A DNA stretch of 64,000 nucleotides from an uncultured Bacteroidota bacterium (GTDB lineage Bacteria; Bacteroidota; Bacteroidia; AKYH767-A; OLB10), in assembly GCA_900696575.1 (NCBI GenBank), contig CAADHD010000016.1:1-64000 (forward strand), in the 5' to 3' direction. Made by a program: the position numbers and the translations under genes. The notes under the pieces were generated by a model, which worked only from the letters and a program-made list of their open reading frames with translations, was not told the origin of the DNA and made no database searches. This document shows positions 1-64,000 of this stretch, piece by piece (positions within the stretch are counted from its first letter, which is position 1; each line of letters begins with the position of its first letter).

Positions 1-1
1 T

Positions 2-1951
2 ACCACCTTTTGCCAGGGCGGCAGCGTAACGCTTACCGCCAGTGCAGGAAGTTCTTATTTGTGGACACCGGGTAACCAGACAACGCAAAGCATCACTGTT
101 AATGCAGGTGGAAATTATTCTGTACGCGTAAGCAACAGCAGCGGATGCTCGGCCACCTCATCACCGCAATCCATAACTGTGAATACTGCTGTTGTACCTC
201 AGATTTCAACATCAGGTTCTGTAAATCTGAATCCGGGTCAATCTGTAACGCTTACTTCATCGCCTGCGGTCTCATATTCATGGACTCCCGGCAATGCCAT
301 AACGCAATCTATCACTGTAAACATGGCCGGAAGCTATCGTGTTACTACTACCGATGCCAATGGTTGCCAGGCCACATCGGCTGCGGTGAATGTAACAGTA
401 AATCAATTGGTACCGGTAACCATCACGTCCTCTTCGGCAACCACTTTCTGTCAGGGCGATTCGGTAATTCTTACTGCTTCACCCGGCTTTACTTACCTGT
501 GGTTACCCGGCTTACAAACCTCTCAGTCAATTGTGGTAAAGCAGGGTGGAGTTTATACCGTTCAGGCTTCTAACGGAACATCGGCACAGGTTACGGTTAA
601 TGTTCTTGACCGCCCGATGGCTCCGCAGATTACATACAGCTATATTCCTAACAGCGCCTATCAGTTAACTGCTTACGAACCTTCGGCTGTTTCTTACCTG
701 TGGTCTAACAATTCAACACAACAAACGATAACAGTTTCTTCTGCTCAAACACTTTCTGTAAGAGCTACTGCTTCTTCAGGATGTATCAGTGAGCCGCGCT
801 CTATCACAGTAAGTAATCCTGTTTCTCAGCCGTGCGCTACACCTAACATGTTAACTGCTTATAACATAATCGATGTTGCTGCTTCTCTGGCATGGAATCC
901 AGCCGTAACAGCCGACTCATTTTATGTTTACTATGCCAAGGCTGGGCAACCTTATCAGTTTGTGAAATTGAATGGCAACATTTCATTCACCAAAATAAAC
1001 GGACTTACTCCGGGTACTGTTTACCACTGGTATGTAAAAGCATTCTGCCAAAGTGTGAATCCCGGAAGTGCGGTAAGCTCCTTCACTACACTGTCAGGCC
1101 CGCTTAGCTGCAGTTCTACTCCGGTTAATCCATTACCTGCCATTGTTACCGAATCAAATGTAAAGCTGAACTGGTATCAAACTGCTGCACAACAGTATAA
1201 AGTAAGGTTCAAAGTAATCAATACAAATGTTTACAAAATACGAACACTTGATGCTGTCACCAATCCTGATTTTGTGCACCTCGGCAATTTGTTACCCGCA
1301 ACAACTTACGAATGGAGCGTGCAGGGAATCTGTAATGGCTCACCAACGGCTTGGTCACAGACTTTATACTTTACAACACTGGCTGCTTGCCCGTTCCCGG
1401 GTCCGGTATTGGTTCAGGATATTACTCACAAACAGGCCATGATTTTGTGGGATGGCAACTCGCAGGCCGATTCTATTAAAATTCAGTTCGGAATTGTAGG
1501 TTCGGCTGTAGTGCGCTATCAGAAAGTAGCACAGGCAGGCAGCACCGGTAAAACCATGCTTCGCAACCTGCAGCCCGATACCGATTACTGGGTGATTCTC
1601 CGCTCTAAATGTCCGTGGGGTGGAAGGTCAGCATGGTCTGATACACTTTACTTCCATACGCTTACAACTCCTGTGGTGCGTATTGATGATCCGGGAAATG
1701 ATATGGAATTGAACTTGTATCCTAATCCTGCTCGCAATCATGTAAGTTTTGCTTTCACGGCCATTCAGGATGGAAAGTATAAACTCAGAATATCCGACAT
1801 GGCAGGACGTGAATTGCTTACCAAGGAAGGTGATGCATGGGAAGGCGAAAACGGTGGCAGCTTTGATGTATCCTCATTTGCCAGCGGTATTTACACTGTC
1901 ATTGTTGAACAGGCAACCATGAGCGGACGTTTCCGGTTAAGCGTACAATAG
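2..1951 (+). CDS. T9SS-sorted adhesin-like protein, 3' part (5' end outside window)
   Basis: The frame is open from base 2 to the TAG at 1949-1951, with no plausible signal peptide or start, so the N-terminus lies left of the window; 649 residues are visible. The first ~260 residues hold repeated Ig-like modules of about 75-80 residues (recurring pattern FCQGxSVxLTA, YLWxPG, TQSITV), each with paired cysteines. Residues ~280-560 look like fibronectin type III modules (LxPxTxYxWxV). The last ~75 residues are a type A T9SS sorting domain (LYPNPARN, then GIYTVIVE and a basic end). Family knowledge: such proteins cross the outer membrane by T9SS and are surface-anchored or released; a role in adhesion is inference. 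A strong terminator follows immediately. Confidence 0.85.
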   Translation, partial: TTFCQGGSVTLTASAGSSYLWTPGNQTTQSITVNAGGNYSVRVSNSSGCSATSSPQSITVNTAVVPQISTSGSVNLNPGQSVTLTSSPAVSYSWTPGNAITQSITVNMAGSYRVTTTDANGCQATSAAVNVTVNQLVPVTITSSSATTFCQGDSVILTASPGFTYLWLPGLQTSQSIVVKQGGVYTVQASNGTSAQVTVNVLDRPMAPQITYSYIPNSAYQLTAYEPSAVSYLWSNNSTQQTITVSSAQTLSVRATASSGCISEPRSITVSNPVSQPCATPNMLTAYNIIDVAASLAWNPAVTADSFYVYYAKAGQPYQFVKLNGNISFTKINGLTPGTVYHWYVKAFCQSVNPGSAVSSFTTLSGPLSCSSTPVNPLPAIVTESNVKLNWYQTAAQQYKVRFKVINTNVYKIRTLDAVTNPDFVHLGNLLPATTYEWSVQGICNGSPTAWSQTLYFTTLAACPFPGPVLVQDITHKQAMILWDGNSQADSIKIQFGIVGSAVVRYQKVAQAGSTGKTMLRNLQPDTDYWVILRSKCPWGGRSAWSDTLYFHTLTTPVVRIDDPGNDMELNLYPNPARNHVSFAFTAIQDGKYKLRISDMAGRELLTKEGDAWEGENGGSFDVSSFASGIYTVIVEQATMSGRFRLSVQ

Positions 1952-1971
1952 TCATAGATTTGGTTTGGAAA

Positions 1972-2000
1972 GCCGCCTCCTTGTGGGGCGGTTTTTTTTT
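1972..2000 (+). terminator. Rho-independent terminator
   Basis: The stem CCGCC (1973-1977) pairs with GGCGG (1987-1991), extendable with G-U pairs, and is followed by nine T. It lies 21 bases after the stop of the T9SS gene and before the converging hydroxylase gene. Confidence 0.85.
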
Positions 2001-2008
2001 GATGGAAA

Positions 2009-2497
2009 TCAGTTAGGGGAAACCGGATGTTTCATTCGCTTGTTTCTTCGGATGATTTCTTTCCACTTCCGGTTAAAGAGCAACAGACCGAATTCAACCG
2101 CTCCATGTTTGGTGATAGTTTTATGATGCGCCCGGTGTGCCCTGCGCATGGCATCGAAATAATCGGATCGCAGGCTTCTTAAAAATTTGGCACGGCCATG
2201 AATGAAAACATCGTGTAGCAGGAAATAGGTCAATCCGTAAGCCGCTACTCCGCAGCCCATCCAGAAACGATAATCAAGGTTTTCCCATCCGAAGTAAACC
2301 AAGGTCATACTTACTGCTGCATAAAAAACAAAATACAGGTCGTTCCATTCAAAAATACTTTTGCGTTCTTCGTGATGCGATTTATGCAGAATCCATCCCG
2401 GCCCGTGCATGATGTACTTGTGGTTGCTCCAGGCCACAAACTCCATGACAAGGTATGTTCCGGCAAAAGCCAAAAGGTTAATGAGCCAGGTATTCAT
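2009..2497 (-). CDS. crtZ: beta-carotene hydroxylase-like (CrtZ / fatty acid hydroxylase superfamily)
   Basis: Non-heme di-iron membrane hydroxylase, 162 residues, the usual CrtZ length. Histidine clusters are in the expected order: HKYIMH, HKSHH, HDVFIHGR and HRAHH, separated by hydrophobic segments. In the family these ligate two irons that hydroxylate the beta-ionone rings of carotenoids in the membrane, giving zeaxanthin-type pigments. The start is ATG at 2497; a longer frame to 2509 would need TTG and would overlap the promoter box at 2507-2514. No other carotenoid gene is next to it, so the exact substrate is inferred from the family; a related sterol-desaturase-family lipid hydroxylase is the alternative. 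Confidence 0.8.
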   Translation of the reverse strand: MNTWLINLLAFAGTYLVMEFVAWSNHKYIMHGPGWILHKSHHEERKSIFEWNDLYFVFYAAVSMTLVYFGWENLDYRFWMGCGVAAYGLTYFLLHDVFIHGRAKFLRSLRSDYFDAMRRAHRAHHKTITKHGAVEFGLLLFNRKWKEIIRRNKRMKHPVSPN

Positions 2498-2506
2498 ATA
2501 GGGGTG

Positions 2507-2514
2507 CAAAATTA
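2507..2514 (-). promoter_or_regulatory. -7 box TAATTTTG upstream of crtZ
   Basis: Exact match to the Bacteroidota TAnnTTTG element, 9 bases before the ATG at 2497. A transcript starting just downstream would have almost no leader. Confidence 0.55.
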
Positions 2515-2546
2515 ACCGGTTGGTATTACTTATTGATTGACAGGAT

Positions 2547-2554
2547 TACATTTG
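2547..2554 (+). promoter_or_regulatory. -7 box TACATTTG upstream of nuoA
   Basis: Exact TAnnTTTG match 43 bases before the nuoA ATG. No convincing TTG -33 element at 17-20 bases spacing was seen. Confidence 0.5.
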
Positions 2555-2597
2555 CAACGCTTTAGAAACATCAACCCAGGGAAAAAGTTTTCAGTTT

Positions 2598-2963
2598 ATG
2601 TACAGCACTCCTTACGATTACCTCCCCATGGCCATCATGGCAGCCGTTGCCTTCGGTTTTGTAGCGGTAACCATGGCAGCTACTCACTTACTCGGTCCGA
2701 AACGCAAATCGGAAGTAAAGCTCGATACGTTTGAATGTGGCATTGAATCGCAGCAGAATGCTCGCTTCCCCTTTTCCATCAAGTATTTTCTTATTGCCAT
2801 TCTCTTTGTACTGTTTGATGTGGAAGTAATTTTTATGTACCCCTGGGCTGTTAATTTTAAAGAAGGAGGCCTGGAAGGATTTATTGAGATGCTCGTATTC
2901 ATCGGCATCCTGTTAGCCGGTTACTTGTACATCATTAAGAAAGGTGCGCTTAAGTGGGAGTAA
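2598..2963 (+). CDS. nuoA: NADH-quinone oxidoreductase subunit A (complex I), solitary
   Basis: 121 residues, typical NuoA length, with three membrane helices and the family loop after helix 1 (residues ~40-60, KLDTFECGIES) followed by FPFSIKYFLIAILFVLFDVE, the most conserved NuoA segment with its acidic membrane residues. NuoA sits in the membrane arm of complex I near the quinone site. In most bacteria nuoA is first in a nuoA-N operon, but here no nuoB or other nuo gene follows: the next gene is on the other strand and a strong hairpin starts 14 bases after the stop. The remaining subunits must lie elsewhere. The subunit itself looks intact. Confidence 0.93.
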   Translation: MYSTPYDYLPMAIMAAVAFGFVAVTMAATHLLGPKRKSEVKLDTFECGIESQQNARFPFSIKYFLIAILFVLFDVEVIFMYPWAVNFKEGGLEGFIEMLVFIGILLAGYLYIIKKGALKWE

Positions 2964-2970
2964 ATAGAAT

Positions 2971-3005
2971 AAAAAACCTCGGAGGGGTCGGGAACCCCTC
3001 CGAGG
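2971..3005 (-). terminator. Strong terminator hairpin, T-tract on minus strand
   Basis: Perfect 12-bp stem, 2977-2988 with 2994-3005, and a 5-base loop. The A-run at 2971-2976 reads as six T on the minus strand, so it terminates the minus-strand kelch gene ending at 3013; it may also stop nuoA transcription. Confidence 0.85.
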
Positions 3006-3012
3006 GGGAGGC

Positions 3013-4226
3013 TTATTCAACCACTACCGTTTGCTGCGCAGTTGATTTTCCGTTTTCGGCAGTTACCAGTACCACATAATTGCCGGCAGGCATTGCTGAA
3101 ACATTGAGTTGAGTTTCTTTATGGTTGGTAAGCAATTGCTGCAAAACTTTTTTTCCTGTTATATCGGTAAGCGAAACGGTTGCATTGTTTTTCCAATGGC
3201 CATTTAAAGTGATGTTGATGATATCAGTAGCCGGATTGGGATATACCGAAAAGGTGAGGGGAGAAGTGGTTTCTGCAATGGAAGTGGATGATGGACCGTA
3301 TTCCCAGAGGTCGTTGTAATGATTATTGATATGATCACGGCCTAAACCTGCATAACCAAAATTACCAATTGAAAATCCATCACCTGCAAAACGTCCTGAT
3401 GCAGGAAGGTTTGCAATTTGACTCCATGAATTAATGGAAGGATCAAAACGGAAAAATGTATTGAAAGATTGAAAAGCATTTACGGTTCCTGTTCCGACAA
3501 ATCCAAAATCTGAAATTTGAAATGCAATCGTTGCATAACAAGTACCCGGTGGATAATTTGACTTCTGCGTCCATGAATTGGTTGAAGGATTGTATTCCCA
3601 TGTATCGTTTAATGCACCGCTTGCCCCGGAACCACCAACGATATAAAGCAAATTGTTCACAACAAATGCAGCCAAACTTTGACGAGCTGCTGATGGCAGA
3701 GATGCTTGCTGTGACCATTGATTATTTACATGATCATATTTCCAGAAATCATTATTGAGCGGAGAGTAGCCGAATCCGATATAGCCATATCCGGCAACAG
3801 AAATTCCAACTGCATCATATCGGGCGCTTCCGGGAAAATTTGTTTTCTGTGTCCATGTATTAGTTGAGGGATCATATTCCCTTAAGTCATTTAATACCCC
3901 CCGTTCATTACAGAAAACCCTGTAGTAACATATCCTTTACCATCAGCAGCAAATGCAGCAGCACCATATCGCGGTGGACCGGGAACATTTGCTTTTTGTG
4001 ACCAAACATTAGTTGACTGATCCCATTCCCAGAAATCATTATATGGTTGAGAATTCAAAACGAAATTAGCGCCAGTACCAAAATAACCTTTAGTGCCAAT
4101 TGAAAATCCAATGGCTTCGTAACGTGGAGTACTCGGAAAATTTGCCTTTTGAGTCCAAACGTAGTTCTGTGAATTTACATGAAGACTAATTAATGCAGTA
4201 AGAGGAAGCAACATTAAAGTTTTCAT
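3013..4226 (-). pseudogene. Kelch-repeat T9SS secreted protein, interrupted by a 1-base frameshift
   Basis: Two frames on the minus strand form one protein. The first (4226 to 3891) has a signal peptide (MKTLMLLPLTALISLHVNSQ) and two kelch-like units with W-TQKA-FP-xxRY. It stops just after a run of six G (coding strand; plus positions 3897-3902). Adding one G continues the reading as VLNDLREYDPSTNTWTQK and stays open, through further kelch units, to a T9SS sorting domain (FSVYPNPATDIINITLNG) ending at 3013. The restored product would be 404 residues. Kelch units form beta-propellers; the function is unknown. The indel in a G-run could be a sequencing error, a true disruption or a phase-variable tract. 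The downstream frame has no good start of its own. Confidence 0.8.
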
Positions 4227-4282
4227 ATAGTTCAGAGTTAAAACCTGATAAAAATGTAATTATGTGATTCCGATTATACAAA

Positions 4283-5098
4283 TCAAGCTACCGGCTTTAT
4301 TGCAACAGAAAGTATAGCTGCCGAAAAAGTTTTAGAGGGAAACATTCTTCCAAATATTTTTTCAAGTGCCCAAAAAACTTTTGTTTTCAATCCGCTTATT
4401 TTTGAAAGAGTTTTCTTGAACGAATAGAAAGCAGGTTTTTTGTCAATGATATCCATGTTTACATAAAAACTGCAGCCGGGCAAATAAGTTGATTTCAGGT
4501 TTTTCAATCCTGCTGATTCAATGGCTTTTACTAGCATTTCTTTATCAAGAATAACATGAATGTCATAAACTGGGCGATTAATTGTCTTTTGCAGCCATCC
4601 TAATAATCCTGCATGATTCGGAATGGAAGTAAGCAAAATGCCACCGGGTTTAAGAAAAAACTTAAGTGCTTCAATGGCGGCCTCAGTATCGCTGAAATGC
4701 TCAACCACTCCCAAGGAAACAACCATATCAAACTGTTCTTTCAATTCGGAAGGTGGAGAAAACAAGTCTGAATGATAAATTTTTCCTTCAAGGTTTTCCC
4801 GATTTAAAATGGCTTCGGCCTGCTTGCACCCATGTTCTGAGTAATCAAGACCATAAGGTAAAAGACCGTATTGTTTGGCGAAATAGGGTAGCCAAACAGA
4901 GTTACCGCATCCAACTTCGAGCATTTTCTTATTACTTAAATCAAATCCTGATAATAGCTTTTCAAAAGTTTCATGAAATGCTATGTTGAGATGATTGGAT
5001 AAAGAAAAATCGTTGACATTAATGGGCGGAGGTAATTCCACCTGTTTCCATACCTGAGTCCAGTATTGTTCGCCCGCCTTATCCTTCACTTTTTCCAT
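4283..5098 (-). CDS. SAM-dependent class I methyltransferase
   Basis: 271 residues from the ATG at 5098; an upstream ATG-less extension to 5176 is rejected because a promoter box (5103-5110) sits directly before 5098. Motif I is clear (LEVGCGNSVWLPYF, about residues 58-71), followed by the acidic end of strand 2 (LDYSEHGCKQAE) and the motif LGVVEHFSD, then LKPGGILLTSIPN, as in type 11/12 methyltransferases. Residues ~180-270 are a less typical C-terminal region with basic amphipathic stretches. The substrate cannot be told; relatives methylate lipids, quinone precursors or glycan intermediates. It stands alone with no co-directional partner. Confidence 0.8.
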   Translation of the reverse strand: MEKVKDKAGEQYWTQVWKQVELPPPINVNDFSLSNHLNIAFHETFEKLLSGFDLSNKKMLEVGCGNSVWLPYFAKQYGLLPYGLDYSEHGCKQAEAILNRENLEGKIYHSDLFSPPSELKEQFDMVVSLGVVEHFSDTEAAIEALKFFLKPGGILLTSIPNHAGLLGWLQKTINRPVYDIHVILDKEMLVKAIESAGLKNLKSTYLPGCSFYVNMDIIDKKPAFYSFKKTLSKISGLKTKVFWALEKIFGRMFPSKTFSAAILSVAIKPVA

Positions 5099-5102
5099 TC
5101 CC

Positions 5103-5110
5103 CAAAAATA
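5103..5110 (-). promoter_or_regulatory. -7 box TATTTTTG, 4 bases before methyltransferase ATG
   Basis: Exact TAnnTTTG match ending four bases before the ATG at 5098, with a TTG 17 bases upstream. This implies a leaderless or nearly leaderless mRNA and decides the start. Confidence 0.55.
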
Positions 5111-5188
5111 GAATTTCAATGAAAAAGCAAGTACAGTAGTAAGGTTGATGAAGAAACACCGGCCATTGGCAATCAATTCTGCCTCCCC

Positions 5189-5206
5189 TTGGTGTTAATT
5201 CACCAA
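5189..5206. repeat. Palindromic intergenic repeat, copy 1
   Basis: TTGGTG and CACCAA arms with the loop TTAATT, flanked by GCCTCCC on the left and CCGG on the right. It has the same core and orientation as the copy at 6488-6509 and lies in the divergent intergenic region. Confidence 0.6.
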
Positions 5207-5233
5207 CCGGTTTAAAGATACCTGCCTATCCTT

Positions 5234-5241
5234 TACTTTCG
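5234..5241 (+). promoter_or_regulatory. -7-like box TACTTTCG before namZ-like gene
   Basis: One mismatch to TAnnTTTG and four bases before the GTG start at 5246. The same variant TACTTTCG precedes the PAP2 gene at 22670-22677. Confidence 0.45.
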
Positions 5242-5245
5242 CCCT

Positions 5246-6463
5246 GTGAAGCATTTAATATTCTGCTCCCTACTTATTTCTGTTTTCAATTCCGCCTTCT
5301 CGCAGTCAAGTGTGCAGAATCAGATTATTTTTCACGAATCGCTTAAGCAGCAAACTGTTATTACAGGCGCTGAACAAACCGGAAAATACTTTCCGTTGAT
5401 TGAAGGTAAAACCATTGCTGTAGTCTGCAACCAGACTTCCATCATCGGCCAATCGCATTTGATTGATACGCTGCTTGCTATGGGCATGAAACTGAAATGT
5501 GTTTTTGCTCCTGAGCATGGATTCCGTGGCGAAGCCGGTGCAGGAGAAACTATTAAAGATGCAAAAGACAAGCGCACGGGCCTTCCTGTTGTTTCTCTTT
5601 ACGGAAATAAAAAGAAACCAACCGCTCAGGATTTGGCAGGCGTGCAAACCGTCATCTTCGATATTCAGGATGTGGGCGCTCGGTTTTACACCTACATCAG
5701 CACTATGACGTATGTGATGGAAGCCTGTGCTGAACATAAGATTCAACTTCTCATCTTAGACAGACCCAATCCAAACGGCCATTACGTAGATGGCCCGGTT
5801 TTGAAAAAAGGTTTTGAATCGTTTGTCGGCCTGCATCCTGTGCCCATAGTTCATGGAATGACAGTTGGTGAATATGCCCACATGCTCAATGGCGAAGGCT
5901 GGCTAAGCAATAAACTGCAATGCAACCTTAAAGTGATTACCTGCCGTAATTATGATCATCAGACAGAATACAATCTGCCGGTGCGCCCTTCACCAAACCT
6001 GCCAAACATGTCAAGCATTTATCTTTATCCGAGTTTATGTTTGTTTGAAGGAACACCGCTCAGCATTGGCCGCGGAACTGAATTTCCTTTTCAGGTAGTA
6101 GGTTTTCCCGGATTTAAGGATGGCGATCTGGAATTTACTCCGGTAACCATTGATGGCGTAGTTAAAAATCCTCCGTATGAAAACCGGAAATGCAAAGGCA
6201 TTGATTTGCGCGCCTTCGGAGAAGAATACATGAAAAACTTCCGCGGCATTTATTTATACTGGCTTACAGGTTTATATGAAGCATTTCCCGATAAAGAAAA
6301 ATTCTTTACTCCTTTTTTTAATAAACTGGCCGGAACGGATGAGTTGATGAAACAGATTAAAAACAAAATGCCCGAAGAAGACATCCGCCAGTCATGGCAG
6401 AAAGAGTTGAGCCAATTTAAAAAAATCCGCAGCAAGTATTTGCTGTATGATGATTTTGAGTAA
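5246..6463 (+). CDS. namZ: DUF1343 / NamZ-type exo-beta-N-acetylmuramidase (GH171)
   Basis: 405 residues with a GTG start and a signal peptide (residues 1-19, ending SAFSQ). The DUF1343 hallmarks are present: GKTIAVVCNQTS near residue 53, FAPEHGFRG near residue 88, FDIQDVGARFYTY near residue 140, LDRPNPNG near residue 172 and SIGRGTEFPFQ near residue 274. Characterised members of this family remove terminal N-acetylmuramic acid from peptidoglycan fragments in the periplasm or outside the cell, which suggests cell-wall recycling here. The length matches the family. It is monocistronic and flanked on both sides by palindromic repeats. No lipobox was seen. Confidence 0.85.
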   Translation: MKHLIFCSLLISVFNSAFSQSSVQNQIIFHESLKQQTVITGAEQTGKYFPLIEGKTIAVVCNQTSIIGQSHLIDTLLAMGMKLKCVFAPEHGFRGEAGAGETIKDAKDKRTGLPVVSLYGNKKKPTAQDLAGVQTVIFDIQDVGARFYTYISTMTYVMEACAEHKIQLLILDRPNPNGHYVDGPVLKKGFESFVGLHPVPIVHGMTVGEYAHMLNGEGWLSNKLQCNLKVITCRNYDHQTEYNLPVRPSPNLPNMSSIYLYPSLCLFEGTPLSIGRGTEFPFQVVGFPGFKDGDLEFTPVTIDGVVKNPPYENRKCKGIDLRAFGEEYMKNFRGIYLYWLTGLYEAFPDKEKFFTPFFNKLAGTDELMKQIKNKMPEEDIRQSWQKELSQFKKIRSKYLLYDDFE

Positions 6464-6487
6464 GTCATTTCTGCCACTGCTGCCTCG

Positions 6488-6509
6488 GGTTGGTGTTCTT
6501 TCACCAACC
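6488..6509. repeat. Palindromic intergenic repeat, copy 2
   Basis: Perfect 8-bp arms GGTTGGTG / CACCAACC with a 6-base loop TTCTTT, 24 bases after the namZ-like stop. Inverted relative to copies 3 and 4. Confidence 0.75.
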
Positions 6510-6586
6510 GGTTTTCTGTTAATTTTGAATTCTTGGTAAAACTGCCATGGATGGCCATCGAATAAAATTTTGCACGGATTATAGAT

Positions 6587-6608
6587 GGTTGGTGAAAGAA
6601 CACCAGCC
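6587..6608. repeat. Palindromic intergenic repeat, copy 3
   Basis: GGTTGGTG AAAGAA CACCAGCC with one arm mismatch, followed by ACAGGCAAGG, a tail shared with copy 4. Together with copy 2 it flanks a ~75-base unique stretch. Confidence 0.75.
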
Positions 6609-6644
6609 ACAGGCAAGGCATCAATCACAGGCAAGATTCTGGAT

Positions 6645-6666
6645 GGTTGGTGAAAGAACACCAACC
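6645..6666. repeat. Palindromic intergenic repeat, copy 4
   Basis: GGTTGGTG AAAGAA CACCAACC with perfect arms and the ACAGGCAAGGAT tail. It is a direct repeat of copy 3 at 58-base spacing; a half-tail (ATCACAGGCAAG) lies between them. It ends 25 bases from the hydrolase stop. Confidence 0.75.
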
Positions 6667-6690
6667 ACAGGCAAGGATGGATTGAATGGA

Positions 6691-7494
6691 TTACTGATCC
6701 AAAAACTTTTTGATCCGTTCAAAATATATGTTTTTATCCGTGCTGAAATTTTCAGCATTGGATGGGCTGTCTTTCACTGTGTAAGTCTGCGTTACATTTT
6801 TTATGGATTTAATTTCATTCGGCCCGACAAGTAAATCCTTTGGTGAAATGATAATCAGCATTCCTTTTAACTGGGCCTTCGGTTTGTCAAAAGCATACAT
6901 CGGCTCATAATTTTTATCATAACCGAAAGGAACATTAACATCTTTATTCAGTTTTTCCTTGATTCGCTTTTTCATGAATTCAAGACCTGTCCATGGACCA
7001 TCGGCAATTATTTTTCTTGTTTCGGTTCGCTGCGTACCAACACCTATGCTCAGGCCGGCACCAATTCCCAAACCATACAAATCAAATTTGGTGATGGCTC
7101 TTGACTTACGCAGGTAATCGAGTACGGCATTCAGGTCGTTTATAAATTGAGGATAGATAAACAGGTCGGGGTCAATTTCAAAATCGCTGCTCTTGCCATA
7201 ACCACGGTAATCGTAAGTACAGACATTGTAACCGGCTGAAAGGAATGAATTAACAATTTCAAGATTATCGGCCATGTTGCCATCACCGCTGTGGCTGATC
7301 ACTATCCAGTTGGTGGTTTTCTTAGGCAGTTCAAAAAACCATGCATTCAGGATGGCTCCGTCTTTCTGGCTGATTTGTTCTTCCTTGTAAGTCATTCCGA
7401 ATTTTGAGGGTAGTACTTTGTATTCGCGCGATGGGTTCAGAGCTGCAGCGTGTAATGCGGCCATGAAGAGAATAGTTGCAAGAATATTTTTCAT
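6691..7494 (-). CDS. Alpha/beta-hydrolase-fold secreted protein lacking the nucleophile serine
   Basis: 267 residues with a signal peptide (residues 1-19). The fold is recognisable: strand plus oxyanion region WIVISHSGDGN (63-73), then NVCTYDYRGYGKSSD (90-104), and the nucleophile elbow at 139-150, which reads LYGLGIGAGLSI. The canonical GxSxG is here GLGIG, so glycine 143 replaces serine. A late strand with an aspartate is present (MLIIISPKDLLVG), but no convincing catalytic histidine is seen near the C-terminus. It may therefore be non-enzymatic, or use other chemistry. The start is the ATG at 7494. It is divergent from the carboxylase gene and has no operon partner. Confidence 0.7.
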   Translation of the reverse strand: MKNILATILFMAALHAAALNPSREYKVLPSKFGMTYKEEQISQKDGAILNAWFFELPKKTTNWIVISHSGDGNMADNLEIVNSFLSAGYNVCTYDYRGYGKSSDFEIDPDLFIYPQFINDLNAVLDYLRKSRAITKFDLYGLGIGAGLSIGVGTQRTETRKIIADGPWTGLEFMKKRIKEKLNKDVNVPFGYDKNYEPMYAFDKPKAQLKGMLIIISPKDLLVGPNEIKSIKNVTQTYTVKDSPSNAENFSTDKNIYFERIKKFLDQ

Positions 7495-7572
7495 ATCGAG
7501 TATGTATTTGCTGCAAATAAAAAAAAGCAGGATGAAGTAATCGGGCGAATGCCGTCAGTCTTTCAATTGGCT

Positions 7573-7580
7573 TACATTCG
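7573..7580 (+). promoter_or_regulatory. -7-like box TACATTCG before carboxylase gene
   Basis: One mismatch to TAnnTTTG, 18 bases before the ATG at 7599. Confidence 0.4.
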
Positions 7581-7598
7581 CAACCATAACCAGAAAGC

Positions 7599-9134
7599 AT
7601 GAATTCGAAATTTAAAGAGCTTGAAAAAAAGAGAAAGGAATCACTGGCAGGTGGTGGCGCCAAGCGAATAGAAAGTCAGCATAAGAAAGGAAAACTCACT
7701 GCGCGCGAACGGCTTCATTTCCTGTTGGATGAAGGAACTTTTGAAGAGATTGGTGCCTTTGTAACACACCGTGCCATTGACTTTGGACTTGAAAAAGAAA
7801 AATACCTTGGTGATGGTGTGGTAACGGGTTTTGGAAAAGTAAATGGCAGATTGGTTTATGTTTATTCGCAGGATTTCACCGTATTCGGTGGTTCGCTCAG
7901 CGAAACCCATGCAGCAAAAATCTGCCGCATTATGGATCTGGCCATGCAAAACGGTGCGCCTGTTATAGGTCTTAACGATTCAGGCGGTGCGCGCATTCAG
8001 GAAGGCGTGGTTTCGCTGGGAGGTTATGCCGATATTTTTTACCGGAACACGCTTGCATCGGGAGTTATTCCTCAAATAAGTGCTATCATGGGGCCCTGTG
8101 CCGGTGGCGCTGTTTATTCACCTGCCATTACCGATTTTGTTCTGATGGTAGAAAATACTTCTTACATGTTTGTTACCGGTCCTAATGTGGTTAAAACCGT
8201 AACTCACGAAGAGGTAACAAGCGAAGACCTGGGCGGAGCATCGGCACACTCCACCAAATCGGGGGTTACCCATTTCTCCTGTGCCAATGAAATAGAATGT
8301 ATTCAAACCATAAAGAAACTGATAAGTTATATACCTCAGAATTGTGAGGATATGCCTTTAGCAACTTCACCGCAACATGCCGGCACTGTCAATCTTGATG
8401 AACTTATTCCGTCTAATCCCAATCAGCCTTATGATATGCACGATGTGATTAAAGGTGTAATTGATAAGGATACTTTTCTTGAAGTGCATCAGAACTTTGC
8501 GCCTAATATACTTGTAGGATTTGCCCGCCTCAACGGAAAAAGCATAGGCATTGTAGCCAATCAGCCGGCTCATCTTGCCGGTGTGCTTGATATAAATGCA
8601 TCTTTAAAAGCAGCAAGGTTTGTACGTTTCTGCGACAGCTTTAACATTCCATTGCTGGTGTTGGAAGATGTACCGGGTTTTCTTCCGGGTACCGATCAGG
8701 AATGGAATGGAATCATCACCAATGGAGCTAAATTGCTTTATGCATTCAGCGAAGCTACCGTTCCGCGTATCACAGTAATCACGCGCAAAGCTTATGGTGG
8801 CGCTTATGATGTGATGAACAGTAAACACATTGGCGCTGATATGAATTATGCATGGCCAACGGCTGAAATTGCTGTGATGGGAGCCAAAGGCGCGGCTGAG
8901 ATCATTTTCAAAAAAGAAATAGCCGAGGCCAAAGACAGCGAAGCCAAACTGAAGGAAAAAGAAAAAGAATACCTGGAGTTATTTGCCAACCCCTACAAAG
9001 CTGCCGAACGCGGTTATATTGATGAAGTGGTTTTGCCTTCGGAAACGCGAAGCAAACTCATCATTGCTTTTGATATGCTTAAGAACAAAGTAGCCAAGTT
9101 GCCGAGGAAGAAACATGGAAATATCCCACTGTAA
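7599..9134 (+). CDS. pccB: Acyl-CoA (propionyl-CoA) carboxylase beta subunit, carboxyltransferase
   Basis: 511 residues, full length for PccB/MmdA-type carboxyltransferases. The N-half has [33 protein letters not shown] and [13 protein letters not shown]; the oxyanion-forming glycines [12 protein letters not shown] are near residue 167. The C-half has [20 protein letters not shown] and the second oxyanion region [12 protein letters not shown], and ends in KKHGNIPL as in this family. It transfers carboxyl from biotin to propionyl-CoA (or acetyl-CoA), linking propionate/odd-chain metabolism to methylmalonyl-CoA; in decarboxylase complexes the direction is reversed. The biotinylated subunit is not adjacent, so the exact complex is uncertain. 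A T9SS gene follows 14 bases later. Confidence 0.9.
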
Positions 9135-9148
9135 TAAAAAAAATTATC

Positions 9149-10114
9149 ATGAAATCAATCTCTACTCTCGTTCTCATCTCCGTTGCTCAATGGATGTACT
9201 CTCAAAATTTGGTTATCAATCCAAGTTTTGAAAATCATTCGGCCTGTCCAAATCAGATAAATCAGGTTGACTTTGCCACCGGATGGAAATCATGGGGAGT
9301 TACACCCGATTACTTTAATGCCTGTGCAAATACCACTGCTCCCAATTTCGGAGTGCCTTTAAATAACCGTGCCTTTCAGCCTGCACGCACAGGCGTGGCT
9401 TATATGGGGTTGTTTACTTATACAGTTTTTCTTCCCAATCAACGTGAATTTATCGGAGGGCAGCTTTCCTCTCCGCTTATACCGGGTCAGCAGTACTTTA
9501 TTTCATTCTGGGTAAATCATGTTGAAAATTCCGTGCTGCTTAAAGCCTCCGATGGCATTGGCCTTAAATTCTCAACGGTTGACCATAACTATTTTGCCGA
9601 GCCTGATACTGCCAATGATGCTCCGCATGTTTTTGCAAATACTATAATTACAGATACGGTAAACTGGGTGCAGGTTCACGGTACCTTCCTGGCTGACAGC
9701 GCTTATACTTTTTTCGGTTTAGGAAATTACTTTGGCGATTCGCTTACCACCGTTATTCAGATGGGAACAGGCAATTCAAATTATGCCTATTATTTCATTG
9801 ATGACGTTTGCATATCAACCGACCATTCTGTTTGTGAAGTCCCGCTTTCATTCAATTCTGTTAAACAGAATGATCTGTTTTTTCAAATCACTCCTCAGCC
9901 TGCTGATCATGATGTGATTGTTTATTTTAGAAAGACTGTTGAATCTGGCAGGCTGGAAATTAAAAATCTCGCAGGCCAGCTTTTGCTAAAAGAAGAAATT
10001 AACGGCCAGATGAAATTACAACTGAATACTTTTATGCTCCCTGCAGGAGTCTATATTACTGAATGCTATTCAGACAGAAAAATTTACCGGAGCAAACTTA
10101 TCATCAGCCGGTAG
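9149..10114 (+). CDS. Secreted T9SS-sorted protein with galactose-binding-like N-terminal domain
   Basis: 321 residues. Signal peptide (residues 1-18, ending MYSQ), then NLVINPSFENHSACP, a start typical of Bacteroidota proteins with a jelly-roll, carbohydrate-binding-like domain, with the later strands GQQYFISFWVNHVE and DTVNWVQVHGTF. The last ~75 residues form a T9SS sorting domain, weaker than usual (FFQITPQPADHDVIVYF, then LPAGVYITECY). Only 14 bases separate it from the carboxylase, so it could be read through, but a functional link is not expected. Ligand unknown. Confidence 0.75.
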   Translation: MKSISTLVLISVAQWMYSQNLVINPSFENHSACPNQINQVDFATGWKSWGVTPDYFNACANTTAPNFGVPLNNRAFQPARTGVAYMGLFTYTVFLPNQREFIGGQLSSPLIPGQQYFISFWVNHVENSVLLKASDGIGLKFSTVDHNYFAEPDTANDAPHVFANTIITDTVNWVQVHGTFLADSAYTFFGLGNYFGDSLTTVIQMGTGNSNYAYYFIDDVCISTDHSVCEVPLSFNSVKQNDLFFQITPQPADHDVIVYFRKTVESGRLEIKNLAGQLLLKEEINGQMKLQLNTFMLPAGVYITECYSDRKIYRSKLIISR

Positions 10115-10206
10115 AAGCGAATACAATTTAATGAATTAATCTGTGCACCCGAAACTTAACGCACTTTTAAATGTTTCCCTGAAAATTAATCCGTAAAACT
10201 GCATTT

Positions 10207-11457
10207 GTGTTAAGGGCTTTTCTTTTTATTGCTGTTCTGTTTATTATTGATCTATATGCATATCAGGCAGTGCGATTTTCGATACGAAGTCTGAATCCAT
10301 CCACAGCAAAAATTATTTTCTGGAGTTACTGGTCTGTTTCAGCAATCTGTTTCGCATTGATTTTGTTAGCCAACTTTACCGACTGGCATATCTGGCCCAA
10401 AGCATTACGAACTTACAGTTTTGCATTGGTCTTTATACTTTTTGTTTCAAAACTGATTGTAGCTGTTTTTCTGCTTACAGATGATGTGATACGAGTTATA
10501 CGATTTGCAGGTATTAGAACGGTTCAGGCATTTAATCCTTCTGTTACACCTGCTAATGGCATCACGCGAGCAGAGTTTCTTGTAAAAGCAGGTTTGTTTG
10601 CAGGCGCCATTCCCTTTTTTTCGCTGATATGGGGAATGATGTATGGCGCTTATCAATACACCGTCAGAAAAGCGAAAATAAGCGTGAATGGTTTGCCTGA
10701 TGAATTCCGCAATTTCCGTATAGTTCATATCTCTGATTTGCATACCGGCAGCTTTCACACAAAAGAACCTTTGCAGAAAGCCGTGAAAATGATTAATGAA
10801 CTGAAGCCCGATTTAATTTGCTTTACGGGTGACCTGGTCAATGACAGGCATGTGGAACTACAGCCTCATGTGGAAGCATTGAAAGGTTTGAACGCGAAAT
10901 ATGGTATTTACAGCGTACTCGGCAATCATGATTATGGCGATTATTACCGATGGCCATCTCAAGAAGAAAAGCATGATAACCTGCAGAAACTGATTGCTAT
11001 GCAAAAGGAAATGGGTTGGAAGCTATTGATTGACGAGCATGATTACATTGAAGTAAACGGAAAAAAACTGGCTGTTGCCGGTGTGCAGAACTGGAGCGGA
11101 CGAGCAGGCTTTCAGCGTTATGGAAATCTGGATAAAGCTATTAAAGGAATGAGCGGTTCGTTTTTCAATATGTTGTTAAGCCATGATCCGTCACATTGGA
11201 GAAATGAGGTACTGAAACATGAGCATATCCACCTTACCTTAAGCGGGCATACACACGGTATGCAGTTCGGCATTGAAGTGCCGGGATGGAAGTGGAGCCC
11301 TGCCCGGTATTTTTACAAAGAGTGGGCAGGATTGTATGCCGAAGGAAAACAAAAAATTTATGTGAACCGCGGCCTGGGATTTATTGGCTACCCCGGCCGG
11401 GTTGGTATTCTTCCGGAAATAACCGTAATTGAATTAACGCCTGACTTATCAGCGTAA
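10207..11457 (+). CDS. Membrane-anchored metallophosphoesterase
   Basis: 416 residues with a GTG start. Residues 1-150 hold four or five membrane helices; residues ~165-410 form a calcineurin-like phosphoesterase with all metal motifs in order: HISDLHTGSF, CFTGDLVNDRH, SVLGNHDYGDY, LLSHDPSH and LSGHTHGMQFG. This arrangement matches the YkuE/YaeI-like subgroup, some members of which act on UDP-sugar lipids or pyrophosphate bonds at the membrane; the substrate here is unknown. It converges with gpx, with three bases between the stops and no recognisable terminator. Confidence 0.85.
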   Translation: MLRAFLFIAVLFIIDLYAYQAVRFSIRSLNPSTAKIIFWSYWSVSAICFALILLANFTDWHIWPKALRTYSFALVFILFVSKLIVAVFLLTDDVIRVIRFAGIRTVQAFNPSVTPANGITRAEFLVKAGLFAGAIPFFSLIWGMMYGAYQYTVRKAKISVNGLPDEFRNFRIVHISDLHTGSFHTKEPLQKAVKMINELKPDLICFTGDLVNDRHVELQPHVEALKGLNAKYGIYSVLGNHDYGDYYRWPSQEEKHDNLQKLIAMQKEMGWKLLIDEHDYIEVNGKKLAVAGVQNWSGRAGFQRYGNLDKAIKGMSGSFFNMLLSHDPSHWRNEVLKHEHIHLTLSGHTHGMQFGIEVPGWKWSPARYFYKEWAGLYAEGKQKIYVNRGLGFIGYPGRVGILPEITVIELTPDLSA

Positions 11458-11460
11458 CTC

Positions 11461-12045
11461 TTATTTTATTTTGGAGATGATCAGTTCATCCAGCGGCTTT
11501 ACCTTCGATGGAAAATAATCGGTAAGGTTTCCGTTTTCATCCACTAAGTATTTATTGAAATTCCATGCAGGTGACTGGTTGTTCCATCCGTTTTTTTCAG
11601 GATCGGTAAGCCATTGATACAAGGGGTGCATCTCCTTTCCTTTTACCGTTATTTTTGAAAACATCGGGAAGGAAACGCCATAATTTTTTGAGCAGAAAGT
11701 TTTTATCTGTTCGTTGTTGCCCGGCTCCTGCGCTCCGAAATCATTGGCCGGAAAACCAAGCACGACAACTTTATCTCCGTATTGCTCATGAAGTTTCTGC
11801 AGATCGGCATACTGCGGAGTGTAGCCGCATTCGGAAGCAACGTTTACAATCAGCATTTTTTTGCCTTTGTAATCAGCAAGAGTTGTTTCTTTTCCGTCAA
11901 TGGTTTTTATTTTGATTTCATAGATGGAAGTTTTCATAGCGGCATTAGCTGGTTTGGAAACCGGCTGTGAGCACGAAAAAAGACCGGAAACAATTCCGGA
12001 TAGAAAGGTGATAAAGCCCATGAAGCGCGGAGATGAATTAAGCAT
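11461..12045 (-). CDS. Glutathione peroxidase-family thiol peroxidase, predicted lipoprotein
   Basis: 194 residues. An N-terminal hydrophobic segment ends in a lipobox-like LFSC (Cys25), unusual for this normally cytoplasmic family. Catalytic tetrad: peroxidatic Cys73 (NVASECGYTPQ), Gln106 (FGAQEPG), Trp161 and Asn162 (AWNFNKYLV). Cys118 (FCSKNYGVSFPM) fits the resolving cysteine of thioredoxin-dependent members, so glutathione need not be the reductant. It reduces hydrogen peroxide or lipid peroxides, here probably in the periplasm. It is last in a tight three-gene operon, starting two bases after the stop of the universal stress protein gene. Confidence 0.88.
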   Translation of the reverse strand: MLNSSPRFMGFITFLSGIVSGLFSCSQPVSKPANAAMKTSIYEIKIKTIDGKETTLADYKGKKMLIVNVASECGYTPQYADLQKLHEQYGDKVVVLGFPANDFGAQEPGNNEQIKTFCSKNYGVSFPMFSKITVKGKEMHPLYQWLTDPEKNGWNNQSPAWNFNKYLVDENGNLTDYFPSKVKPLDELIISKIK

Positions 12046-12047
12046 AA

Positions 12048-12863
12048 TTATTTTTTATGGAAGACTAACAATGGCGTTTTGGTATGGAAAGCTAACTCTT
12101 CCGAGCGGCTCGAATTGAAAATTCTTTGCAGAAATGTTTTCCTCTCGCGGGTAAAAACAGCTACTAATGAGGGATTCATTTTTTCTGCATACGTCAGCAT
12201 GTTTTTTGAAAGGCTGCTTCCGCTCATCGGAATAATCAAGACTCTGATGTTTGAATCTTTCACCTGTTTGCTCATTTGTTCTTCTGCTTTGCTTATTCCT
12301 GCTTTTTTGGCAAAATGAACCAGTTCGGTTTTTAAATTCAGTTTTTCGGTAATGGCAGCTAATTGTTTTATTTCACTTGCCGGATTTTCCAGATCACAGA
12401 AATGAACAACGGTTTTGAGCGTTCGCATTTTATAATTAAACGGAACCACCATAACCGGAACGGTAGTGCGAGTGATGAGATTACCGGCCGTAGTGCCTAA
12501 AAGTTTCGGCAGCTTGCCTGCACCGCGGGTGGAAATACAGATCATGTCGGCTTTTATTTTTCTCTGAAGATGGAGAATGGCGCTTTCAACAAAAAAAGAT
12601 TCTTCAACATGGTAGTTCACTGTGTCTTTACTGTCAAAGTATTTCAGAAAGGGTTTAACGAATGATTGAAGACGTTCTTCCAGTTCTTGCATTTCTTTTT
12701 TAATCCATGCTTTGTGCGTATCCGCATCCTCTTCCGGTTTTCCCGGAAAATAACAGACATGCAGAAAATGCAGTTCGGCATGCAGTACGGATGCTAAAGA
12801 AGCGGCCATACGCAGACCGGCTATGGAATTATCAGAAAAATCGGTAGTAACAATAATTTTCAT
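12048..12863 (-). CDS. Tandem-domain universal stress protein
   Basis: 271 residues from the ATG at 12863 (a three-codon longer frame would need TTG). Domain 1 (residues 1-145) begins MKIIVTTDFSDNS and has the nucleotide-binding-type end STRGAGKLPKLLGTTAGNLITRTTVPVMVVP, matching the G-2x-G-9x-G-(S/T) pattern approximately. Domain 2 (~150-271) is degenerate and lacks that glycine pattern. UspA-type proteins help survival under starvation and oxidative or membrane stress. It lies between terC (11 bases upstream) and gpx (2 bases downstream). Confidence 0.85.
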   Translation of the reverse strand: MKIIVTTDFSDNSIAGLRMAASLASVLHAELHFLHVCYFPGKPEEDADTHKAWIKKEMQELEERLQSFVKPFLKYFDSKDTVNYHVEESFFVESAILHLQRKIKADMICISTRGAGKLPKLLGTTAGNLITRTTVPVMVVPFNYKMRTLKTVVHFCDLENPASEIKQLAAITEKLNLKTELVHFAKKAGISKAEEQMSKQVKDSNIRVLIIPMSGSSLSKNMLTYAEKMNPSLVAVFTRERKTFLQRIFNSSRSEELAFHTKTPLLVFHKK

Positions 12864-12874
12864 TTCAGTCAATG

Positions 12875-13828
12875 TTAAGGATTAGAGATAATTTTCTTTT
12901 TAGGAAATGCGAGTGAAAGCACTATGCTCAATACAAGAACTCCTACAACAATTATCAAAGACAATTCAATTGGTATTTTGTAAAAACCTGATACAATCAT
13001 TTTCATCCCGATAAAAATTAAAATTACCGACAGGCCGTAATGCAGAAACCGAAACAGATTCATAACACCGGCAAGAGCGAAGTAAAGCGAACGTAAACCG
13101 AGAATAGCAAAAGCATTAGAGGTAAAAACAATGAACTCTTCAGTAGTAATGGCAAGGATAGCGGGTACGCTGTCAACGGCAAAAATCAAGTCGGTTATTT
13201 CAACCATCACAAGCACAACAAAAAGAAGTGTGGCAACATTCTTTCCGTTTTCCTTGATGAAAAACTTATTGCCATGGAATTTATCCGAAACCGGCATGGT
13301 TCTTCTTAGGAAACGTATGATGATATTTTTTTCGGGGTCAATTTTTTTGTTTTCATCCTGTTTCAGCATTTTGGCTCCGCTTAATACCAGAATACCACCG
13401 AAGAGGTAAATCATCCAGTGAAAACTTTCAAGGAGTGCTGCCCCTGCAAAAATGAATGCAGCACGCATGGCCAATGCTCCGATAATTCCCCAGAATAAAA
13501 CTCTGTGTTGGTATTGTGGCGGTACATTAAAGAAAGAAAACAGCAGTACAAACACAAAGACATTATCAACGCTGAGCGAAAGCTCAATAACGTATCCGGT
13601 AATGAACTGGAGGGCGATTTCTTTGCCGAACCATTTCAGGGTAAACCAGGCAAATCCCAGAGCCAGGCTTACCCATACAGAAACCCAGATCAGCGATTCG
13701 CGCATGGTTACCACATGATCTTTTCGGTTAAAAACGCCAAGGTCGAGAGCCAGCATGGCGGCAATGAATAAAACAAAATAGACCCAAAACTCGGTTTGGA
13801 CCAGCAGAAGTATCATAGTTGGCAGCAT
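12875..13828 (-). CDS. TerC/Alx-family integral membrane metal transporter
   Basis: 317 residues with about nine membrane helices. Conserved TerC signatures: LDLGVFNRKDHVV near residue 28, ELSLSVDNVFVFVLLFSFFNVP near residue 83 with the intramembrane acidic pair, and EITDLIFAVDSVPAILAIT near residue 212. Members of the family export manganese or calcium, and some support metalation of exported enzymes. It is first in the terC-usp-gpx operon, suggesting a combined metal/oxidative-stress role (inference). ATGs at 13828 and 13816 are both possible starts. No yybP-type riboswitch was recognised in the short leader. Confidence 0.88.
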   Translation of the reverse strand: MLPTMILLLVQTEFWVYFVLFIAAMLALDLGVFNRKDHVVTMRESLIWVSVWVSLALGFAWFTLKWFGKEIALQFITGYVIELSLSVDNVFVFVLLFSFFNVPPQYQHRVLFWGIIGALAMRAAFIFAGAALLESFHWMIYLFGGILVLSGAKMLKQDENKKIDPEKNIIIRFLRRTMPVSDKFHGNKFFIKENGKNVATLLFVVLVMVEITDLIFAVDSVPAILAITTEEFIVFTSNAFAILGLRSLYFALAGVMNLFRFLHYGLSVILIFIGMKMIVSGFYKIPIELSLIIVVGVLVLSIVLSLAFPKKKIISNP

Positions 13829-13907
13829 CGGGGCGCAAATAAAACATAATGACCTTCAATTTGTTCAGTACTTCATGTCAAATGAGCATAAGCCTGCTAT
13901 TGAATCT

Positions 13908-13915
13908 TATCTTTG
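13908..13915 (+). promoter_or_regulatory. -7 box TATCTTTG, 4 bases before ispH GTG
   Basis: Exact TAnnTTTG match with CAAG between it and the GTG at 13920. It lies inside the longer frame that could begin at 13875, arguing that the longer start is wrong. Confidence 0.55.
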
Positions 13916-13919
13916 CAAG

Positions 13920-14816
13920 GTGAAAATTACCATTGATCAGGCTTCAGGATTTTGTTTCGGAGTGGTTTATGCCATCGAAATGGCCGAAGACGAGCTGAAC
14001 CGTACAGGCACACTTTACTGTCTTGGCGATATTGTCCATAACAATATGGAGATTGAACGCCTTAAGAATAAAGGTCTGGTCATTATCAATCATGAGGATT
14101 TGAAGCGACTGCATAATTGCAAGGTGCTCATTCGCGCGCACGGAGAGCCGCCTTCAACTTATAAGTCGGCTGTTGAGAATAACATTGAATTAATAGATGC
14201 TTCCTGCCCTGTAGTCTTAAAACTGCAGAACCGCGTTAAAAACAGTTTTGAAGAAACAGAAGATGAAAATGCTCAGGTAGTCATCTACGGCCAGGAAGGC
14301 CATGCCGAGGTAAATGGATTGGTAGGCCAAACTAAAGGAAAAGCGATTGTCGTACTGAAAGAGGAAGATCTGGAGTCTGTTGATTTTACAAGGCCGGTAC
14401 ATCTGTTTTCTCAAACCACCAAGAGCACTTCGGGTTTTGAAAACATGAGGCAACTCATTGAACAACGCATACTTAAAGCCAAGGGCAGTATTGAAGAGGA
14501 TGATCTGATTTCGAATGATACCTTATGCCGGCAGGTGTCAAACCGCGAACCCCACCTCCGCAGGTTTGCAGCATCGCATGATGTAATCATTTTTGTAAGC
14601 GGAAAAAAAAGCTCCAATGGAAAGGCGTTGTACGGTGTATGTAAAGAAACCAACCCACGAAGCTATTTTGTTTCTAGTGTAGAAGAAGTAGAACCTCAAT
14701 GGTTAACCAATGTTTCCACACTTGGAATTTGCGGAGCTACTTCTACCCCTATGTGGCTGATGGAAGATGTGGCTACCAAGCTGCAATTGTTGCAGAGCGA
14801 AGTGCCGGGTCAGTAG
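13920..14816 (+). CDS. ispH: 4-hydroxy-3-methylbut-2-enyl diphosphate reductase
   Basis: Last enzyme of the MEP isoprenoid pathway, making IPP and DMAPP with a [4Fe-4S] cluster. From the GTG at 13920 the protein is 298 residues and begins MKITIDQASGFCFGVV, putting the cluster cysteines at 12, 96 (DASCPVV) and 203 (DTLCRQVSNRE), close to the positions in E. coli IspH. Substrate-binding histidines are His40, His74 (RAHGEPP) and His128 (EGHAEVNG), with Glu130. GICGATSTPMWL near the end is the Bacteroidota form of the last motif. An upstream ATG at 13875 would add 15 residues with no counterpart. It converges with the next gene, 17 bases apart. Confidence 0.95.
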   Translation: MKITIDQASGFCFGVVYAIEMAEDELNRTGTLYCLGDIVHNNMEIERLKNKGLVIINHEDLKRLHNCKVLIRAHGEPPSTYKSAVENNIELIDASCPVVLKLQNRVKNSFEETEDENAQVVIYGQEGHAEVNGLVGQTKGKAIVVLKEEDLESVDFTRPVHLFSQTTKSTSGFENMRQLIEQRILKAKGSIEEDDLISNDTLCRQVSNREPHLRRFAASHDVIIFVSGKKSSNGKALYGVCKETNPRSYFVSSVEEVEPQWLTNVSTLGICGATSTPMWLMEDVATKLQLLQSEVPGQ

Positions 14817-14833
14817 ATCCGAATTATGGCTAT

Positions 14834-15850
14834 TCAGGAAAGTATTATCTGTTTGTACAGATCTTCACAGGCGGTCTGCATCTCGGTTTCTAATCTTCTG
14901 ATTACATCTTTGCAGGATACAATATCATCAACCAGTTCGACCGACTGGCCAGCGCACCATAGGTTCTGATAGTTACCGGGCATAACAGCTTTTTCAAGCA
15001 AGGTTAAACCGCGCTTCTGAACCAGCATTTTAAAATATCTTTTGGTTCGCGGATTACGGCTCAGCCATCTTTCAATCTTATTCTGCTTCAATCCAATCTT
15101 CTGAACATACGGAGTGTTAATGATAGTACAGGGCGTTCCGGAAATACGCTCTGTCAACACTATGTCGTTCATTCCGGCATTAACCACAGCCTTTTTATAC
15201 TCCTCACTCACCTTCGCCTCAAATGTGGCTATAAAGCGTGTGCCAATACTTGCAGCAGATGCACCTGAAGCAAGCGAAGAGATGATACCTGCACCGCTGG
15301 CAATTCCACCGGCAGCTACAACCGGTATGTCCGGAAATTTTTTCTTCAGTGCAGGTACTAAAACCGTAAGCGGATAAGGTCCTGCATGGCCGCCTGCTCC
15401 CTGACCAACAGCTATAAACCCATCGCACCCTTTTTGCATGGCTTTCTGTGCATGCTCAAGATTGGTTACATCACAAAAAACTTTTGCTCCGTATGAATGC
15501 GCCTTTTTAATTACAGTGGAAGGATTTCCTAAAGAGGTAATGTAAAACGGAACACGGTGATGTACACACAATTCAAGGTGTTTTTCGTACCAGATATTCG
15601 TTTGCTGTACAATCAGGTTCACCCCATAGCTTCCCTGTGAATCGGCTTTTGATCTCCGGTAAGCGCTTAAATGAGTCAATACCTCTTCCAATTTTTTTTC
15701 TTCCCTGAAATTTAAACTGGGAAATACCCCCATTACTCCATTGGCAATGGCAGCTTCCATCATCGGTACATTAGAAACCAAAAACATAGGAGCCATGATA
15801 ACCGGCAGTTTTACACCGGTCATCGCGGTAAAGTCAGTGTTAACTATCAT
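14834..15850 (-). CDS. Nitronate monooxygenase-family flavoprotein
   Basis: 338 residues, TIM-barrel FMN enzyme of the NMO/2-nitropropane dioxygenase family. Visible: PVIMAPMFLVSN at the first strand, FIAVGQGAGGHAGPYPL carrying the catalytic-type histidine (GGHxG), VVAAGGIASGAGIISSLASGA and GTRFIATFEAKVSEEYKKA of the phosphate-binding region. Family members oxidise nitronates; several are really enoyl reductases or of unknown substrate, so 'nitronate monooxygenase-like' is safest. It ends facing ispH and starts divergently from the acyl-CoA ligase gene. Confidence 0.85.
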   Translation of the reverse strand: MIVNTDFTAMTGVKLPVIMAPMFLVSNVPMMEAAIANGVMGVFPSLNFREEKKLEEVLTHLSAYRRSKADSQGSYGVNLIVQQTNIWYEKHLELCVHHRVPFYITSLGNPSTVIKKAHSYGAKVFCDVTNLEHAQKAMQKGCDGFIAVGQGAGGHAGPYPLTVLVPALKKKFPDIPVVAAGGIASGAGIISSLASGASAASIGTRFIATFEAKVSEEYKKAVVNAGMNDIVLTERISGTPCTIINTPYVQKIGLKQNKIERWLSRNPRTKRYFKMLVQKRGLTLLEKAVMPGNYQNLWCAGQSVELVDDIVSCKDVIRRLETEMQTACEDLYKQIILS

Positions 15851-15951
15851 GCAGCCAAAATATCAAAGTGAACTATCAGCAACATTTAACCGTAGAGATT
15901 GTTTTCAACCGCATTTGTTGTTTTGATTTCCTTTTTTTGTGCAAAGTAATT

Positions 15952-17724
15952 ATGGAACCCACCCGTCTTTTTGAATTACTCGACCGGCAATTGGCAGGTT
16001 TTCCGAAAACGGATGCCTTGGCCTGTAAAGAAAACGGTCAGTGGAAAACATATTCAACGCAACAGATCAAAGATTTTGCTGATAACCTCAGTTATGGATT
16101 ATTGGCATACGGATTAAAACCCGGAGACAAGGTTGGGTTGATTTCAAACAACCGCCCTGAATGGAATTTTATTGACCAGGGAACGTTGCAGGCAGGTATT
16201 ATTTCCGTACCGGTTTATCCTACCATTTCTTTGAATGATTTGAAATACATCCTTCAGCATGCTGAAGTTAAAATGGTGTTTGTTTCAACTTTGGAGTTGT
16301 ATGAAAAAGTGAATGCCATCAGCCATGAGATAAAAGAGTATAAAGGCACTTTTACATTTGATAAAGTTCAAAATGCTCCGCACTGGTCAGCGGTAACGGA
16401 AGAAGGTAAAAAGCATCCTGCTGCTGATGAAGTTAAAAGAATCCGTGATACCATTAAGCCGGATGATTTAGCCACGCTGATTTACACTTCGGGAACTACC
16501 GGTTTCCCCAAGGGTGTAATGCTTTCGCATCATAACATTCTGAGTAATTGCAAAGCCACTGAAAAACTTTGTCCGTTCGATAAGTCCTGGAGGGCGCTCA
16601 GTTTTCTGCCACTGAATCATATTTTTGAACGGATGCTGTCTTATGTGTATATGTACTATGGCATTTCTGTTTATTATGCCGAAAGTCTTGAAACAATTGG
16701 CGATAACTTAAAGGAAGTTCGCCCGATGATATTTGTAACGGTTCCCCGCCTGCTTGAAAAGGTGTATGATAAAATAGTAAGCAAAGGCAGCGAATTGCCG
16801 GGCGTTAAAAAAGCCATGTTTTTTTGGGCACTGAATCTCGGATTGAAATACGAACTGCATGGAGTCAATGGAGCCTGGTATGAGTTTCAGTTAAAAATAG
16901 CCAATGCATTGGTATTTAAAAAATGGAGGGAAGCGCTGGGAGGAAATATTGTGGCCATAGCCTCGGGCGGAGCTGCATTGCAACCGCGCCTGGCCCGTGT
17001 TTTTCATGCGGCCCGCATACCGGTACTTGAGGGATATGGTTTAACGGAAACCTCTCCTGTAATTGCCGTCAATAATTTTCAGCCGGACTGCATCCGTTTC
17101 GGAACGGTAGGCACTGTGATTGATAATGTGCAGGTAAAAATTTCCGAAGACGGAGAAATTCTTTGCAAAGGACCAAATGTTATGCTGGGATATTACAAAG
17201 ACGAGGAACAAACCCGGCAGGTGATTGATGATGATGGTTGGTTTCATACCGGTGATATTGGCGAATTTGTAGAAGGGAGGTTTCTTAAAATCACTGACCG
17301 TAAAAAGGAGATATTCAAAACATCAGGAGGTAAGTACATTGTGCCTCAAATGATAGAAAACCGATTAAAAGAATCGCGTTTCATTGAACAGGTGATGGTA
17401 ATTGGTGAAAACAGAAAGTTCGCTGCGGCATTGATTGTACCTGCATTTGCATTTATTAAGGAATGGACTTTAAGAAAAGGAATGGCACTTAATTCCAATG
17501 ATGAAATTTGTCAAAGCAAAGTTGTGAAAGACCGGATACGGGAAGAAGTGGATGTAGTTAATAAGACGCTGGCCCAGTTTGAATCCATCAAGAAGTTTGA
17601 ACTGCTGCCTCGTGAATTCAGTATTGAAAATGGAGAGCTTACTCCAAAACTCAGTATGAAAAGGAAAATAATCCTGGAAAACTTTAAGGATGTTGTAGAT
17701 AGAATTTATGGAAATGAAGGTTAA
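15952..17724 (+). CDS. Long-chain fatty acid--CoA ligase (AMP-forming)
   Basis: 590 residues from the ATG at 15952; the upstream 28-codon extension is not family-like. ANL-superfamily motifs: P-loop TLIYTSGTTGFPKGVMLSH (~residues 181-199), GYGLTETSPV, WFHTGDIGEF, then FLKITDRKKEIFKTSGGKYI with the hinge and the catalytic lysine region. It activates fatty acids to acyl-AMP and then acyl-CoA for degradation or lipid synthesis, peripheral to the inner membrane. The length fits the FadD15/long-chain type found in Bacteroidota. Divergent from the nitronate monooxygenase gene and followed by a strong terminator. Confidence 0.9.
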   Translation: MEPTRLFELLDRQLAGFPKTDALACKENGQWKTYSTQQIKDFADNLSYGLLAYGLKPGDKVGLISNNRPEWNFIDQGTLQAGIISVPVYPTISLNDLKYILQHAEVKMVFVSTLELYEKVNAISHEIKEYKGTFTFDKVQNAPHWSAVTEEGKKHPAADEVKRIRDTIKPDDLATLIYTSGTTGFPKGVMLSHHNILSNCKATEKLCPFDKSWRALSFLPLNHIFERMLSYVYMYYGISVYYAESLETIGDNLKEVRPMIFVTVPRLLEKVYDKIVSKGSELPGVKKAMFFWALNLGLKYELHGVNGAWYEFQLKIANALVFKKWREALGGNIVAIASGGAALQPRLARVFHAARIPVLEGYGLTETSPVIAVNNFQPDCIRFGTVGTVIDNVQVKISEDGEILCKGPNVMLGYYKDEEQTRQVIDDDGWFHTGDIGEFVEGRFLKITDRKKEIFKTSGGKYIVPQMIENRLKESRFIEQVMVIGENRKFAAALIVPAFAFIKEWTLRKGMALNSNDEICQSKVVKDRIREEVDVVNKTLAQFESIKKFELLPREFSIENGELTPKLSMKRKIILENFKDVVDRIYGNEG

Positions 17725-17738
17725 TAAATAAAAGGCAT

Positions 17739-17777
17739 AAAAAAAGCCCCCGTCATTGACGGGGGCTTTTTCTTTTT
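17739..17777. terminator. Bidirectional terminator
   Basis: GCCCCCGTC (17746-17754) pairs with GACGGGGGC (17758-17766). An A-run precedes it and T-runs follow, so it serves both the acyl-CoA ligase (+) and the outer-membrane protein gene (-). Confidence 0.9.
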
Positions 17778-17800
17778 GATATACTCTTAGAAATATATTT

Positions 17801-18649
17801 TTAGAAATAGAAAAGAGCACGGATAGAACCACCAACCATGTCGGTATCAATTCCGAATGATGATGACTTTCCGGGGCCGGGCATTTTAGTAGTTTGAACT
17901 GCAGTACCGTTCCATCCTTCGGAGGTGGTTTCGCCTTCACCGGTTGAACTCATGCCGATACCCCATCCTATTTCACCACCGATAGAAGCTTTGGCCATAT
18001 AGAAGAATTCAACACCAACAAAACCACGTATGCCAAGATCGAAAGTGCTGCCGTTCTTTACTTCTTTAATTCTGTAAAGTCCGCCTTGCAACGGGTAGGC
18101 AGTGGAAGGAGTAGGATTATCGGCAGTAATGGCATTTGCAAATGTATGAGTGGTTTTGCTGCCGCCAAAGCCAATCATAGCTTCAGCACCATAGTAACCC
18201 TGTACACGGCCTGTACCTCTGCGTTTCTCAATACCGGCACCCAGGGTAATGTTATTACCCGAAGTTTTTACTTCATCACTGCCATACTGAGGAGTAGAGA
18301 ACGCACTGCCATCGGTTGAGTCTTTTTGAACAATAAGGTTTCCTGTTGAAGAACCGAATCCAAGACGCACCATGGCACGATAGTGAGTAGTAGCATCTTT
18401 TACTTTTTTACCCCAGATTACAACATGGCCATCAGGAGATGACATTGAACCGTCAAACCCCGGTCCGCTTATATCTTGACTGTTATTCATTGTGTTACCC
18501 AAATAACGAAAGAAAGGGTAGGGGTCAACACCAAGAGCCCATTCTCCTTCAACAGGAAGAATCGGTACACCTTTTTTGGACGTCATGTCCTGTGCAAATG
18601 AAGCAGTTGCGAAAACTGCAATTACAAAACTTAGAATTGATTTTTTCAT
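17801..18649 (-). CDS. Outer-membrane beta-barrel-like protein, function unknown
   Basis: 282 residues. Signal peptide (1-19, ending TASFAQ) and a mature part rich in Gly/Ser/Thr with alternating hydrophobic strands (HYRAMVRLGFGS, NITLGAGIEKRRG, VQGYYGAEAMIGFG, FDLGIRGFVGVEFFYMAKASIGGEIGWG). It ends in aromatic FYF, the usual C-terminal signature of outer-membrane barrels. No enzyme or transport motif was seen. It has the best promoter in the window (TTG-N19-TACCTTTG) and a shared terminator, so it is a well-defined single-gene transcript. Confidence 0.75.
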   Translation of the reverse strand: MKKSILSFVIAVFATASFAQDMTSKKGVPILPVEGEWALGVDPYPFFRYLGNTMNNSQDISGPGFDGSMSSPDGHVVIWGKKVKDATTHYRAMVRLGFGSSTGNLIVQKDSTDGSAFSTPQYGSDEVKTSGNNITLGAGIEKRRGTGRVQGYYGAEAMIGFGGSKTTHTFANAITADNPTPSTAYPLQGGLYRIKEVKNGSTFDLGIRGFVGVEFFYMAKASIGGEIGWGIGMSSTGEGETTSEGWNGTAVQTTKMPGPGKSSSFGIDTDMVGGSIRALFYF

Positions 18650-18699
18650 AGATATTTGATTTTGAGTTTAATGTGTTAATTTTTGATGTGATTCAGGGG

Positions 18700-18729
18700 C
18701 AAAGGTAACAGTCGATTTGATGTTACCAA
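18700..18729 (-). promoter_or_regulatory. Complete Bacteroidota promoter TTG-N19-TACCTTTG
   Basis: On the minus strand TTG at 18729-18727, a spacer of exactly 19 bases, then TACCTTTG at 18707-18700. It lies 50 bases upstream of the ATG at 18649 and fits the consensus -33/-7 pair. Confidence 0.75.
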
Positions 18730-18773
18730 GTATTATTCTCGATTTTCTCAACAAATACTTGTGCATAAAGTAC

Positions 18774-19421
18774 TTACGATTTTTCTTCAAGCATGGGCAC
18801 AAATCTGAACTTTCCAAGTGCATGTATTTCATAATCTCCGTCACCTTTTTTCAGGATTGATGTCATTTCCTGAACAACACCGGCACCCACCGGAACAACC
18901 ATAATACCTCCCGGCTTTAATTGTTTAAGCAATTCTTCAGGTATATGAGGTGCGCCACAGGTTACCAGTATGCGGTCAAACGGGGCAAAGGGTGGTAAGC
19001 CTTTAAAACCGTCTCCGTAAAAACAGTTGACATCAATACCAAGAGAACTAAGAAGTTTTTTAGTCTTCTCATACAGTACCTTATGCCTTTCAATGCTGAA
19101 TACCCATGCTCCCAGTTTAGCCAGTACAGCAGCCTGATAGCCTGAACCGGTACCCACTTCTAAAACCTTTGCTCCTTTAAATACATCAAGCGCATGTGTC
19201 TGAAAAGCTACGGTATAGGGTTGCGAAATGGTTTGTCCGGCTTCAATAGGAAAAGCTTTATCGGCATAGGCATATTCAAGAAAGGCTTTATCCATAAACA
19301 GATGGCGTGGTACTTCATAAATGGCATCAAGTACTTTCCGGTCGGTTATGCCTTTCTTTTTTATTTCTTCAATAAGTTTTTTTCTTAAACCCTGATGGCG
19401 GAATGTATCCTGTAGTACCAT
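18774..19421 (-). CDS. pcm: Protein-L-isoaspartate O-methyltransferase
   Basis: 215 residues from the ATG at 19421 (a longer frame to 19436 needs TTG). PCMT motifs: VPRHLFMDKAFLEYAYAD, pre-motif I QTISQPYTVAFQ, motif I VLEVGTGSGYQAAVLA, then YGDGFKGLPPFAPFDRILVTCGAP and LKPGGIMVVPVG. It methylates isoaspartyl residues in aged cytoplasmic proteins using SAM so that they can be repaired. Single gene, followed by the outer-membrane protein gene in the same direction, which has its own promoter. Confidence 0.93.
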   Translation of the reverse strand: MVLQDTFRHQGLRKKLIEEIKKKGITDRKVLDAIYEVPRHLFMDKAFLEYAYADKAFPIEAGQTISQPYTVAFQTHALDVFKGAKVLEVGTGSGYQAAVLAKLGAWVFSIERHKVLYEKTKKLLSSLGIDVNCFYGDGFKGLPPFAPFDRILVTCGAPHIPEELLKQLKPGGIMVVPVGAGVVQEMTSILKKGDGDYEIHALGKFRFVPMLEEKS

Positions 19422-19820
19422 AACTTGAAGACGCAAAATAAAACCATCTTACATCACGAACAGATGACATTTTTTTTATTTTCACACAAGGTGAATAAAA
19501 AATTTATATCAGTGGAATTTTTAAATCATGCCTTGCCACGGTTCGCCCAATAAACAGCAATAGCATTAGGAGTATAAAACTGATAGTGAATAATCGTCCC
19601 TCTCCTTTGGAGAGGAATAAAGGGGTGAGGCGGGAACAGGAATAGGAAACACGCGTTAAAATGCGTGCTTATGAGTGAACTGGCGGTTGAAAAGAACACC
19701 AATCATAGGCAATGGTTGCAAACTCAATTCAAAGTGATGGGCGAGGACGCCCTGTCACCGGCCTGTTGAGGCAGAAATAATAAATGAGTTTCCGATAACA
19801 AACACACACCAGAATCTTTT
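19422..19820. other. Gene-free 400-base region made of dispersed repeats
   Basis: No coding frame stands out. It holds a hairpin CCTCTCC/GGAGAGG (19599-19615) followed by AAGGGGTGAGGCGGGA, an inverted pair CACGC/GCGTG (19650-19654 and 19663-19667), a degenerate copy of the GGTTGGTG palindrome (19685-19704) and a hairpin GGGCG/CGCCC (19739-19752). It looks like a landing zone for short non-coding repeats. Confidence 0.5.
19685..19704. repeat. Degenerate palindromic repeat, copy 5
   Basis: GGTTG AAAAGAACACCAAT followed by CATAGGCAATGG. It matches copies 3 and 4 but lacks three bases of the left arm, and keeps a similar tail. Confidence 0.5.
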
Positions 19821-20675
19821 TTATCGGATTACATCAATCATAACCATAATTCCGAAAATAACACTGGCAATGCCATTAGTAGTAAAAAAAGCAACATTAA
19901 CCCGGCTTAAATCATCAGGTTTTACAAGACTGTGTTGGTAAACAAGCAAAGCTGTAAAAACAAGCCAGGCCAGAGGATAGATAATTCCATTCGGGTCGAA
20001 GGCATAAACAGTAATGAGTAAAACTGAGCAGAAGAAATGCATAATGCGCGAAAACGTCAGTGCATTCTTTATTCCAAGCCATGCAGGTATGGAATGCAGT
20101 TTCATTTTGCGGTCAAAACTCTCATCCTGCAATGCATAAATAATATCAAAACCGCTTACCCAGAAAAGAACTGCCATCGAAATAAGCACCGGAGGCCAGT
20201 CAAACCGTCCCGTTACGGCAAGGTAAGCACCAACAGGAGCAAAACTTAACCCTAATCCGAGAATAAAATGACTGAGCGGGGTAAACCGCTTGGTATAACT
20301 GTATCCTAAAACTACAGCCAGCGCAACCGGTGACAGATAAAAGCATAAACGGTTAATAAACCAGGTGCTAATAATAAAAAGGATGCAGCAAATAATGACC
20401 AGTATCAGGCTGCTTTTCGCTGAAATTATTCCGGCAGGAATTTCTCTGTTTCTGGTGCGCTCATTTTTTGCATCAATCTCCCGGTCGGCCCAGCGGTTAA
20501 AAGCCATAGCGGCTGTGCGTGCTGTAACCATGCAAATCAGAACAAGAAGGGCAGTAAGCCATTCCATTCGGAATTGCACGGCTTTCAATCCCATCATAAA
20601 GCCCACCAATGCAAACGGCAGCGCAAAAATCGTATGGCTGAATTTTACTAAGGAAAGATAATGACGGAGCGGCAT
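19821..20675 (-). CDS. UbiA-family prenyltransferase (UbiA/MqnP-like)
   Basis: 284 residues with about eight membrane helices. The two Asp-rich metal/diphosphate motifs are present: NRWADREIDAKNERTRNREIPAG (residues 60-82) and YALQDESFDRKMKLHSIP near residue 180. UbiA-type enzymes attach a polyprenyl chain to an aromatic acceptor; in menaquinone-using Bacteroidota such a gene may be MqnP of the futalosine route. It is third in the operon inositol-phosphate synthase-pgpA-ubiA, 8 bases after pgpA, so a role with an inositol or other polar acceptor cannot be excluded. Quinone synthesis is the default reading. Confidence 0.85.
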   Translation of the reverse strand: MPLRHYLSLVKFSHTIFALPFALVGFMMGLKAVQFRMEWLTALLVLICMVTARTAAMAFNRWADREIDAKNERTRNREIPAGIISAKSSLILVIICCILFIISTWFINRLCFYLSPVALAVVLGYSYTKRFTPLSHFILGLGLSFAPVGAYLAVTGRFDWPPVLISMAVLFWVSGFDIIYALQDESFDRKMKLHSIPAWLGIKNALTFSRIMHFFCSVLLITVYAFDPNGIIYPLAWLVFTALLVYQHSLVKPDDLSRVNVAFFTTNGIASVIFGIMVMIDVIR

Positions 20676-20683
20676 CTGGATTT

Positions 20684-21163
20684 TCAGAAATAATAAGCAC
20701 TGAAAAACAGAATGACGTGAAGGGTAATATTGGCATATATTCCGGAGAGAATGTCATCAAGCATTACTCCCCATCCGCCATGCACTTTTTCCATTAATCG
20801 TATGCCGAAAGGTTTCAGAATGTCAAAAAAGCGGAAGAGTACAAAAGCAGCTAACAGATTCTGAGGATTGCATTCAATCCAGATCATGGTAATAAACATG
20901 CCTGCCATTTCGTCAACGGTGAAACGGGGTGAATCATGACCCCATTCCTGCTGAAGTGCATTGGTTGAGATGATTCCAGCAAAAAAGAAAAACAGCGTAA
21001 TGAGAATGTAAAGTAATTGTGCATCGCTGTAATGAAATGAACTTACGGAGTACCAGTAAAGCCAAATAAGCCCTCCCGCTAGGGCGCTTCCGAAAGTACC
21101 GGGTGCTCCCGGCAAAAATCCTGTTCCGAAACCGGAGGCAATCAGCTTATGGATTTGCTTCAT
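20684..21163 (-). CDS. pgpA: Phosphatidylglycerophosphatase A-like
   Basis: 159 residues from the ATG at 21163, which overlaps the previous stop as ATGA, so translation is probably coupled. The longer frame to 21328 lies entirely within the upstream gene and is rejected. PgpA features: N-terminal LIASGFGTGFLPGAPGTFGSALA, then FTVDEMAGMFITMIWI with the acidic metal-binding residues, and FRFFDILKPFGIRLMEK with the conserved DILKP. PgpA dephosphorylates phosphatidylglycerophosphate. In this operon a phosphatidylinositol-phosphate phosphatase role is plausible (inference). Confidence 0.88.
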   Translation of the reverse strand: MKQIHKLIASGFGTGFLPGAPGTFGSALAGGLIWLYWYSVSSFHYSDAQLLYILITLFFFFAGIISTNALQQEWGHDSPRFTVDEMAGMFITMIWIECNPQNLLAAFVLFRFFDILKPFGIRLMEKVHGGWGVMLDDILSGIYANITLHVILFFSAYYF

Positions 21164-22494
21164 TGAGCAATGAACTCTTCGTAATAATCGAGTCCGAGAT
21201 GCGTAATAAGGTCTTCGCCTTTCAGATGGCGAAGAGTATTCTCTAATTTCATCAGTTGTTTGAAGATGTCGTGCAACGGATTTAATCCCGGAGCGGTTTG
21301 AGGTGATTTGAAATAAAACGAAAGCCATTCCTGTACGCCAGACATGTTGCTTCGCTGTGCAAGGTCAAGAAACAATGCCAGGTCGAGCACGATAGGCGCT
21401 GCAAGAATGGAATCACGGCACAGGAAATTGATTTTGATTTGCATTTCATAACCGAGCCATCCGAAAATATCTATGTTGTCCCAGCTTTCTTTGTTATCGC
21501 CACGCGGAGGGTAATAATTGATGTTGACTTTATGATAAAGATTGCTGTACAGGTCAGGTTGCTGGTCAGGGGCTAGAATGTCTTTCAGTACGCTGAGTTT
21601 TGAAACTTCCTTGGTTTTAAAACTGGAGGGGTCATCCAATACTTCGCCATCGCGATTGCCAAGGATGTTGGTGCTGAACCATCCTTTAATTCCCAAAGCG
21701 CGGGCGGCAAGTCCGGGAGCAACAATGGTTTTCATCAGTGTTTGCCCGGTTTTAAAATCCTTGCCGGCAATGGCAGTTTCATTTTGCCTGGCTAATTCTG
21801 CCAGAGCAGGAATGTCGCACGATAAATTTGGTGCACCATTGGCAAAAGGTACTCGGCATTTTATTGAAGCATAAGCATAAATCATACTTGGCGAAATGTA
21901 AGGGTTATTCTCCTCCAATCCTTTTTCAAATGCTTCAATGGTTTGATGCACATCATGCTCTTCGGTAAAAACTTCAGTACTGCCACACCAAACCATAACC
22001 AGTCGTGTACAGTTGTTTTTTTTCTTAAAATCTTCAATATCCTGAATAAGCTGATGGGCAAGATCCATTTTATTTCTGCCCTGTTTTACATGTTTGCCAT
22101 CAAGATTTTTTACCCAGGCTTTATCAAACACTGCTTTCATGGGTTTAATCTGCTCCAGTTCGGGGCGCAATTGCAGCAGCAGGTTTTTATCAAGCACTTC
22201 GGCTTTCATGGCGGCATCAAAAACATTGTCTTCGTAAATATCCCATCCTCCGAAAACAACCTGGTTAAGCGGCTGAAGCGGAACAAAATCTTTTATTTTC
22301 GGGTTACGCATTTCTTCGCGGGTGCGTTTTCCTACCCTTATGTTACCCATTTGGGTTAGCGATCCAATAGGTTTACCTAATCCTTTGTTAACGGCAATGA
22401 CTCCGGCAATAAAGGTAGTGGCTACTGCGCCCATGCCCGGTGTAAGTATTCCCAGCCGTCCTTCGGCAGGTTTGATGGTGTTAGTTGAACTCAT
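21160..22494 (-). CDS. ino1: Myo-inositol-3-phosphate synthase
   Basis: 444 residues. NAD-binding start LGILTPGMGAVATTFIAG (G-rich loop, ~residues 14-31), KTIVAPGLAARALGIKGWFSTNILGNRDG in the middle, and INYYPPRGDNKESWDNIDIFGWLGYEMQIKINFLCRDSILAAPIVLDL, the most conserved region of the eukaryote/Bacteroidota-type enzyme with its catalytic lysines. It converts glucose-6-phosphate to inositol-3-phosphate, the committed step to inositol lipids. First gene of the operon with pgpA (4-base overlap) and a UbiA protein; a TACCTTTG box lies 108 bases upstream. Confidence 0.92.
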   Translation of the reverse strand: MSSTNTIKPAEGRLGILTPGMGAVATTFIAGVIAVNKGLGKPIGSLTQMGNIRVGKRTREEMRNPKIKDFVPLQPLNQVVFGGWDIYEDNVFDAAMKAEVLDKNLLLQLRPELEQIKPMKAVFDKAWVKNLDGKHVKQGRNKMDLAHQLIQDIEDFKKKNNCTRLVMVWCGSTEVFTEEHDVHQTIEAFEKGLEENNPYISPSMIYAYASIKCRVPFANGAPNLSCDIPALAELARQNETAIAGKDFKTGQTLMKTIVAPGLAARALGIKGWFSTNILGNRDGEVLDDPSSFKTKEVSKLSVLKDILAPDQQPDLYSNLYHKVNINYYPPRGDNKESWDNIDIFGWLGYEMQIKINFLCRDSILAAPIVLDLALFLDLAQRSNMSGVQEWLSFYFKSPQTAPGLNPLHDIFKQLMKLENTLRHLKGEDLITHLGLDYYEEFIAQ

Positions 22495-22601
22495 AATCGT
22501 TGTAATGGTAAGTAGTTTTTAAATGTTAATTCGGAGTGTTCTCTTGCCTGACGGTTTCAATAAAATGAAATATCCGGAGCAGGTAGATGTTAATGGCGGG
22601 G

Positions 22602-22609
22602 CAAAGGTA
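22602..22609 (-). promoter_or_regulatory. -7 box TACCTTTG upstream of inositol-phosphate synthase
   Basis: Exact TAnnTTTG match on the minus strand; implies a leader of about 100 bases, unusually long for this window. Confidence 0.5.
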
Positions 22610-22669
22610 ATGGATGGTTGCAAAACTGTATGAAGAATGTATGCCATTTACAGCCGTTAAAGGATGAAT

Positions 22670-22677
22670 TACTTTCG
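22670..22677 (+). promoter_or_regulatory. -7-like box TACTTTCG before PAP2 gene
   Basis: Same variant as before the namZ-like gene. It lies 12 bases before the ATG at 22690 and supports that start over upstream ones. Confidence 0.45.
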
Positions 22678-22689
22678 TGCGCTCTTTAC

Positions 22690-23613
22690 ATGGATATAAA
22701 GCCTTTTAACCGTTTTTCGGTCAAAGCAGTTTTAACTGCAACTTTGCTTTCGATAGCGTTCGTAATCTGGGCAATGCTCATACCGGGCTTAAGAACGGAT
22801 CATGTTTTCCTGCTAATCCTTTGTCTTGCACTTTGGTTTGCACATCCTGCATCGCGGAGTTTTATCAGCGCATTTTTTGTGTTTGTGGTTTACTGGATTG
22901 TGTATGATTCCATGCGGGGCTTTCCGAATTACACGGTAAATCCCGTTCATGTAGCTGAGCCCTACCAGATCGAAAAAAGTATTTTCGGAATTAATGTATC
23001 AACAGGAAGAATTACGCCTAACGAATGGCTTGAACAGTTTCATCATCCTGTGCTTGATCTCATAGCCGGATTTTTTTACATCAACTGGGTTCCTGTTCCT
23101 CTGGCTTTTGCTTTTTATTTGATGCGTAAAGACCGGAATTATTTCATGCGGTTTGCTTACTCTTTTGTGGCTGCAAATTTTGTTGGCTTTATTATTTATT
23201 ACCTGTATCCGGCTGCCCCGCCCTGGTATGTTCAGCAGCATGGTTTTGATTTTGATTTGACGGTTCCTTCCAATCCGGCAGGTTTATCAAGAGTAGATAC
23301 CATACTGGGCTTTCCGCTTTTTCATTCCATCTATTCAAAGAATGCCAACATTTTTGCTGCCGTTCCATCGCTTCATGCTGCTTATCCTTTGTTGGTAGTT
23401 TTTTATGGATTTAAGAGAAAGATGGGGTGGATCAACATCCTGTTTCTTCTGTTTGCAACAGGTATCTGGTTTACTGCTGTATATTCTTACCATCATTACA
23501 TTATTGATTTATTAGCCGGAGCATTATGTGCAGTTGCAGGAATTGCCATTGCTGAATTGATTTTCGGAAGAAAAAATAGCAACCTGAAATCAATGGTCGG
23601 AAAAGCTGGCTGA
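22690..23613 (+). CDS. PAP2-superfamily membrane protein, Aur1/inositol-phosphotransferase-like
   Basis: 307 residues with six to eight membrane helices. It has the PAP2_3-type layout: YYLYPAAPPWYVQQHGF, then the catalytic AVPSLHAAYPLLVV and AVYSYHHYIIDLLAG with the two histidines and the aspartate. In fungi and Bacteroides-type inositol-lipid loci, proteins of this class move phosphoinositol onto ceramide or act as lipid phosphatases. Its divergent position next to inositol-phosphate synthase and pgpA supports inositol-lipid synthesis (inference). The start at 22690 was chosen because a promoter-like box ends 12 bases upstream; in-frame ATG 22630 is the alternative. Confidence 0.82.
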   Translation: MDIKPFNRFSVKAVLTATLLSIAFVIWAMLIPGLRTDHVFLLILCLALWFAHPASRSFISAFFVFVVYWIVYDSMRGFPNYTVNPVHVAEPYQIEKSIFGINVSTGRITPNEWLEQFHHPVLDLIAGFFYINWVPVPLAFAFYLMRKDRNYFMRFAYSFVAANFVGFIIYYLYPAAPPWYVQQHGFDFDLTVPSNPAGLSRVDTILGFPLFHSIYSKNANIFAAVPSLHAAYPLLVVFYGFKRKMGWINILFLLFATGIWFTAVYSYHHYIIDLLAGALCAVAGIAIAELIFGRKNSNLKSMVGKAG

Positions 23614-23639
23614 TGAGCGAATCTGTATTGGAAAACGAT

Positions 23640-24533
23640 TCAAACCTTATCCAGCACAAAAGCAATCATAACCACAGGCAGATAAATTATGGATGCAAAC
23701 ATCAGGTTACGCGCGGCTTTATCGCTGCAGGTTTGGTAAAGCTGATAAGCATACCATGTAAAGATGATAGCTATGGCAGTAACAATACTTGCTGAAATTA
23801 TTCCTGTCAGGTTCATCCAGTAAGGCATCAGTCCTGCCGGGATGAGGCTTGCCGAATAAATGACGGTTTGAAAGGCGGTGGCTTTATTTTTTCCGCCTTT
23901 AGATGGAAGTAAACGGAATCCTGCTTTCGAGTAATCGTCATCCAGCCGCCAGGCAATAGCCCAGAAGTGAGGAAACTGCCAAAGAAACTGAATGGAAAAA
24001 AGCATGAATGCCTCTACACTCAATTCTCCTGTTGCAGCCACCCATCCGATTAATGGAGGCATGGCACCGGGTATAGCACCAACAAAAACCGAAAAAGGTG
24101 TAATGCGTTTCATGGGTGTGTATGCAAAAGCATACAGGAACATAGCCGTCATTCCCAGTATTCCGCAAAGAAGGTTCAGATAATGAGCCAGCACATACAT
24201 ACCGGCAAGTCCCATAATGATGCTGAATATGGTCGCTTCGTTTGCATGCATGCGTCCGGCTGGCAGCGGGCGGTTGCTGGTGCGACTCATCAATGCATCA
24301 AAATCTTTTTCGAAAATTTCATTCAGCCCGTTGGCCGCACCCGTTACCAATACTCCACCCAACGATAACCAGAAAAACCGGCTCCAGTCTATAGCTCCTT
24401 CAACTCCCAACAAATATGCAAACGAGGCCGAAAACACTACAAACAACAGCAGCTTGAATTTTATCAGCAGGCCGAAATCGTAAAGTCGCGAAATCAAAGT
24501 TGCGGGTTTGGAAATGGAAACAGGTTTCTGCAC
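23640..24533 (-). CDS. ctaB: Heme O synthase (protoheme IX farnesyltransferase)
   Basis: 297 residues, GTG start, UbiA superfamily. Motif 1 is NGLNEIFEKDFDALMSRTSNRPLPAGR near residue 70, then YTPMKRITPFSVFVGAIPGAMPPLIGW near residue 145 and WQFPHFWAIAWRLDDDYSKAGFRLLP near residue 185, all diagnostic of CyoE/CtaB. It farnesylates heme B to heme O for terminal oxidases. No cox genes are adjacent. A TACCTTTG box lies eight bases before the GTG, so the mRNA is nearly leaderless. It ends 26 bases from the convergent PAP2 gene. Confidence 0.93.
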   Translation of the reverse strand: MQKPVSISKPATLISRLYDFGLLIKFKLLLFVVFSASFAYLLGVEGAIDWSRFFWLSLGGVLVTGAANGLNEIFEKDFDALMSRTSNRPLPAGRMHANEATIFSIIMGLAGMYVLAHYLNLLCGILGMTAMFLYAFAYTPMKRITPFSVFVGAIPGAMPPLIGWVAATGELSVEAFMLFSIQFLWQFPHFWAIAWRLDDDYSKAGFRLLPSKGGKNKATAFQTVIYSASLIPAGLMPYWMNLTGIISASIVTAIAIIFTWYAYQLYQTCSDKAARNLMFASIIYLPVVMIAFVLDKV

Positions 24534-24541
24534 AGCGGGGA

Positions 24542-24549
24542 CAAAGGTA
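24542..24549 (-). promoter_or_regulatory. -7 box TACCTTTG, 8 bases before ctaB
   Basis: Exact match on the minus strand; supports the GTG at 24533 as start. Confidence 0.55.
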
Positions 24550-24760
24550 AAAGATAGTAAAGAAAGAGACTTGATCTTCTGTCGTTCTTAATTGGAAATC
24601 AATAATCAATCACGGTTGCCCGCCAGCGTAAAGAAGCCTTTGTGAAGATTTTTCCGAACCTGTTATTTTTTAAGAATACTGTAAGATTATCGGATAAGAT
24701 GTAAATTAATGAAGGGTGGCAGGCTTCATTCTTGAATTGCAAGGGCCAAAACGCCACAAT

Positions 24761-24889
24761 ATGAAAAAACTACTCTTACTTGCTGCTGTCGGATGCTTCC
24801 TGTTTTCTTCCTGCTACAATTACCGTCATGGTCGTACCGGCTGGACTAAAGAAAACGTTAAATCAACAGAAAAAGTAAAGCCCTGCTGA
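24761..24889 (+). CDS. Small predicted lipoprotein (42 residues)
   Basis: ATG MKKLLLLAAVGCFLFSSCYNYRHGRTG..., stop TGA at 24887-24889. It has a lysine pair, a hydrophobic core and a lipobox FSSC (Cys18), giving a mature peptide of only 25 residues with basic and polar residues and a C-terminal cysteine. A terminator follows 27 bases later, which supports a real short transcript. No family recognised. Tiny lipoproteins of this form are common and poorly studied in Bacteroidota. Confidence 0.65.
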   Translation: MKKLLLLAAVGCFLFSSCYNYRHGRTGWTKENVKSTEKVKPC

Positions 24890-24916
24890 GTAAGCAAGGC
24901 CTTGTAAAAAACGTAA

Positions 24917-24946
24917 GGCTGTGGTTAATACACCACAGCCTTTTTT
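24917..24946 (+). terminator. Terminator after small lipoprotein
   Basis: GGCTGTGGT (24917-24925) pairs with ACCACAGCC (24932-24940), followed by six T. The right half is also the last codons of the converging T9SS gene. Confidence 0.85.
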
Positions 24947-26355
24947 ATTGCTTTATTTTTTCCATCAGAAAGTTGAACGGAATAAACTCCTGAAGAAAGA
25001 TCAGGGGTTTTTAATTTTATGTGAGGGTAATTCGGTACAACCATTTTGTTAAAAACCAATTTGCCTTCAGCGTTGATTATTTCCAGATTAAGCACATGGT
25101 TGGTAAAATGATTTATTTCAACCGTAATTGAATGTTGAAACGGATTGCCGACAAGGCTGAAGGAGTTGAACAATTGACTAAGCTCATTAATTCCGGTTAC
25201 AACAACGGTATCTGACGAATTCTGGCAACCGGTCGGGTCGGTAACAATAACATGATAACTGCCCGGAAAAACAGCGATGTAACAGTAATTGGTGGCCCCG
25301 GGAATCAAAGTACTTACGTTGTAATACCATTGATAAGTGTAATTGGAGTTAAACGTTGCGCAAATCGTATCACCGTTAATGGTAAGAACAGGAGCAGGAG
25401 GATTGGGATTCACCTGAATGAATCCCGGAATGGTTAATGAATCGCAGCCATTGCTATTGCAAGCTACGAGCGTTACATCATAACTGCCCGGCTGCGTATA
25501 ACATATTAAAGGATTCTGCTGTGTGCTTGAGTTGGGAAGCGCTCCCGGAAAATACCATTGCCAAGAAGCAGGATTGTTGGTTGACAGATCGGTAAACTGA
25601 ACACATGATTCTTCACAGAACGTCTGAATATTGGAAGTAAAATTCACCACCGGCAAAACAACATTCTGAACTCCTGTTACTTTAATTTCATCAATACCGA
25701 ATCCCGGATCATTAGCAGCAGTGGCTACCTGATTCACAAAACGGAATCCGAAACGCAGCGTTGTCTGATTGGCAAAAGACGGGAGTGTGATATTTTGCTG
25801 AGCCCAGCTACCATTGTTGTTGTAATTCGAAATGGGGTTGGTTATTTTAGTCCATGCACTGCCGCTGTTCAGGCTGTAATAAACCTCACCAAAAGAATTA
25901 TTACCTCCCTCGCAAATCCACCAGAAGGAGAGTGTAACAGTATCGTAACCGGATGTACTGATATCATTAGTCATTGCGGCAAAGTAGCGTTCGGCTGAAT
26001 TACAAATTCCATCAGCGGCCAGAAAACAACAATTGCTTACACCGCTGGCAATTGCGGCATCACTTACTGTATGAAGGTAGTAGCTGTTAGGATTTCCGGT
26101 AATGCCGGCCGGTTGCGATGGTGTGTTGGGGATGGTAAACGTAAACGGAAAGCCAAGACAGGTTACGGATCCGCTGCCTCCGCTGTATGCATTGTTTACT
26201 GTCCAGCTATTGTATCCTGATGAAGTGGAGTTTACATCAGTTGTATTTAGTGTGAAAGTGGAATTACCGGTTTCAAAATTTTCGCTGAAGAGTACCGTTT
26301 GCCCATTCACTAAAGTGGAAATGAGCATTAAAGAAAGCAGTAAATTTTTTTTCAT
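24925..26355 (-). CDS. Secreted T9SS protein with PKD domain
   Basis: 476 residues from the ATG at 26355, which begins a good signal peptide (MKKNLLLSLMLISTLVNGQ); the longer frame to 26409 is rejected. Residues ~20-215 look like a MAM/jelly-roll adhesion domain (LFSENFETGNSTF, VTLSFWWICEGG, GFGIDEIKVTGV). A PKD domain follows (VNFTSNIQTFCEESCVQFTD to GSYDVTLVACNSNGC), then an Ig-like module and a T9SS sorting domain (SLVGNPFQHSITVEI, SSGVYSVQLSDGK, KKAVVY). Many cysteines suggest disulfides. The ligand is unknown. Divergent from the DUF5686 gene with 47 bases between starts. Confidence 0.82.
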   Translation of the reverse strand: MKKNLLLSLMLISTLVNGQTVLFSENFETGNSTFTLNTTDVNSTSSGYNSWTVNNAYSGGSGSVTCLGFPFTFTIPNTPSQPAGITGNPNSYYLHTVSDAAIASGVSNCCFLAADGICNSAERYFAAMTNDISTSGYDTVTLSFWWICEGGNNSFGEVYYSLNSGSAWTKITNPISNYNNNGSWAQQNITLPSFANQTTLRFGFRFVNQVATAANDPGFGIDEIKVTGVQNVVLPVVNFTSNIQTFCEESCVQFTDLSTNNPASWQWYFPGALPNSSTQQNPLICYTQPGSYDVTLVACNSNGCDSLTIPGFIQVNPNPPAPVLTINGDTICATFNSNYTYQWYYNVSTLIPGATNYCYIAVFPGSYHVIVTDPTGCQNSSDTVVVTGINELSQLFNSFSLVGNPFQHSITVEINHFTNHVLNLEIINAEGKLVFNKMVVPNYPHIKLKTPDLSSGVYSVQLSDGKNKAIKKAVVY

Positions 26356-26402
26356 GAGATGAAGTTTAGAAATCAGGCTGCAAATTAGCTTTTTTTGCAA
26401 AA

Positions 26403-28883
26403 GTGTCAACCTCAGCCGTACATGATTTTTTTAACTTAAAAAAGTATTTCCTTTTCCTGTTGATCCTTTCGGTTTATCGGAATTCTGAAGCCAGAATCGT
26501 TTCGGGGTTGGTTACCAATGAGCAGGGTACTCCTTTAGCTTATGCCAGCGTATTTATTAAAGGAACCACCAATGGCACCACTTCCAATGCCGATGGGTTT
26601 TACCGTCTTTCTACCGGAAATGAAAGTTTTACAATAGTATTCAAATACATTGGATTTAAAACCAAGGAGGTTACCATTTCGGAAGGAAACAACGATCAGA
26701 CAGTAAATGCTGTGCTGCATCCTGAAACTTACTCATTGGGTGAAGTTGTTATCAAAGCAGGAGAAGATCCGGCCTATCCTGTTATGCGGAAAGCTATGGA
26801 AAAAAGAAAATTTTATCTGAATCAGGTGGAAGGATATTCCTGCTCAGCATACATAAAAGGAGTTCAGCGGTTGCTGGAATGGCCAGAAAAAATTTTCGGG
26901 CAGCCGGTATTGGTTGCTGCTTTTATTGATACCAATACCAAAATTATTTACCTGAGCGAATCGGTTTCCGAATTTAATTATCAACGTCCTGATAAGTATT
27001 TTGAAGAAATGATTTCATCCAAAGTAAGCGGCAACAGCCGCGGCTTCAGTTGGAACCGTGCCAGCGATTTGCAATTCAATTTTTATGAGGCTGTAATAAA
27101 AACCAATGTGGCACCGCGCGGACTCATTTCACCCCTTTCGCCTTCTGCTTTTTTTTACTACCGCTTCCGTCATGATGGAACCTTTGCCGAAAATGATGTT
27201 CTGGTTCATAAAATAGCAGTGTTCCCTAAAAGAAAAAATGATCCGGTTTTTTCAGGACATCTGTTTATTCAGGATGATACATGGCGTATTCATGGAGTTG
27301 ATTTAGTGGTTACCAAAGATGCTCAGCTTGAGTTTGTAGATACACTGCAATTGAAACAGGTATTTATTCCGGTAACGGATGAAATATGGCTGCCCGCTTC
27401 CAACAGTTTTTATTTTCATTTTGGTATTCTCGGATTTACCGGTAACGGAAATTTTACTGGAGTCTTTTCCGATTATAGAATCAACCCCTCTTTCAGCAAG
27501 AATACTTTCTCAGGTCAGAAGATGAAAGTGAATGAAGAATCCAATAAAAAAGATTCTGCTTACTGGGAGTCCGTCCGTCCGGTTCCGCTTACCGGAATTG
27601 AAATACGCGATTATGTTTTTAAAGACAGCCTTCAGGATGTGCGCAGGTCAAAACCATTTCTTGATTCTATTGACCGCGTAACCAATAAAATGACCATCGG
27701 AAAATTACTGCTTACCGGTTATGAATACCGGCAGCGGTACCGAAGGCTTACTTTCAATTTTTCTTCGCTCATTCAAAACATTCAATTCAATACTGTGGAA
27801 GGTTTTAATCTCGGCATGAGTTTCAAGGCCTCTAAGGTGATTGACACATTGCAATGGACCCGGGTCGAGGTTAATCCTTACGTTCAGTACAATTTTTCAG
27901 CAGAGAGTTTTTATTCTACTTTGCAAACGACATGGTATTACAACAGAAAGAAATTTTCATCAGTTTCTCTTGAAGGAGGAAGAAGATCATTTCAATTCAA
28001 CCCTGAAAATCCGGTCAATGTTTTTATCAATACCAATTACACCCTTTTTGACAGGAAGAATTACCTGAAAATTTATCAGGCTGATGTTGGAGGAGTAAAC
28101 TGGAAGTCTGAAATAATTAATGGCATCAATGCAGAAGCACGTGCACAATGGTCAAAACGAAGAACATTAGTGAATACCAGTGATTACTCATTCAGTAAGA
28201 GCGACAAACGCGATTTTACTTCCAATAATCCGCTTGACCCGCAGAATGATATTCCTGTTTTTCCCGATCATGATGCTTTTACGGCTTATGTGCATATTAT
28301 TTTAAAACCAGGGCAGGAATATATTGACCGTCCGTATTCTAAAATCATTACCGGGCAGAAATACCCAACTTTTACTTTGAATTTCAGGAAGGCTTTTACA
28401 ATTAATAATTCCGCTCCCGATTTTATGCATGCTGAGGTTGAAGTCAAACATACTATCGATGCAGGATTGCTGGGAGAAATGGAAGTTGACATGTCGGGTG
28501 GAAAGTTTTTCAATGCAGAAAAAATTTATTTCCCCGACTATCATCATTTCAACGGCAATCTAACTTTCTTCTCTGATTTTAATCTTCGCCACTTCAATCT
28601 GCTCGATTATTATTCGCACAGTACCTCTGATCGTTATATGGAAATTCATGCTGAGCATAAATTTAAAGGATTTCTGTTTAACAAAATACCGGGTTTGCGA
28701 AAGTTGAAATTAAATGAACATGCCGGTTTCCACTGGATGCATGTGCCTGATATGAATGACCATTACGAATTGAATTTCGGAGTTTCCAAGCTGGGTGTCG
28801 TTCGATTGGATTTTGTTATCGCCTTTGAGAAATCAAAAATCACACAGACCGGATTCCGGTTAGCGCTGGCCGGTATCGAGTGA
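26403..28883 (+). CDS. DUF5686 / CarboxypepD_reg-like outer-membrane protein
   Basis: 826 residues with a GTG start. A signal segment (residues ~10-30) is followed by a carboxypeptidase-regulatory-like domain (RIVSGLVTNEQGTPLAYASVFIKGT to LGEVVIKAGEDPAYPVM), a plug-type feature shared with SusC-like receptors. The remainder (residues ~110-826) is the DUF5686 region, a long predicted beta-barrel. Members are widespread in Bacteroidota and often annotated only as domain-containing proteins; the cargo is unknown. The N-terminus is tentative because no ATG precedes the hydrophobic segment. Confidence 0.8.
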   Translation: MSTSAVHDFFNLKKYFLFLLILSVYRNSEARIVSGLVTNEQGTPLAYASVFIKGTTNGTTSNADGFYRLSTGNESFTIVFKYIGFKTKEVTISEGNNDQTVNAVLHPETYSLGEVVIKAGEDPAYPVMRKAMEKRKFYLNQVEGYSCSAYIKGVQRLLEWPEKIFGQPVLVAAFIDTNTKIIYLSESVSEFNYQRPDKYFEEMISSKVSGNSRGFSWNRASDLQFNFYEAVIKTNVAPRGLISPLSPSAFFYYRFRHDGTFAENDVLVHKIAVFPKRKNDPVFSGHLFIQDDTWRIHGVDLVVTKDAQLEFVDTLQLKQVFIPVTDEIWLPASNSFYFHFGILGFTGNGNFTGVFSDYRINPSFSKNTFSGQKMKVNEESNKKDSAYWESVRPVPLTGIEIRDYVFKDSLQDVRRSKPFLDSIDRVTNKMTIGKLLLTGYEYRQRYRRLTFNFSSLIQNIQFNTVEGFNLGMSFKASKVIDTLQWTRVEVNPYVQYNFSAESFYSTLQTTWYYNRKKFSSVSLEGGRRSFQFNPENPVNVFINTNYTLFDRKNYLKIYQADVGGVNWKSEIINGINAEARAQWSKRRTLVNTSDYSFSKSDKRDFTSNNPLDPQNDIPVFPDHDAFTAYVHIILKPGQEYIDRPYSKIITGQKYPTFTLNFRKAFTINNSAPDFMHAEVEVKHTIDAGLLGEMEVDMSGGKFFNAEKIYFPDYHHFNGNLTFFSDFNLRHFNLLDYYSHSTSDRYMEIHAEHKFKGFLFNKIPGLRKLKLNEHAGFHWMHVPDMNDHYELNFGVSKLGVVRLDFVIAFEKSKITQTGFRLALAGIE

Positions 28884-28945
28884 AATTTATTTTTAAGCAG
28901 GTAAGCAGGGAATTGGAGAGTTAGTTTACATTTTTGCAAGGTTAA

Positions 28946-29683
28946 ATGAAATCAGAAAGCAAACCTGTTTACGGAGTTAATCCGGTGGTGGAAGCCATTC
29001 GTGCCGGAAAAGAAGTGGAGCGACTTTTTATCGAACGTCAATCGCGCAGTGACGGTATCCGAAGACTGAAAGAACTGTTAAAGGAAAAAGGAATTACATG
29101 GACGGATGTTCCCGAAGAAAAACTCCGCAGGCTTGCCGGGTCCAATCATCAGGGTGTCGTTTGTTTTCTTTCTGAAATTGAATACCAGAAAACCGAAAAT
29201 TTGCTTCCCGCGGTTTTCGAATCGGGCAACGTTCCGTTGATTCTTATTCTTGACCAGATAACCGATGTACGAAATCTCGGAGCGATTGCACGTACAGCCT
29301 GTTGCATGGGGGTGGATTTTATCATAGTGCCTGCTAAAGGAAGTGCTATGATTAATGCCGATGCCATAAAAGCTTCGGCCGGGGCCTTGCATCATATTCA
29401 TATTGTACGCGAGAGTAATCTCGCCAAAACCATTCAGTTCTTAAAAGATTCCGGAGTTACCATTGCCGGCTGCACAGAGAAAGCTGCTGAACTTGTTTCC
29501 GCTTTTGATTTTACAGTTCCCTGCGCTTTGATTTTAGGTTCAGAAGAAAAGGGAATCGAGCCGGAATTGCTCAGACGATGCGATGCATTGGTTAAAATTC
29601 CGATGCCTGGCAAGGTAGCTTCACTTAATGTATCGGCAGCGGCAGGAATGGTTTTGTATGAAGCCATGCGACAACGTATGTAA
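28946..29683 (+). CDS. rlmB: 23S rRNA (guanosine-2'-O)-methyltransferase RlmB-type
   Basis: 245 residues, SpoU/TrmH family. An N-terminal L30e-like substrate domain (YGVNPVVEAIRAGKEVERLFIERQ) is followed by the knotted SPOUT domain with motif 1 LDQITDVRNLGAIARTA, motif 2 ALILGSEEKGI and motif 3 KIPMPGKVASLNVSAAAG. It 2'-O-methylates a guanosine of 23S rRNA (G2251 in E. coli) with SAM. The length and N-terminal domain favour RlmB over other SpoU proteins. The next gene begins 31 bases downstream with its own promoter box. Confidence 0.9.
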   Translation: MKSESKPVYGVNPVVEAIRAGKEVERLFIERQSRSDGIRRLKELLKEKGITWTDVPEEKLRRLAGSNHQGVVCFLSEIEYQKTENLLPAVFESGNVPLILILDQITDVRNLGAIARTACCMGVDFIIVPAKGSAMINADAIKASAGALHHIHIVRESNLAKTIQFLKDSGVTIAGCTEKAAELVSAFDFTVPCALILGSEEKGIEPELLRRCDALVKIPMPGKVASLNVSAAAGMVLYEAMRQRM

Positions 29684-29697
29684 TCATACTTCATAAG

Positions 29698-29705
29698 TAA
29701 TTTTG
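29698..29705 (+). promoter_or_regulatory. -7 box TAATTTTG before hypothetical gene
   Basis: Exact match, nine bases before the ATG at 29715: the same spacing as the crtZ box, and evidence against the TTG at 29703 as start. Confidence 0.5.
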
Positions 29706-29714
29706 CCATTGATT

Positions 29715-30281
29715 ATGCAGGATATCGAACCTTTCTATGCCTGGCGCGATTTGTACATAGCTGCTGAAGATGAGTTCTCCCCTTTTTTTGGAAGGGAGTA
29801 CAGCGAATTTGTTTATACCCATACCATTTACAACTATTACATCCATCCGCAGTGGGATGACTTCGGAAGCAATACGCTTTACACCAAAATTCTTTTTGTT
29901 GATTATGAAAGAAAATTTACAGTAATGGAGTTTATTGGTGAATGGAACGATGCCATCAATAACGACATCATGATGCTTAAACGCGATGTAATTGATGAAA
30001 TGCTGTTGCGGGGAATCAGGCATTTTATTTTAATCGGTGAAAACGTGCTTAACTTTCATCCATCGGATGATTGCTATTACAGCGAGTGGCAGGATGATAC
30101 AGATGACGGCTGGATTACGGCTATTAATTTCAGGGTGCATGTTCTTCAAGAGTTTTCAAAAATCAATATTGATTCATTTTTAGTTACCGGAGGAGAACTT
30201 AATTCTCTCAATTGGCGGAATTATAGCCCCGTGCAGTTGTTTGATAAAGTGGATTCACTTATTCGCAGAAGGCTCGGATAG
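29715..30281 (+). CDS. Conserved-looking hypothetical protein (188 residues)
   Basis: A soluble, acidic, aromatic-rich protein (many Tyr, Trp, Asp and Glu) beginning MQDIEPFYAWRDLYIAAED. No signal peptide or membrane helix. It contains RGIRHFILIGENVLNFHPSDDCYYSEW and a C-terminal basic tail RRRLG. I do not recognise a family with assigned function. It sits between rlmB and an RlpA-family gene, has its own promoter-like box, and looks like a real gene from length, codon use and spacing. Confidence 0.7.
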   Translation: MQDIEPFYAWRDLYIAAEDEFSPFFGREYSEFVYTHTIYNYYIHPQWDDFGSNTLYTKILFVDYERKFTVMEFIGEWNDAINNDIMMLKRDVIDEMLLRGIRHFILIGENVLNFHPSDDCYYSEWQDDTDDGWITAINFRVHVLQEFSKINIDSFLVTGGELNSLNWRNYSPVQLFDKVDSLIRRRLG

Positions 30282-30363
30282 TTGAAAACGCTTTGAAAAA
30301 AAATTAACGTTCATTATTTAATTATGAATAGGCAGGTTATTTTTAGGCTATGGATATAACCAG

Positions 30364-31032
30364 ATGCGGAAATTTTTAGTCATTGTACTTTTTGTAATTC
30401 CGGAATCATGGTATGACCCGCCCAGGTACCGTGCCGAAGGAATGGCTTCATTTTATGCTTTTGAGTTTCACGGCAACCAAACTGCCAGCGGTGAACTATT
30501 CGATCTTGCTGATTTTACGGCAGCACACCGTACCTTACCCTTCGGCACTTATATTAAAGTGAAAAGTAAAGAAACGGATGAAAGCATTGTGGTAAGAATA
30601 AATGACCGCGGACCTTTTGCCAAAGGTCGGATTATTGATTTGTCGGAAGCATCAGCAAGAGTAATCGGCAGTTATCACATTGGTGTAATTCCTGTCTCGC
30701 TTGAAGAAGTAAGAGTATTAGAACCTGATGAAGAAACCGACAGTCTTTACAGAAACACAAGAGTGATGGATTGCCTTGGTAATCCTGATACGCTGTACAA
30801 ATACAGTTTATCTATTTGGTCAACAAAGTACCTTGCCCATGCACTCTACATAGCCAACGATCTTTACCTGAAAGAAGATTTCGATAAAATTTATATCTGC
30901 AACCGCACTGCCTCCCGTAACAAACGGTTCTATCTTGTTATTTCCGGCATTGAATCACGCAAAAAGCTCGATGAATACAGGAGTTATTTTAATAGTAAAG
31001 GTTTCATTCGTGTAGAAGCCTATCCGGGCTAA
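30364..31032 (+). CDS. rlpA: RlpA-family septal ring protein (DPBB plus SPOR-like domain)
   Basis: 222 residues. A short hydrophobic N-terminus (MRKFLVIVLFVIPESW) is a weak signal peptide with no obvious lipobox. Residues ~25-120 are the double-psi beta-barrel: GMASFYAFEFHGNQTASGELFD, AAHRTLPFGTYIKV and VVRINDRGPFAKGRIIDLSEASA, with the family's catalytic-site aspartate. Residues ~145-222 resemble a SPOR domain, which binds denuded glycan at division septa. In some bacteria RlpA is a lytic transglycosylase; in others it only binds. It is transcribed toward mdh but separated from it by a mdh promoter-like element. Confidence 0.87.
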   Translation: MRKFLVIVLFVIPESWYDPPRYRAEGMASFYAFEFHGNQTASGELFDLADFTAAHRTLPFGTYIKVKSKETDESIVVRINDRGPFAKGRIIDLSEASARVIGSYHIGVIPVSLEEVRVLEPDEETDSLYRNTRVMDCLGNPDTLYKYSLSIWSTKYLAHALYIANDLYLKEDFDKIYICNRTASRNKRFYLVISGIESRKKLDEYRSYFNSKGFIRVEAYPG

Positions 31033-31118
31033 AAACCTTGTTTTTTCCGAACATTTGAAGGCATTTGCTCAGGTTGCTGAAAGTCATAAAATTTTAAGAT
31101 GAAATGCCCGGAAGCAAC

Positions 31119-31148
31119 TTGAAATTTTAATCAACTGGTATAAATTAG
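31119..31148 (+). promoter_or_regulatory. Likely mdh promoter TTG-N19-TAAATTAG
   Basis: TTG at 31119-31121, then 19 bases, then TAAATTAG (one mismatch to TAnnTTTG) at 31141-31148, 30 bases before the mdh ATG. Confidence 0.5.
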
Positions 31149-31178
31149 CAGCCTTGAATTTTTAAACCCCACACGAAA

Positions 31179-32123
31179 ATGAAAGTTACAGTTGTAGGCG
31201 CAGGAAATGTAGGCGCCACTTGTGCCAATGTGATAGCACACCGCGAACTATGCAATGAAGTAATACTGCTTGACATTAAAGAGGGAATTGCCGAAGGGAA
31301 ATCCCTTGACATCTGGCAGACCTCTCCTATCAATCTTTATGACACCCGGTTAAGAGGAGTTACCAACGATTATGCTGCAACAGCAGGATCGGAAGTGGTA
31401 GTAATTACCAGTGGGCTTCCGCGCAAACCCGGTATGAGCCGCGATGATTTAATTGCTACCAATGCAGGTATAGTGCGTAGTGTTACCGAGAATATCGTAA
31501 AACATTCGCCTGACACCATTATAGTAGTTGTAAGCAACCCATTAGATGTAATGACCTACTGCGCTTACCTTACTTCAGGATTGGATTCCACGCGTGTGTT
31601 CGGTATGGCCGGCATTCTTGATACTGCCCGTTATCGTGCATTTTTAGCGGAAGCATTGAATGTGTCTCCTAAGGACATTCAGGCAGTACTGATGGGCGGG
31701 CATGGAGATACCATGGTTCCGCTTCCGAGATATACTACGGTTTCAGGCATTCCTGTTACAGAATTGATTTCAAAAGATAAACTGGATGCCATCATCAAAC
31801 GCACTACTGTTGGCGGTGGAGAATTGGTAAACCTGATGGGTACCTCCGCATGGTATGCACCGGGTGCTGCTGCCGCACAAATGGTGGAAGCTATTCTGCG
31901 TGATCAGAAAAGAATTTTCCCCTGCTGCGCATGGTTGCAAGGTGAGTATGGTTTGAAAGATGTTTATCTGGGGGTTCCGGTTAAAATCGGCAGAAAGGGA
32001 ATTGAGCAAATTATAGAACTGAAATTGAATAAGGAAGAAATGGAATTGGTTAATAATTCATCTGCTGCCGTTAAAGAAGTGATGAATGTGCTTGATAATA
32101 TGAATGCGGCTGCTTTGAAATAA
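31179..32123 (+). CDS. mdh: Malate dehydrogenase (LDH-like type)
   Basis: 314 residues. NAD-binding MKVTVVGAGNVGATCANVIA, strand-2 aspartate LLDIKEG, substrate-loop arginines in SGLPRKPGMSRDDLI, VSNPLDVMTY, and the catalytic site MGGHGDTMVPLPRYTTVSG with the His-Asp relay. The Arg in the mobile loop and the sequence type place it with the tricarboxylic-acid-cycle malate dehydrogenases that resemble lactate dehydrogenase. It oxidises malate to oxaloacetate in the cytoplasm. It is its own transcription unit, with a promoter-like element upstream and a hairpin downstream. Confidence 0.95.
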   Translation: MKVTVVGAGNVGATCANVIAHRELCNEVILLDIKEGIAEGKSLDIWQTSPINLYDTRLRGVTNDYAATAGSEVVVITSGLPRKPGMSRDDLIATNAGIVRSVTENIVKHSPDTIIVVVSNPLDVMTYCAYLTSGLDSTRVFGMAGILDTARYRAFLAEALNVSPKDIQAVLMGGHGDTMVPLPRYTTVSGIPVTELISKDKLDAIIKRTTVGGGELVNLMGTSAWYAPGAAAAQMVEAILRDQKRIFPCCAWLQGEYGLKDVYLGVPVKIGRKGIEQIIELKLNKEEMELVNNSSAAVKEVMNVLDNMNAAALK

Positions 32124-32142
32124 AAAATCCTGAATCAGGATT
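32122..32142. terminator. Small bidirectional terminator between mdh and the kinase gene
   Basis: Inverted repeat AATCCTGA/TCAGGATT at 32126-32142, preceded by six A (T-run on the minus strand). It overlaps the last codons of the converging histidine kinase gene. Confidence 0.5.
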
Positions 32143-33772
32143 CTTTCCACAGGGCATTTTTTAAAACTTTCTCTTTCAGAATATCCGGAGTAAATGGTTT
32201 CATCATGTAATCGTTCATTCCTGAACTGAAGCATTCATCAATTCTTTCTTTGGTTACGCTGGCTGTCATAGCGCAAATACGGATTTTGTTTTTTGGCGAT
32301 CCGAGATCATTACGTATAAATCGAGTAGTCTCAAAGCCATCTATATCCGGCAATTGAATATCCATCAGAATCATGCTGTAGTCATGTGCAGATACCAGCT
32401 CAATGGCCTTGCGCCCGCAATCGGCAATGTCAACAACAATTCCTTCAAACAAATCCATCAGTGTATCAACCGCTACCATTTGGTTGTATTCATTATCTTC
32501 TACCAATAAGATCCTTTTTCCTTTAAGGTCAGTTGCGCTTTCACTTTCATCTACATTGGCTTCAACAGGTTTGTCGGCTTCTACATAGTCAATAGTAAAA
32601 TAAAAATCAGAACCTTCACCGGGTTTGCTGCTTACATTTAATTCTCCGCCATGCATTTCTACCAATTGTTTCGAAATAGTTAACCCCAATCCTGTACCGC
32701 CAAACTTCCTGGTAGTGTCAGAAGAAGCCTGCCCGAAACTTTCGAAAATTTTATCAATCCTGTCAGCAGGAATACCGATGCCCGTGTCTTTAATACTGAA
32801 CTTAATAGATTTTTTTCTTTCGTCAGATTTCACAACGGAGAGAGAAATAGTAACCCCGCCTTTTTCAGTAAACTTAATGGCATTACCCGCCAGATTCATC
32901 AGTATCTGTGAAATGCGTGTTTCATCGCCAATAACATATTCCGGAACATCTTTTCCGATTTCCTGATTAATATAAATTTTTTTCTCTTCCGCTTTTAAGC
33001 TTAGAATCGTATGGGTATTCTGAACAGCAATATGAAGCGGAAACGGAACTTTTTCTAATTCCATTTTTCCGGCTTCAAGTTTTGCGAGATCAAGAATATC
33101 GTTAATGATGACCAGCAGGTTAGCACCGCTTTTTTTGATTACTCCCAGGTATTTAAACTGTAATTCATTCAGCGGAGATTTTACAAGCAGGTTCGTAAGT
33201 CCAACAATGGCATTCATGGGCGTACGGATTTCATGACTCATATTGGCAAGAAACTGATCGCGGAATTTTTGTGTTTGCCGCAGTTCTTCCAAAGTGGCAT
33301 TCAATTCAGCCGTACGTTCATCCACTAACCTTTGCAAACGCTCTTCGCGGGTTCTGGCTTCCAGCAGTGCTGCTTCATTGCTGGTGCGCAGCCGCTGAAA
33401 GTTGATACGAAAAATATTAAAAACCAAACGCGGATAAACTATGGCAAGGCTGTAAAAATCTTCTTTATTGATTTCAACGGTTTCTAAATCGGTAATAGCA
33501 ATAGTGGTGGCGGTAGCAGTACCTTCGGCTAAAATGCTTTCGCCCATAATGGTGAGAGGCCCAAGCTCGGCCAGCAGAATATCTTCATTGTAAATGCCGA
33601 CTTTCCCATTTTTAATAATATAAAGTGCATCAGGAACGGTGCCTTTTTTAATCAGTATAGACCCTTTTGAATATGTTCTGCAAACAGCCTTTTCAAGTAT
33701 TTCATCCGTAACTTTTTTCTCGAAATGCAGAAACAAATCGCAGCCGTATAATTTATGGTCGGTTATTTCCAT
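32135..33772 (-). CDS. Soluble hybrid histidine kinase with N-terminal cNMP-binding-like domain and receiver
   Basis: 545 residues and no membrane segment. Residues ~10-135: cyclic-nucleotide-binding fold (YSKGSILIKKGTVPDALYIIKNGKVGIY), but the phosphate-binding cassette reads MGESILAEGTATATTIAI and lacks the usual arginine. A coiled coil (~140-170) leads to the H box FLANMSHEIRTPMNAIVGL, N box LMNLAGNAIKFTE, G1 IKDTGIGIP and G2 FGGTGLGLTIS. A receiver domain from ~residue 415 has LVEDNEYNQ, the phospho-acceptor MILMDIQLPDIDGF and the lysine MMKPFTP. So it is a phosphorelay sensor of cytoplasmic signals. It follows the HD-protein gene by 17 bases and is probably co-transcribed with it. Confidence 0.9.
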   Translation of the reverse strand: MEITDHKLYGCDLFLHFEKKVTDEILEKAVCRTYSKGSILIKKGTVPDALYIIKNGKVGIYNEDILLAELGPLTIMGESILAEGTATATTIAITDLETVEINKEDFYSLAIVYPRLVFNIFRINFQRLRTSNEAALLEARTREERLQRLVDERTAELNATLEELRQTQKFRDQFLANMSHEIRTPMNAIVGLTNLLVKSPLNELQFKYLGVIKKSGANLLVIINDILDLAKLEAGKMELEKVPFPLHIAVQNTHTILSLKAEEKKIYINQEIGKDVPEYVIGDETRISQILMNLAGNAIKFTEKGGVTISLSVVKSDERKKSIKFSIKDTGIGIPADRIDKIFESFGQASSDTTRKFGGTGLGLTISKQLVEMHGGELNVSSKPGEGSDFYFTIDYVEADKPVEANVDESESATDLKGKRILLVEDNEYNQMVAVDTLMDLFEGIVVDIADCGRKAIELVSAHDYSMILMDIQLPDIDGFETTRFIRNDLGSPKNKIRICAMTASVTKERIDECFSSGMNDYMMKPFTPDILKEKVLKNALWKES

Positions 33773-33789
33773 GGGTGCAGGTATAGATA

Positions 33790-34383
33790 TTATGCCGGGT
33801 ATTGTTTCATCCTTTCACGGATTGTTTCAAGGTTTTTTTCTTTAACCGGTTGCCGTAATAGTTTAGAACTGGCAGTAAAGTAACGGTGTGTTGCAAGAAA
33901 TTCTGTTTGCAAACGGTCAAAGTCGAGCATGTTTTTCACTTTGCCGAAATGTTTGAACTCTTGATATAATTTTTCGGAGTAGATAAAAAAGTCGTCACGC
34001 CCTAAGTAATCAAGATCAGCATCGCACAAAATCTCAGCCAGTTTGTTTTTAGGAGATTGAGGAATTTGTGTGGCCATAATCAATTCGCAAACATTATCAG
34101 TCATTCCGTTACTAAAGAGTTTAAAAGTATGAGACCGGAATAATTCACAGCTTTTCGCTTCGTGTTCGTGAGTGCCAGTAAGGTAACCGGCATCATGATA
34201 CAAGGCTGCCAGTTTCAGCTTTAACAGGGAGTCTCCGTCTTTGATGTTTTCCCGTTCGGCAATTTCTTCACAGGATTTAATTACCTCCAAAGTGTGTACA
34301 TCATTGTGGTAAGACAGAAAAGGAGGTAAGCCTGAACGAAGCTGCAAAAGCAACTTGTCTTTTAACTGACCGAAAACATCCAT
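33790..34383 (-). CDS. HD-domain metal-dependent phosphohydrolase
   Basis: 197 residues. The HD signature is complete: LSYHNDVHTLEVIKS (first His), LAALYHDAGYLTGTHEHEAKSCEL (HD pair and further His), and CDADLDYLGRDDF (final Asp). Such proteins hydrolyse phosphoester or nucleotide bonds with two metals; the true substrate is unknown. It is first in a two-gene unit with the cNMP-fold kinase (17-base gap), hinting at a shared nucleotide signal (inference). Confidence 0.83.
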   Translation of the reverse strand: MDVFGQLKDKLLLQLRSGLPPFLSYHNDVHTLEVIKSCEEIAERENIKDGDSLLKLKLAALYHDAGYLTGTHEHEAKSCELFRSHTFKLFSNGMTDNVCELIMATQIPQSPKNKLAEILCDADLDYLGRDDFFIYSEKLYQEFKHFGKVKNMLDFDRLQTEFLATHRYFTASSKLLRQPVKEKNLETIRERMKQYPA

Positions 34384-34547
34384 AGGGTTAAGATGGTGTA
34401 AATATAAAAAGGTTAATGATTCATCTCACGTGCTTTGCCGGGTCTGCCAAATCAATGTCAGGCATTTTTGTATTTTTAATTTTATTGTTGAGGTTCCTTA
34501 TCAGGCTAACCCCCGTGTACAGAATGCAAAATCAAAATCTGAAATAC

Positions 34548-36533
34548 TTAGTCAATTATACCGTTATGGCGGAGGAAGGCGTCAAATTGTGCTTCGCGGC
34601 CAAGAAAATTTTTGACGATTATTGATTCGTCAACCGTGGCGCCTTTTTCAAGTACGTCATGCAGGTATTTTCTTCCTGCTTCAGGATTGAGCAACCCTTC
34701 TTTTTTTATCTGATAGTACATATCATCAGCATAAACTCTTGACCACATGTAACTGTAATAGCCGGCAGCATAATCTTTCAGATGGCCGAAGGATGTTTCG
34801 AAATGCGTACCTTCCAGATAAGGAAACAAGGTAATGGAATTCATCAAATTACGAACGGCATCGGTAGTGGTGTTTTTGTTTAAATCATAGCCGTCATGAT
34901 AAGTCATATCGAGCGAGGCATAGAATACCTGCTGAAGCAGAAAGATTCCGCTGTTTACATTGCGCGAATCTATCATGCGTTTATGCAAATCTTCAGGCAG
35001 CGTTTCACCTGTTTTGTAATGATGTGCAAACAGTTTCAGCGACTCATAATCCCATGCCCAGTTTTCAAAAAGCTGCGAAGGAACTTCTACAAAATCAATA
35101 GCGGTATTGGTTCCGGAAAAGTAATATACAGGAGATTTTGTGAGCAGGTGATGCACCAGATGACCGAACTCATGAAACATGGTTTCCACATCGTCATGAG
35201 TAAGGAGGGAAGGAGTAGTTTCCTGTGGTTTCGGAAAATTACAAACCAAAGCGGCACATGGTTTCTGATACGAACCATCACTCAATAATTTCCCGGCTGT
35301 AATGCCAAAGCAGGCCGCATGGCTAAATTTATTTTTCCGTGGAAACAGGTCAAGGTAAAATCCTGCTATGGTTTTATTTTCACTGATTACTTCGAAAAAG
35401 CGGACTTCTTCATGCCACACCGGTTGGTTATTAATTTCAATGATTTTAACTTCAAACAATTTTTCACAGATGGTGAATATACCCTTGAGTACTGAATTCA
35501 GCGGAAAGTATTCTCTCAGTTTTTCGGAGTTGATCTGATAGGCCGATTCCATCAGTTTCTCGGTATAATAGCTGCTTTGCCAGGGCATCAATGCACTGTC
35601 ATCACCGGTTGTATTTTTTTTAATTTCCATCAGCAGCGCATAGTCTTTCTTTGCTTTATCCTTTACCTTTTCTTTCAGGTTGTTTTCAAATTGCCAAACG
35701 GCTTCCGGAGTTTTGGCAACATTATCATCAATACTGAATTCGGCAAAGCTTTTATAACCGGTCATTCTGGCCATCTGGTTACGCAATGAAATAAGCTCTT
35801 TCAGCACTTCTTTATTGGCAGCCGCGCGGGTGGTAAAAGCTGTATAAAGTTTTTTGCGCGACTCATCGCTCTTACAGTATTTCATGAAAGGATGATAATC
35901 GGGGTAATCAAGAGTTACTAAAAAAGTACCATCCGGCTGTTTGCGTTGCTGAAGGTAGGATTCGGGAAGTCCTTCAATTTGCTGTGCTGTAAAACGGAAT
36001 TCGTGATGCTCTGAATCAATGTTATTGCTGAAAGCAATGCCAAGGTCGGAAATGCGGTCTTTGATTTTTTTCAGTTCAGCGCGTTTGGTTTCATCAAGGT
36101 TGCAGCCGTTTCGTTCAAAGCTTTTTATGATTTTATCTGCAAGCCTTTGCTGCCATCCGACCCATTTGTTTTTTTCATATACCGGTTTAAGCGCCTTGTA
36201 TAACTCTACATTCAAAGAAATTTCATTGAACATTTTTCCGGTTTCGGCTAATGATTTCATCGCCTGCTGCCGAATACTTTCATCGGGTGAAACATAACTC
36301 AGCAAATCAAGAAGATTATGTGCACGGCCTAACTGATTGAAAAGGTCATCCATCCTCAAAAAAGAAGTTTCAAAGGAGGCAGTGTTACTGATGGATATCA
36401 TTTCTTCCATTATCTGTTTTGAAAAGCTTATGGATTGAATTGTATATTCATTCAATGTTTCAGCAGTCATTGCAGAAAAGTCAATGGGTAAACTTGCATT
36501 TTTCAGGTTAGCGGTGTAGGTTCTGGTTTCCAT
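34548..36533 (-). CDS. M3-family zinc oligopeptidase
   Basis: 661 residues, the usual size of thimet/dipeptidyl-carboxypeptidase-type M3 enzymes. All-helical N-half, then the zinc site HDDVETMFHEFGHLVHHLL (HExxH with the following Glu supplied by DFVEVPSQLFENWAW), and the substrate-loop motif HYKTGETLPE with later YSYMWSRVYADDMY. No signal peptide, so cytoplasmic. It trims short peptides (about 5-15 residues). Some M3 members release dipeptides and are called Dcp; this one cannot be assigned more finely. Single gene, no recognised terminator. Confidence 0.9.
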   Translation of the reverse strand: METRTYTANLKNASLPIDFSAMTAETLNEYTIQSISFSKQIMEEMISISNTASFETSFLRMDDLFNQLGRAHNLLDLLSYVSPDESIRQQAMKSLAETGKMFNEISLNVELYKALKPVYEKNKWVGWQQRLADKIIKSFERNGCNLDETKRAELKKIKDRISDLGIAFSNNIDSEHHEFRFTAQQIEGLPESYLQQRKQPDGTFLVTLDYPDYHPFMKYCKSDESRKKLYTAFTTRAAANKEVLKELISLRNQMARMTGYKSFAEFSIDDNVAKTPEAVWQFENNLKEKVKDKAKKDYALLMEIKKNTTGDDSALMPWQSSYYTEKLMESAYQINSEKLREYFPLNSVLKGIFTICEKLFEVKIIEINNQPVWHEEVRFFEVISENKTIAGFYLDLFPRKNKFSHAACFGITAGKLLSDGSYQKPCAALVCNFPKPQETTPSLLTHDDVETMFHEFGHLVHHLLTKSPVYYFSGTNTAIDFVEVPSQLFENWAWDYESLKLFAHHYKTGETLPEDLHKRMIDSRNVNSGIFLLQQVFYASLDMTYHDGYDLNKNTTTDAVRNLMNSITLFPYLEGTHFETSFGHLKDYAAGYYSYMWSRVYADDMYYQIKKEGLLNPEAGRKYLHDVLEKGATVDESIIVKNFLGREAQFDAFLRHNGIID

Positions 36534-36563
36534 AAGAAGGGTTAAAACAGGTGATACAAAAAA

Positions 36564-37271
36564 TTAGATTCCGGTTAGTTTGCAATACGTTTCAGCAGCT
36601 AATTGTTCGGCTTTCTTTTTTGAAAAATCGCTGGCAGCAGCTACTTGCTGATCATTAACGAGAAGGGTTACCTTTATCAGGCGCGAATTGGCAGGGTCAT
36701 CAGACGATTCGAAGGCAACGCTGTGTTTATGGCGCTGCGCCCAGTTTAGCAGGCGGCTCTTGTAATTCTTTTCGGTATTCTCCAGTTCGTTCAGGTCAAT
36801 GTAAAGATTAACCATTCTTTCAAGAATAAACTTTTTAGCAACCGAATACCCTTTATCCATATAGATAGCGCCAATGAGCGCTTCGTAAGCATCGCCAAAC
36901 ATTGACTTGTAAGAGCCGGGGTGCGTATCTTTGATGATGAGTTTATCAAGCCCCATTTTAATGGCCATGGTTTTAAGGTTTTCGCGGCTCACAATTTTGG
37001 AACGCATTTCGGTCAGAAAACCTTCATCGCGGTAAGGAAACCTGCGGAAGAGGTGTTCGGCAATAACAGCCCCCAGAATGGCATCGCCCAGAAATTCAAG
37101 CCTTTCGTTGGTCAGTATTTTACCGTTGGGCAATTGCCGGGCAGCAGAAATATGGCTTAATGCAAGTTTATAAACAGAAATGTTGCGGGGCATAATGCCG
37201 GTAAGATTACGAATGCTCGTAATCAGTTTTTTTTCACTACTGAAAATAAATTTGATGTACTCAACTAACAA
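36564..37271 (-). CDS. rnc: Ribonuclease III
   Basis: 235 residues. The RNase III signature is NERLEFLGDAILGAVIAEHLF (about residues 59-79) with catalytic acids, the second acidic patch is GDAYEALIGAIYMDKG, and the C-terminal ~70 residues form a dsRNA-binding domain (NYKSRLLNWAQR ... AASDFSKKKAEQLAAETYCKL). It cuts double-stranded RNA in rRNA maturation. The only in-frame start that keeps the N-terminus is a TTG immediately after the fabF stop (TGA TTG), which suggests coupled translation. Third gene of acpP-fabF-rnc. Confidence 0.93.
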   Translation of the reverse strand: MLVEYIKFIFSSEKKLITSIRNLTGIMPRNISVYKLALSHISAARQLPNGKILTNERLEFLGDAILGAVIAEHLFRRFPYRDEGFLTEMRSKIVSRENLKTMAIKMGLDKLIIKDTHPGSYKSMFGDAYEALIGAIYMDKGYSVAKKFILERMVNLYIDLNELENTEKNYKSRLLNWAQRHKHSVAFESSDDPANSRLIKVTLLVNDQQVAAASDFSKKKAEQLAAETYCKLTGI

Positions 37272-38528
37272 TCAATCTGTATATTTTTTAAATATGACGG
37301 TAGCGTTATGCCCACCGAATCCGAAAGTATTACTCAAAGCAGCATTGACTTTTGTTTTAATCGCTTTGTGGAATGTGAGATTCAGACGCGAATCAATTTC
37401 AGGGTCATCAGTAAAATGATTGATGGTAGGCGGAACAATATCATCCCTTACAGAGAGAATAGAAGCCAGTGCTTCGACTGCACCGGCCCCGCCCAGCAGA
37501 TGGCCGGTCATGGATTTGGTAGAACTGATGTGAAGTTTGTAAGCATGTTCGCCAAATGCTTTCTGAATGGCTTTTAACTCCTGCGGATCTCCAATAGGAG
37601 TGGAAGTGCCATGAGTATTGACATAATCAATTTCTACGGGTTTCATTTCTGCATCGCGCAGTGCATTGACCATTACATGGTATGCCCCGAAACCTTCGGG
37701 GTGCGGGGCAGTCATGTGATAAGCATCGGCACTCATACCACCGCCAACCATTTCGGCATAAATTTTAGCTCCGCGTTTTTTGGCATGTTCCAGTTCTTCA
37801 AGAATAATGCATGCACCGCCTTCGCCCATTACAAAACCATCGCGGTCTTTATCGTAAGGACGTGAAGCTGTAGCGGGGTCATCATTTCGTGTGCTTAAAG
37901 CATGCAAAGCATTAAAGCCTCCAACACCAGACTCATTGATTGGAGCTTCGCTTCCTCCGGTTAGCATTACATCTGCCATGTTGAGACGTATGTAATTAAA
38001 AGCATCAATAAGTGCATTAGTTGAGGATGCACAGGCCGATACAGTTGCGAAATTGGGACCTCTGAAACCATAGCGCATGGAAATATGCCCGGGCGCAAGG
38101 TCAATAATCATTTTCGGAATGTAGAACGGGTTAAAACGCGGTGTACCATCGCCTTTGGCAAATTGTAGTACCTCATCCTGAAATGTTTTTAATCCTCCTA
38201 CTCCTGAACCCCATATTACACCGGTACGGTCAGGGTCAATGGCCGGGTTGTTTTCCAATCCGGCATCCTGAACTCCCTGAACAGATACGGCAATAGCATA
38301 ATGAGAGAAAGGATCCATTTTACGTAACTCCTTTTTCTCAATAAAATCAGCCGGGTCGAAGCCCTTGACTTCGCAGGCAAAACGGGTTTTAAACTTAGAC
38401 GCATCAAAGCGGGTAATAGGTCCGGCTCCGCTTACTCCGGCAGTAATGTTTTTCCAGAAATCGTTAACATTATTGCCTAAAGGCGTAAGCGCACCAAGCC
38501 CGGTTACTACTACCCGTCTAAGCTTCAT
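37272..38528 (-). CDS. fabF: 3-oxoacyl-ACP synthase II
   Basis: 418 residues. Catalytic triad of the condensing enzyme: Cys in VSACASSTNAL, His in YVNTHGTSTPIGD, His in SKSMTGHLLGGAGA; C-terminal NTFGFGGHNATVIF. It condenses malonyl-ACP with acyl-ACP in fatty acid elongation. It lies 14 bases after acpP and directly abuts rnc, the order conserved in Bacteroidota. Confidence 0.96.
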   Translation of the reverse strand: MKLRRVVVTGLGALTPLGNNVNDFWKNITAGVSGAGPITRFDASKFKTRFACEVKGFDPADFIEKKELRKMDPFSHYAIAVSVQGVQDAGLENNPAIDPDRTGVIWGSGVGGLKTFQDEVLQFAKGDGTPRFNPFYIPKMIIDLAPGHISMRYGFRGPNFATVSACASSTNALIDAFNYIRLNMADVMLTGGSEAPINESGVGGFNALHALSTRNDDPATASRPYDKDRDGFVMGEGGACIILEELEHAKKRGAKIYAEMVGGGMSADAYHMTAPHPEGFGAYHVMVNALRDAEMKPVEIDYVNTHGTSTPIGDPQELKAIQKAFGEHAYKLHISSTKSMTGHLLGGAGAVEALASILSVRDDIVPPTINHFTDDPEIDSRLNLTFHKAIKTKVNAALSNTFGFGGHNATVIFKKYTD

Positions 38529-38542
38529 GCAGGCTGGAAGAT

Positions 38543-38779
38543 TTACTTGGAGTTGGCCTTAATATATTCTACGGCCTGGCCTACGGTACTTATTTTTTCA
38601 GCCTGATCGTCAGGTATGGCAATGTTGAATTCTTTTTCGAACTCCATGATTAATTCAACGGTATCGAGCGAATCGGCACCTAAATCGTTTGTAAAGCTTG
38701 CTTCATCGGTTACTTCAGAAGCTTCAACTCCTAATTTGTCAACAATGATGTCACGTACTTTAGCTGAAATGTCAGACAT
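38543..38779 (-). CDS. acpP: Acyl carrier protein
   Basis: 78 residues, acidic, with the phosphopantetheine serine in [19 protein letters not shown]. It carries acyl chains for FabF, encoded next. Promoter box TACATTTG lies 31 bases upstream, so this gene heads the acpP-fabF-rnc operon. Confidence 0.97.
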
Positions 38780-38810
38780 GTTTTAATGGTTTTTTGGTTT
38801 AAGACGGGGG

Positions 38811-38818
38811 CAAATGTA
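38811..38818 (-). promoter_or_regulatory. -7 box TACATTTG of the acpP operon
   Basis: Exact TAnnTTTG match on the minus strand, in the 72-base gap between the AbgT gene and acpP. Confidence 0.55.
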
Positions 38819-38851
38819 AAAAAATACAGATTGAATGCAGTCGGTTGTATT

Positions 38852-40375
38852 TTAAGGAGTGTAATGGAGCGGAGCGCCCGGTCCAATTGGCAACCCAAAA
38901 GATATCCAGGCAATGAACATTACAGCCCAACCGAGGAAGAATACTACTGAATAAGGCAACATGGTAGCTACAAGGGTACCAATGCCGCTTTTCTTTTCAT
39001 ACCGTTCGAAGAAGCTGATGATAAGAGCAAAGTATGACATCATGGGCGAAATAATGTTGGTAACGCTGTCGCCTATGCGGTAACAGCCCTGAGTAAGTTC
39101 TGGTGAGTAGCCAAGCAGCATGAACATTGGCACAAAAACCGGAGCCATAATGGCCCATTTGGCTGAAGCACTTCCCATAAACAGGTTAATAATGGCTGAA
39201 AAAATTATCAATCCTATTAATAAAGGGATTGTGCCCATGTTCAGGGCTTTCATCAGGGCTGCGCCCTTTACGGCTACAATCAACCCTATGTTTGTCCACC
39301 CGAAATACGCCACAAACTGTGCTGCAAAAAATACAAGTACTATGTATCCGCCCAGGGTTTTCATGGAATTATCCATTCCGGAAATAACATCTTTTTCGTT
39401 CTTGATTTTTCCGGCACCTATTCCATAAGCAATAGCCACAATGGCCGCAGCGAGAAAAAGAAATGCTACAATGCCCGACAGGAATGGCGATTTGAGTAAT
39501 GACGGGTCTTTTAAATCGCGCAGGAAACCATCAGAGGGCAATAACCCCCAAAGAATAAGTATGGTAATAATAAGGGTAGCTACAAATGCATATTTCAAAC
39601 CGCGGTTTTCTTCTTTGGTTAATGGTTTTATTTCTTCTGCCTGTGCATGGCCGGTATAAGGCCCAAGGCGGGGAATAACTATTTTCTCGGTTACCCAGGT
39701 TCCTAGAAAGGTTAAGAGAAAGGTAGAAACAAACATGAAATAATAATTGCAGGCAGGATTGACCGAGTACTCATGATTAACAATGCGTGCGGCTTCCTGC
39801 GTTAGTCCGCTGAGTAAAGGATCAACGGTTCCTAACAAAAGATTGGCAGAATAACCGCCCGATACTCCGGCAAAGGCTGCTGCCAATCCTGCAATTGGAT
39901 GTTTACCTACTGCATGAAAAATAACCGCTGCCAGCGGAACCAAAACCACATAACCTACTTCGCTGGCCGTGTTCGACATAATACCGAGAAAGACAACAAC
40001 GGCTGTGATCCAGCTCTTGGGTGCTTTGGTAATGACCTTACGGATAAGCGAGCCGATAAGGCCGGTTGATTCGGCAATGCCAATGCCCATTAACGCTACA
40101 AGCACTGTACCCAGCGGTGCAAAACCTGTAAAGTTGGTTACCATTTTATTTACAATCATGTGAAAACCTTCTTTTGAAAGGAGGTTAAACACCGTGATAA
40201 CATCGCCTTTGCCGGGATGGATGGCCTGTACATTCAGAGCTGATAAAATGCCGCTGAGAACAATTACCAGCAATGCGCAGATAGCAAACAGGGCAGAAGG
40301 ATGGGGCAGAGCATTGCCTCCGCGCTCAACTATGATAAGAAACTTTTGAAGAACACTTTTTTTGGGTTGTGACAT
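38852..40375 (-). CDS. AbgT-family transporter
   Basis: 507 residues with about eleven membrane helices. N-terminal [63 protein letters not shown] and C-terminal [50 protein letters not shown] are AbgT (p-aminobenzoyl-glutamate transporter) signatures. Members import folate breakdown products or export sulfonamide-like antimetabolites. The direction and substrate here are unknown. Same direction as acpP, but that operon has its own promoter. Confidence 0.92.
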
Positions 40376-40554
40376 GGGTTATGTTGATTTATTGGGTGGC
40401 TAAAATAGGAAGTGCGGAATAATAGAATCAGCCAGAGGCGGAAAGGTTGAATGTTTGAGAGGAGTCGGTAAGCACAAACATGCAATGCCGGGTTTCAGAC
40501 TACGGACAGCGAGGTTCCACTATTGTTAGTGAAGAAAACGTAATGACAAGATCA

Positions 40555-40590
40555 ATAAGAAAAAGCCCCGCAACTATTAATTGCGGGGCT
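40555..40590 (-). terminator. Terminator of the S8 protease gene
   Basis: AGCCCCGCAA (40564-40573) pairs with TTGCGGGGCT (40581-40590) over a 7-base loop. The A-run on the left reads as T on the minus strand, just after the stop at 40614. Confidence 0.85.
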
Positions 40591-40613
40591 GTTGGTTTGG
40601 TTATGTGTGCCGG

Positions 40614-43600
40614 TTACTGTATGGCTATTTTCTGCCGGTAAATAATGTTGTCGGATTTTATATTGATATGGTAAAGGCCCTTGGCAAAGCTGCGCATGTC
40701 AACCAGGGTGTTGTTTGATGCAGCGAGCATGGTTTGAACAAGCCTTCCGCCTGCATCAAAAATTTCGATAACGGCCGGTTTGTTTTTCAGCAAATCAGAT
40801 TTGATGAGGACATTGAATATTCCGTTGGAAGGATTGGGCATAATGGCCACTTCATTTGAAGCCGTAACGGAGCTGATTCCCGTAACATCATATACGTTTA
40901 TATTATCAAGAAACAGATTATTGCCATAACCATTGATGTTTACAAAACGCACGAGGATGTTGCTGCCAATAAAGGGAATAAGGTCAACCGTATCTTTACG
41001 CCATTGTGTAGCGGCAGTGGGTGTCCAGTCGGCTGTTTGATCAGGTGCGGTAGCAAGGTCTGAGCCTCCTTTAAAATATACGCCTGTTATCCATGTTTGT
41101 CCGCAATCGGGCGAAATGTCAATGCGCATGGTGTCGCTGTAAACTGCAGAGTAACGGACATAAGCCACATCAAATGTCATTTGAGGTGCAAGGGCATTGG
41201 TTACATTGAATTCAAAAGTTTCAAGAACATCCTCAGCACCCGGATTGTTGTAGTTGTAGTTATTTATGTATGCGGCATTGGTAGGATTGCCCGAATAGCC
41301 GGTAATGTTATTGATTCCCTGCCAGGTGTAAGCGCCACCGGCCGGAATTACATTCCAAGCTGCAGGAGGAAACACTCCGCTCTGAAAATCTTCAACTAAA
41401 GGTATGCTTACCGGACTGCTGATGATGACGGCATTGGGTTGTGAGTAAGTATCGCTGCCGAATGCATTAGATGCTACGAGTGTTACATCATAAAATCCTG
41501 CAGTGTTGAATTGTACCTGCGGGTTTTGTGAAGTGGCCGATGTGCCGTTTACAAAAGTTACTGTGGATGGATTGAATGACCAGTTCCACGAAGTAGGATT
41601 ATTGGTGCTTAAATCGGTAAACTGTACAATTTTTCCTACGCAGCCGTTGCTGGCAGATGCTGTGAAGTTGGCAACAGGCGGAGCGGCAGCTTCAATAATG
41701 TTGATGTCATCAAGTGCAATATCACTTTCAAAACCATTACCTGTTGTACCGCGGAAACGCACTACAATGTTCTGACCGATATAAGGCGTAAGGTTAACAG
41801 TACCCAGATTCCATTGATTACCCTGATTGCCGGAGATGGTTGGAATTACATTGTTGTTCCACACTCCGTTTGCCATAATATCCACGCTCAGGCTTCCCAT
41901 GCTGGTACCCCACATGTGATACCAGAAGGTAAGTTGCGGATTAACCGCACCCGTTAAATCCATGCAGGGAGAAGTAAGGATGGCAAGCTGATTATTACAG
42001 GTTCCCGATGCTTCAAGGTAAATGTATTTACCGGCATTGGTTCCTAAGGTGTGGTCATTAGTCGGTCCTGTTCCTGCAGAAGCCGTAGCTCCGTTATGTG
42101 TACGCCAGTCAATATTGTCTTCGCTGCCGTTGGCCGCATTAAGCCATCCGTTGGATAATGAACAGATGGTTGCTCCGCAATTGGTAGTTACGGCACAATT
42201 GGTAAAGGATTGAAAATCTTCGATAACCGGAATGGTAACTCCGGCACCGCCAATGATGTTGGTCGAATGAGACGAAGTGTCGTTATAGATATTCATATCA
42301 CCCGGATAATCGGTCCATGCAACTATGCTGTTGTTTCCCGGAATGTTTAAAGTAGCTTGTGTGGCGAATGTATAAATAGCGGTTTGGTTCTGATTTAATG
42401 TTCCGGTATAAGTTTCAGTTACGATGGCTCCTCCGTTTATTTGATAACTGATCGGAATGTTTGAAACCGGATTGATACCGCGGTTTTCAATTTCAACAGA
42501 AACATCGTAAGGATTATTAGCCATGCAGGCCTGTAAACTTCCGGCTGCAGGAGTAACGATTTGTTTCAGCTCCACATCAAAAAGCATGGGGCAGTTTACC
42601 ACTCCGGGAGCTTTGTAAACTGCATTGGCTCTGCGGCCTTTAAATCCGTTAGCGTTTACAGCACGTACGCTGAACCAGTATCCGTTTGAAACATTGTTCA
42701 AACCTGTAACTACAAAATCAGTGGTGGTTGATGTGCCGATGGAATCCATATACATGGTTCCCAGCTTGCTTATTTCATACCAGGCAGCGCCATTAACGCC
42801 AACCCAGGTTAATCGCAGAGAGTCAGGACATGACCAGTCAACCTGTATGTTGGTGGGCAGGCCGATGATGGAGAAATTGTCAGGACTCATCCCCGAAACA
42901 CTTCCACGAGTAACACGCACACGCGCCTGGCCTGTAATGGTTCCGGGAATCGTCCAATCATATTGCTGTGAGGAAGCTGAAACATTGTTGGCAATCAGAT
43001 TCCATGTTGAGCCGGCATCGGTCGAGTATTCTAAGGTAAAAGTGCCAAGGCCTTTCAATCCATCCCAACGAATTAATTCCTGCTGGCCCGGAACAAAGCC
43101 TTCACCGCCTATCGGGTAAGTTACGGTTATTTCATCAGTACGAAATTCATAAACGAGGTAATACTCCTGAGGCCCTGCGGGAATGGCAAAGCCGTCAACA
43201 TTCACTGTGTAGGTACCTGCAGCAGGGTTATCAATGGTTATCTGCTCCATGTTATTAAGATGGTCAGGACCGCGTGTGGCATTGGAAGTAATGGCGGCAA
43301 CCGTAGGGGTATGGTCAAGCACCCATGGATCCCAATTAACAGAAGATGGGTCAGTAATGGTTACATCTATATCATTTACCAAAGAAACGGATGCGCCCGG
43401 TGAGCCGCCTTCATCATGCCAGTAAACCATAACGCGGAGTTCAGTAACATTGGCAGGAACGGTGATGGTATGTGTATTAGTTACTCCCTGAGAAACGGAA
43501 GCTGCTATATAACGTCCGTCTTCTAAAGTTTGCAATGCGCGCAATGCATTAACCCGCCCATAGCCGTAAGTAAAGTCGGGGCCGGGATTACCAATATCTT

Positions 43601-45026
43601 CAGCGCTGTTAAGCAGGCAGGCTTTAATTAAAGCGGTAGGCGCATTGGTGGCATTATTAATTTCTTTATAAGCCTGAATTAACTGGCAGGAAATACCTGC
43701 AATGCCCGGGCAGGCGGCCGAGGTTCCACCGCCAACCTGATAGGTATTGTTGGTGTTGGTTGAATTCTGGTTGCGGCCGTTGGCGCTGATGTCAGGTTTA
43801 ATTCTTCCATCGCTGGCAGGACCGCGGCTGCTGGTGTTATCGCGTACTTCAAAAGCATCAAGATTAGCTACTGCAATAACATTTTTTCCCTGTTTGTAAC
43901 CACCGGTAATATTTCCCCATCCGGCTCCTGCCCCATAATTACAGTTGGCGGCTGCATTATTTCCTGCTGAAAATACAAAAAGCAGATGCGGATTATCACG
44001 CGTAGTCTGATCGCCAAACTGCGTATCGGCTGTATATTCATTGCAACCTTGCGAGTAACTGGTTGAAGATACTACTGTTCCCAGTGTTGCATTATTGGTA
44101 ACGGCATCAACAATTTGCGGGTAGGCGCCAATATCAAAAACATGCAGTTGAGTTCCTGTGGCCATACCTGTCATGGTTGGATTCAGGTTGCCGGCACCGG
44201 CTAAAATTCCACCGGTCATATCGCCATGAGTTCCACCGGGTGCATTGGTACTGTGGTTGGTCAGGCGACCCATAAAATCAATATGCGGGCCAACTACGCC
44301 ATCATCAGCCAAGGCGGCAGCCGTACCTGAGCCATCGTAATGGCGGCCGGGTAAATAATCAAGTTGATTGATTACATCGCTGCGATGCAGACTTCGGCCT
44401 CTGCTATCATCCGGAGTGGAAGGCGGTGCAATGGGTTCTATGAAAAGCACCCAGGGCATGGTGGCTATATTTTGAATTTCTTTTTCATCAACCCTGATAA
44501 ACAGAATTCGGTTGTATTCATGAATGTTTTCTACTGCGCCAACAGATGCTGCTAATTGCAACACACGTGCTGCAGAAAGGTTTTTCTGGTATTGAATTCT
44601 CAGGTCAGCTTTTCCTTTTGCTTTCTGTGCATGTTCAGGCACACCGGCAAGAAGTGAGTTTGAAATTTTCTGAATCGGATTCTGAGTAACCACTGCACGG
44701 ATATTCAATGTCCTTAATTTCTGTTTATCCATAGTTACCGGAATGGCAGCCATAAAAGTTTTGTAAGGAATGTAATCGCCCAATAAAATTCCGGTAGAAG
44801 CTATCAGTTGCTTATGCGCATCGGTAGGAACAGCGTTGAACTGTATAAAGCGGTAATAAAATCCATCTACTTGTTCCGATACGGAAGGCAATGAAGAGGT
44901 TATAAATGATTCAAGATTGGCTTCCGGTTCAATAGCACCGCTGTGAAGCATAATACGGTTGGATGGCTGAGAGTGAAGGCTGATAACCGCAGCCATCAGA
45001 ATCAATGAGGTCAAGAGTTTTTTCAT
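40614..45026 (-). CDS. Large secreted S8 (subtilisin-like) protease with T9SS domain
   Basis: 1470 residues from the ATG at 45026 (MKKLLTSLILMAAVISLHSQ is a clear signal peptide; the 24 codons upstream are rejected). An N-terminal propeptide-like region precedes the catalytic domain at ~residues 210-530: Asp in TAAALADDGVVGPHIDF, His in GGTHGDMTGGILAG, Ser in QVGGGTSAACPGIAG. Then come a proprotein-convertase-like beta domain, FN3-like modules, two MAM-like domains (CMDLTGAVNPQLTFWYHMWG), a PKD domain and a T9SS sorting domain (IMPNPSNGIFNVLI ... GLYHINIKSD). It is expected to digest protein outside the cell. Unusually modular and long. Confidence 0.88.
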   Translation of the reverse strand: MKKLLTSLILMAAVISLHSQPSNRIMLHSGAIEPEANLESFITSSLPSVSEQVDGFYYRFIQFNAVPTDAHKQLIASTGILLGDYIPYKTFMAAIPVTMDKQKLRTLNIRAVVTQNPIQKISNSLLAGVPEHAQKAKGKADLRIQYQKNLSAARVLQLAASVGAVENIHEYNRILFIRVDEKEIQNIATMPWVLFIEPIAPPSTPDDSRGRSLHRSDVINQLDYLPGRHYDGSGTAAALADDGVVGPHIDFMGRLTNHSTNAPGGTHGDMTGGILAGAGNLNPTMTGMATGTQLHVFDIGAYPQIVDAVTNNATLGTVVSSTSYSQGCNEYTADTQFGDQTTRDNPHLLFVFSAGNNAAANCNYGAGAGWGNITGGYKQGKNVIAVANLDAFEVRDNTSSRGPASDGRIKPDISANGRNQNSTNTNNTYQVGGGTSAACPGIAGISCQLIQAYKEINNATNAPTALIKACLLNSAEDIGNPGPDFTYGYGRVNALRALQTLEDGRYIAASVSQGVTNTHTITVPANVTELRVMVYWHDEGGSPGASVSLVNDIDVTITDPSSVNWDPWVLDHTPTVAAITSNATRGPDHLNNMEQITIDNPAAGTYTVNVDGFAIPAGPQEYYLVYEFRTDEITVTYPIGGEGFVPGQQELIRWDGLKGLGTFTLEYSTDAGSTWNLIANNVSASSQQYDWTIPGTITGQARVRVTRGSVSGMSPDNFSIIGLPTNIQVDWSCPDSLRLTWVGVNGAAWYEISKLGTMYMDSIGTSTTTDFVVTGLNNVSNGYWFSVRAVNANGFKGRRANAVYKAPGVVNCPMLFDVELKQIVTPAAGSLQACMANNPYDVSVEIENRGINPVSNIPISYQINGGAIVTETYTGTLNQNQTAIYTFATQATLNIPGNNSIVAWTDYPGDMNIYNDTSSHSTNIIGGAGVTIPVIEDFQSFTNCAVTTNCGATICSLSNGWLNAANGSEDNIDWRTHNGATASAGTGPTNDHTLGTNAGKYIYLEASGTCNNQLAILTSPCMDLTGAVNPQLTFWYHMWGTSMGSLSVDIMANGVWNNNVIPTISGNQGNQWNLGTVNLTPYIGQNIVVRFRGTTGNGFESDIALDDINIIEAAAPPVANFTASASNGCVGKIVQFTDLSTNNPTSWNWSFNPSTVTFVNGTSATSQNPQVQFNTAGFYDVTLVASNAFGSDTYSQPNAVIISSPVSIPLVEDFQSGVFPPAAWNVIPAGGAYTWQGINNITGYSGNPTNAAYINNYNYNNPGAEDVLETFEFNVTNALAPQMTFDVAYVRYSAVYSDTMRIDISPDCGQTWITGVYFKGGSDLATAPDQTADWTPTAATQWRKDTVDLIPFIGSNILVRFVNINGYGNNLFLDNINVYDVTGISSVTASNEVAIMPNPSNGIFNVLIKSDLLKNKPAVIEIFDAGGRLVQTMLAASNNTLVDMRSFAKGLYHINIKSDNIIYRQKIAIQ

Positions 45027-45171
45027 TCGAGTTGATTTTTGAAGTGGCGAATATAAAAGGAAATTGCCTTTCATAAACGGAATGGGAAAGCAGTGCAATG
45101 ACTTAACGAATAAGTGCTAAAACTACTTAAAGTATGATATATATCGCAAAATTTTATATAAATTATCTTAT

Positions 45172-45179
45172 TACATTTG
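45172..45179 (+). promoter_or_regulatory. -7 box TACATTTG before surface protein gene
   Basis: Exact match, 40 bases before the ATG at 45220, in an AT-rich upstream region. Confidence 0.5.
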
Positions 45180-45219
45180 TTCTGAATTTTACAGTAATAT
45201 AAACTTAAAACCAAAAACC

Positions 45220-46791
45220 ATGTTTACAAAATCCACCTTCTGTTTTGTTGCATTAGTTTTTATGATTACCGGTAATGCGAAATCACAAGATTGGTCACTT
45301 ACCGGAAATGCCGGCACTAACCCGGCTACCATGTTTATAGGCACTACGGATAACAATGCGTTTAAAGTAAGAACCAATAATACCGTTAGAATGACGGTTA
45401 CGAGCGGAGGAAAAATTCGAGTGGGAACGGGGAATCCCGTGTTTAAATTCGAAGTGCAGAATGGAAGTATTTCGGTTGATTCCATGTACCGCATCAATGG
45501 GGTTCAGGCATTAAACCGGGATGCATCCAATCGTTTTCAGATAGGGAATGCAACAGCACTGGTAGGCATTGGCACTTCACTTCCCGTTACGCCTCTTCAT
45601 GTTAACGGCATCATCACCGCGGCTGGAGGTAATTCAACAAACTGGAATACGGCCTTCAGCTGGGGTAATCATGCAACGGCAGGGTATCTTACTCAAAGCG
45701 GTCTTACCAATAACCGCATTACCAAATGGAACGGAACCGCTATGGTAAACAGCCTGTTGTTTGATAACGGCAACCGATTAGGCTTAGGAACCACAAGCCC
45801 GCTGTTTACCTTTCATGTTGCAACCTCATCAGAACTCAGAAGCGTTTACATCGAGAATAATACATCTTCGGCAGGCACCACATTCGGAATTTATGCCGGA
45901 GCACTGGGGGCCGGTGCCGGTGATAAACGGGGCGGTAGTTTTGATGCCATTGGTGGCACAGGAACCAATATTGGAGTAAGAGGATATGCTTCGGGCGGAA
46001 CGGAAAATTTTGGCGGTTATTTTATTGGTAAAGGCTATTTCAGCGACCGGCTCGGTATCGGAACCGATGCTCCTTCAACCTATCTGCATCTTGCTACTCC
46101 TAATCAGAATGTTGCCGGCCTGTTATGCAATATCGGTTATACAGGTAGTGTTGATTTATATGCAATAGATGCAAGTTCGGTAACCAACCCCGGGTTTGGA
46201 ATTGGTGTCAGAGGTGTTGGCGGATATAAAGGGGTTGAAGGGATAGCTACTCCTACAACTTATACAGGCTCTTCCTGGGGCGGGATATTCACCAACAGTG
46301 GCGGAACTGCAGGAACGCATTATGGCGTTTTGGCCTCTGCTTCGGGATCAGGAACAACTAACTATGGAATTCATGCAACTGCATCAGGAGGCACAACCAA
46401 CTGGGCAGGTTATTTTGTAGGAAATACTTACATAAGCGGTGACCTCCGCATCGGAACCACTACTCCGGCCACAGGATATAAGGTATCCATAAACGGTAAG
46501 GTAATTTGTACGGAACTCCGGGTTGAACTCCAGTCAAACTGGCCTGATTATGTTTTTACAAATGAACATGAATTACAATCTATTGAAGCGCTGGATGCTT
46601 TTGTAAAGGAGAATAAACATCTCCCCGGAATTCCTTCGGCAGGGTGTATCCGGGAAAATGGATTGCATGTTGGAGAAATGCAAACTAAACTGCTTGAAAA
46701 GATTGAAGAGCAGGCTTTGTATATTATTCAGTTAAATGATAAAATTAAAAATCTTGAATCAAGAATTGAATCCTTAACTGAAAAAGAATAA
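45220..46791 (+). CDS. Secreted fibre-like surface protein with C-terminal coiled coil
   Basis: 523 residues. Signal peptide (1-23, ending NAKSQ). The body is a run of short Gly/Thr/Asn-rich strands with recurring LGIGTxxP and YxLHV/FxVAT motifs, like phage tail-fibre or beta-helical stalk proteins. The last ~100 residues (WPDYVFTNEHELQSIEALD, KHLPGIPSA, GLHVGEMQTKLLEKIEEQ) are a conserved Bacteroidota end module with a coiled coil, resembling trimeric fibre ends. No T9SS sorting motif at the very end. The M4 protease gene follows 41 bases later, perhaps in one transcript. Confidence 0.75.
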   Translation: MFTKSTFCFVALVFMITGNAKSQDWSLTGNAGTNPATMFIGTTDNNAFKVRTNNTVRMTVTSGGKIRVGTGNPVFKFEVQNGSISVDSMYRINGVQALNRDASNRFQIGNATALVGIGTSLPVTPLHVNGIITAAGGNSTNWNTAFSWGNHATAGYLTQSGLTNNRITKWNGTAMVNSLLFDNGNRLGLGTTSPLFTFHVATSSELRSVYIENNTSSAGTTFGIYAGALGAGAGDKRGGSFDAIGGTGTNIGVRGYASGGTENFGGYFIGKGYFSDRLGIGTDAPSTYLHLATPNQNVAGLLCNIGYTGSVDLYAIDASSVTNPGFGIGVRGVGGYKGVEGIATPTTYTGSSWGGIFTNSGGTAGTHYGVLASASGSGTTNYGIHATASGGTTNWAGYFVGNTYISGDLRIGTTTPATGYKVSINGKVICTELRVELQSNWPDYVFTNEHELQSIEALDAFVKENKHLPGIPSAGCIRENGLHVGEMQTKLLEKIEEQALYIIQLNDKIKNLESRIESLTEKE

Positions 46792-46832
46792 CCGGGCAAT
46801 TGGTTGGTATTAATTTTAAAAAGTTTTTTACA

Positions 46833-49085
46833 ATGAAAACAACAACTTTTTATTCAATCATGCTGTTTCTGCTGATTAGCCTTGCACCTTTCAATGCTAT
46901 CAGCCAACAGCAGCAAAAAAAATTACCTCATCAACTTGCTCAGATTGCAAGGCCTGACAGCCGCGAAGGATGGATACGGTTTAATCCGGATGTAAGCATT
47001 AACCCGGAAACTTTTTTTATTGATTACCGGGATGCTTTAGGACTCTCGGCAGATGATAATATGCAGAAAGTGAGAACTAAGTTTGATGAGTTGGGATTTG
47101 CCCATTACCATTTTCAGCAATATCATAAAAATATCAAAGTGGTATTTGGCGAGTACAAACTTCACCAGCGGCCTGATGGTTTTGTAAAATCAGCAAATGG
47201 CAGGCTTATCATCGGTATTCAGGCACCACATCAGCCTCTAATTACAGAAGAAGTTGCCTTGCAGGCTGCCCTGCAGTTTATGAATGCCCGTAAGTATTTG
47301 TGGCAAAACGAAATACTGGAAAACGAACTTAAGCGCACAGAGAAAAATCAGCAGGCTACTTATTATCCGAAGGGAGAGTTGGTTTTTGCCCCTTCCGGTT
47401 CTAACATGAATTATGAAGGCAGTTCCTTCCGGTTAGCCTGGAAATTCAATATTTATACTGATGATCCGGAGGTTATGGCTAAGACAATTTATATTGATGC
47501 CTTAACCGGTAATGTTAATTATTATCAGGCTATTGCTATGAACTGCAGTAACGGCTCCGGTAACAGTGCTTTTAATGGTAATGTTACTGTTTATACTTTT
47601 TATACAGGTTCCACGTACCGTTCACACAACGATTGTCAAGCCACAGATATCCGCGTTTATAATTGTGCAGGTGGAGGTGCTACAAGTACTTATTATACTG
47701 ATACCGACAATAACTGGGCAAACCTCTCAGGGGTTCAATGCATGTGGGGATCTGAAAAAACCTATGCATATTTTAATGTTGTGCATAGCCGGCAGAGTTG
47801 GGATGGCCTTAGCGGTGACATGATTTCTTATAACAATGCATTTGCAGGTCAGAATAATGCCTGCTGGGGATGTACCGGCAACAGCGCTATTTTTTATGCT
47901 GGCAGTACCGGGTCCGCAACCGATGATTGGAATACAAATGATATAGTAGGCCATGAATTTGGTCATGGTGTAACACAGGCGGAAAGTAATTTGGTATATG
48001 AAAAGGAACCAGGAGCGCTTAATGAGTCATTCTCCGACATCTTCGGTGATATGGTTGAAAGTTTTTCAGAAGGAATTAACGACTGGTTGTTTGGCGCAGA
48101 TAGAGGGGCCATCAGGAGTTTTATTAATCCAAACAGCTTCTCACAGCCGGATACTTATTTAGGAAATAATTGGGTCAGCACAAGTTGTTCACCAAGCCAG
48201 TTCAATGATTTCTGCGGAGTTCATACCAATAGCGGAGTACAGAATTTCTGGTTCTATCTGCTTTCTGAAGGAGGTTCAGGAACCAATGATAATGGAACTG
48301 CTTATAACGTATCGGGTATTTCACGTTTCAGTGCCAGACTCATTGCCTACCGTAACAATGCTATGTATCTTACCAGTTCTTCACAATATATTGATGCCCG
48401 TGATGGTTCGCTTGATGCTGCAGAAGATTTATATGGCAATTGCTCCAACGAGTATATTCAATGCGGTAATGCCTGGTATGCCGTAGGTGTAGGGCCTTCG
48501 CTTTCTTACTACAATAACAACCTCTGCGGCACATGGCCATGGCTTGGAATCGGAGGTGATTTCAAAGGAATTAACACCATAACTGCTGCCAACGGTTGTA
48601 CCACTACGATTGTACCGCATGCCACAGCATCCGTTTCCATTGCATCGCCAAATCGTGCAGTTATGTATCCCGGCTTTATTGCTCAGCAGGGAAGTCATTT
48701 TACAGCTTACATTGATCCCTGTGCTGTAAGTTTTCACAGAACACCGGGCGAGGAGCCGATGAGCGAAGCAGAAAAAAATTATATGCAGCAAATCGTGCAG
48801 CAGGAGCTTGTCAGCGAATGGGCAGATACAGAGGCAGAATTAACTCCCAATCCATTTCAGGATCATCTGGAATTGGGATTAAAGACGAAGGCAGAATCGT
48901 TGATAGAAGTTATCTTAACCGATGCTTCCGGCAGGCAAATTGAAACTCTTATAAGTGAGAGCCTGATTAAAGCAGGCAATCATCGTTTCAGTTTCCATTT
49001 AGCATCCCTTGCTCCGGGGGTTTATATGCTGCAAATCCAAACAGAGGGAGGTTCAAAGCTTTTTAAATTAGTGAAGGTAAATTAA
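46833..49085 (+). CDS. Secreted M4 (thermolysin-like) metalloprotease with T9SS domain
   Basis: 750 residues from the ATG at 46833; an upstream TTG frame lacks a signal peptide. Signal peptide MKTTTFYSIMLFLLISLAPFNAISQ, then an FTP/PepSY-like propeptide (residues ~30-235), then the catalytic domain. Zinc and catalytic motif DIVGHEFGHGVTQ with the third ligand in GALNESFSDIFGDM, and the His-containing GVHTNSGVQNFWFYLL. A T9SS sorting domain ends the protein (LTPNPFQDHLELGL, LAPGVYMLQIQTEGG). It is an extracellular endopeptidase, near another secreted protease gene. Confidence 0.9.
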   Translation: MKTTTFYSIMLFLLISLAPFNAISQQQQKKLPHQLAQIARPDSREGWIRFNPDVSINPETFFIDYRDALGLSADDNMQKVRTKFDELGFAHYHFQQYHKNIKVVFGEYKLHQRPDGFVKSANGRLIIGIQAPHQPLITEEVALQAALQFMNARKYLWQNEILENELKRTEKNQQATYYPKGELVFAPSGSNMNYEGSSFRLAWKFNIYTDDPEVMAKTIYIDALTGNVNYYQAIAMNCSNGSGNSAFNGNVTVYTFYTGSTYRSHNDCQATDIRVYNCAGGGATSTYYTDTDNNWANLSGVQCMWGSEKTYAYFNVVHSRQSWDGLSGDMISYNNAFAGQNNACWGCTGNSAIFYAGSTGSATDDWNTNDIVGHEFGHGVTQAESNLVYEKEPGALNESFSDIFGDMVESFSEGINDWLFGADRGAIRSFINPNSFSQPDTYLGNNWVSTSCSPSQFNDFCGVHTNSGVQNFWFYLLSEGGSGTNDNGTAYNVSGISRFSARLIAYRNNAMYLTSSSQYIDARDGSLDAAEDLYGNCSNEYIQCGNAWYAVGVGPSLSYYNNNLCGTWPWLGIGGDFKGINTITAANGCTTTIVPHATASVSIASPNRAVMYPGFIAQQGSHFTAYIDPCAVSFHRTPGEEPMSEAEKNYMQQIVQQELVSEWADTEAELTPNPFQDHLELGLKTKAESLIEVILTDASGRQIETLISESLIKAGNHRFSFHLASLAPGVYMLQIQTEGGSKLFKLVKVN

Positions 49086-49107
49086 TCTTGGTTAAGTAAA
49101 CTCAAAT

Positions 49108-49137
49108 GAGAGGCGATGCCATCCGGCATCGCCTCTC
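49108..49137. terminator. 13-bp perfect hairpin between convergent genes
   Basis: GAGAGGCGATGCC pairs perfectly with GGCATCGCCTCTC over a 4-base loop ATCC. No clean T-run on either side, so the terminator reading is likely but not certain. Confidence 0.6.
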
Positions 49138-49214
49138 GTGTTGTAAAACCATTATTAAACAGCCGGACTATTGATCAATTAAACCAAAGAAACTTTTAAT
49201 CGGCCAATTGCTGA

Positions 49215-52200
49215 CTAGTTTACCCTGAAAGAAATGTTTGTGATTTCCTCGAGTGCTTTCAGCATTTCATTATCAAAACTTACTCTGTGTTTTCTTGAAA
49301 TACCTTCAGCGCCTGTTTGCATTTCATGGTCGCGAATAGAAAACCTGATAGGGATACGGCCCGGATAGTTTTTGACCAATTCAAAAAGTTCATGGATTGT
49401 TTCTTCAGTCAGATCCTCAGCATTGGCTATTACCGTTATTCCTTTGGCCGCTTTATTTCCAATCTCAGATAGCAGACTCAGTTCAATAATGCTTAATTCA
49501 AATTTATCGGTTGTGTTGTAGCGTAATTGAGAACAGGCACGCACATACAGGAACACATCAGGTTTCATGTACTTTTCAAATTCAAGGTATTTTTTTTCAT
49601 TCCATAAGGGAAGTTCAATGCTGCCGGTCATATCTTCAAGAGTGAAAATGCCGAATTTTTTTCCGTTTTTACTTATGCGGTGATGAGCCTGTTTTACTAT
49701 TCCGGCAAAGGTGAATGCCCCTTTGCGCGAAAGTTCAGGCCAGGCTTCCGGATTATTGATTTGGGATATGGTGCATGAACAGAAATTTTTTATTTCATAA
49801 CGGTACATATCCAGCGGGTGGCCGCTGATGTAAAACCCGATAACATCTTTTTCATGATTCAGTTTTTCAAGCATTGACCATGGCTCGGCATCAGGCAAGC
49901 GCGGTGCGGCCATGTTATAATTTCCTGAATCGGCTTCACCAAAAAGTGAAACCTGGTTTTTATTAATAGAATCCTGAACAGAAGCGGCATATTTCAACGC
50001 TTTATCAAGTCCGGTTTGTGCCGATGAATCGGCAGTAAAAAACTGAGCACGGTGTACATCGCTGAATACATCAAATGCCCCGGCTTTAATAAGGCTTTCC
50101 AGACATTTTTTATTTACTGCTTTACTGTTCAGCCTTCCAAGAAAATCAAAAACTGTTTTAAATGGTCCTTTTTGTTTTCGTTCTTCAATAATAGCCGAGG
50201 CTGCCGCTTCGCCTACACCTTTTATAGCAGCCAACCCAAAACGGATTTCACCTTTTTCATTCACTGAAAACTGATAACTGCTTTCATTCACATCAGGCCC
50301 CAGAACTTTTAATTTCATTCTGCGGCATTCTTCAAGGAAGAAAGTGATTTTATCAATGTTCTGAATGTTATGGGTCAATACAGCGGCCATGTATTCGGCC
50401 GGGTAATGCGCTTTAAGGTAAGCTGTCTGAAAAGCAAGATAAGCATAACAGGTAGAATGCGATTTGTTGAAGGCGTACTGGGCAAATGCCAGCCAGTCGT
50501 TCCATATTTTTTCTATTTTTTCCTGCGGATGACCTTTTTCAATTGCACCTGAAAAGAATTTTTCTTTCATGTTTTCAAGAACGGCCTTCTGTTTTTTACC
50601 CATGGCTTTGCGAAGTACATCTGCATCGCCTTTCGAGAACCCTGCCAGCCTTTGAGAAAGAAGCATGACCTGTTCCTGATAAACAGTAACTCCATACGTT
50701 TCTTCCAGAATTTCTTCCGTACCCGGCAAATCGTAAACGATCTGCTCTTTGCCATGCTTTCGTTTTATGTAAAGCGGTATGTAATCCATCGGGCCGGGCC
50801 TGTAAAGAGCATTCATGGCAATTAAATCTTCAAACTTATCAGGCTTTAACTCGCGAAGATTTTTCTGCATACCGGGCGATTCGAACTGGAATGTGCCGTT
50901 AGTTCCGCCACGCTGGTACAATTCAAGCGTTTTTTTATCATCCAGCGGAATCTGGTCAATGGTTATTTCAACTCCGTGATTGGCTTTTATCATGGCAACG
51001 GCATCGCGAACGATGCTCAGGGTTTTTAAACCAAGAAAATCCATTTTGATGACACCGGCTTTTTCAATGATTTCGCCCTCGTACTGTGTAATAAAAAGAT
51101 CAGAATCCTTTGAGGTGGCAATAGGGATTATTTCGGTAAGGTTTTTAGGAGCAATGATAATGCCCGCGGCATGTACGCCTGTGTTACGTACGGAACCTTC
51201 GAGTTTTAAGGCCTCCTGCAATACTGCTCCTTCAGAACTTCCATTAGTAAGGTACTGGCGAAGTTGTTTTACTTGCTGAAGTTCTTCATCAATCAGTTCT
51301 TCCCGGTATTTCAAACCATCTTCACCATCAACCGGTGCAGTAAGCACTCTTTTAAGACTTATCCCCGCTTTTTCAGGAACTAATTTGGCAAGAGCATTGG
51401 ATTGCGGTAAAGGAAGGTCAAGTACTCTGGCAACATCTTTAATGCTCATGCGTGCAGCCATAGTACCGAAGGTGATGATTTGGGCTACCTGCTCTTTCCC
51501 GTATTTTTTAACGGTGTAGTCAATTACTTTCTGGCGGCCTTCATCATCAAAATCGGTATCAATATCGGGTAGTGATTTACGGTCGGGGTTGAGAAATCTT
51601 TCAAACAGCAGATTGTATTTTATCGGGTCAATATTGGTAATGCCGAGACAATAAGCCACAGCGCTTCCGGCAGCGCTTCCTCTTCCGGGGCCCACCAGTA
51701 CGCCAAGTTCTTTTCCTGCTCTTATAAAATCGGCCACTATAAGAAAGTAACCTGCATAACCCATTGTTCGGATGGTAAACAGTTCAAAGTCTATACGCTC
51801 TTTTATTTCATCGGTAAGCATATCGCCATACCGGTGTTTTGCTCCCTGGTAAGTTAAATGACGCAGGTAATCATCCTGATTTGTAAATCCGGAAGGCAAA
51901 CTGAAATGCGGAAGGAGAACTTCTCTTTCCAGTTTCAGGGTTTCAACTTTTGAAACTATTTCATTGGTATTGTCAATGGCTTCGGGAATGTCGGCAAACC
52001 GGTCTTCCATTTCGCGCGTTGTTTTGAAATAGAACTGGTCGTTGTAAAAGGCAAACCGTTTTCCTTTTACAAGCACATCATCATCAGCAAATTCTTTGAT
52101 GGCTGGTGTTGCTTTCTTTTCGGCTGTGTTGATGCATAGTAAAATGTCATGAGCATTGTAATCTTCCTGGTCAATGTAATGCGAGTCGTTAGAAGCAATA

Positions 52201-52823
52201 ACCTTTACTCTGTGCTTTGCAGCAAATTTTAAAAGCACCTCATTTACCTGATGCTGTTCAGGAATGTCGTGCCGCTGTAGTTCTACGTAATAATCATCGC
52301 CAAATAAATCGAGCCACCATAAAAATTCTTTCTCTGCTTCTTTTTCACCCGATTTTATAATTGTTTTTGGAACGATTGCGCCAAGGCAACAAGTGGTGGC
52401 AATCAAACCTTCATGGTGAGCAAGTACTAATGCTTTATCAATGCGCGGATATTTTCCGTACAAGCCTTCGGTAAAGCCTGCAGAACAGAGCTTGATAAGA
52501 TTGGAATACCCGACCGCATTTTTTGCAAGAAACAACTGGTGATAGCGTTTGTCTTTGTTGTCTTTGGTAAATTGTTTTTGATGACGATCTGCTACCAGGT
52601 AAAACTCACAGCCTACAATGGGCTTGACTACTTCCTTGCCTGCTTCTTTATTTATTCTGGCAGCTTCGGAAACAAACTCAAACACTCCGAACATGTTGCC
52701 ATGGTCGGTTATGGCAACAGCCGGCATGGTATCGCTTACTGCTTTTTTAAAAAGGCCTTTGATGGAGGCTGCTCCGTCAAGCAGAGAAAACTGTGTATGT
52801 ACGTGAAGATGTGAAAATTGCAT
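49215..52823 (-). CDS. dnaE: DNA polymerase III subunit alpha
   Basis: 1202 residues. PHP domain at the N-terminus (MQFSHLHVHTQFSLLDGAASI, AITDHGNMFGVFEF). Polymerase core with GRGSAAGSAVAYCLGITNIDP and LPDIDTDFDDEGRQKVIDY (catalytic Asp pair), later GVTVYQEQVMLLSQRLAGFS, helix-hairpin-helix FGLAAIKGVGEAAASAIIEER and a C-terminal OB domain (FTFAGIVKQAHHRISKNGKKFG). Main replicative polymerase. Length is typical of Bacteroidota DnaE1. Single gene; the ATG is at 52823. Confidence 0.96.
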   Translation of the reverse strand: MQFSHLHVHTQFSLLDGAASIKGLFKKAVSDTMPAVAITDHGNMFGVFEFVSEAARINKEAGKEVVKPIVGCEFYLVADRHQKQFTKDNKDKRYHQLFLAKNAVGYSNLIKLCSAGFTEGLYGKYPRIDKALVLAHHEGLIATTCCLGAIVPKTIIKSGEKEAEKEFLWWLDLFGDDYYVELQRHDIPEQHQVNEVLLKFAAKHRVKVIASNDSHYIDQEDYNAHDILLCINTAEKKATPAIKEFADDDVLVKGKRFAFYNDQFYFKTTREMEDRFADIPEAIDNTNEIVSKVETLKLEREVLLPHFSLPSGFTNQDDYLRHLTYQGAKHRYGDMLTDEIKERIDFELFTIRTMGYAGYFLIVADFIRAGKELGVLVGPGRGSAAGSAVAYCLGITNIDPIKYNLLFERFLNPDRKSLPDIDTDFDDEGRQKVIDYTVKKYGKEQVAQIITFGTMAARMSIKDVARVLDLPLPQSNALAKLVPEKAGISLKRVLTAPVDGEDGLKYREELIDEELQQVKQLRQYLTNGSSEGAVLQEALKLEGSVRNTGVHAAGIIIAPKNLTEIIPIATSKDSDLFITQYEGEIIEKAGVIKMDFLGLKTLSIVRDAVAMIKANHGVEITIDQIPLDDKKTLELYQRGGTNGTFQFESPGMQKNLRELKPDKFEDLIAMNALYRPGPMDYIPLYIKRKHGKEQIVYDLPGTEEILEETYGVTVYQEQVMLLSQRLAGFSKGDADVLRKAMGKKQKAVLENMKEKFFSGAIEKGHPQEKIEKIWNDWLAFAQYAFNKSHSTCYAYLAFQTAYLKAHYPAEYMAAVLTHNIQNIDKITFFLEECRRMKLKVLGPDVNESSYQFSVNEKGEIRFGLAAIKGVGEAAASAIIEERKQKGPFKTVFDFLGRLNSKAVNKKCLESLIKAGAFDVFSDVHRAQFFTADSSAQTGLDKALKYAASVQDSINKNQVSLFGEADSGNYNMAAPRLPDAEPWSMLEKLNHEKDVIGFYISGHPLDMYRYEIKNFCSCTISQINNPEAWPELSRKGAFTFAGIVKQAHHRISKNGKKFGIFTLEDMTGSIELPLWNEKKYLEFEKYMKPDVFLYVRACSQLRYNTTDKFELSIIELSLLSEIGNKAAKGITVIANAEDLTEETIHELFELVKNYPGRIPIRFSIRDHEMQTGAEGISRKHRVSFDNEMLKALEEITNISFRVN

Positions 52824-53006
52824 GGTCGAATCCTTGAGCTATAGTTAATGGAGTGTAAAAATAGTCCTGCATCAACCCCATTTAAGTCAATGTGAAAAAC
52901 TTTAGCCTTTTTATTTTTTCAGGAATGGATATCTGCTACATCCGGCACTTAATAATTCAACATGGAATTAACTTAAGCCTGTTAATAAACTATGGAAGCC
53001 GGCAGG

Positions 53007-53035
53007 TTGATTGTTTAATTGGGCAGATATTTTTG
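53007..53035 (+). promoter_or_regulatory. Orphan promoter TTG-N18-TATTTTTG
   Basis: TTG at 53007-53009, 18 bases, then an exact TAnnTTTG at 53028-53035, pointing to a start near 53041. No coding gene follows on this strand before the terminator at 53106. Confidence 0.5.
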
Positions 53036-53040
53036 ACCCC

Positions 53041-53131
53041 GTTGAAGAGCAAAAGAATTTTAAAAATATACATGGTTTCATAGGGTTAGTCTTTTCGTTT
53101 ATGCAGCCTCGCAGCAGCGGGGCTTTTTTTT
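53041..53131 (+). ncRNA. Candidate orphan small RNA (~90 bases)
   Basis: A Bacteroidota-type promoter and a classical terminator enclose about 65 bases with no plausible frame, in the 322-base gap between dnaE and the thioredoxin-like gene. No known RNA family was recognised. Either a real small RNA or a remnant transcript. The rest of the gap (52824-53006) shows nothing else beyond a doubtful 63-codon frame. Confidence 0.35.
53106..53131 (+). terminator. Rho-independent terminator with no plus-strand gene before it
   Basis: GCCTCGC (53106-53112) pairs with GCGGGGC (53117-53123), one G-U pair, loop AGCA, followed by eight T. The polarity is plus, opposite to both neighbours. Confidence 0.8.
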
Positions 53132-53145
53132 GTCTTTAACCCTGT

Positions 53146-54594
53146 TTAATGTTCTTCCCGGGCATCTTTGTCTTTCGGATCGCGCTCCATCTTCAATTCC
53201 GGTGCATTGAATTCTTTAGTCAGAATATCGCTTAATGTTTCCACATCAATTTTTTTGGCTTTGATTTTTTTGTCTTTATCAAGCAGAAACATTTGTGGAG
53301 TGGAATGGATGTCGAATTCATACCGGTAATTGTCTCTGAACTCCATATCAGCCACATTGATCCAGTTCAGGTCATGTTCCCTTATGAACTTTAACCATTT
53401 ATCGCGCTCTACTTCATTGTTGATGGCATAGACTTCAAACCCATAAGACTTCGCCTTGTCATAAAGTTTTTTCAGTTTTGGCGTAGCTTTTTTGCAATGG
53501 CCGCAATCAGGATCCCAGATGTACACAAGGGTAAAAGGTTGCCTGATATCATACATGGACCGAAATACCCCGGCTGTGTCTTTCATAACAAGGTTCCTCA
53601 TTTTTTTTCCCAGCAGAATCGGTTTTAAAATTTTTACACGCTCCTGTATTTTATAAATAGTGGTGCTATCAACCCAGTATGCCTGGTCTCTGGTATAGTA
53701 TTTCTCGCCCATGTGAACAAAGACTGCATCAAAGCCCATGATGTTTGAGGTTTCGTAATGATTGGTAATCCACCAGACTACGTACTTGAACATTTCTTTG
53801 TTCGGACGGGTAAGGCTTACTACATAATCAGCCGCTGCAATGATGGAATCAGGGGTTTGGGGAGTAAGTTTGGTCAGGTATTGTTCAAGCTTCGGATGGA
53901 ACACAGGTGTGCGGAGCATGCGCTCATCTTTCATGTCTATGTTATCAAAGAAATGCTCCTTGTAAAATTTATAAGCGAACAGGGAATCTTTGCTTCCGTT
54001 GGCAAGAACCGGGGCTTCCGGTATTTCAATTTCTTTGGTTGCCAGAAAAACTTTTGACATAAAAGCATCAGGATTATTTTTCAGAAACTGATTTTTGTTT
54101 TCTACTACTTCTTCATTCAGTTTAGCCATTTTTTTCTGGGCTTCATCACGCTCGGGGGTGCCTTCTTTTGAGCCTTCCATTTCGGCACGGATAGCTTCCG
54201 CACGTTTGGAGATGTTTCCTATAAAACGCAGGTAATCATAAAAAGCCTCATTGTCTTTCGAGCCGGTTACTCTCATGTTGGCCACATAATCATCGGTGTT
54301 GGTTTCAAGAGTAAATCGTTGCTCGCGGTCAACTATCATTTCAAAATAGCGCTTGCCGGGCAATACAAACAGATATAGTCCTTTTGGAAGTAATGTGTCT
54401 GCTTTGAATACTACCGTACCGGAAGCATCAACCTTAGCCGAATCCTGTATGTATTGTTTCTCTCCATAATAATTGGCTAAGTAGCACAAGGAATCTTTTT
54501 CCAATCCTTTTACGGTTACTTTGATGTTGAATCCTTTTTGGGCCGGAGCCGTTGCTGAAATGAGGCAGGCAAAAACAATTACAGAAATTCTCAT
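53146..54594 (-). CDS. Periplasmic thioredoxin-like protein (DUF4369/DUF5106-TlpA type)
   Basis: 482 residues from the ATG at 54594 (signal peptide MRISVIVFACLISATAPAQ; the longer frame to 54615 starts with TTG). Residues ~20-125: DUF4369-like beta domain (FNIKVTVKGLEKDSLCYLANYYGEKQ). Middle helical DUF5106-like region. Residues ~330-470: thioredoxin fold with WDPDCGHCKKATPKLKKLY (CGHC active site), cis-Pro HSTPQMFLLDKD. It probably reduces or isomerises periplasmic disulfides. Charged tail KDKDAREEH. Single gene; a TACTTTTG box sits 18 bases upstream. Confidence 0.87.
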   Translation of the reverse strand: MRISVIVFACLISATAPAQKGFNIKVTVKGLEKDSLCYLANYYGEKQYIQDSAKVDASGTVVFKADTLLPKGLYLFVLPGKRYFEMIVDREQRFTLETNTDDYVANMRVTGSKDNEAFYDYLRFIGNISKRAEAIRAEMEGSKEGTPERDEAQKKMAKLNEEVVENKNQFLKNNPDAFMSKVFLATKEIEIPEAPVLANGSKDSLFAYKFYKEHFFDNIDMKDERMLRTPVFHPKLEQYLTKLTPQTPDSIIAAADYVVSLTRPNKEMFKYVVWWITNHYETSNIMGFDAVFVHMGEKYYTRDQAYWVDSTTIYKIQERVKILKPILLGKKMRNLVMKDTAGVFRSMYDIRQPFTLVYIWDPDCGHCKKATPKLKKLYDKAKSYGFEVYAINNEVERDKWLKFIREHDLNWINVADMEFRDNYRYEFDIHSTPQMFLLDKDKKIKAKKIDVETLSDILTKEFNAPELKMERDPKDKDAREEH

Positions 54595-54612
54595 AAGCAA
54601 TTTGAAGCGTGG

Positions 54613-54620
54613 CAAAAGTA
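54613..54620 (-). promoter_or_regulatory. -7 box TACTTTTG before thioredoxin-like gene
   Basis: Exact TAnnTTTG match on the minus strand, 18 bases before the ATG at 54594. Confidence 0.5.
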
Positions 54621-54836
54621 AATGGCAGATCGGTGAAACGGATATGAATACATCATTATTCCTGATTATTCAAGTCAATTTCAAACAATGATTAAGTTGA
54701 TTTTCTGCCAGGTTAAAACATGCCCGAAAATCCGGAACGAAGACCTGATACTTTAAGTTATATCTTAATGGCAGACTTTAATGGGCTTTGATGATTACCG
54801 GGAATATTGCCCTATTCGTTCTGTTGAATTAATTTT

Positions 54837-54844
54837 TAAATTTG
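54837..54844 (+). promoter_or_regulatory. -7 box TAAATTTG at the head of the metal-efflux cluster
   Basis: Exact match, 7 bases before the ATG at 54852; the likely promoter of the whole cluster. No metal-regulator operator (such as a MerR dyad) was recognised near it. Confidence 0.5.
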
Positions 54845-54851
54845 CACCAGT

Positions 54852-55268
54852 ATGCGCATAAAACATGGTATGTTATTCAGTTTGCTTTCAGCATATCTGC
54901 TGATGTTCGCGCATTCCGTTATTCCGCATCATCATCACGAAAACCAACAAGAGGCAAATACACATCACCATACCGAACAAACCGCTCACCACCACGACCA
55001 AGAACCAACCGAAGGGCACGGACACACAACGCATTTCGTTCATTCCCCCGATTTTGGAAATTTTGTTGTAACCCCTTCATTTAAACTTACCGACTTTTCT
55101 AAATTTCATTTAGACCTGGTTTTTTTCGCCCCGACTGCGTTTAATTTTCGAGATCAATCTTTTATTGCCGAAGTGGACTGGTTTCCCGACCAGCCGCCCC
55201 CTTACCAATTTTACACCCCTCTGCCCAATGGAATGAGAGGTTCCCCGTCATTTATTTTCTCAGCCTAG
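54852..55268 (+). CDS. Small periplasmic His-rich metal-binding protein
   Basis: 138 residues. Signal segment MRIKHGMLFSLLSAYLLMFAHS, then a histidine-dense stretch (residues ~25-63: IPHHHHENQQ, THHHTEQTAHHHDQEP, GHGHTTHFVH) typical of metal capture, and a moderately hydrophobic C-half with many aromatics. First gene of the efflux cluster and 93 bases before the TolC-type gene. Probably buffers or presents copper, zinc or nickel in the periplasm (inference). No catalytic motif. Confidence 0.75.
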   Translation: MRIKHGMLFSLLSAYLLMFAHSVIPHHHHENQQEANTHHHTEQTAHHHDQEPTEGHGHTTHFVHSPDFGNFVVTPSFKLTDFSKFHLDLVFFAPTAFNFRDQSFIAEVDWFPDQPPPYQFYTPLPNGMRGSPSFIFSA

Positions 55269-55361
55269 CATTCAGATTTTCTGTTTGCCGGTGGTTTCAT
55301 GCTGTCTGCTTTAGCAGATGCACAGAAGTTTATAATTGTATTTATCCCGGTAGATTATGAT

Positions 55362-56558
55362 ATGATTAAAATAAAACGTTTACTAATTATGCTTTTGCCT
55401 TTCATGGGAGCCACAAGGGTACCCGCACAAACCGTATTAACCGAGCAGCAAGCCGTTGAACTTGCTTTGAAGAAAAGTCCATTGCTCAATGTGGCAACTT
55501 TGCAGGTAAAAAAGCAAAAGCAGTTACAGGGAACAAGTTTTAACCTTGCAAACCCCGACATTACTTTGGAAAGCCCGACAGGTGATTTTATGACTGTTGG
55601 CGTGTTGCAGTCCTTTGAGTTCCCGACTGTGTATATTAAACAAGGACAGATTGCCAAACAGCAAATAGTATTAGCCGAAAAAGAAAAAACGCTGACCGAA
55701 GCCGAAGTAAAGCAGCAGGTAAAAACTGCATACCTCCATTTGCAATTTACTAATCAGATGCTGGCTCAGCTGAAAAAGCAGGACAGTATCTATTTTATTA
55801 TTGCCGATGCAGCAAGCCGACAATTCACAGCAGGACAAATTGATTTTGTAGCTAAAACTTTTGCCGCCACACAATATGGCGAAGTGCATAATCAGTTTGT
55901 ACAAGCCCAAACCGATGCAACTCTTGCTTTACAGCAATTACAACTTTACACAGGAATTACTAACATCATCACCACCACACCTTTTACAAAAAGTAACAAC
56001 ACATTTCTTCTTACAGAAATTGCCACCGACAGCGCTACGCTTGTCAGCACTCCTTTCATTCAATACTATACGCAAAAGCAAAACATCGCAAAGAAATCTT
56101 GGCAGTTAGAAAAGAACAAAGCACTACCCGGCTTTTCTTTCGGTTACATGAATCAGGGAGCAAAAAACACTGAATTCCCTTTACGCCTTCGCGCTGGTAT
56201 AAACATTCCAATTTGGTTTTGGCAATACAGTTCAGCAATCAAGGCGGCAAAAACAAATCTGCAAATAACACAGCAAAACACATTGGCGCAACAGCAAAAC
56301 CTCAATTCAAAACTGCAACAGTTAAAAAGTGATGCCATTAAATTTCAAACCTCGCTTGTCTTTTACGAAACCACAGGACTAAAACAGGCAGACGATTTAA
56401 TTGCCGCATCGGCAAGAATGTTTTCAGCAGGTCAAACCGATTACATCACTTACCTGCGAACCCTTTCCGATGCTTACAACATTCAGGTAAAATATCTGGA
56501 AACACTTCGTGCTTTCAATCAATCCATTTTAAACATTAATTACCTCAATGGGCAATAG
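55362..56558 (+). CDS. cusC: TolC/CusC-family outer-membrane channel of the metal pump
   Basis: 398 residues from the ATG at 55362 ([23 protein letters not shown] is the signal peptide; an upstream TTG frame is less likely). Two helical hairpin repeats of the TolC fold, [29 protein letters not shown] and [28 protein letters not shown], with long amphipathic helices between. The C-terminal residues NGQ and the stop TAG (56556-56558) are encoded by the first heptamers of an adjacent repeat array, so the original end was probably replaced. It exports cations across the outer membrane with the adaptor and RND pump encoded next. Confidence 0.88.
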
Positions 56559-56781
56559 ACAATGGGCAATGGGCAATAGACAATGGGCGATGGGCAATAG
56601 ACAATGGGCAATAGGCAATAGACAATAGGCAATGGGCAATGGGAAAAACACAAATACTAAAACAGAGAATATGAAAAATACTATCAGGCAACTGCTAACT
56701 ACATTTTATTTATTGCCAATTGCCAGTTGGCGATTGTTCTTTACCTTCTTGCTCAGTGCAAATTGCCAACTGCTAATGGCA
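56546..56781. repeat. Heptamer inverted element E1 (forward and reverse arrays)
   Basis: Forward array 56546-56643: fourteen consecutive heptamers of form CAATRGR (one CGATGGG). Reverse array 56711-56781: TATTGCC AATTGCC plus degenerate units, then AATTGCC AACTGCT after a gap. The 67-base spacer holds the adaptor's ATG (56671). The forward array contributes the cusC stop; the reverse array encodes part of the adaptor's signal peptide. Confidence 0.9.
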
Positions 56782-58392
56782 TCTGGTGGAGACGACCACA
56801 CGCACGGTGATGAAAAGCCAGCAACAATGGAACAGCAGCAAAAGTTTTTTTCATCCGAAGCTGTGTCTGACAAATACGAGTTGCTTATTCGCTATGAACC
56901 TATTCACGTTGGCGAACCCGCTCACCTCACCTTGTTTATAAGCGAATACGCCACCAACAAACCCGTTAATAATGCAGTTTTAAAAATCACTGCACAGGAA
57001 GACAGCAAACTTGTTTTCACCATCCATCAAACGGATGAAGGAACTTATACCATTGAAACTTCTTTTCCCGAAAAGAAAAAGTATTCATTAGCCGTAAACT
57101 TCAACAGCGCATTAGGTCCTGACTTGATTTTGCTTTCAAATATTGAAGCGGGAAAAGAATTACCACATGAAGAAACAGCAAGTAAACAATGGGCAATCGG
57201 CAATTGGCAAACTATTTTGCTCTTTACTTTTGTACTGCTGATGGGTTTAGGTCTTGGAATTCTTATTCAAAGGAGGAACACAAAAACCGGAAGACAAGTT
57301 TCCTCTTTTTTATTACTCATTGCCTATTGCTTATTGCCTGCTGAGCAAAGCACAGCGCATGGCGATGACGACCACGGAGAAAAAAAATCAGGCAACAATT
57401 TTTCCAACTCCTTCCATGTACCTAAAGAAACACAATTTCTGTTTGATGTGCTTACCGAGAAGGTTCAAAAAGGAAGTTTTACCGAAAGCACTAAGCTTTT
57501 CGGTACAATTATTCCAAGCAGCAACGGTCAGGCATTGGTAACTGCTCCGCAAAACGGAAAAATTATTGCGCTCAATGTTCGCGTAGGGGAACACATAAAA
57601 GCAGGTCAGCAATTAGCCATCATTGAACAAATTATTGATGCAGGAACACAGATAAATTTGATAGCAGAGAAAAATAATCTCACGGCTGAATACGATGCAG
57701 CGAAAAAAGAATTTGACCGCCTTAATTCCATAAAAGACATTGCAGCAAAACGCGATGTGGACGAAGCTACCGCACGGTTGCAGAAAGCAGAAACCAATTT
57801 GAAACTTTTCACAGGCAATACAGGAAAAACCATTGAGTTACATGCGCCTATCAGTGGTATGGTTGCCAACTTCAAATTATCAATAGGCGCAACGGTAAAC
57901 GCGGGTGAAACGCTTTTCACCATCACCAACCTTGCACAGATTTATGCCGAAGCGCAGGTGTTTGATAAAGATGCGAACAAAGTTCAGCATGGCGCAAAGT
58001 TTACGATTGAGTGCGCCAACGACAGCCACAAAACAAGCGAAGTAAAACTGCTTTCACTCGCTCAGGAAATAAACGCCACCAACCAATCGCAGCGCATTTT
58101 GATTGAACTCAGCAATCCTGACAGCGATTTTAAAATCGGTGAGTTTGTAAACATCCGCGTTTTCGCTTCCGAAAATTCACAACAAATCGCTTTGCCAAAT
58201 TCTGCCATCACCGAAATAAACGGCAAACCTGTCGTGTTCATTAAAGATGCAGCCGAAAAATATACTGTAAGCTATGTGCAGTTAGGCGAAAATAACGGCA
58301 CTTACACAAGCATCATTAAAGGTGTGGAAGAAGGTGAGCGTGTAGTAGTCAATGCCAGTTACCAACTAAAAATGATTTATCTGAATCAATAA
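56671..58392 (+). CDS. cusB: RND metal-efflux periplasmic adaptor (CusB/CzcB type)
   Basis: 573 residues from the ATG at 56671; another in-frame ATG (56632) lies inside the repeat array and gives a poor N-terminus. The signal peptide (residues 1-37) is largely repeat-encoded ([10 protein letters not shown]). Residues ~38-170: extra N-terminal beta domain starting with a His/Asp-rich [10 protein letters not shown]. One membrane helix near 180-200, then a second [10 protein letters not shown] stretch, then the HlyD-type part: [41 protein letters not shown], lipoyl/hairpin region and [29 protein letters not shown]. The repeat pair E2 lies inside (residues ~173-222). It links the CusA-type pump to the outer-membrane channel. 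Confidence 0.88.
57187..57338. repeat. Heptamer inverted element E2, inside the adaptor gene
   Basis: Forward: CAATGGG CAATCGG CAATTGG (57187-57207). Reverse: CATTGCC TATTGCT TATTGCC (57318-57338). The intervening 110 bases encode the membrane helix of the adaptor. The arrays encode QWAIGNWQ and LIAYCLLP. Confidence 0.8.
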
Positions 58393-58714
58393 GCAATTTG
58401 CAAATGGCAATAAGCAAAACATGAATCAATAGGCAATAAGCAAAAAATGAACAATAGGCAATTGTCAATAAGCAAAACATTACTCTATACCCTGCACAAT
58501 TAACCTACATCCATTATTTATTAAAAACTAAAAATCAATAAAAATGAAAACAAAAGCAAAAATCAAATCCTCATCAACAATTCGTGGCTCATTTTCAATT
58601 GCAGATTGCCCATTGCCTATTGCCAGTTGCCCATTGCCTATTGCCAGTTGCCCATTGCCTATTGCCAGTTGCCCATTGCCAGTTGCCAGTTGGATATTGC
58701 CCATTGCTTGTTGG
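58387..58714. repeat. Heptamer inverted element E3 around the HMBD lipoprotein start
   Basis: Forward array 58387-58479 (CAATAAG, CAATAGG and CAAAACA units with two frame slips) begins with the adaptor's stop codon. Reverse array 58596-58714: seventeen heptamers without a break, in a 21-base super-unit CCATTGC CTATTGC CAGTTGC repeated about four times. The ATG at 58544 lies between them. Confidence 0.92.
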
Positions 58715-59665
58715 ACAATGCTCTTTCTTGCTTCTTGCAACAATATCAGTAACAAAGAAAATTCAACAGTAAAAACAGAAGAACACGCTCACGGTGAAGG
58801 CGAACACCATGAACACATTTTCGCTTGCCCCATGCACCCGGAAGTGACAGGCAAAGAAGGCGACAAATGCCCTAAGTGCGGAATGGCTTTAGAACACATG
58901 GACGAAGCACCCGAGAAAGGAAATTTTCAAATGCAGCTTACTACTTCACCGCAAACCATTGAAGCCGGTAAACCCGCAACACTTGTATTCACACCAAAAA
59001 ATAAAGACAACGCAAGCGCAGCAGTTCCTTTGGAAGTTCAGCACGAAAAAAAAATCCACCTGATCTTAGTAAGCGAAGATTTATCCTGGTTCAATCATAT
59101 CCACCCCGAATATCAGACAGATGGCTCTTATACTGTGGAAGAAACTTTTCCTAACGGTGGCAACTACCTTCTTTATGCCGATTACAAACCAAGCGGAAGC
59201 ACTCACCAGTTGGAAAAAATCAATGTAGTGGTGAAAGGAAAAACTGTTCCTGCAAAAACTTTCACCACTATTCAAAATACAGCCGTAAGTGATGCTTACA
59301 CCATAACACTTAAACCCGATGACGGAGTTTTCATTTCCAATAAAGCCATTCACTTTGACGGTGTGTTTACCAAAAACGGGAAATCCTTTGATGTAAATCA
59401 ACTTCAAAATTACCTCGGTGCAAAAGGTCACATGGTTGCCATCAACACCGAAACAAAAGACTATCTGCATCTGCATCCCGAAGTAGAAGGAGTTATTCTA
59501 CACTTCCACACCACGTTTGAGAAAGCCGGAAATTACCGCGTATGGCTGCAATTCATGGCAGACGGAAAACTGCACACTGTTGACTTTTTCATAAATGTGG
59601 AGCAAGGTGAAGCAGTAACAGCCACAACAGAACATGACCACAGCGGACATTCACACAAACATTAA
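58544..59665 (+). CDS. Heavy-metal-binding-domain lipoprotein of the efflux cluster
   Basis: 373 residues. Basic N-terminus, then residues ~18-57 encoded by the reverse heptamer array, reading CPLPIAS over and over, then WTMLFLASC (lipobox, Cys65), so the lipoprotein signal has been lengthened far beyond the usual ~20 residues. A His-rich linker leads to the heavy-metal-binding domain at ~92-119 ([26 protein letters not shown], with CPMHP and CxxCGM). The rest (~125-350) is a two-module domain with [15 protein letters not shown] and [17 protein letters not shown], probably metal-binding. It ends in [10 protein letters not shown]. It likely binds copper or another soft metal for the pump. Confidence 0.82.
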
Positions 59666-59668
59666 GTT

Positions 59669-60187
59669 CAATAAGCAATTGGCAATAAGCAACTGGCAAA
59701 AAGCAAAAAGCAACTGGCAAAAAGCAATAAGCAAAAACTAAAACGATGGCGGCAAAAAGAGTTCAGGATACTAAAGTGTATCAGTTAGCTTTTCAGCTGG
59801 CGATGGAAATTTTTGAAGTGACTAAAAAGTTTCCCGCGGAAGAAAAGTATTCACTGACTGACCAGATAAGAAGATGCAGCAGAAGCGTGTGTGCTAATCT
59901 TTCGGAGAGTTATCGCAAACGGCAATATCCTGCGCACTTTGTATCCAAAGTAAGTGATTCAGATATGGAAAATACAGAAACTCAAACATGGCTTGAGTTT
60001 GCTCTTGCATGCAAATACATTTCAGAAACTCAGTTCAATGATTTTCAAATCAAGTCCGAAGAAATTGGAAGATTACTTAACCATATGCTCAACAATTCCG
60101 AAAAATATTGATAGCCAAACTGCTTTGTTCCACTTTGCCAATTGCTTATTGCTTATTGCCCATTGCCCATTGCCCATCGCCCATTGA
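59669..60187. repeat. Heptamer inverted element E4, bracketing the four-helix-bundle gene
   Basis: Forward array 59669-59738: ten heptamers (CAATAAG, CAATTGG, CAACTGG, CAAAAAG types). Reverse array 60132-60187: eight heptamers ending in TTGC (CCATTGC, TTATTGC, CCATCGC). Only the gene at 59746-60111 and 20 further bases lie between, and the pump ATG is eight bases to the right. Confidence 0.9.
59746..60111 (+). CDS. Four-helix-bundle protein of the 23S-IVP / S23 family
   Basis: 121 residues. Family pattern: VYQLAFQLAMEIFEVTKKFPAEEKYSLTDQIRRCSRSVCANLSESYRKRQ, then a helix with Asp/Glu-rich SDSDMENTETQTWLEFALACKYISETQF and a last helix EEIGRLLNHMLN. These bundles occur as reading frames in 23S rRNA intervening sequences and are related to the Avd accessory protein of diversity-generating retroelements. 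They bind nucleic acid, but their usual role is unknown. Here the gene sits among metal-efflux genes, bracketed by inverted heptamer arrays. No reverse transcriptase or variable-repeat region is present, so an Avd role is unlikely. Confidence 0.85.
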   Translation: MAAKRVQDTKVYQLAFQLAMEIFEVTKKFPAEEKYSLTDQIRRCSRSVCANLSESYRKRQYPAHFVSKVSDSDMENTETQTWLEFALACKYISETQFNDFQIKSEEIGRLLNHMLNNSEKY

Positions 60188-60195
60188 TATAAACC

Positions 60196-63100
60196 ATGCT
60201 CAACAAACTCATAAAATTCTCCCTTGAAAACCGCCTCTTTGTTGTCGCGTTCGCGGCACTGCTTATGGTTTATGGCGTGTTCACCATCATTAATTTGCCC
60301 GTTGATGTGTTGCCCGACTTAAACCGTCCGCGCGTTACAATTTTTCTGGAAGCCAACGGCATGGCTCCCGAAGAAATTGAAACACAAGTTTCAATGCCTG
60401 TTGAAATTGCATTGAATGGTGCGCCCGGTGTAGAAGCTGTGCGTAGCAGTTCAGCGATTGGTATAGGGATGGTGTTTGTTGAATTTGACTGGAACACTGA
60501 TATTTTTCGTGCACGTCAAATAGTTGCCGAAAAACTCCAAACCGTTCAATTACCCAACGGCATTACGCCCATAATGGGTCCAATCAGTTCAGTGATGGGG
60601 CAAATTATGCTTGTTGGTATTTCAGCCGACAGTACTTCCCCTTCCGAATTACGCACCCTTGCTGACTTTACCATTCGCAGACGGCTGATGAGCATCAAAG
60701 GAATTTCACAAGTCATTTCCATTGGTGGCGAACGCTTGCAGTATCAGGTGTTGATTTCATCCGCAAAACTCAAACAGTTCAATCTCTCAATTGATGATGT
60801 GGACAAGGCCTTGCAACTCACTAACCAAAATACAACAGGTGGTTTTTTCAATCAATACGGCAGCGAAGTGTTGATTAGAAACGTTGGTCGTGCTTACACT
60901 TTAGATGATTTAAAAAATACAGTTGTTGCCAACCGTGATGGCTTGCCGGTGTTGCTTTCGCAGGTGGCAGAAGTAAAATTCGGTGCAGCCCAAAAACGGG
61001 GCGATGCCAGCATTAACGGAAAACCGGCTGTCATTCTTACCATAGAAAAGCAACCGGGCGCTAATACGGTTTCGTTAACTCAAGAAGTTGAAAACGCGTT
61101 AGCAGAACTGCTATCATCTTTACCACCCGATGTTAAACTCAATGCCAAAATATTTCAGCAGAAAAATTTTATTGAAGCCGCACTTATCAATGTGGAAGAA
61201 GCTCTGCGCGATGGATTTATTTTAGTAGTAATTATTCTCTTTTTGTTTTTGCTGAATTTCCGAACAACCATCATTACGCTTACGGCTATCCCGCTATCTC
61301 TCGTTATCACTGCCATTATTTTCAAACTCTTTGGTTTCAGCATCAATACGCTTACGCTTGGCGGACTTGCCATTGCCATTGGTGAACTGGTGGACGATGC
61401 TATTGTGGATGTAGAAAATGTTTTCAGGCGCATCAACGAAAACAAGAAACTGCAAAATCCGAAACCACTTTTGCAAGTGGTGTATGATGCCAGCCGCGAA
61501 ATCCGCAATTCAATCGTGTATGCAACTGTTATAGTGGTCTTGGTTTTCATTCCCTTATTCTACATGCAGGGCATGGAAGGACGAATTTTTGCACCGCTTG
61601 GCATTGCTTACATCACTTCCATTATTGCATCGCTTGTTGTTTCACTCACCGTTACACCTGTTCTTTGTTCTTATTTATTAACCAATAAACAATCGGCAAT
61701 AAGCAATCGGCAATTATCGGTTAGCAAATGGCAGTGGGCGATTACTAAAAGCAGAGGTAATGTATTTCTTGCCTATTGTCTATTGCCTGTTGCTTATTGC
61801 CTGATGCCTATTGCCTATTTGAGAAATTCAAATCACGAAAATGAAAGCTGGCTTGTAAGGGGACTAAAAAAATGGGATAAAAGATTGCTTCATTGGGGTT
61901 TGGCGCGACCAAAATCAGTTATCGGGGCTGCCATCATTTTAATTATCGCATCGGTTAGCATCGTTCCGTTTTTCGGATCAGAATTTTTACCTCCATTCAA
62001 TGAGGGCTCTTTTACTATCAACCTTTCCACTCCCGCAGGAACTTCTTTAGAAGAAAGCAACAAGATTGGAACAATGGCAGAAGAACTGATGCTGCAAGTT
62101 CCCGAAGTAGAATATGTGAGCCGCAGAACGGGAAGGGCAGAGTTAGACGAACACGTTGAACCCGTTTCTAATTCTGAAATTGATGTGCTGCTGAAAACAA
62201 ATTCTGAAAGAACCCGAAACGAAATTCTTGCTGACATCCGCAGCAAATTAGATATTCTCAAAGGCGTAACCGTAAATGTGGGGCAACCCATTTCACACCG
62301 GTTAGACCATTTGCTTTCAGGTGTTCGCGCACAGGTTGCCATAAAACTTTTCGGCAGCGACCTTACGGATTTGAGAACAAACGCCAATCAAATTTCCGAA
62401 ACCATCAAATCAATTCCCGGTGTAGTTGATGTGCAGATTGAAAAGCAGGTCATGGTTCCGCAACTGCTCATAAAAGTAAACCGCGAAGCTTTGCAGCGTT
62501 ACGGATTGCAAGCAGGTAAAGTGGCAGAGGACCTGGAAATTTTTTACAACGGAAAAGTTACAGGACAAATACTTGACGGTAACAAAACCTTTGACATTCT
62601 GCTTCGCACCACCGATGAAGAACGCACCAACATTGAAGCCATCCGAAACACCTTAATTGATGCGCCAAACGGAACGCTTATTCCATTGCAGCAAATCGCA
62701 AGCATTGAATACACAACAAGCATCAACAGCATCATGCACGAAAACACACAGCGTAAGATTACCATCAGTTGCAATGTGCAGGGCAGGGACTTAGGAACAA
62801 CCGTTCAGGAAATTCAAAACACAATCACCGCAAAAATAAAACTGCCCGAAGGTTATTTCGTGCAATACGGTGGGCAGTTTGAAAGCCAGAAATCAGCATC
62901 ACGCCTCATTCTCTTTCTCAGCATCTTTTCCGTTATCGGAATTTTTCTTGTCCTCTATTCACATTTCAAATCCACCCAAATTACTTTGCAAATTATGCTC
63001 AACATTCCCTTGGCACTGATTGGTAGCGTAATTGCCGTGTTGCTCACAGGCGGAACTTTTTCAGTTGCAACAATGGTCGGCTTCATCACGCTTACAGGCA

Positions 63101-63438
63101 TTGCATCGCGCAACGGAATTATGATGATTTCTCACTACATACATTTGATGGAACACGAAGGCGAAACATTCAGCAAGCAAATGATAATTCGCGGCTCGCT
63201 AGAAAGATTAGTTCCTGTTTTAATGACCGCCTTGGTTGCGGCACTTGCACTAATTCCATTAACCTTAGATGCACAGGCATCAGGTAAAGAAATTCTTTAT
63301 CCCGTTGCCACCGTTATTTTGGGCGGGCTTATCAGCAGCACTCTTTTAGACATGATTGTAACGCCAGTCGTGTTTCATACTTTTGGTGAAAAGGCAATCA
63401 AAAAGCATTTTTTAAAAAGCGAAAAACTGGTTGAATAA
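60196..63438 (+). CDS. cusA: Heavy-metal efflux RND pump (CusA/CzcA family) with repeat-derived insertion
   Basis: 1080 residues; family members are usually about 1030-1050. HME-type marks: N-terminal helix ENRLFVVAFAALLMVYGVF, IGELVDDAIVDVENVFRR in transmembrane helix 4 with the acidic proton-relay residues, GTSLEESNKIGTMAEEL, and GGTFSVATMVGFITLTGIASRNGIMMISHYIHLMEHEG near the end. Residues ~496-542 are an insertion encoded by forward and reverse heptamer arrays (61683-61821), between helix 6 and the ESWLVRGLKKWDKRLL linker. It adds a hydrophobic stretch (FLAYCLLPVAYCLMPIAYL). The pump expels monovalent or divalent metal cations from periplasm or cytoplasm via CusB and CusC, driven by protons. 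Confidence 0.92.
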   Translation: MLNKLIKFSLENRLFVVAFAALLMVYGVFTIINLPVDVLPDLNRPRVTIFLEANGMAPEEIETQVSMPVEIALNGAPGVEAVRSSSAIGIGMVFVEFDWNTDIFRARQIVAEKLQTVQLPNGITPIMGPISSVMGQIMLVGISADSTSPSELRTLADFTIRRRLMSIKGISQVISIGGERLQYQVLISSAKLKQFNLSIDDVDKALQLTNQNTTGGFFNQYGSEVLIRNVGRAYTLDDLKNTVVANRDGLPVLLSQVAEVKFGAAQKRGDASINGKPAVILTIEKQPGANTVSLTQEVENALAELLSSLPPDVKLNAKIFQQKNFIEAALINVEEALRDGFILVVIILFLFLLNFRTTIITLTAIPLSLVITAIIFKLFGFSINTLTLGGLAIAIGELVDDAIVDVENVFRRINENKKLQNPKPLLQVVYDASREIRNSIVYATVIVVLVFIPLFYMQGMEGRIFAPLGIAYITSIIASLVVSLTVTPVLCSYLLTNKQSAISNRQLSVSKWQWAITKSRGNVFLAYCLLPVAYCLMPIAYLRNSNHENESWLVRGLKKWDKRLLHWGLARPKSVIGAAIILIIASVSIVPFFGSEFLPPFNEGSFTINLSTPAGTSLEESNKIGTMAEELMLQVPEVEYVSRRTGRAELDEHVEPVSNSEIDVLLKTNSERTRNEILADIRSKLDILKGVTVNVGQPISHRLDHLLSGVRAQVAIKLFGSDLTDLRTNANQISETIKSIPGVVDVQIEKQVMVPQLLIKVNREALQRYGLQAGKVAEDLEIFYNGKVTGQILDGNKTFDILLRTTDEERTNIEAIRNTLIDAPNGTLIPLQQIASIEYTTSINSIMHENTQRKITISCNVQGRDLGTTVQEIQNTITAKIKLPEGYFVQYGGQFESQKSASRLILFLSIFSVIGIFLVLYSHFKSTQITLQIMLNIPLALIGSVIAVLLTGGTFSVATMVGFITLTGIASRNGIMMISHYIHLMEHEGETFSKQMIIRGSLERLVPVLMTALVAALALIPLTLDAQASGKEILYPVATVILGGLISSTLLDMIVTPVVFHTFGEKAIKKHFLKSEKLVE
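61683..61821. repeat. Heptamer inverted element E5, in-frame inside the RND pump gene
   Basis: Forward array 61683-61745 (nine units: CAATAAA, CAATCGG, CAATAAG...) and reverse array 61766-61821 (eight units: CTATTGC, CTGTTGC, TTATTGC...), only 20 bases apart. The reading frame stays open through both. Confidence 0.9.
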
Positions 63439-63566
63439 ATCAGATTCCTTTTCTGAGATAGAGATAAGCTATGTAAATGGAAGTTAGTCTTGTTGATCTT
63501 TAGCGTGTAATACTGATGGCTGGAAGTTTGAAACTTTCCATTTGAAAATTTAATGCATTAAACAAG

Positions 63567-64000
63567 TTATTCGACTGACGGAGCCGGTTTGCTTGTCTTA
63601 TCATGATCCATCATCCATTGCAGGGTTTGAAGCATGGAGTAAGCATAACTCTTCATAAGCGTTGTTTTATTCAGGGGTTGCTCTGTACTTCCCTTGAAAT
63701 TGTAAAATGTTTCTGAACCATATTTATTTATCACCAGCAGGCTGGTGCTGTCCATAATACATAATCTGTTATCCTGACTGAAATAGATAAACGGCCGCTT
63801 TTGATTGAGCGGATTTACGGCAAGCGTGTTATTGCTGAACGAAAATCCAGCAAGGTGCATCAGAAGCGGAACTATATCAGTTTGCATTACCGGATAATTA
63901 ATTTTATTTGAGTTCAGGTTAGGAGTAACAGCAACTAAAGGTACATGATTATGGCTTAGCGGAGCTTCAAACGCTGAAGGAAGATTTATTCCATGATCGC
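63567..64000 (-). CDS. LTA-synthase/sulfatase-family protein, C-terminal part (5' end outside window)
   Basis: The minus frame is open from the window edge to the stop at 63567; an internal ATG at 63887 is not the start. The visible 144 residues begin DHGINLPSAFEAPLSHNHVPLVAVTPN, with the DHG and the later HNHVPL of the alkaline-phosphatase/sulfatase superfamily, then QTDIVPLLMHLAGFSF, as in LTA-synthase-like envelope phosphotransferases. The C-terminus (TLQWMMDHDKTSKP) is soluble. Substrate unknown (phosphoglycerol, phosphoethanolamine or sulfate esters). Confidence 0.75.
   Translation of the reverse strand, partial: DHGINLPSAFEAPLSHNHVPLVAVTPNLNSNKINYPVMQTDIVPLLMHLAGFSFSNNTLAVNPLNQKRPFIYFSQDNRLCIMDSTSLLVINKYGSETFYNFKGSTEQPLNKTTLMKSYAYSMLQTLQWMMDHDKTSKPAPSVE

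Follow-up and report, generated by a model that had tools for sequence, protein, structure and literature searches.

A PF05635 gene between inverted heptamer arrays in a Bacteroidota cus operon: probable copy of a small, mobile-looking unit of the 23S intervening-sequence kind

Following the analysis of a 64,000-nucleotide stretch of DNA from an uncultured Bacteroidota bacterium (the window), we consider it probable that E4, a segment of its cus efflux operon, is one copy of a mobile-looking unit of about 0.4-0.5 kb, of the kind found as intervening sequences (IVSs) in 23S rRNA, sitting in a gap between co-transcribed host genes. In the layout that we propose, such a unit would consist of a single PF05635 gene in sense orientation, flanked by a pair of inverted arrays of short repeats, usually of 7 nt. 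Comparison of aligned loci, which is the level at which these statements hold, shows that E4 is an insertion relative to near-identical operons, that its anatomy is common to much of the PF05635 family, that whole units are gained, lost, duplicated and replaced with breakpoints at the arms, and that the repeat unit tends to follow the protein lineage, yet both arms change together over time.

The host operon lies on the forward strand in the order cusC, cusB, a heavy-metal-binding domain (HMBD) lipoprotein gene, the four-helix-bundle (4HB) gene and cusA. Using profile scans, we placed the cusC-like outer membrane efflux gene at 55299-56558, the cusB-like adaptor gene at 56632-58392, the HMBD gene, which is the upstream neighbour of E4, at 58544-59665, and the cusA/czcA-type RND transporter gene, its downstream neighbour, at 60196-63438. 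E4 as an inserted segment covers 59666-60187. The preliminary description of this DNA had placed the 4HB gene (59746-60111) between a forward and a reverse array of 7-mers, and this was confirmed. Repeat-phase analysis gave a forward arm of 10 CAA-phased 7-nt units (59669-59738); the reverse arm, of TTGCCCA-type 7-nt units (60135-60190), stops just 5' of the cusA start codon and contains seven in-phase TTG units plus one variant unit in their midst. Both arrays are head-to-tail 7-nt units with a shared core, as are repeats of the STRR and TAACTGA type. Counting chains of four or more copies of any 4-mer in 7-nt phase, we found 31 between 54 and 64 kb; 30 dinucleotide shuffles gave 0.03 on average. 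The CAATNNN triple (CAATNNNCAATNNNCAAT) has 22 matches genome-wide (2.87 Mb), of which 21 lie at window positions 56546-61714, and 0 matches in the reversed control. In the predicted RNA of E4 the two arms pair with each other and close the structure (-139.1 kcal/mol, z -3.4), and in this predicted fold the inverted terminal repeats can close a stem round the ORF as they do in an IVS.

The product of 59746-60111, the cargo of E4, has 121 amino acids and matches PF05635 at 113 bits (cut-off 33.8) in a Pfam profile scan, TIGR02436 at 99.9 bits and the bAvd profile PF22296 at 48.5 bits, which makes it a 23S-IVP (S23p-like) protein and its gene an S23p/PF05635 ORF of the type that IVS elements carry. 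Against the Avd equivalog NF033474 it scored 32.9 bits, under the cut-off of 80. Solved structures among its relatives are 2RLD and 2GSC. The PF05635 gene is the sole gene in E4, in which no transposase or recombinase was found, and among the five operon proteins scanned there was no reverse transcriptase. E4 had no match to a known RNA family. A PADLOC search for defence systems and a search for phage carriage were likewise without a match, and on these grounds both the defence-system and the phage-carriage readings were dropped. Two further copies were observed in the same genome (G000): one near apparent tRNA genes and without arrays (L003:1477-1842, contig 32), and one decayed, with one stop codon, between two genes (L004:1451-1920, contig 10), whose flanks are weakly inverted and AT-rich.

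The gene had been said to interrupt the efflux operon, and this is literally so. We compared four cus operons (L348-L351) from other families of the same class, 78-89% identical to the window in DNA, and the E4 segment is missing from all four; only 28 nt separate the HMBD stop from the cusA start in L348, and 13 nt in L350. The alignment gaps of the four operons coincide with the window's arrays. The gene is missing from four operons whose CusA is 88-90% identical to the window's; L352, whose CusA is just 63.5% identical, has at cusB|cusA a gene 79% identical to that of E4, with CAAT arrays. Genes 58-60% identical, with CAAT arms, stand at other junctions of other RND operons in G022 and G021. 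Read as sequence comparisons, these distributions show the gene moving apart from its operon. The preliminary description had held that finding the gene kept at this place without arrays would speak against its proposal, and there is one such case, Runella L100, which has an orthologous gene at the window's junction without arms; gene and arms are therefore not inseparable.

Two side observations concern these junctions. The gap before cusA is a general hot spot, taken up in two near relatives by reading frames that, judged by eye, are methyltransferase-like (L349:4932-5574) and MerC-like (L351:4478-5104). At L352:4300-5560, the forward array ahead of the 79% identical gene is very long (about 350 nt), and between this gene and the reverse array its start is present a second time, in decayed form.

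Gain, loss, duplication and replacement of whole units were found at other junctions. In G022, two closely similar copies occupy two junctions of one RND operon, with the homology bounded by the arms; in G021, 76-80% identical to G022 in this region, the first of these junctions is a gap of 12 nt. In the window's genus, sdhC|sdhA has 15 nt from stop to start in G001 and a unit with AGTAGAA arms in G000. One junction was followed through a genus: in some species the gene comes with CTTAG-type arms, in others a 59-65% identical gene comes with ACAAAG-type arms, L285, L294 and L297 have paired arms without the gene, some species have unrelated hairpins, and L298 is empty (31 nt). Between L250 and L253 at this junction, identity is 99.3% in the upstream gene as far as its final codons, 67% in the unit and 95% in the downstream gene; interspecies homologous recombination could be an alternative source of this swap. 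Empty sites, which the preliminary description had proposed as a check, are therefore available for E4 (L348, L350) and also in G021 and in G001. Its further proposal, a non-transposase mobile element, is supported only in part, in that gene plus arms act as a unit in duplication, swaps and empty sites; no mechanism was seen, nor any excision product, nor any target-site duplication among relatives represented by one genome per species, whose gaps are too diverged to fix the ends to the base. In 15 multi-copy genomes the PF05635 copies are mostly diverged, with one recent duplication (G022), so that movement is rare at best, and frequent recent transposition within genomes was rejected.

Hairpins of other kinds were also observed. 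At a junction that holds the PF05635 unit in relatives, L263, L269, L270, L272, L275, L277 and L280 have a hairpin without a gene, about 75 nt long (gagccaagat...atcttggctc), and L265, L267 and L268 a different palindromic repeat (cctcaccccaaccctctcc).

The preliminary description had made its proposal depend on an association of the protein family with such arrays elsewhere, and this association was found. We surveyed the sequence on either side of about 50 loci belonging to the window's family and of 80 loci from many genera, chosen by similarity to a few proteins and thus not a random sample. The surveyed flanks carry inverted arrays with a unit of 6-10 nt, mostly 7, and the unit differs between loci. 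The arm score had a median of 16 at 75 loci versus 9 in 1131 slid windows (p 8e-40), and a score of at least 15 was reached at 52 of the 75 PF05635 loci versus 6 of 372 other genes of the same loci (p 1e-31); 20 of 46 were above the control 99th percentile in the wider family set. The gene-anchored controls rule out terminator or promoter hairpins as the origin of the inverted arms, and cross-pair and permutation tests rule out that the likeness of the arms comes merely from a recurrent shared motif. With gene calls approximated by the longest ORF, the gene was in sense between two co-oriented genes at 63 of 74 loci versus 159 of 321 controls. Host junctions, named by eye from the protein sequences, include sdhC|sdhA, scoA|scoB, sufB|sufC, atpA|atpG and ffh|folD. 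We found the family in 298 of the 395 genomes sampled, and for several of these 11 copies were reported. The layout also recurs on cyanobacterial plasmids, in most homologues examined: plasmid homologues from Tolypothrix, Nostoc and Leptolyngbya have inverted G-rich repeats of the GGAGCAG kind in L312 and L314-L317, as seen by eye, and L313 has same-sense arrays on both sides. Gene-less single arrays are numerous in G561, and arrays alone are therefore no evidence of a unit; one array there, L368, lies just 5' of a hemN-like gene, at a junction holding a PF05635 gene in several Flavobacteriaceae.

At one orthologous junction, the complementarity of arms to their own partners exceeded that of randomly dealt arms (permutation p 5e-5). 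The arm type, CAAT versus CAGT, changes twice on the protein tree, which is poorly resolved, and 500 shuffles never gave fewer than 6 changes. Mismatches between arms comprise 129 G.U versus 172 A.C, so there is no G.U excess and no support for selection on sense-strand RNA pairing. Turnover of both arms at the DNA level fits better, and the likeness of the arms is probably maintained by slippage, template switching or inter-arm conversion, not by RNA-pairing selection.

Besides E4, the cus operon contains four forward-then-reverse array pairs, which the preliminary description had taken as cargo-less relatives of E4. E1 (56546-56740) has a forward array at 56546-56657, starting in the final cusC codons, and a reverse array at 56712-56740, in the cusB 5' end; its arms flank the native cusB start region, and it is absent from L348, L350 and L351. 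E3 (58387-58717) has a forward array at 58387-58479, starting in the final cusB codons, and a reverse array at 58598-58717, and is absent from L348-L351. E5 (61683-61817; arrays at 61683-61731 and 61769-61817) is an in-frame insert of about 40 amino acids in CusA, absent from L348-L351, L097 and L099. At E1, E3 and E5 the relatives have 33-38, 76-78 and 74-78 nt respectively, with the exception of L349, which has 147 nt at E1 only. E1, E3 and E5 are absent from close relatives, but E2 (57187-57339), a short forward array (57187-57214) and a short reverse array (57319-57339) inside cusB, is no insertion: the alignment with relatives continues at equal length. At E1 and E3, the arms lie on both sides of native sequence round a start codon, and the forward arrays start in gene ends that already have CAAT in relatives (cusC ...GGTCAATAATG, cusB ...AATCAATAA). 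These two pairs therefore look as much like arrays that grew on the spot as like inserted elements, and for them "cargo-less element" is a loose label.

We also observed that the array-like sequence of E2 was gained without a change in length, as if CAAT/ATTG sites had been overwritten, and that the reverse array of E3 codes, within 58596-58717, for most of the HMBD lipoprotein signal peptide (CPLPIAS repeats), which in relatives is shorter and ordinary.

The 23S IVS of Coxiella burnetii is 428 nt long, has an S23p ORF and a 28-bp terminal inverted repeat, with two or three GACAGAT heptamers just ahead of the ORF, and is excised by RNase III (PMC4990558). E4 resembles it in having one S23p/PF05635 ORF, a comparable size (the IVS being about 430 nt), sense orientation with the host transcript, terminal inverted repeats predicted to close a stem, and tandem heptamers just ahead of the ORF. 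It differs from a 23S IVS in its site, which is not inside 23S rRNA (helix 25 or 45) but between two protein genes in the mRNA of an efflux operon, and in its type of arms, which are whole arrays with a unit varying by site; its excision is proposed by analogy. Heptamer tandem repeats (STRR, TAACTGA repeats) of cyanobacteria, Beggiatoaceae and Bacteroidetes are mostly intergenic (PMC4679880). The E4 arrays are like these in their tandem 7-nt units and in that some relatives have shorter, repeat-free gaps; the repeats of that report are direct ones near start codons, and it mentions neither a PF05635 link nor paired inverted arms. PF05635 resembles Avd (PMC10053308), and the E4 protein belongs to the same homologous fold family as DGR Avd on both the Avd and the bAvd scores; unlike a DGR, E4 encodes a protein under the Avd equivalog cut-off and has no reverse transcriptase or template/variable repeat as part of the unit. 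Like MITEs and REP-type palindromes, PF05635 units are short, have inverted ends, lie in intergenic gaps and share a junction with gene-less hairpins; unlike them, they have a conserved gene of their own, the sequence of their ends is not constant, and target duplications were not observed. A literature search, with subscription journals largely outside its reach, found no published link between the PF05635 family and heptamer arrays.

The unit would be transcribed from the host operon, and its arms would then form a long stem round the gene, from which RNase III could excise it out of the mRNA, as for rRNA IVSs. The likeliest account of its toleration in operons would be that it is excisable from the transcript. 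The Avd-like protein would help to copy or place its own unit, rarely, with host enzymes. Reading E4 as one copy of such a unit is supported by the empty sites, the arm association, the sense orientation, the co-variation of the arms, the duplication, the swap, the junction found occupied, gene-less and empty in different species, the 79% identical gene in an operon with a 63.5% identical CusA, the arms that follow the protein lineage, the cyanobacterial plasmids, the arm-closed fold and the Coxiella IVS anatomy. Counting against it are the armless genes Runella L100 and L003 of the same genome, the roughly half of the wider family set that is not above controls, the diverged copies in most genomes and the missing G.U excess, as well as the lack of any observed transposase, target duplication or excision product, the array pairs that flank native DNA and the gene-less single arrays of G561.

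It is unlikely, in our judgement, that the gene and its hairpin are a settled regulatory module, kept under selection because they tune operon expression (processing, stability, downstream translation) and spread by ordinary horizontal transfer. The prevailing sense orientation between co-oriented genes, the orthologous junctions kept in many species, the other hairpins found where the unit is missing and the E1 and E3 arms flanking start codons would all suit such a module, but one dedicated function would hardly leave sites empty in close relatives or place the unit in many unrelated host operons, and the G.U excess expected of selected RNA pairing is absent. Quite improbable is the reading in which two independent things persist in the same gaps, unstable heptamers growing at intergenic CAAT/CAGT seeds and a gene carried by homologous recombination. 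The gene-anchored controls argue against it, as do arms that are inverted, not random in direction, with a unit shared at each site, breakpoints at the arms on both sides (G022; L250/L253) and an arm type that follows the protein lineage; it draws on the single arrays common in G561, the armless Runella gene, the arrays that begin in native CAAT gene ends, E2 with its unchanged length, and heptamer repeats known without a PF05635 gene (PMC4679880). Chance repeats or an assembly artefact, for which nothing speaks beyond the repeat-rich sequence, are refuted by the dinucleotide shuffles and by a layout repeated in dozens of separately sequenced genomes, isolates among them, and we give them practically no weight.

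Beyond E4 itself, we advance as a tentative possibility, and a rather doubtful one, a widespread class of mobile units that have no transposase. In this class an Avd/IVP-type protein, which might work on the hairpin RNA of its own unit with a polymerase of host or foreign origin, would copy gene and arms into operon junctions, and the class would include, as members or relics, the rRNA IVSs and many of the orphan heptamer repeats found in Bacteroidota and cyanobacteria. According to PMC4990558, it is still unclear, over 25 years after the discovery, where IVSs come from and what S23p proteins do. Our results suggest that the IVSs of 23S rRNA are part of a far larger class of small units that look mobile, and tie IVSs and S23p to many copies at Bacteroidota operon junctions, where empty, gene-less, swapped and duplicated sites can be compared. 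They also provide one explanation shared by some of the heptamer repeats that are so far unexplained, and culturable flavobacteria allow direct tests of mobility, of cutting by RNase III and of binding by the protein.
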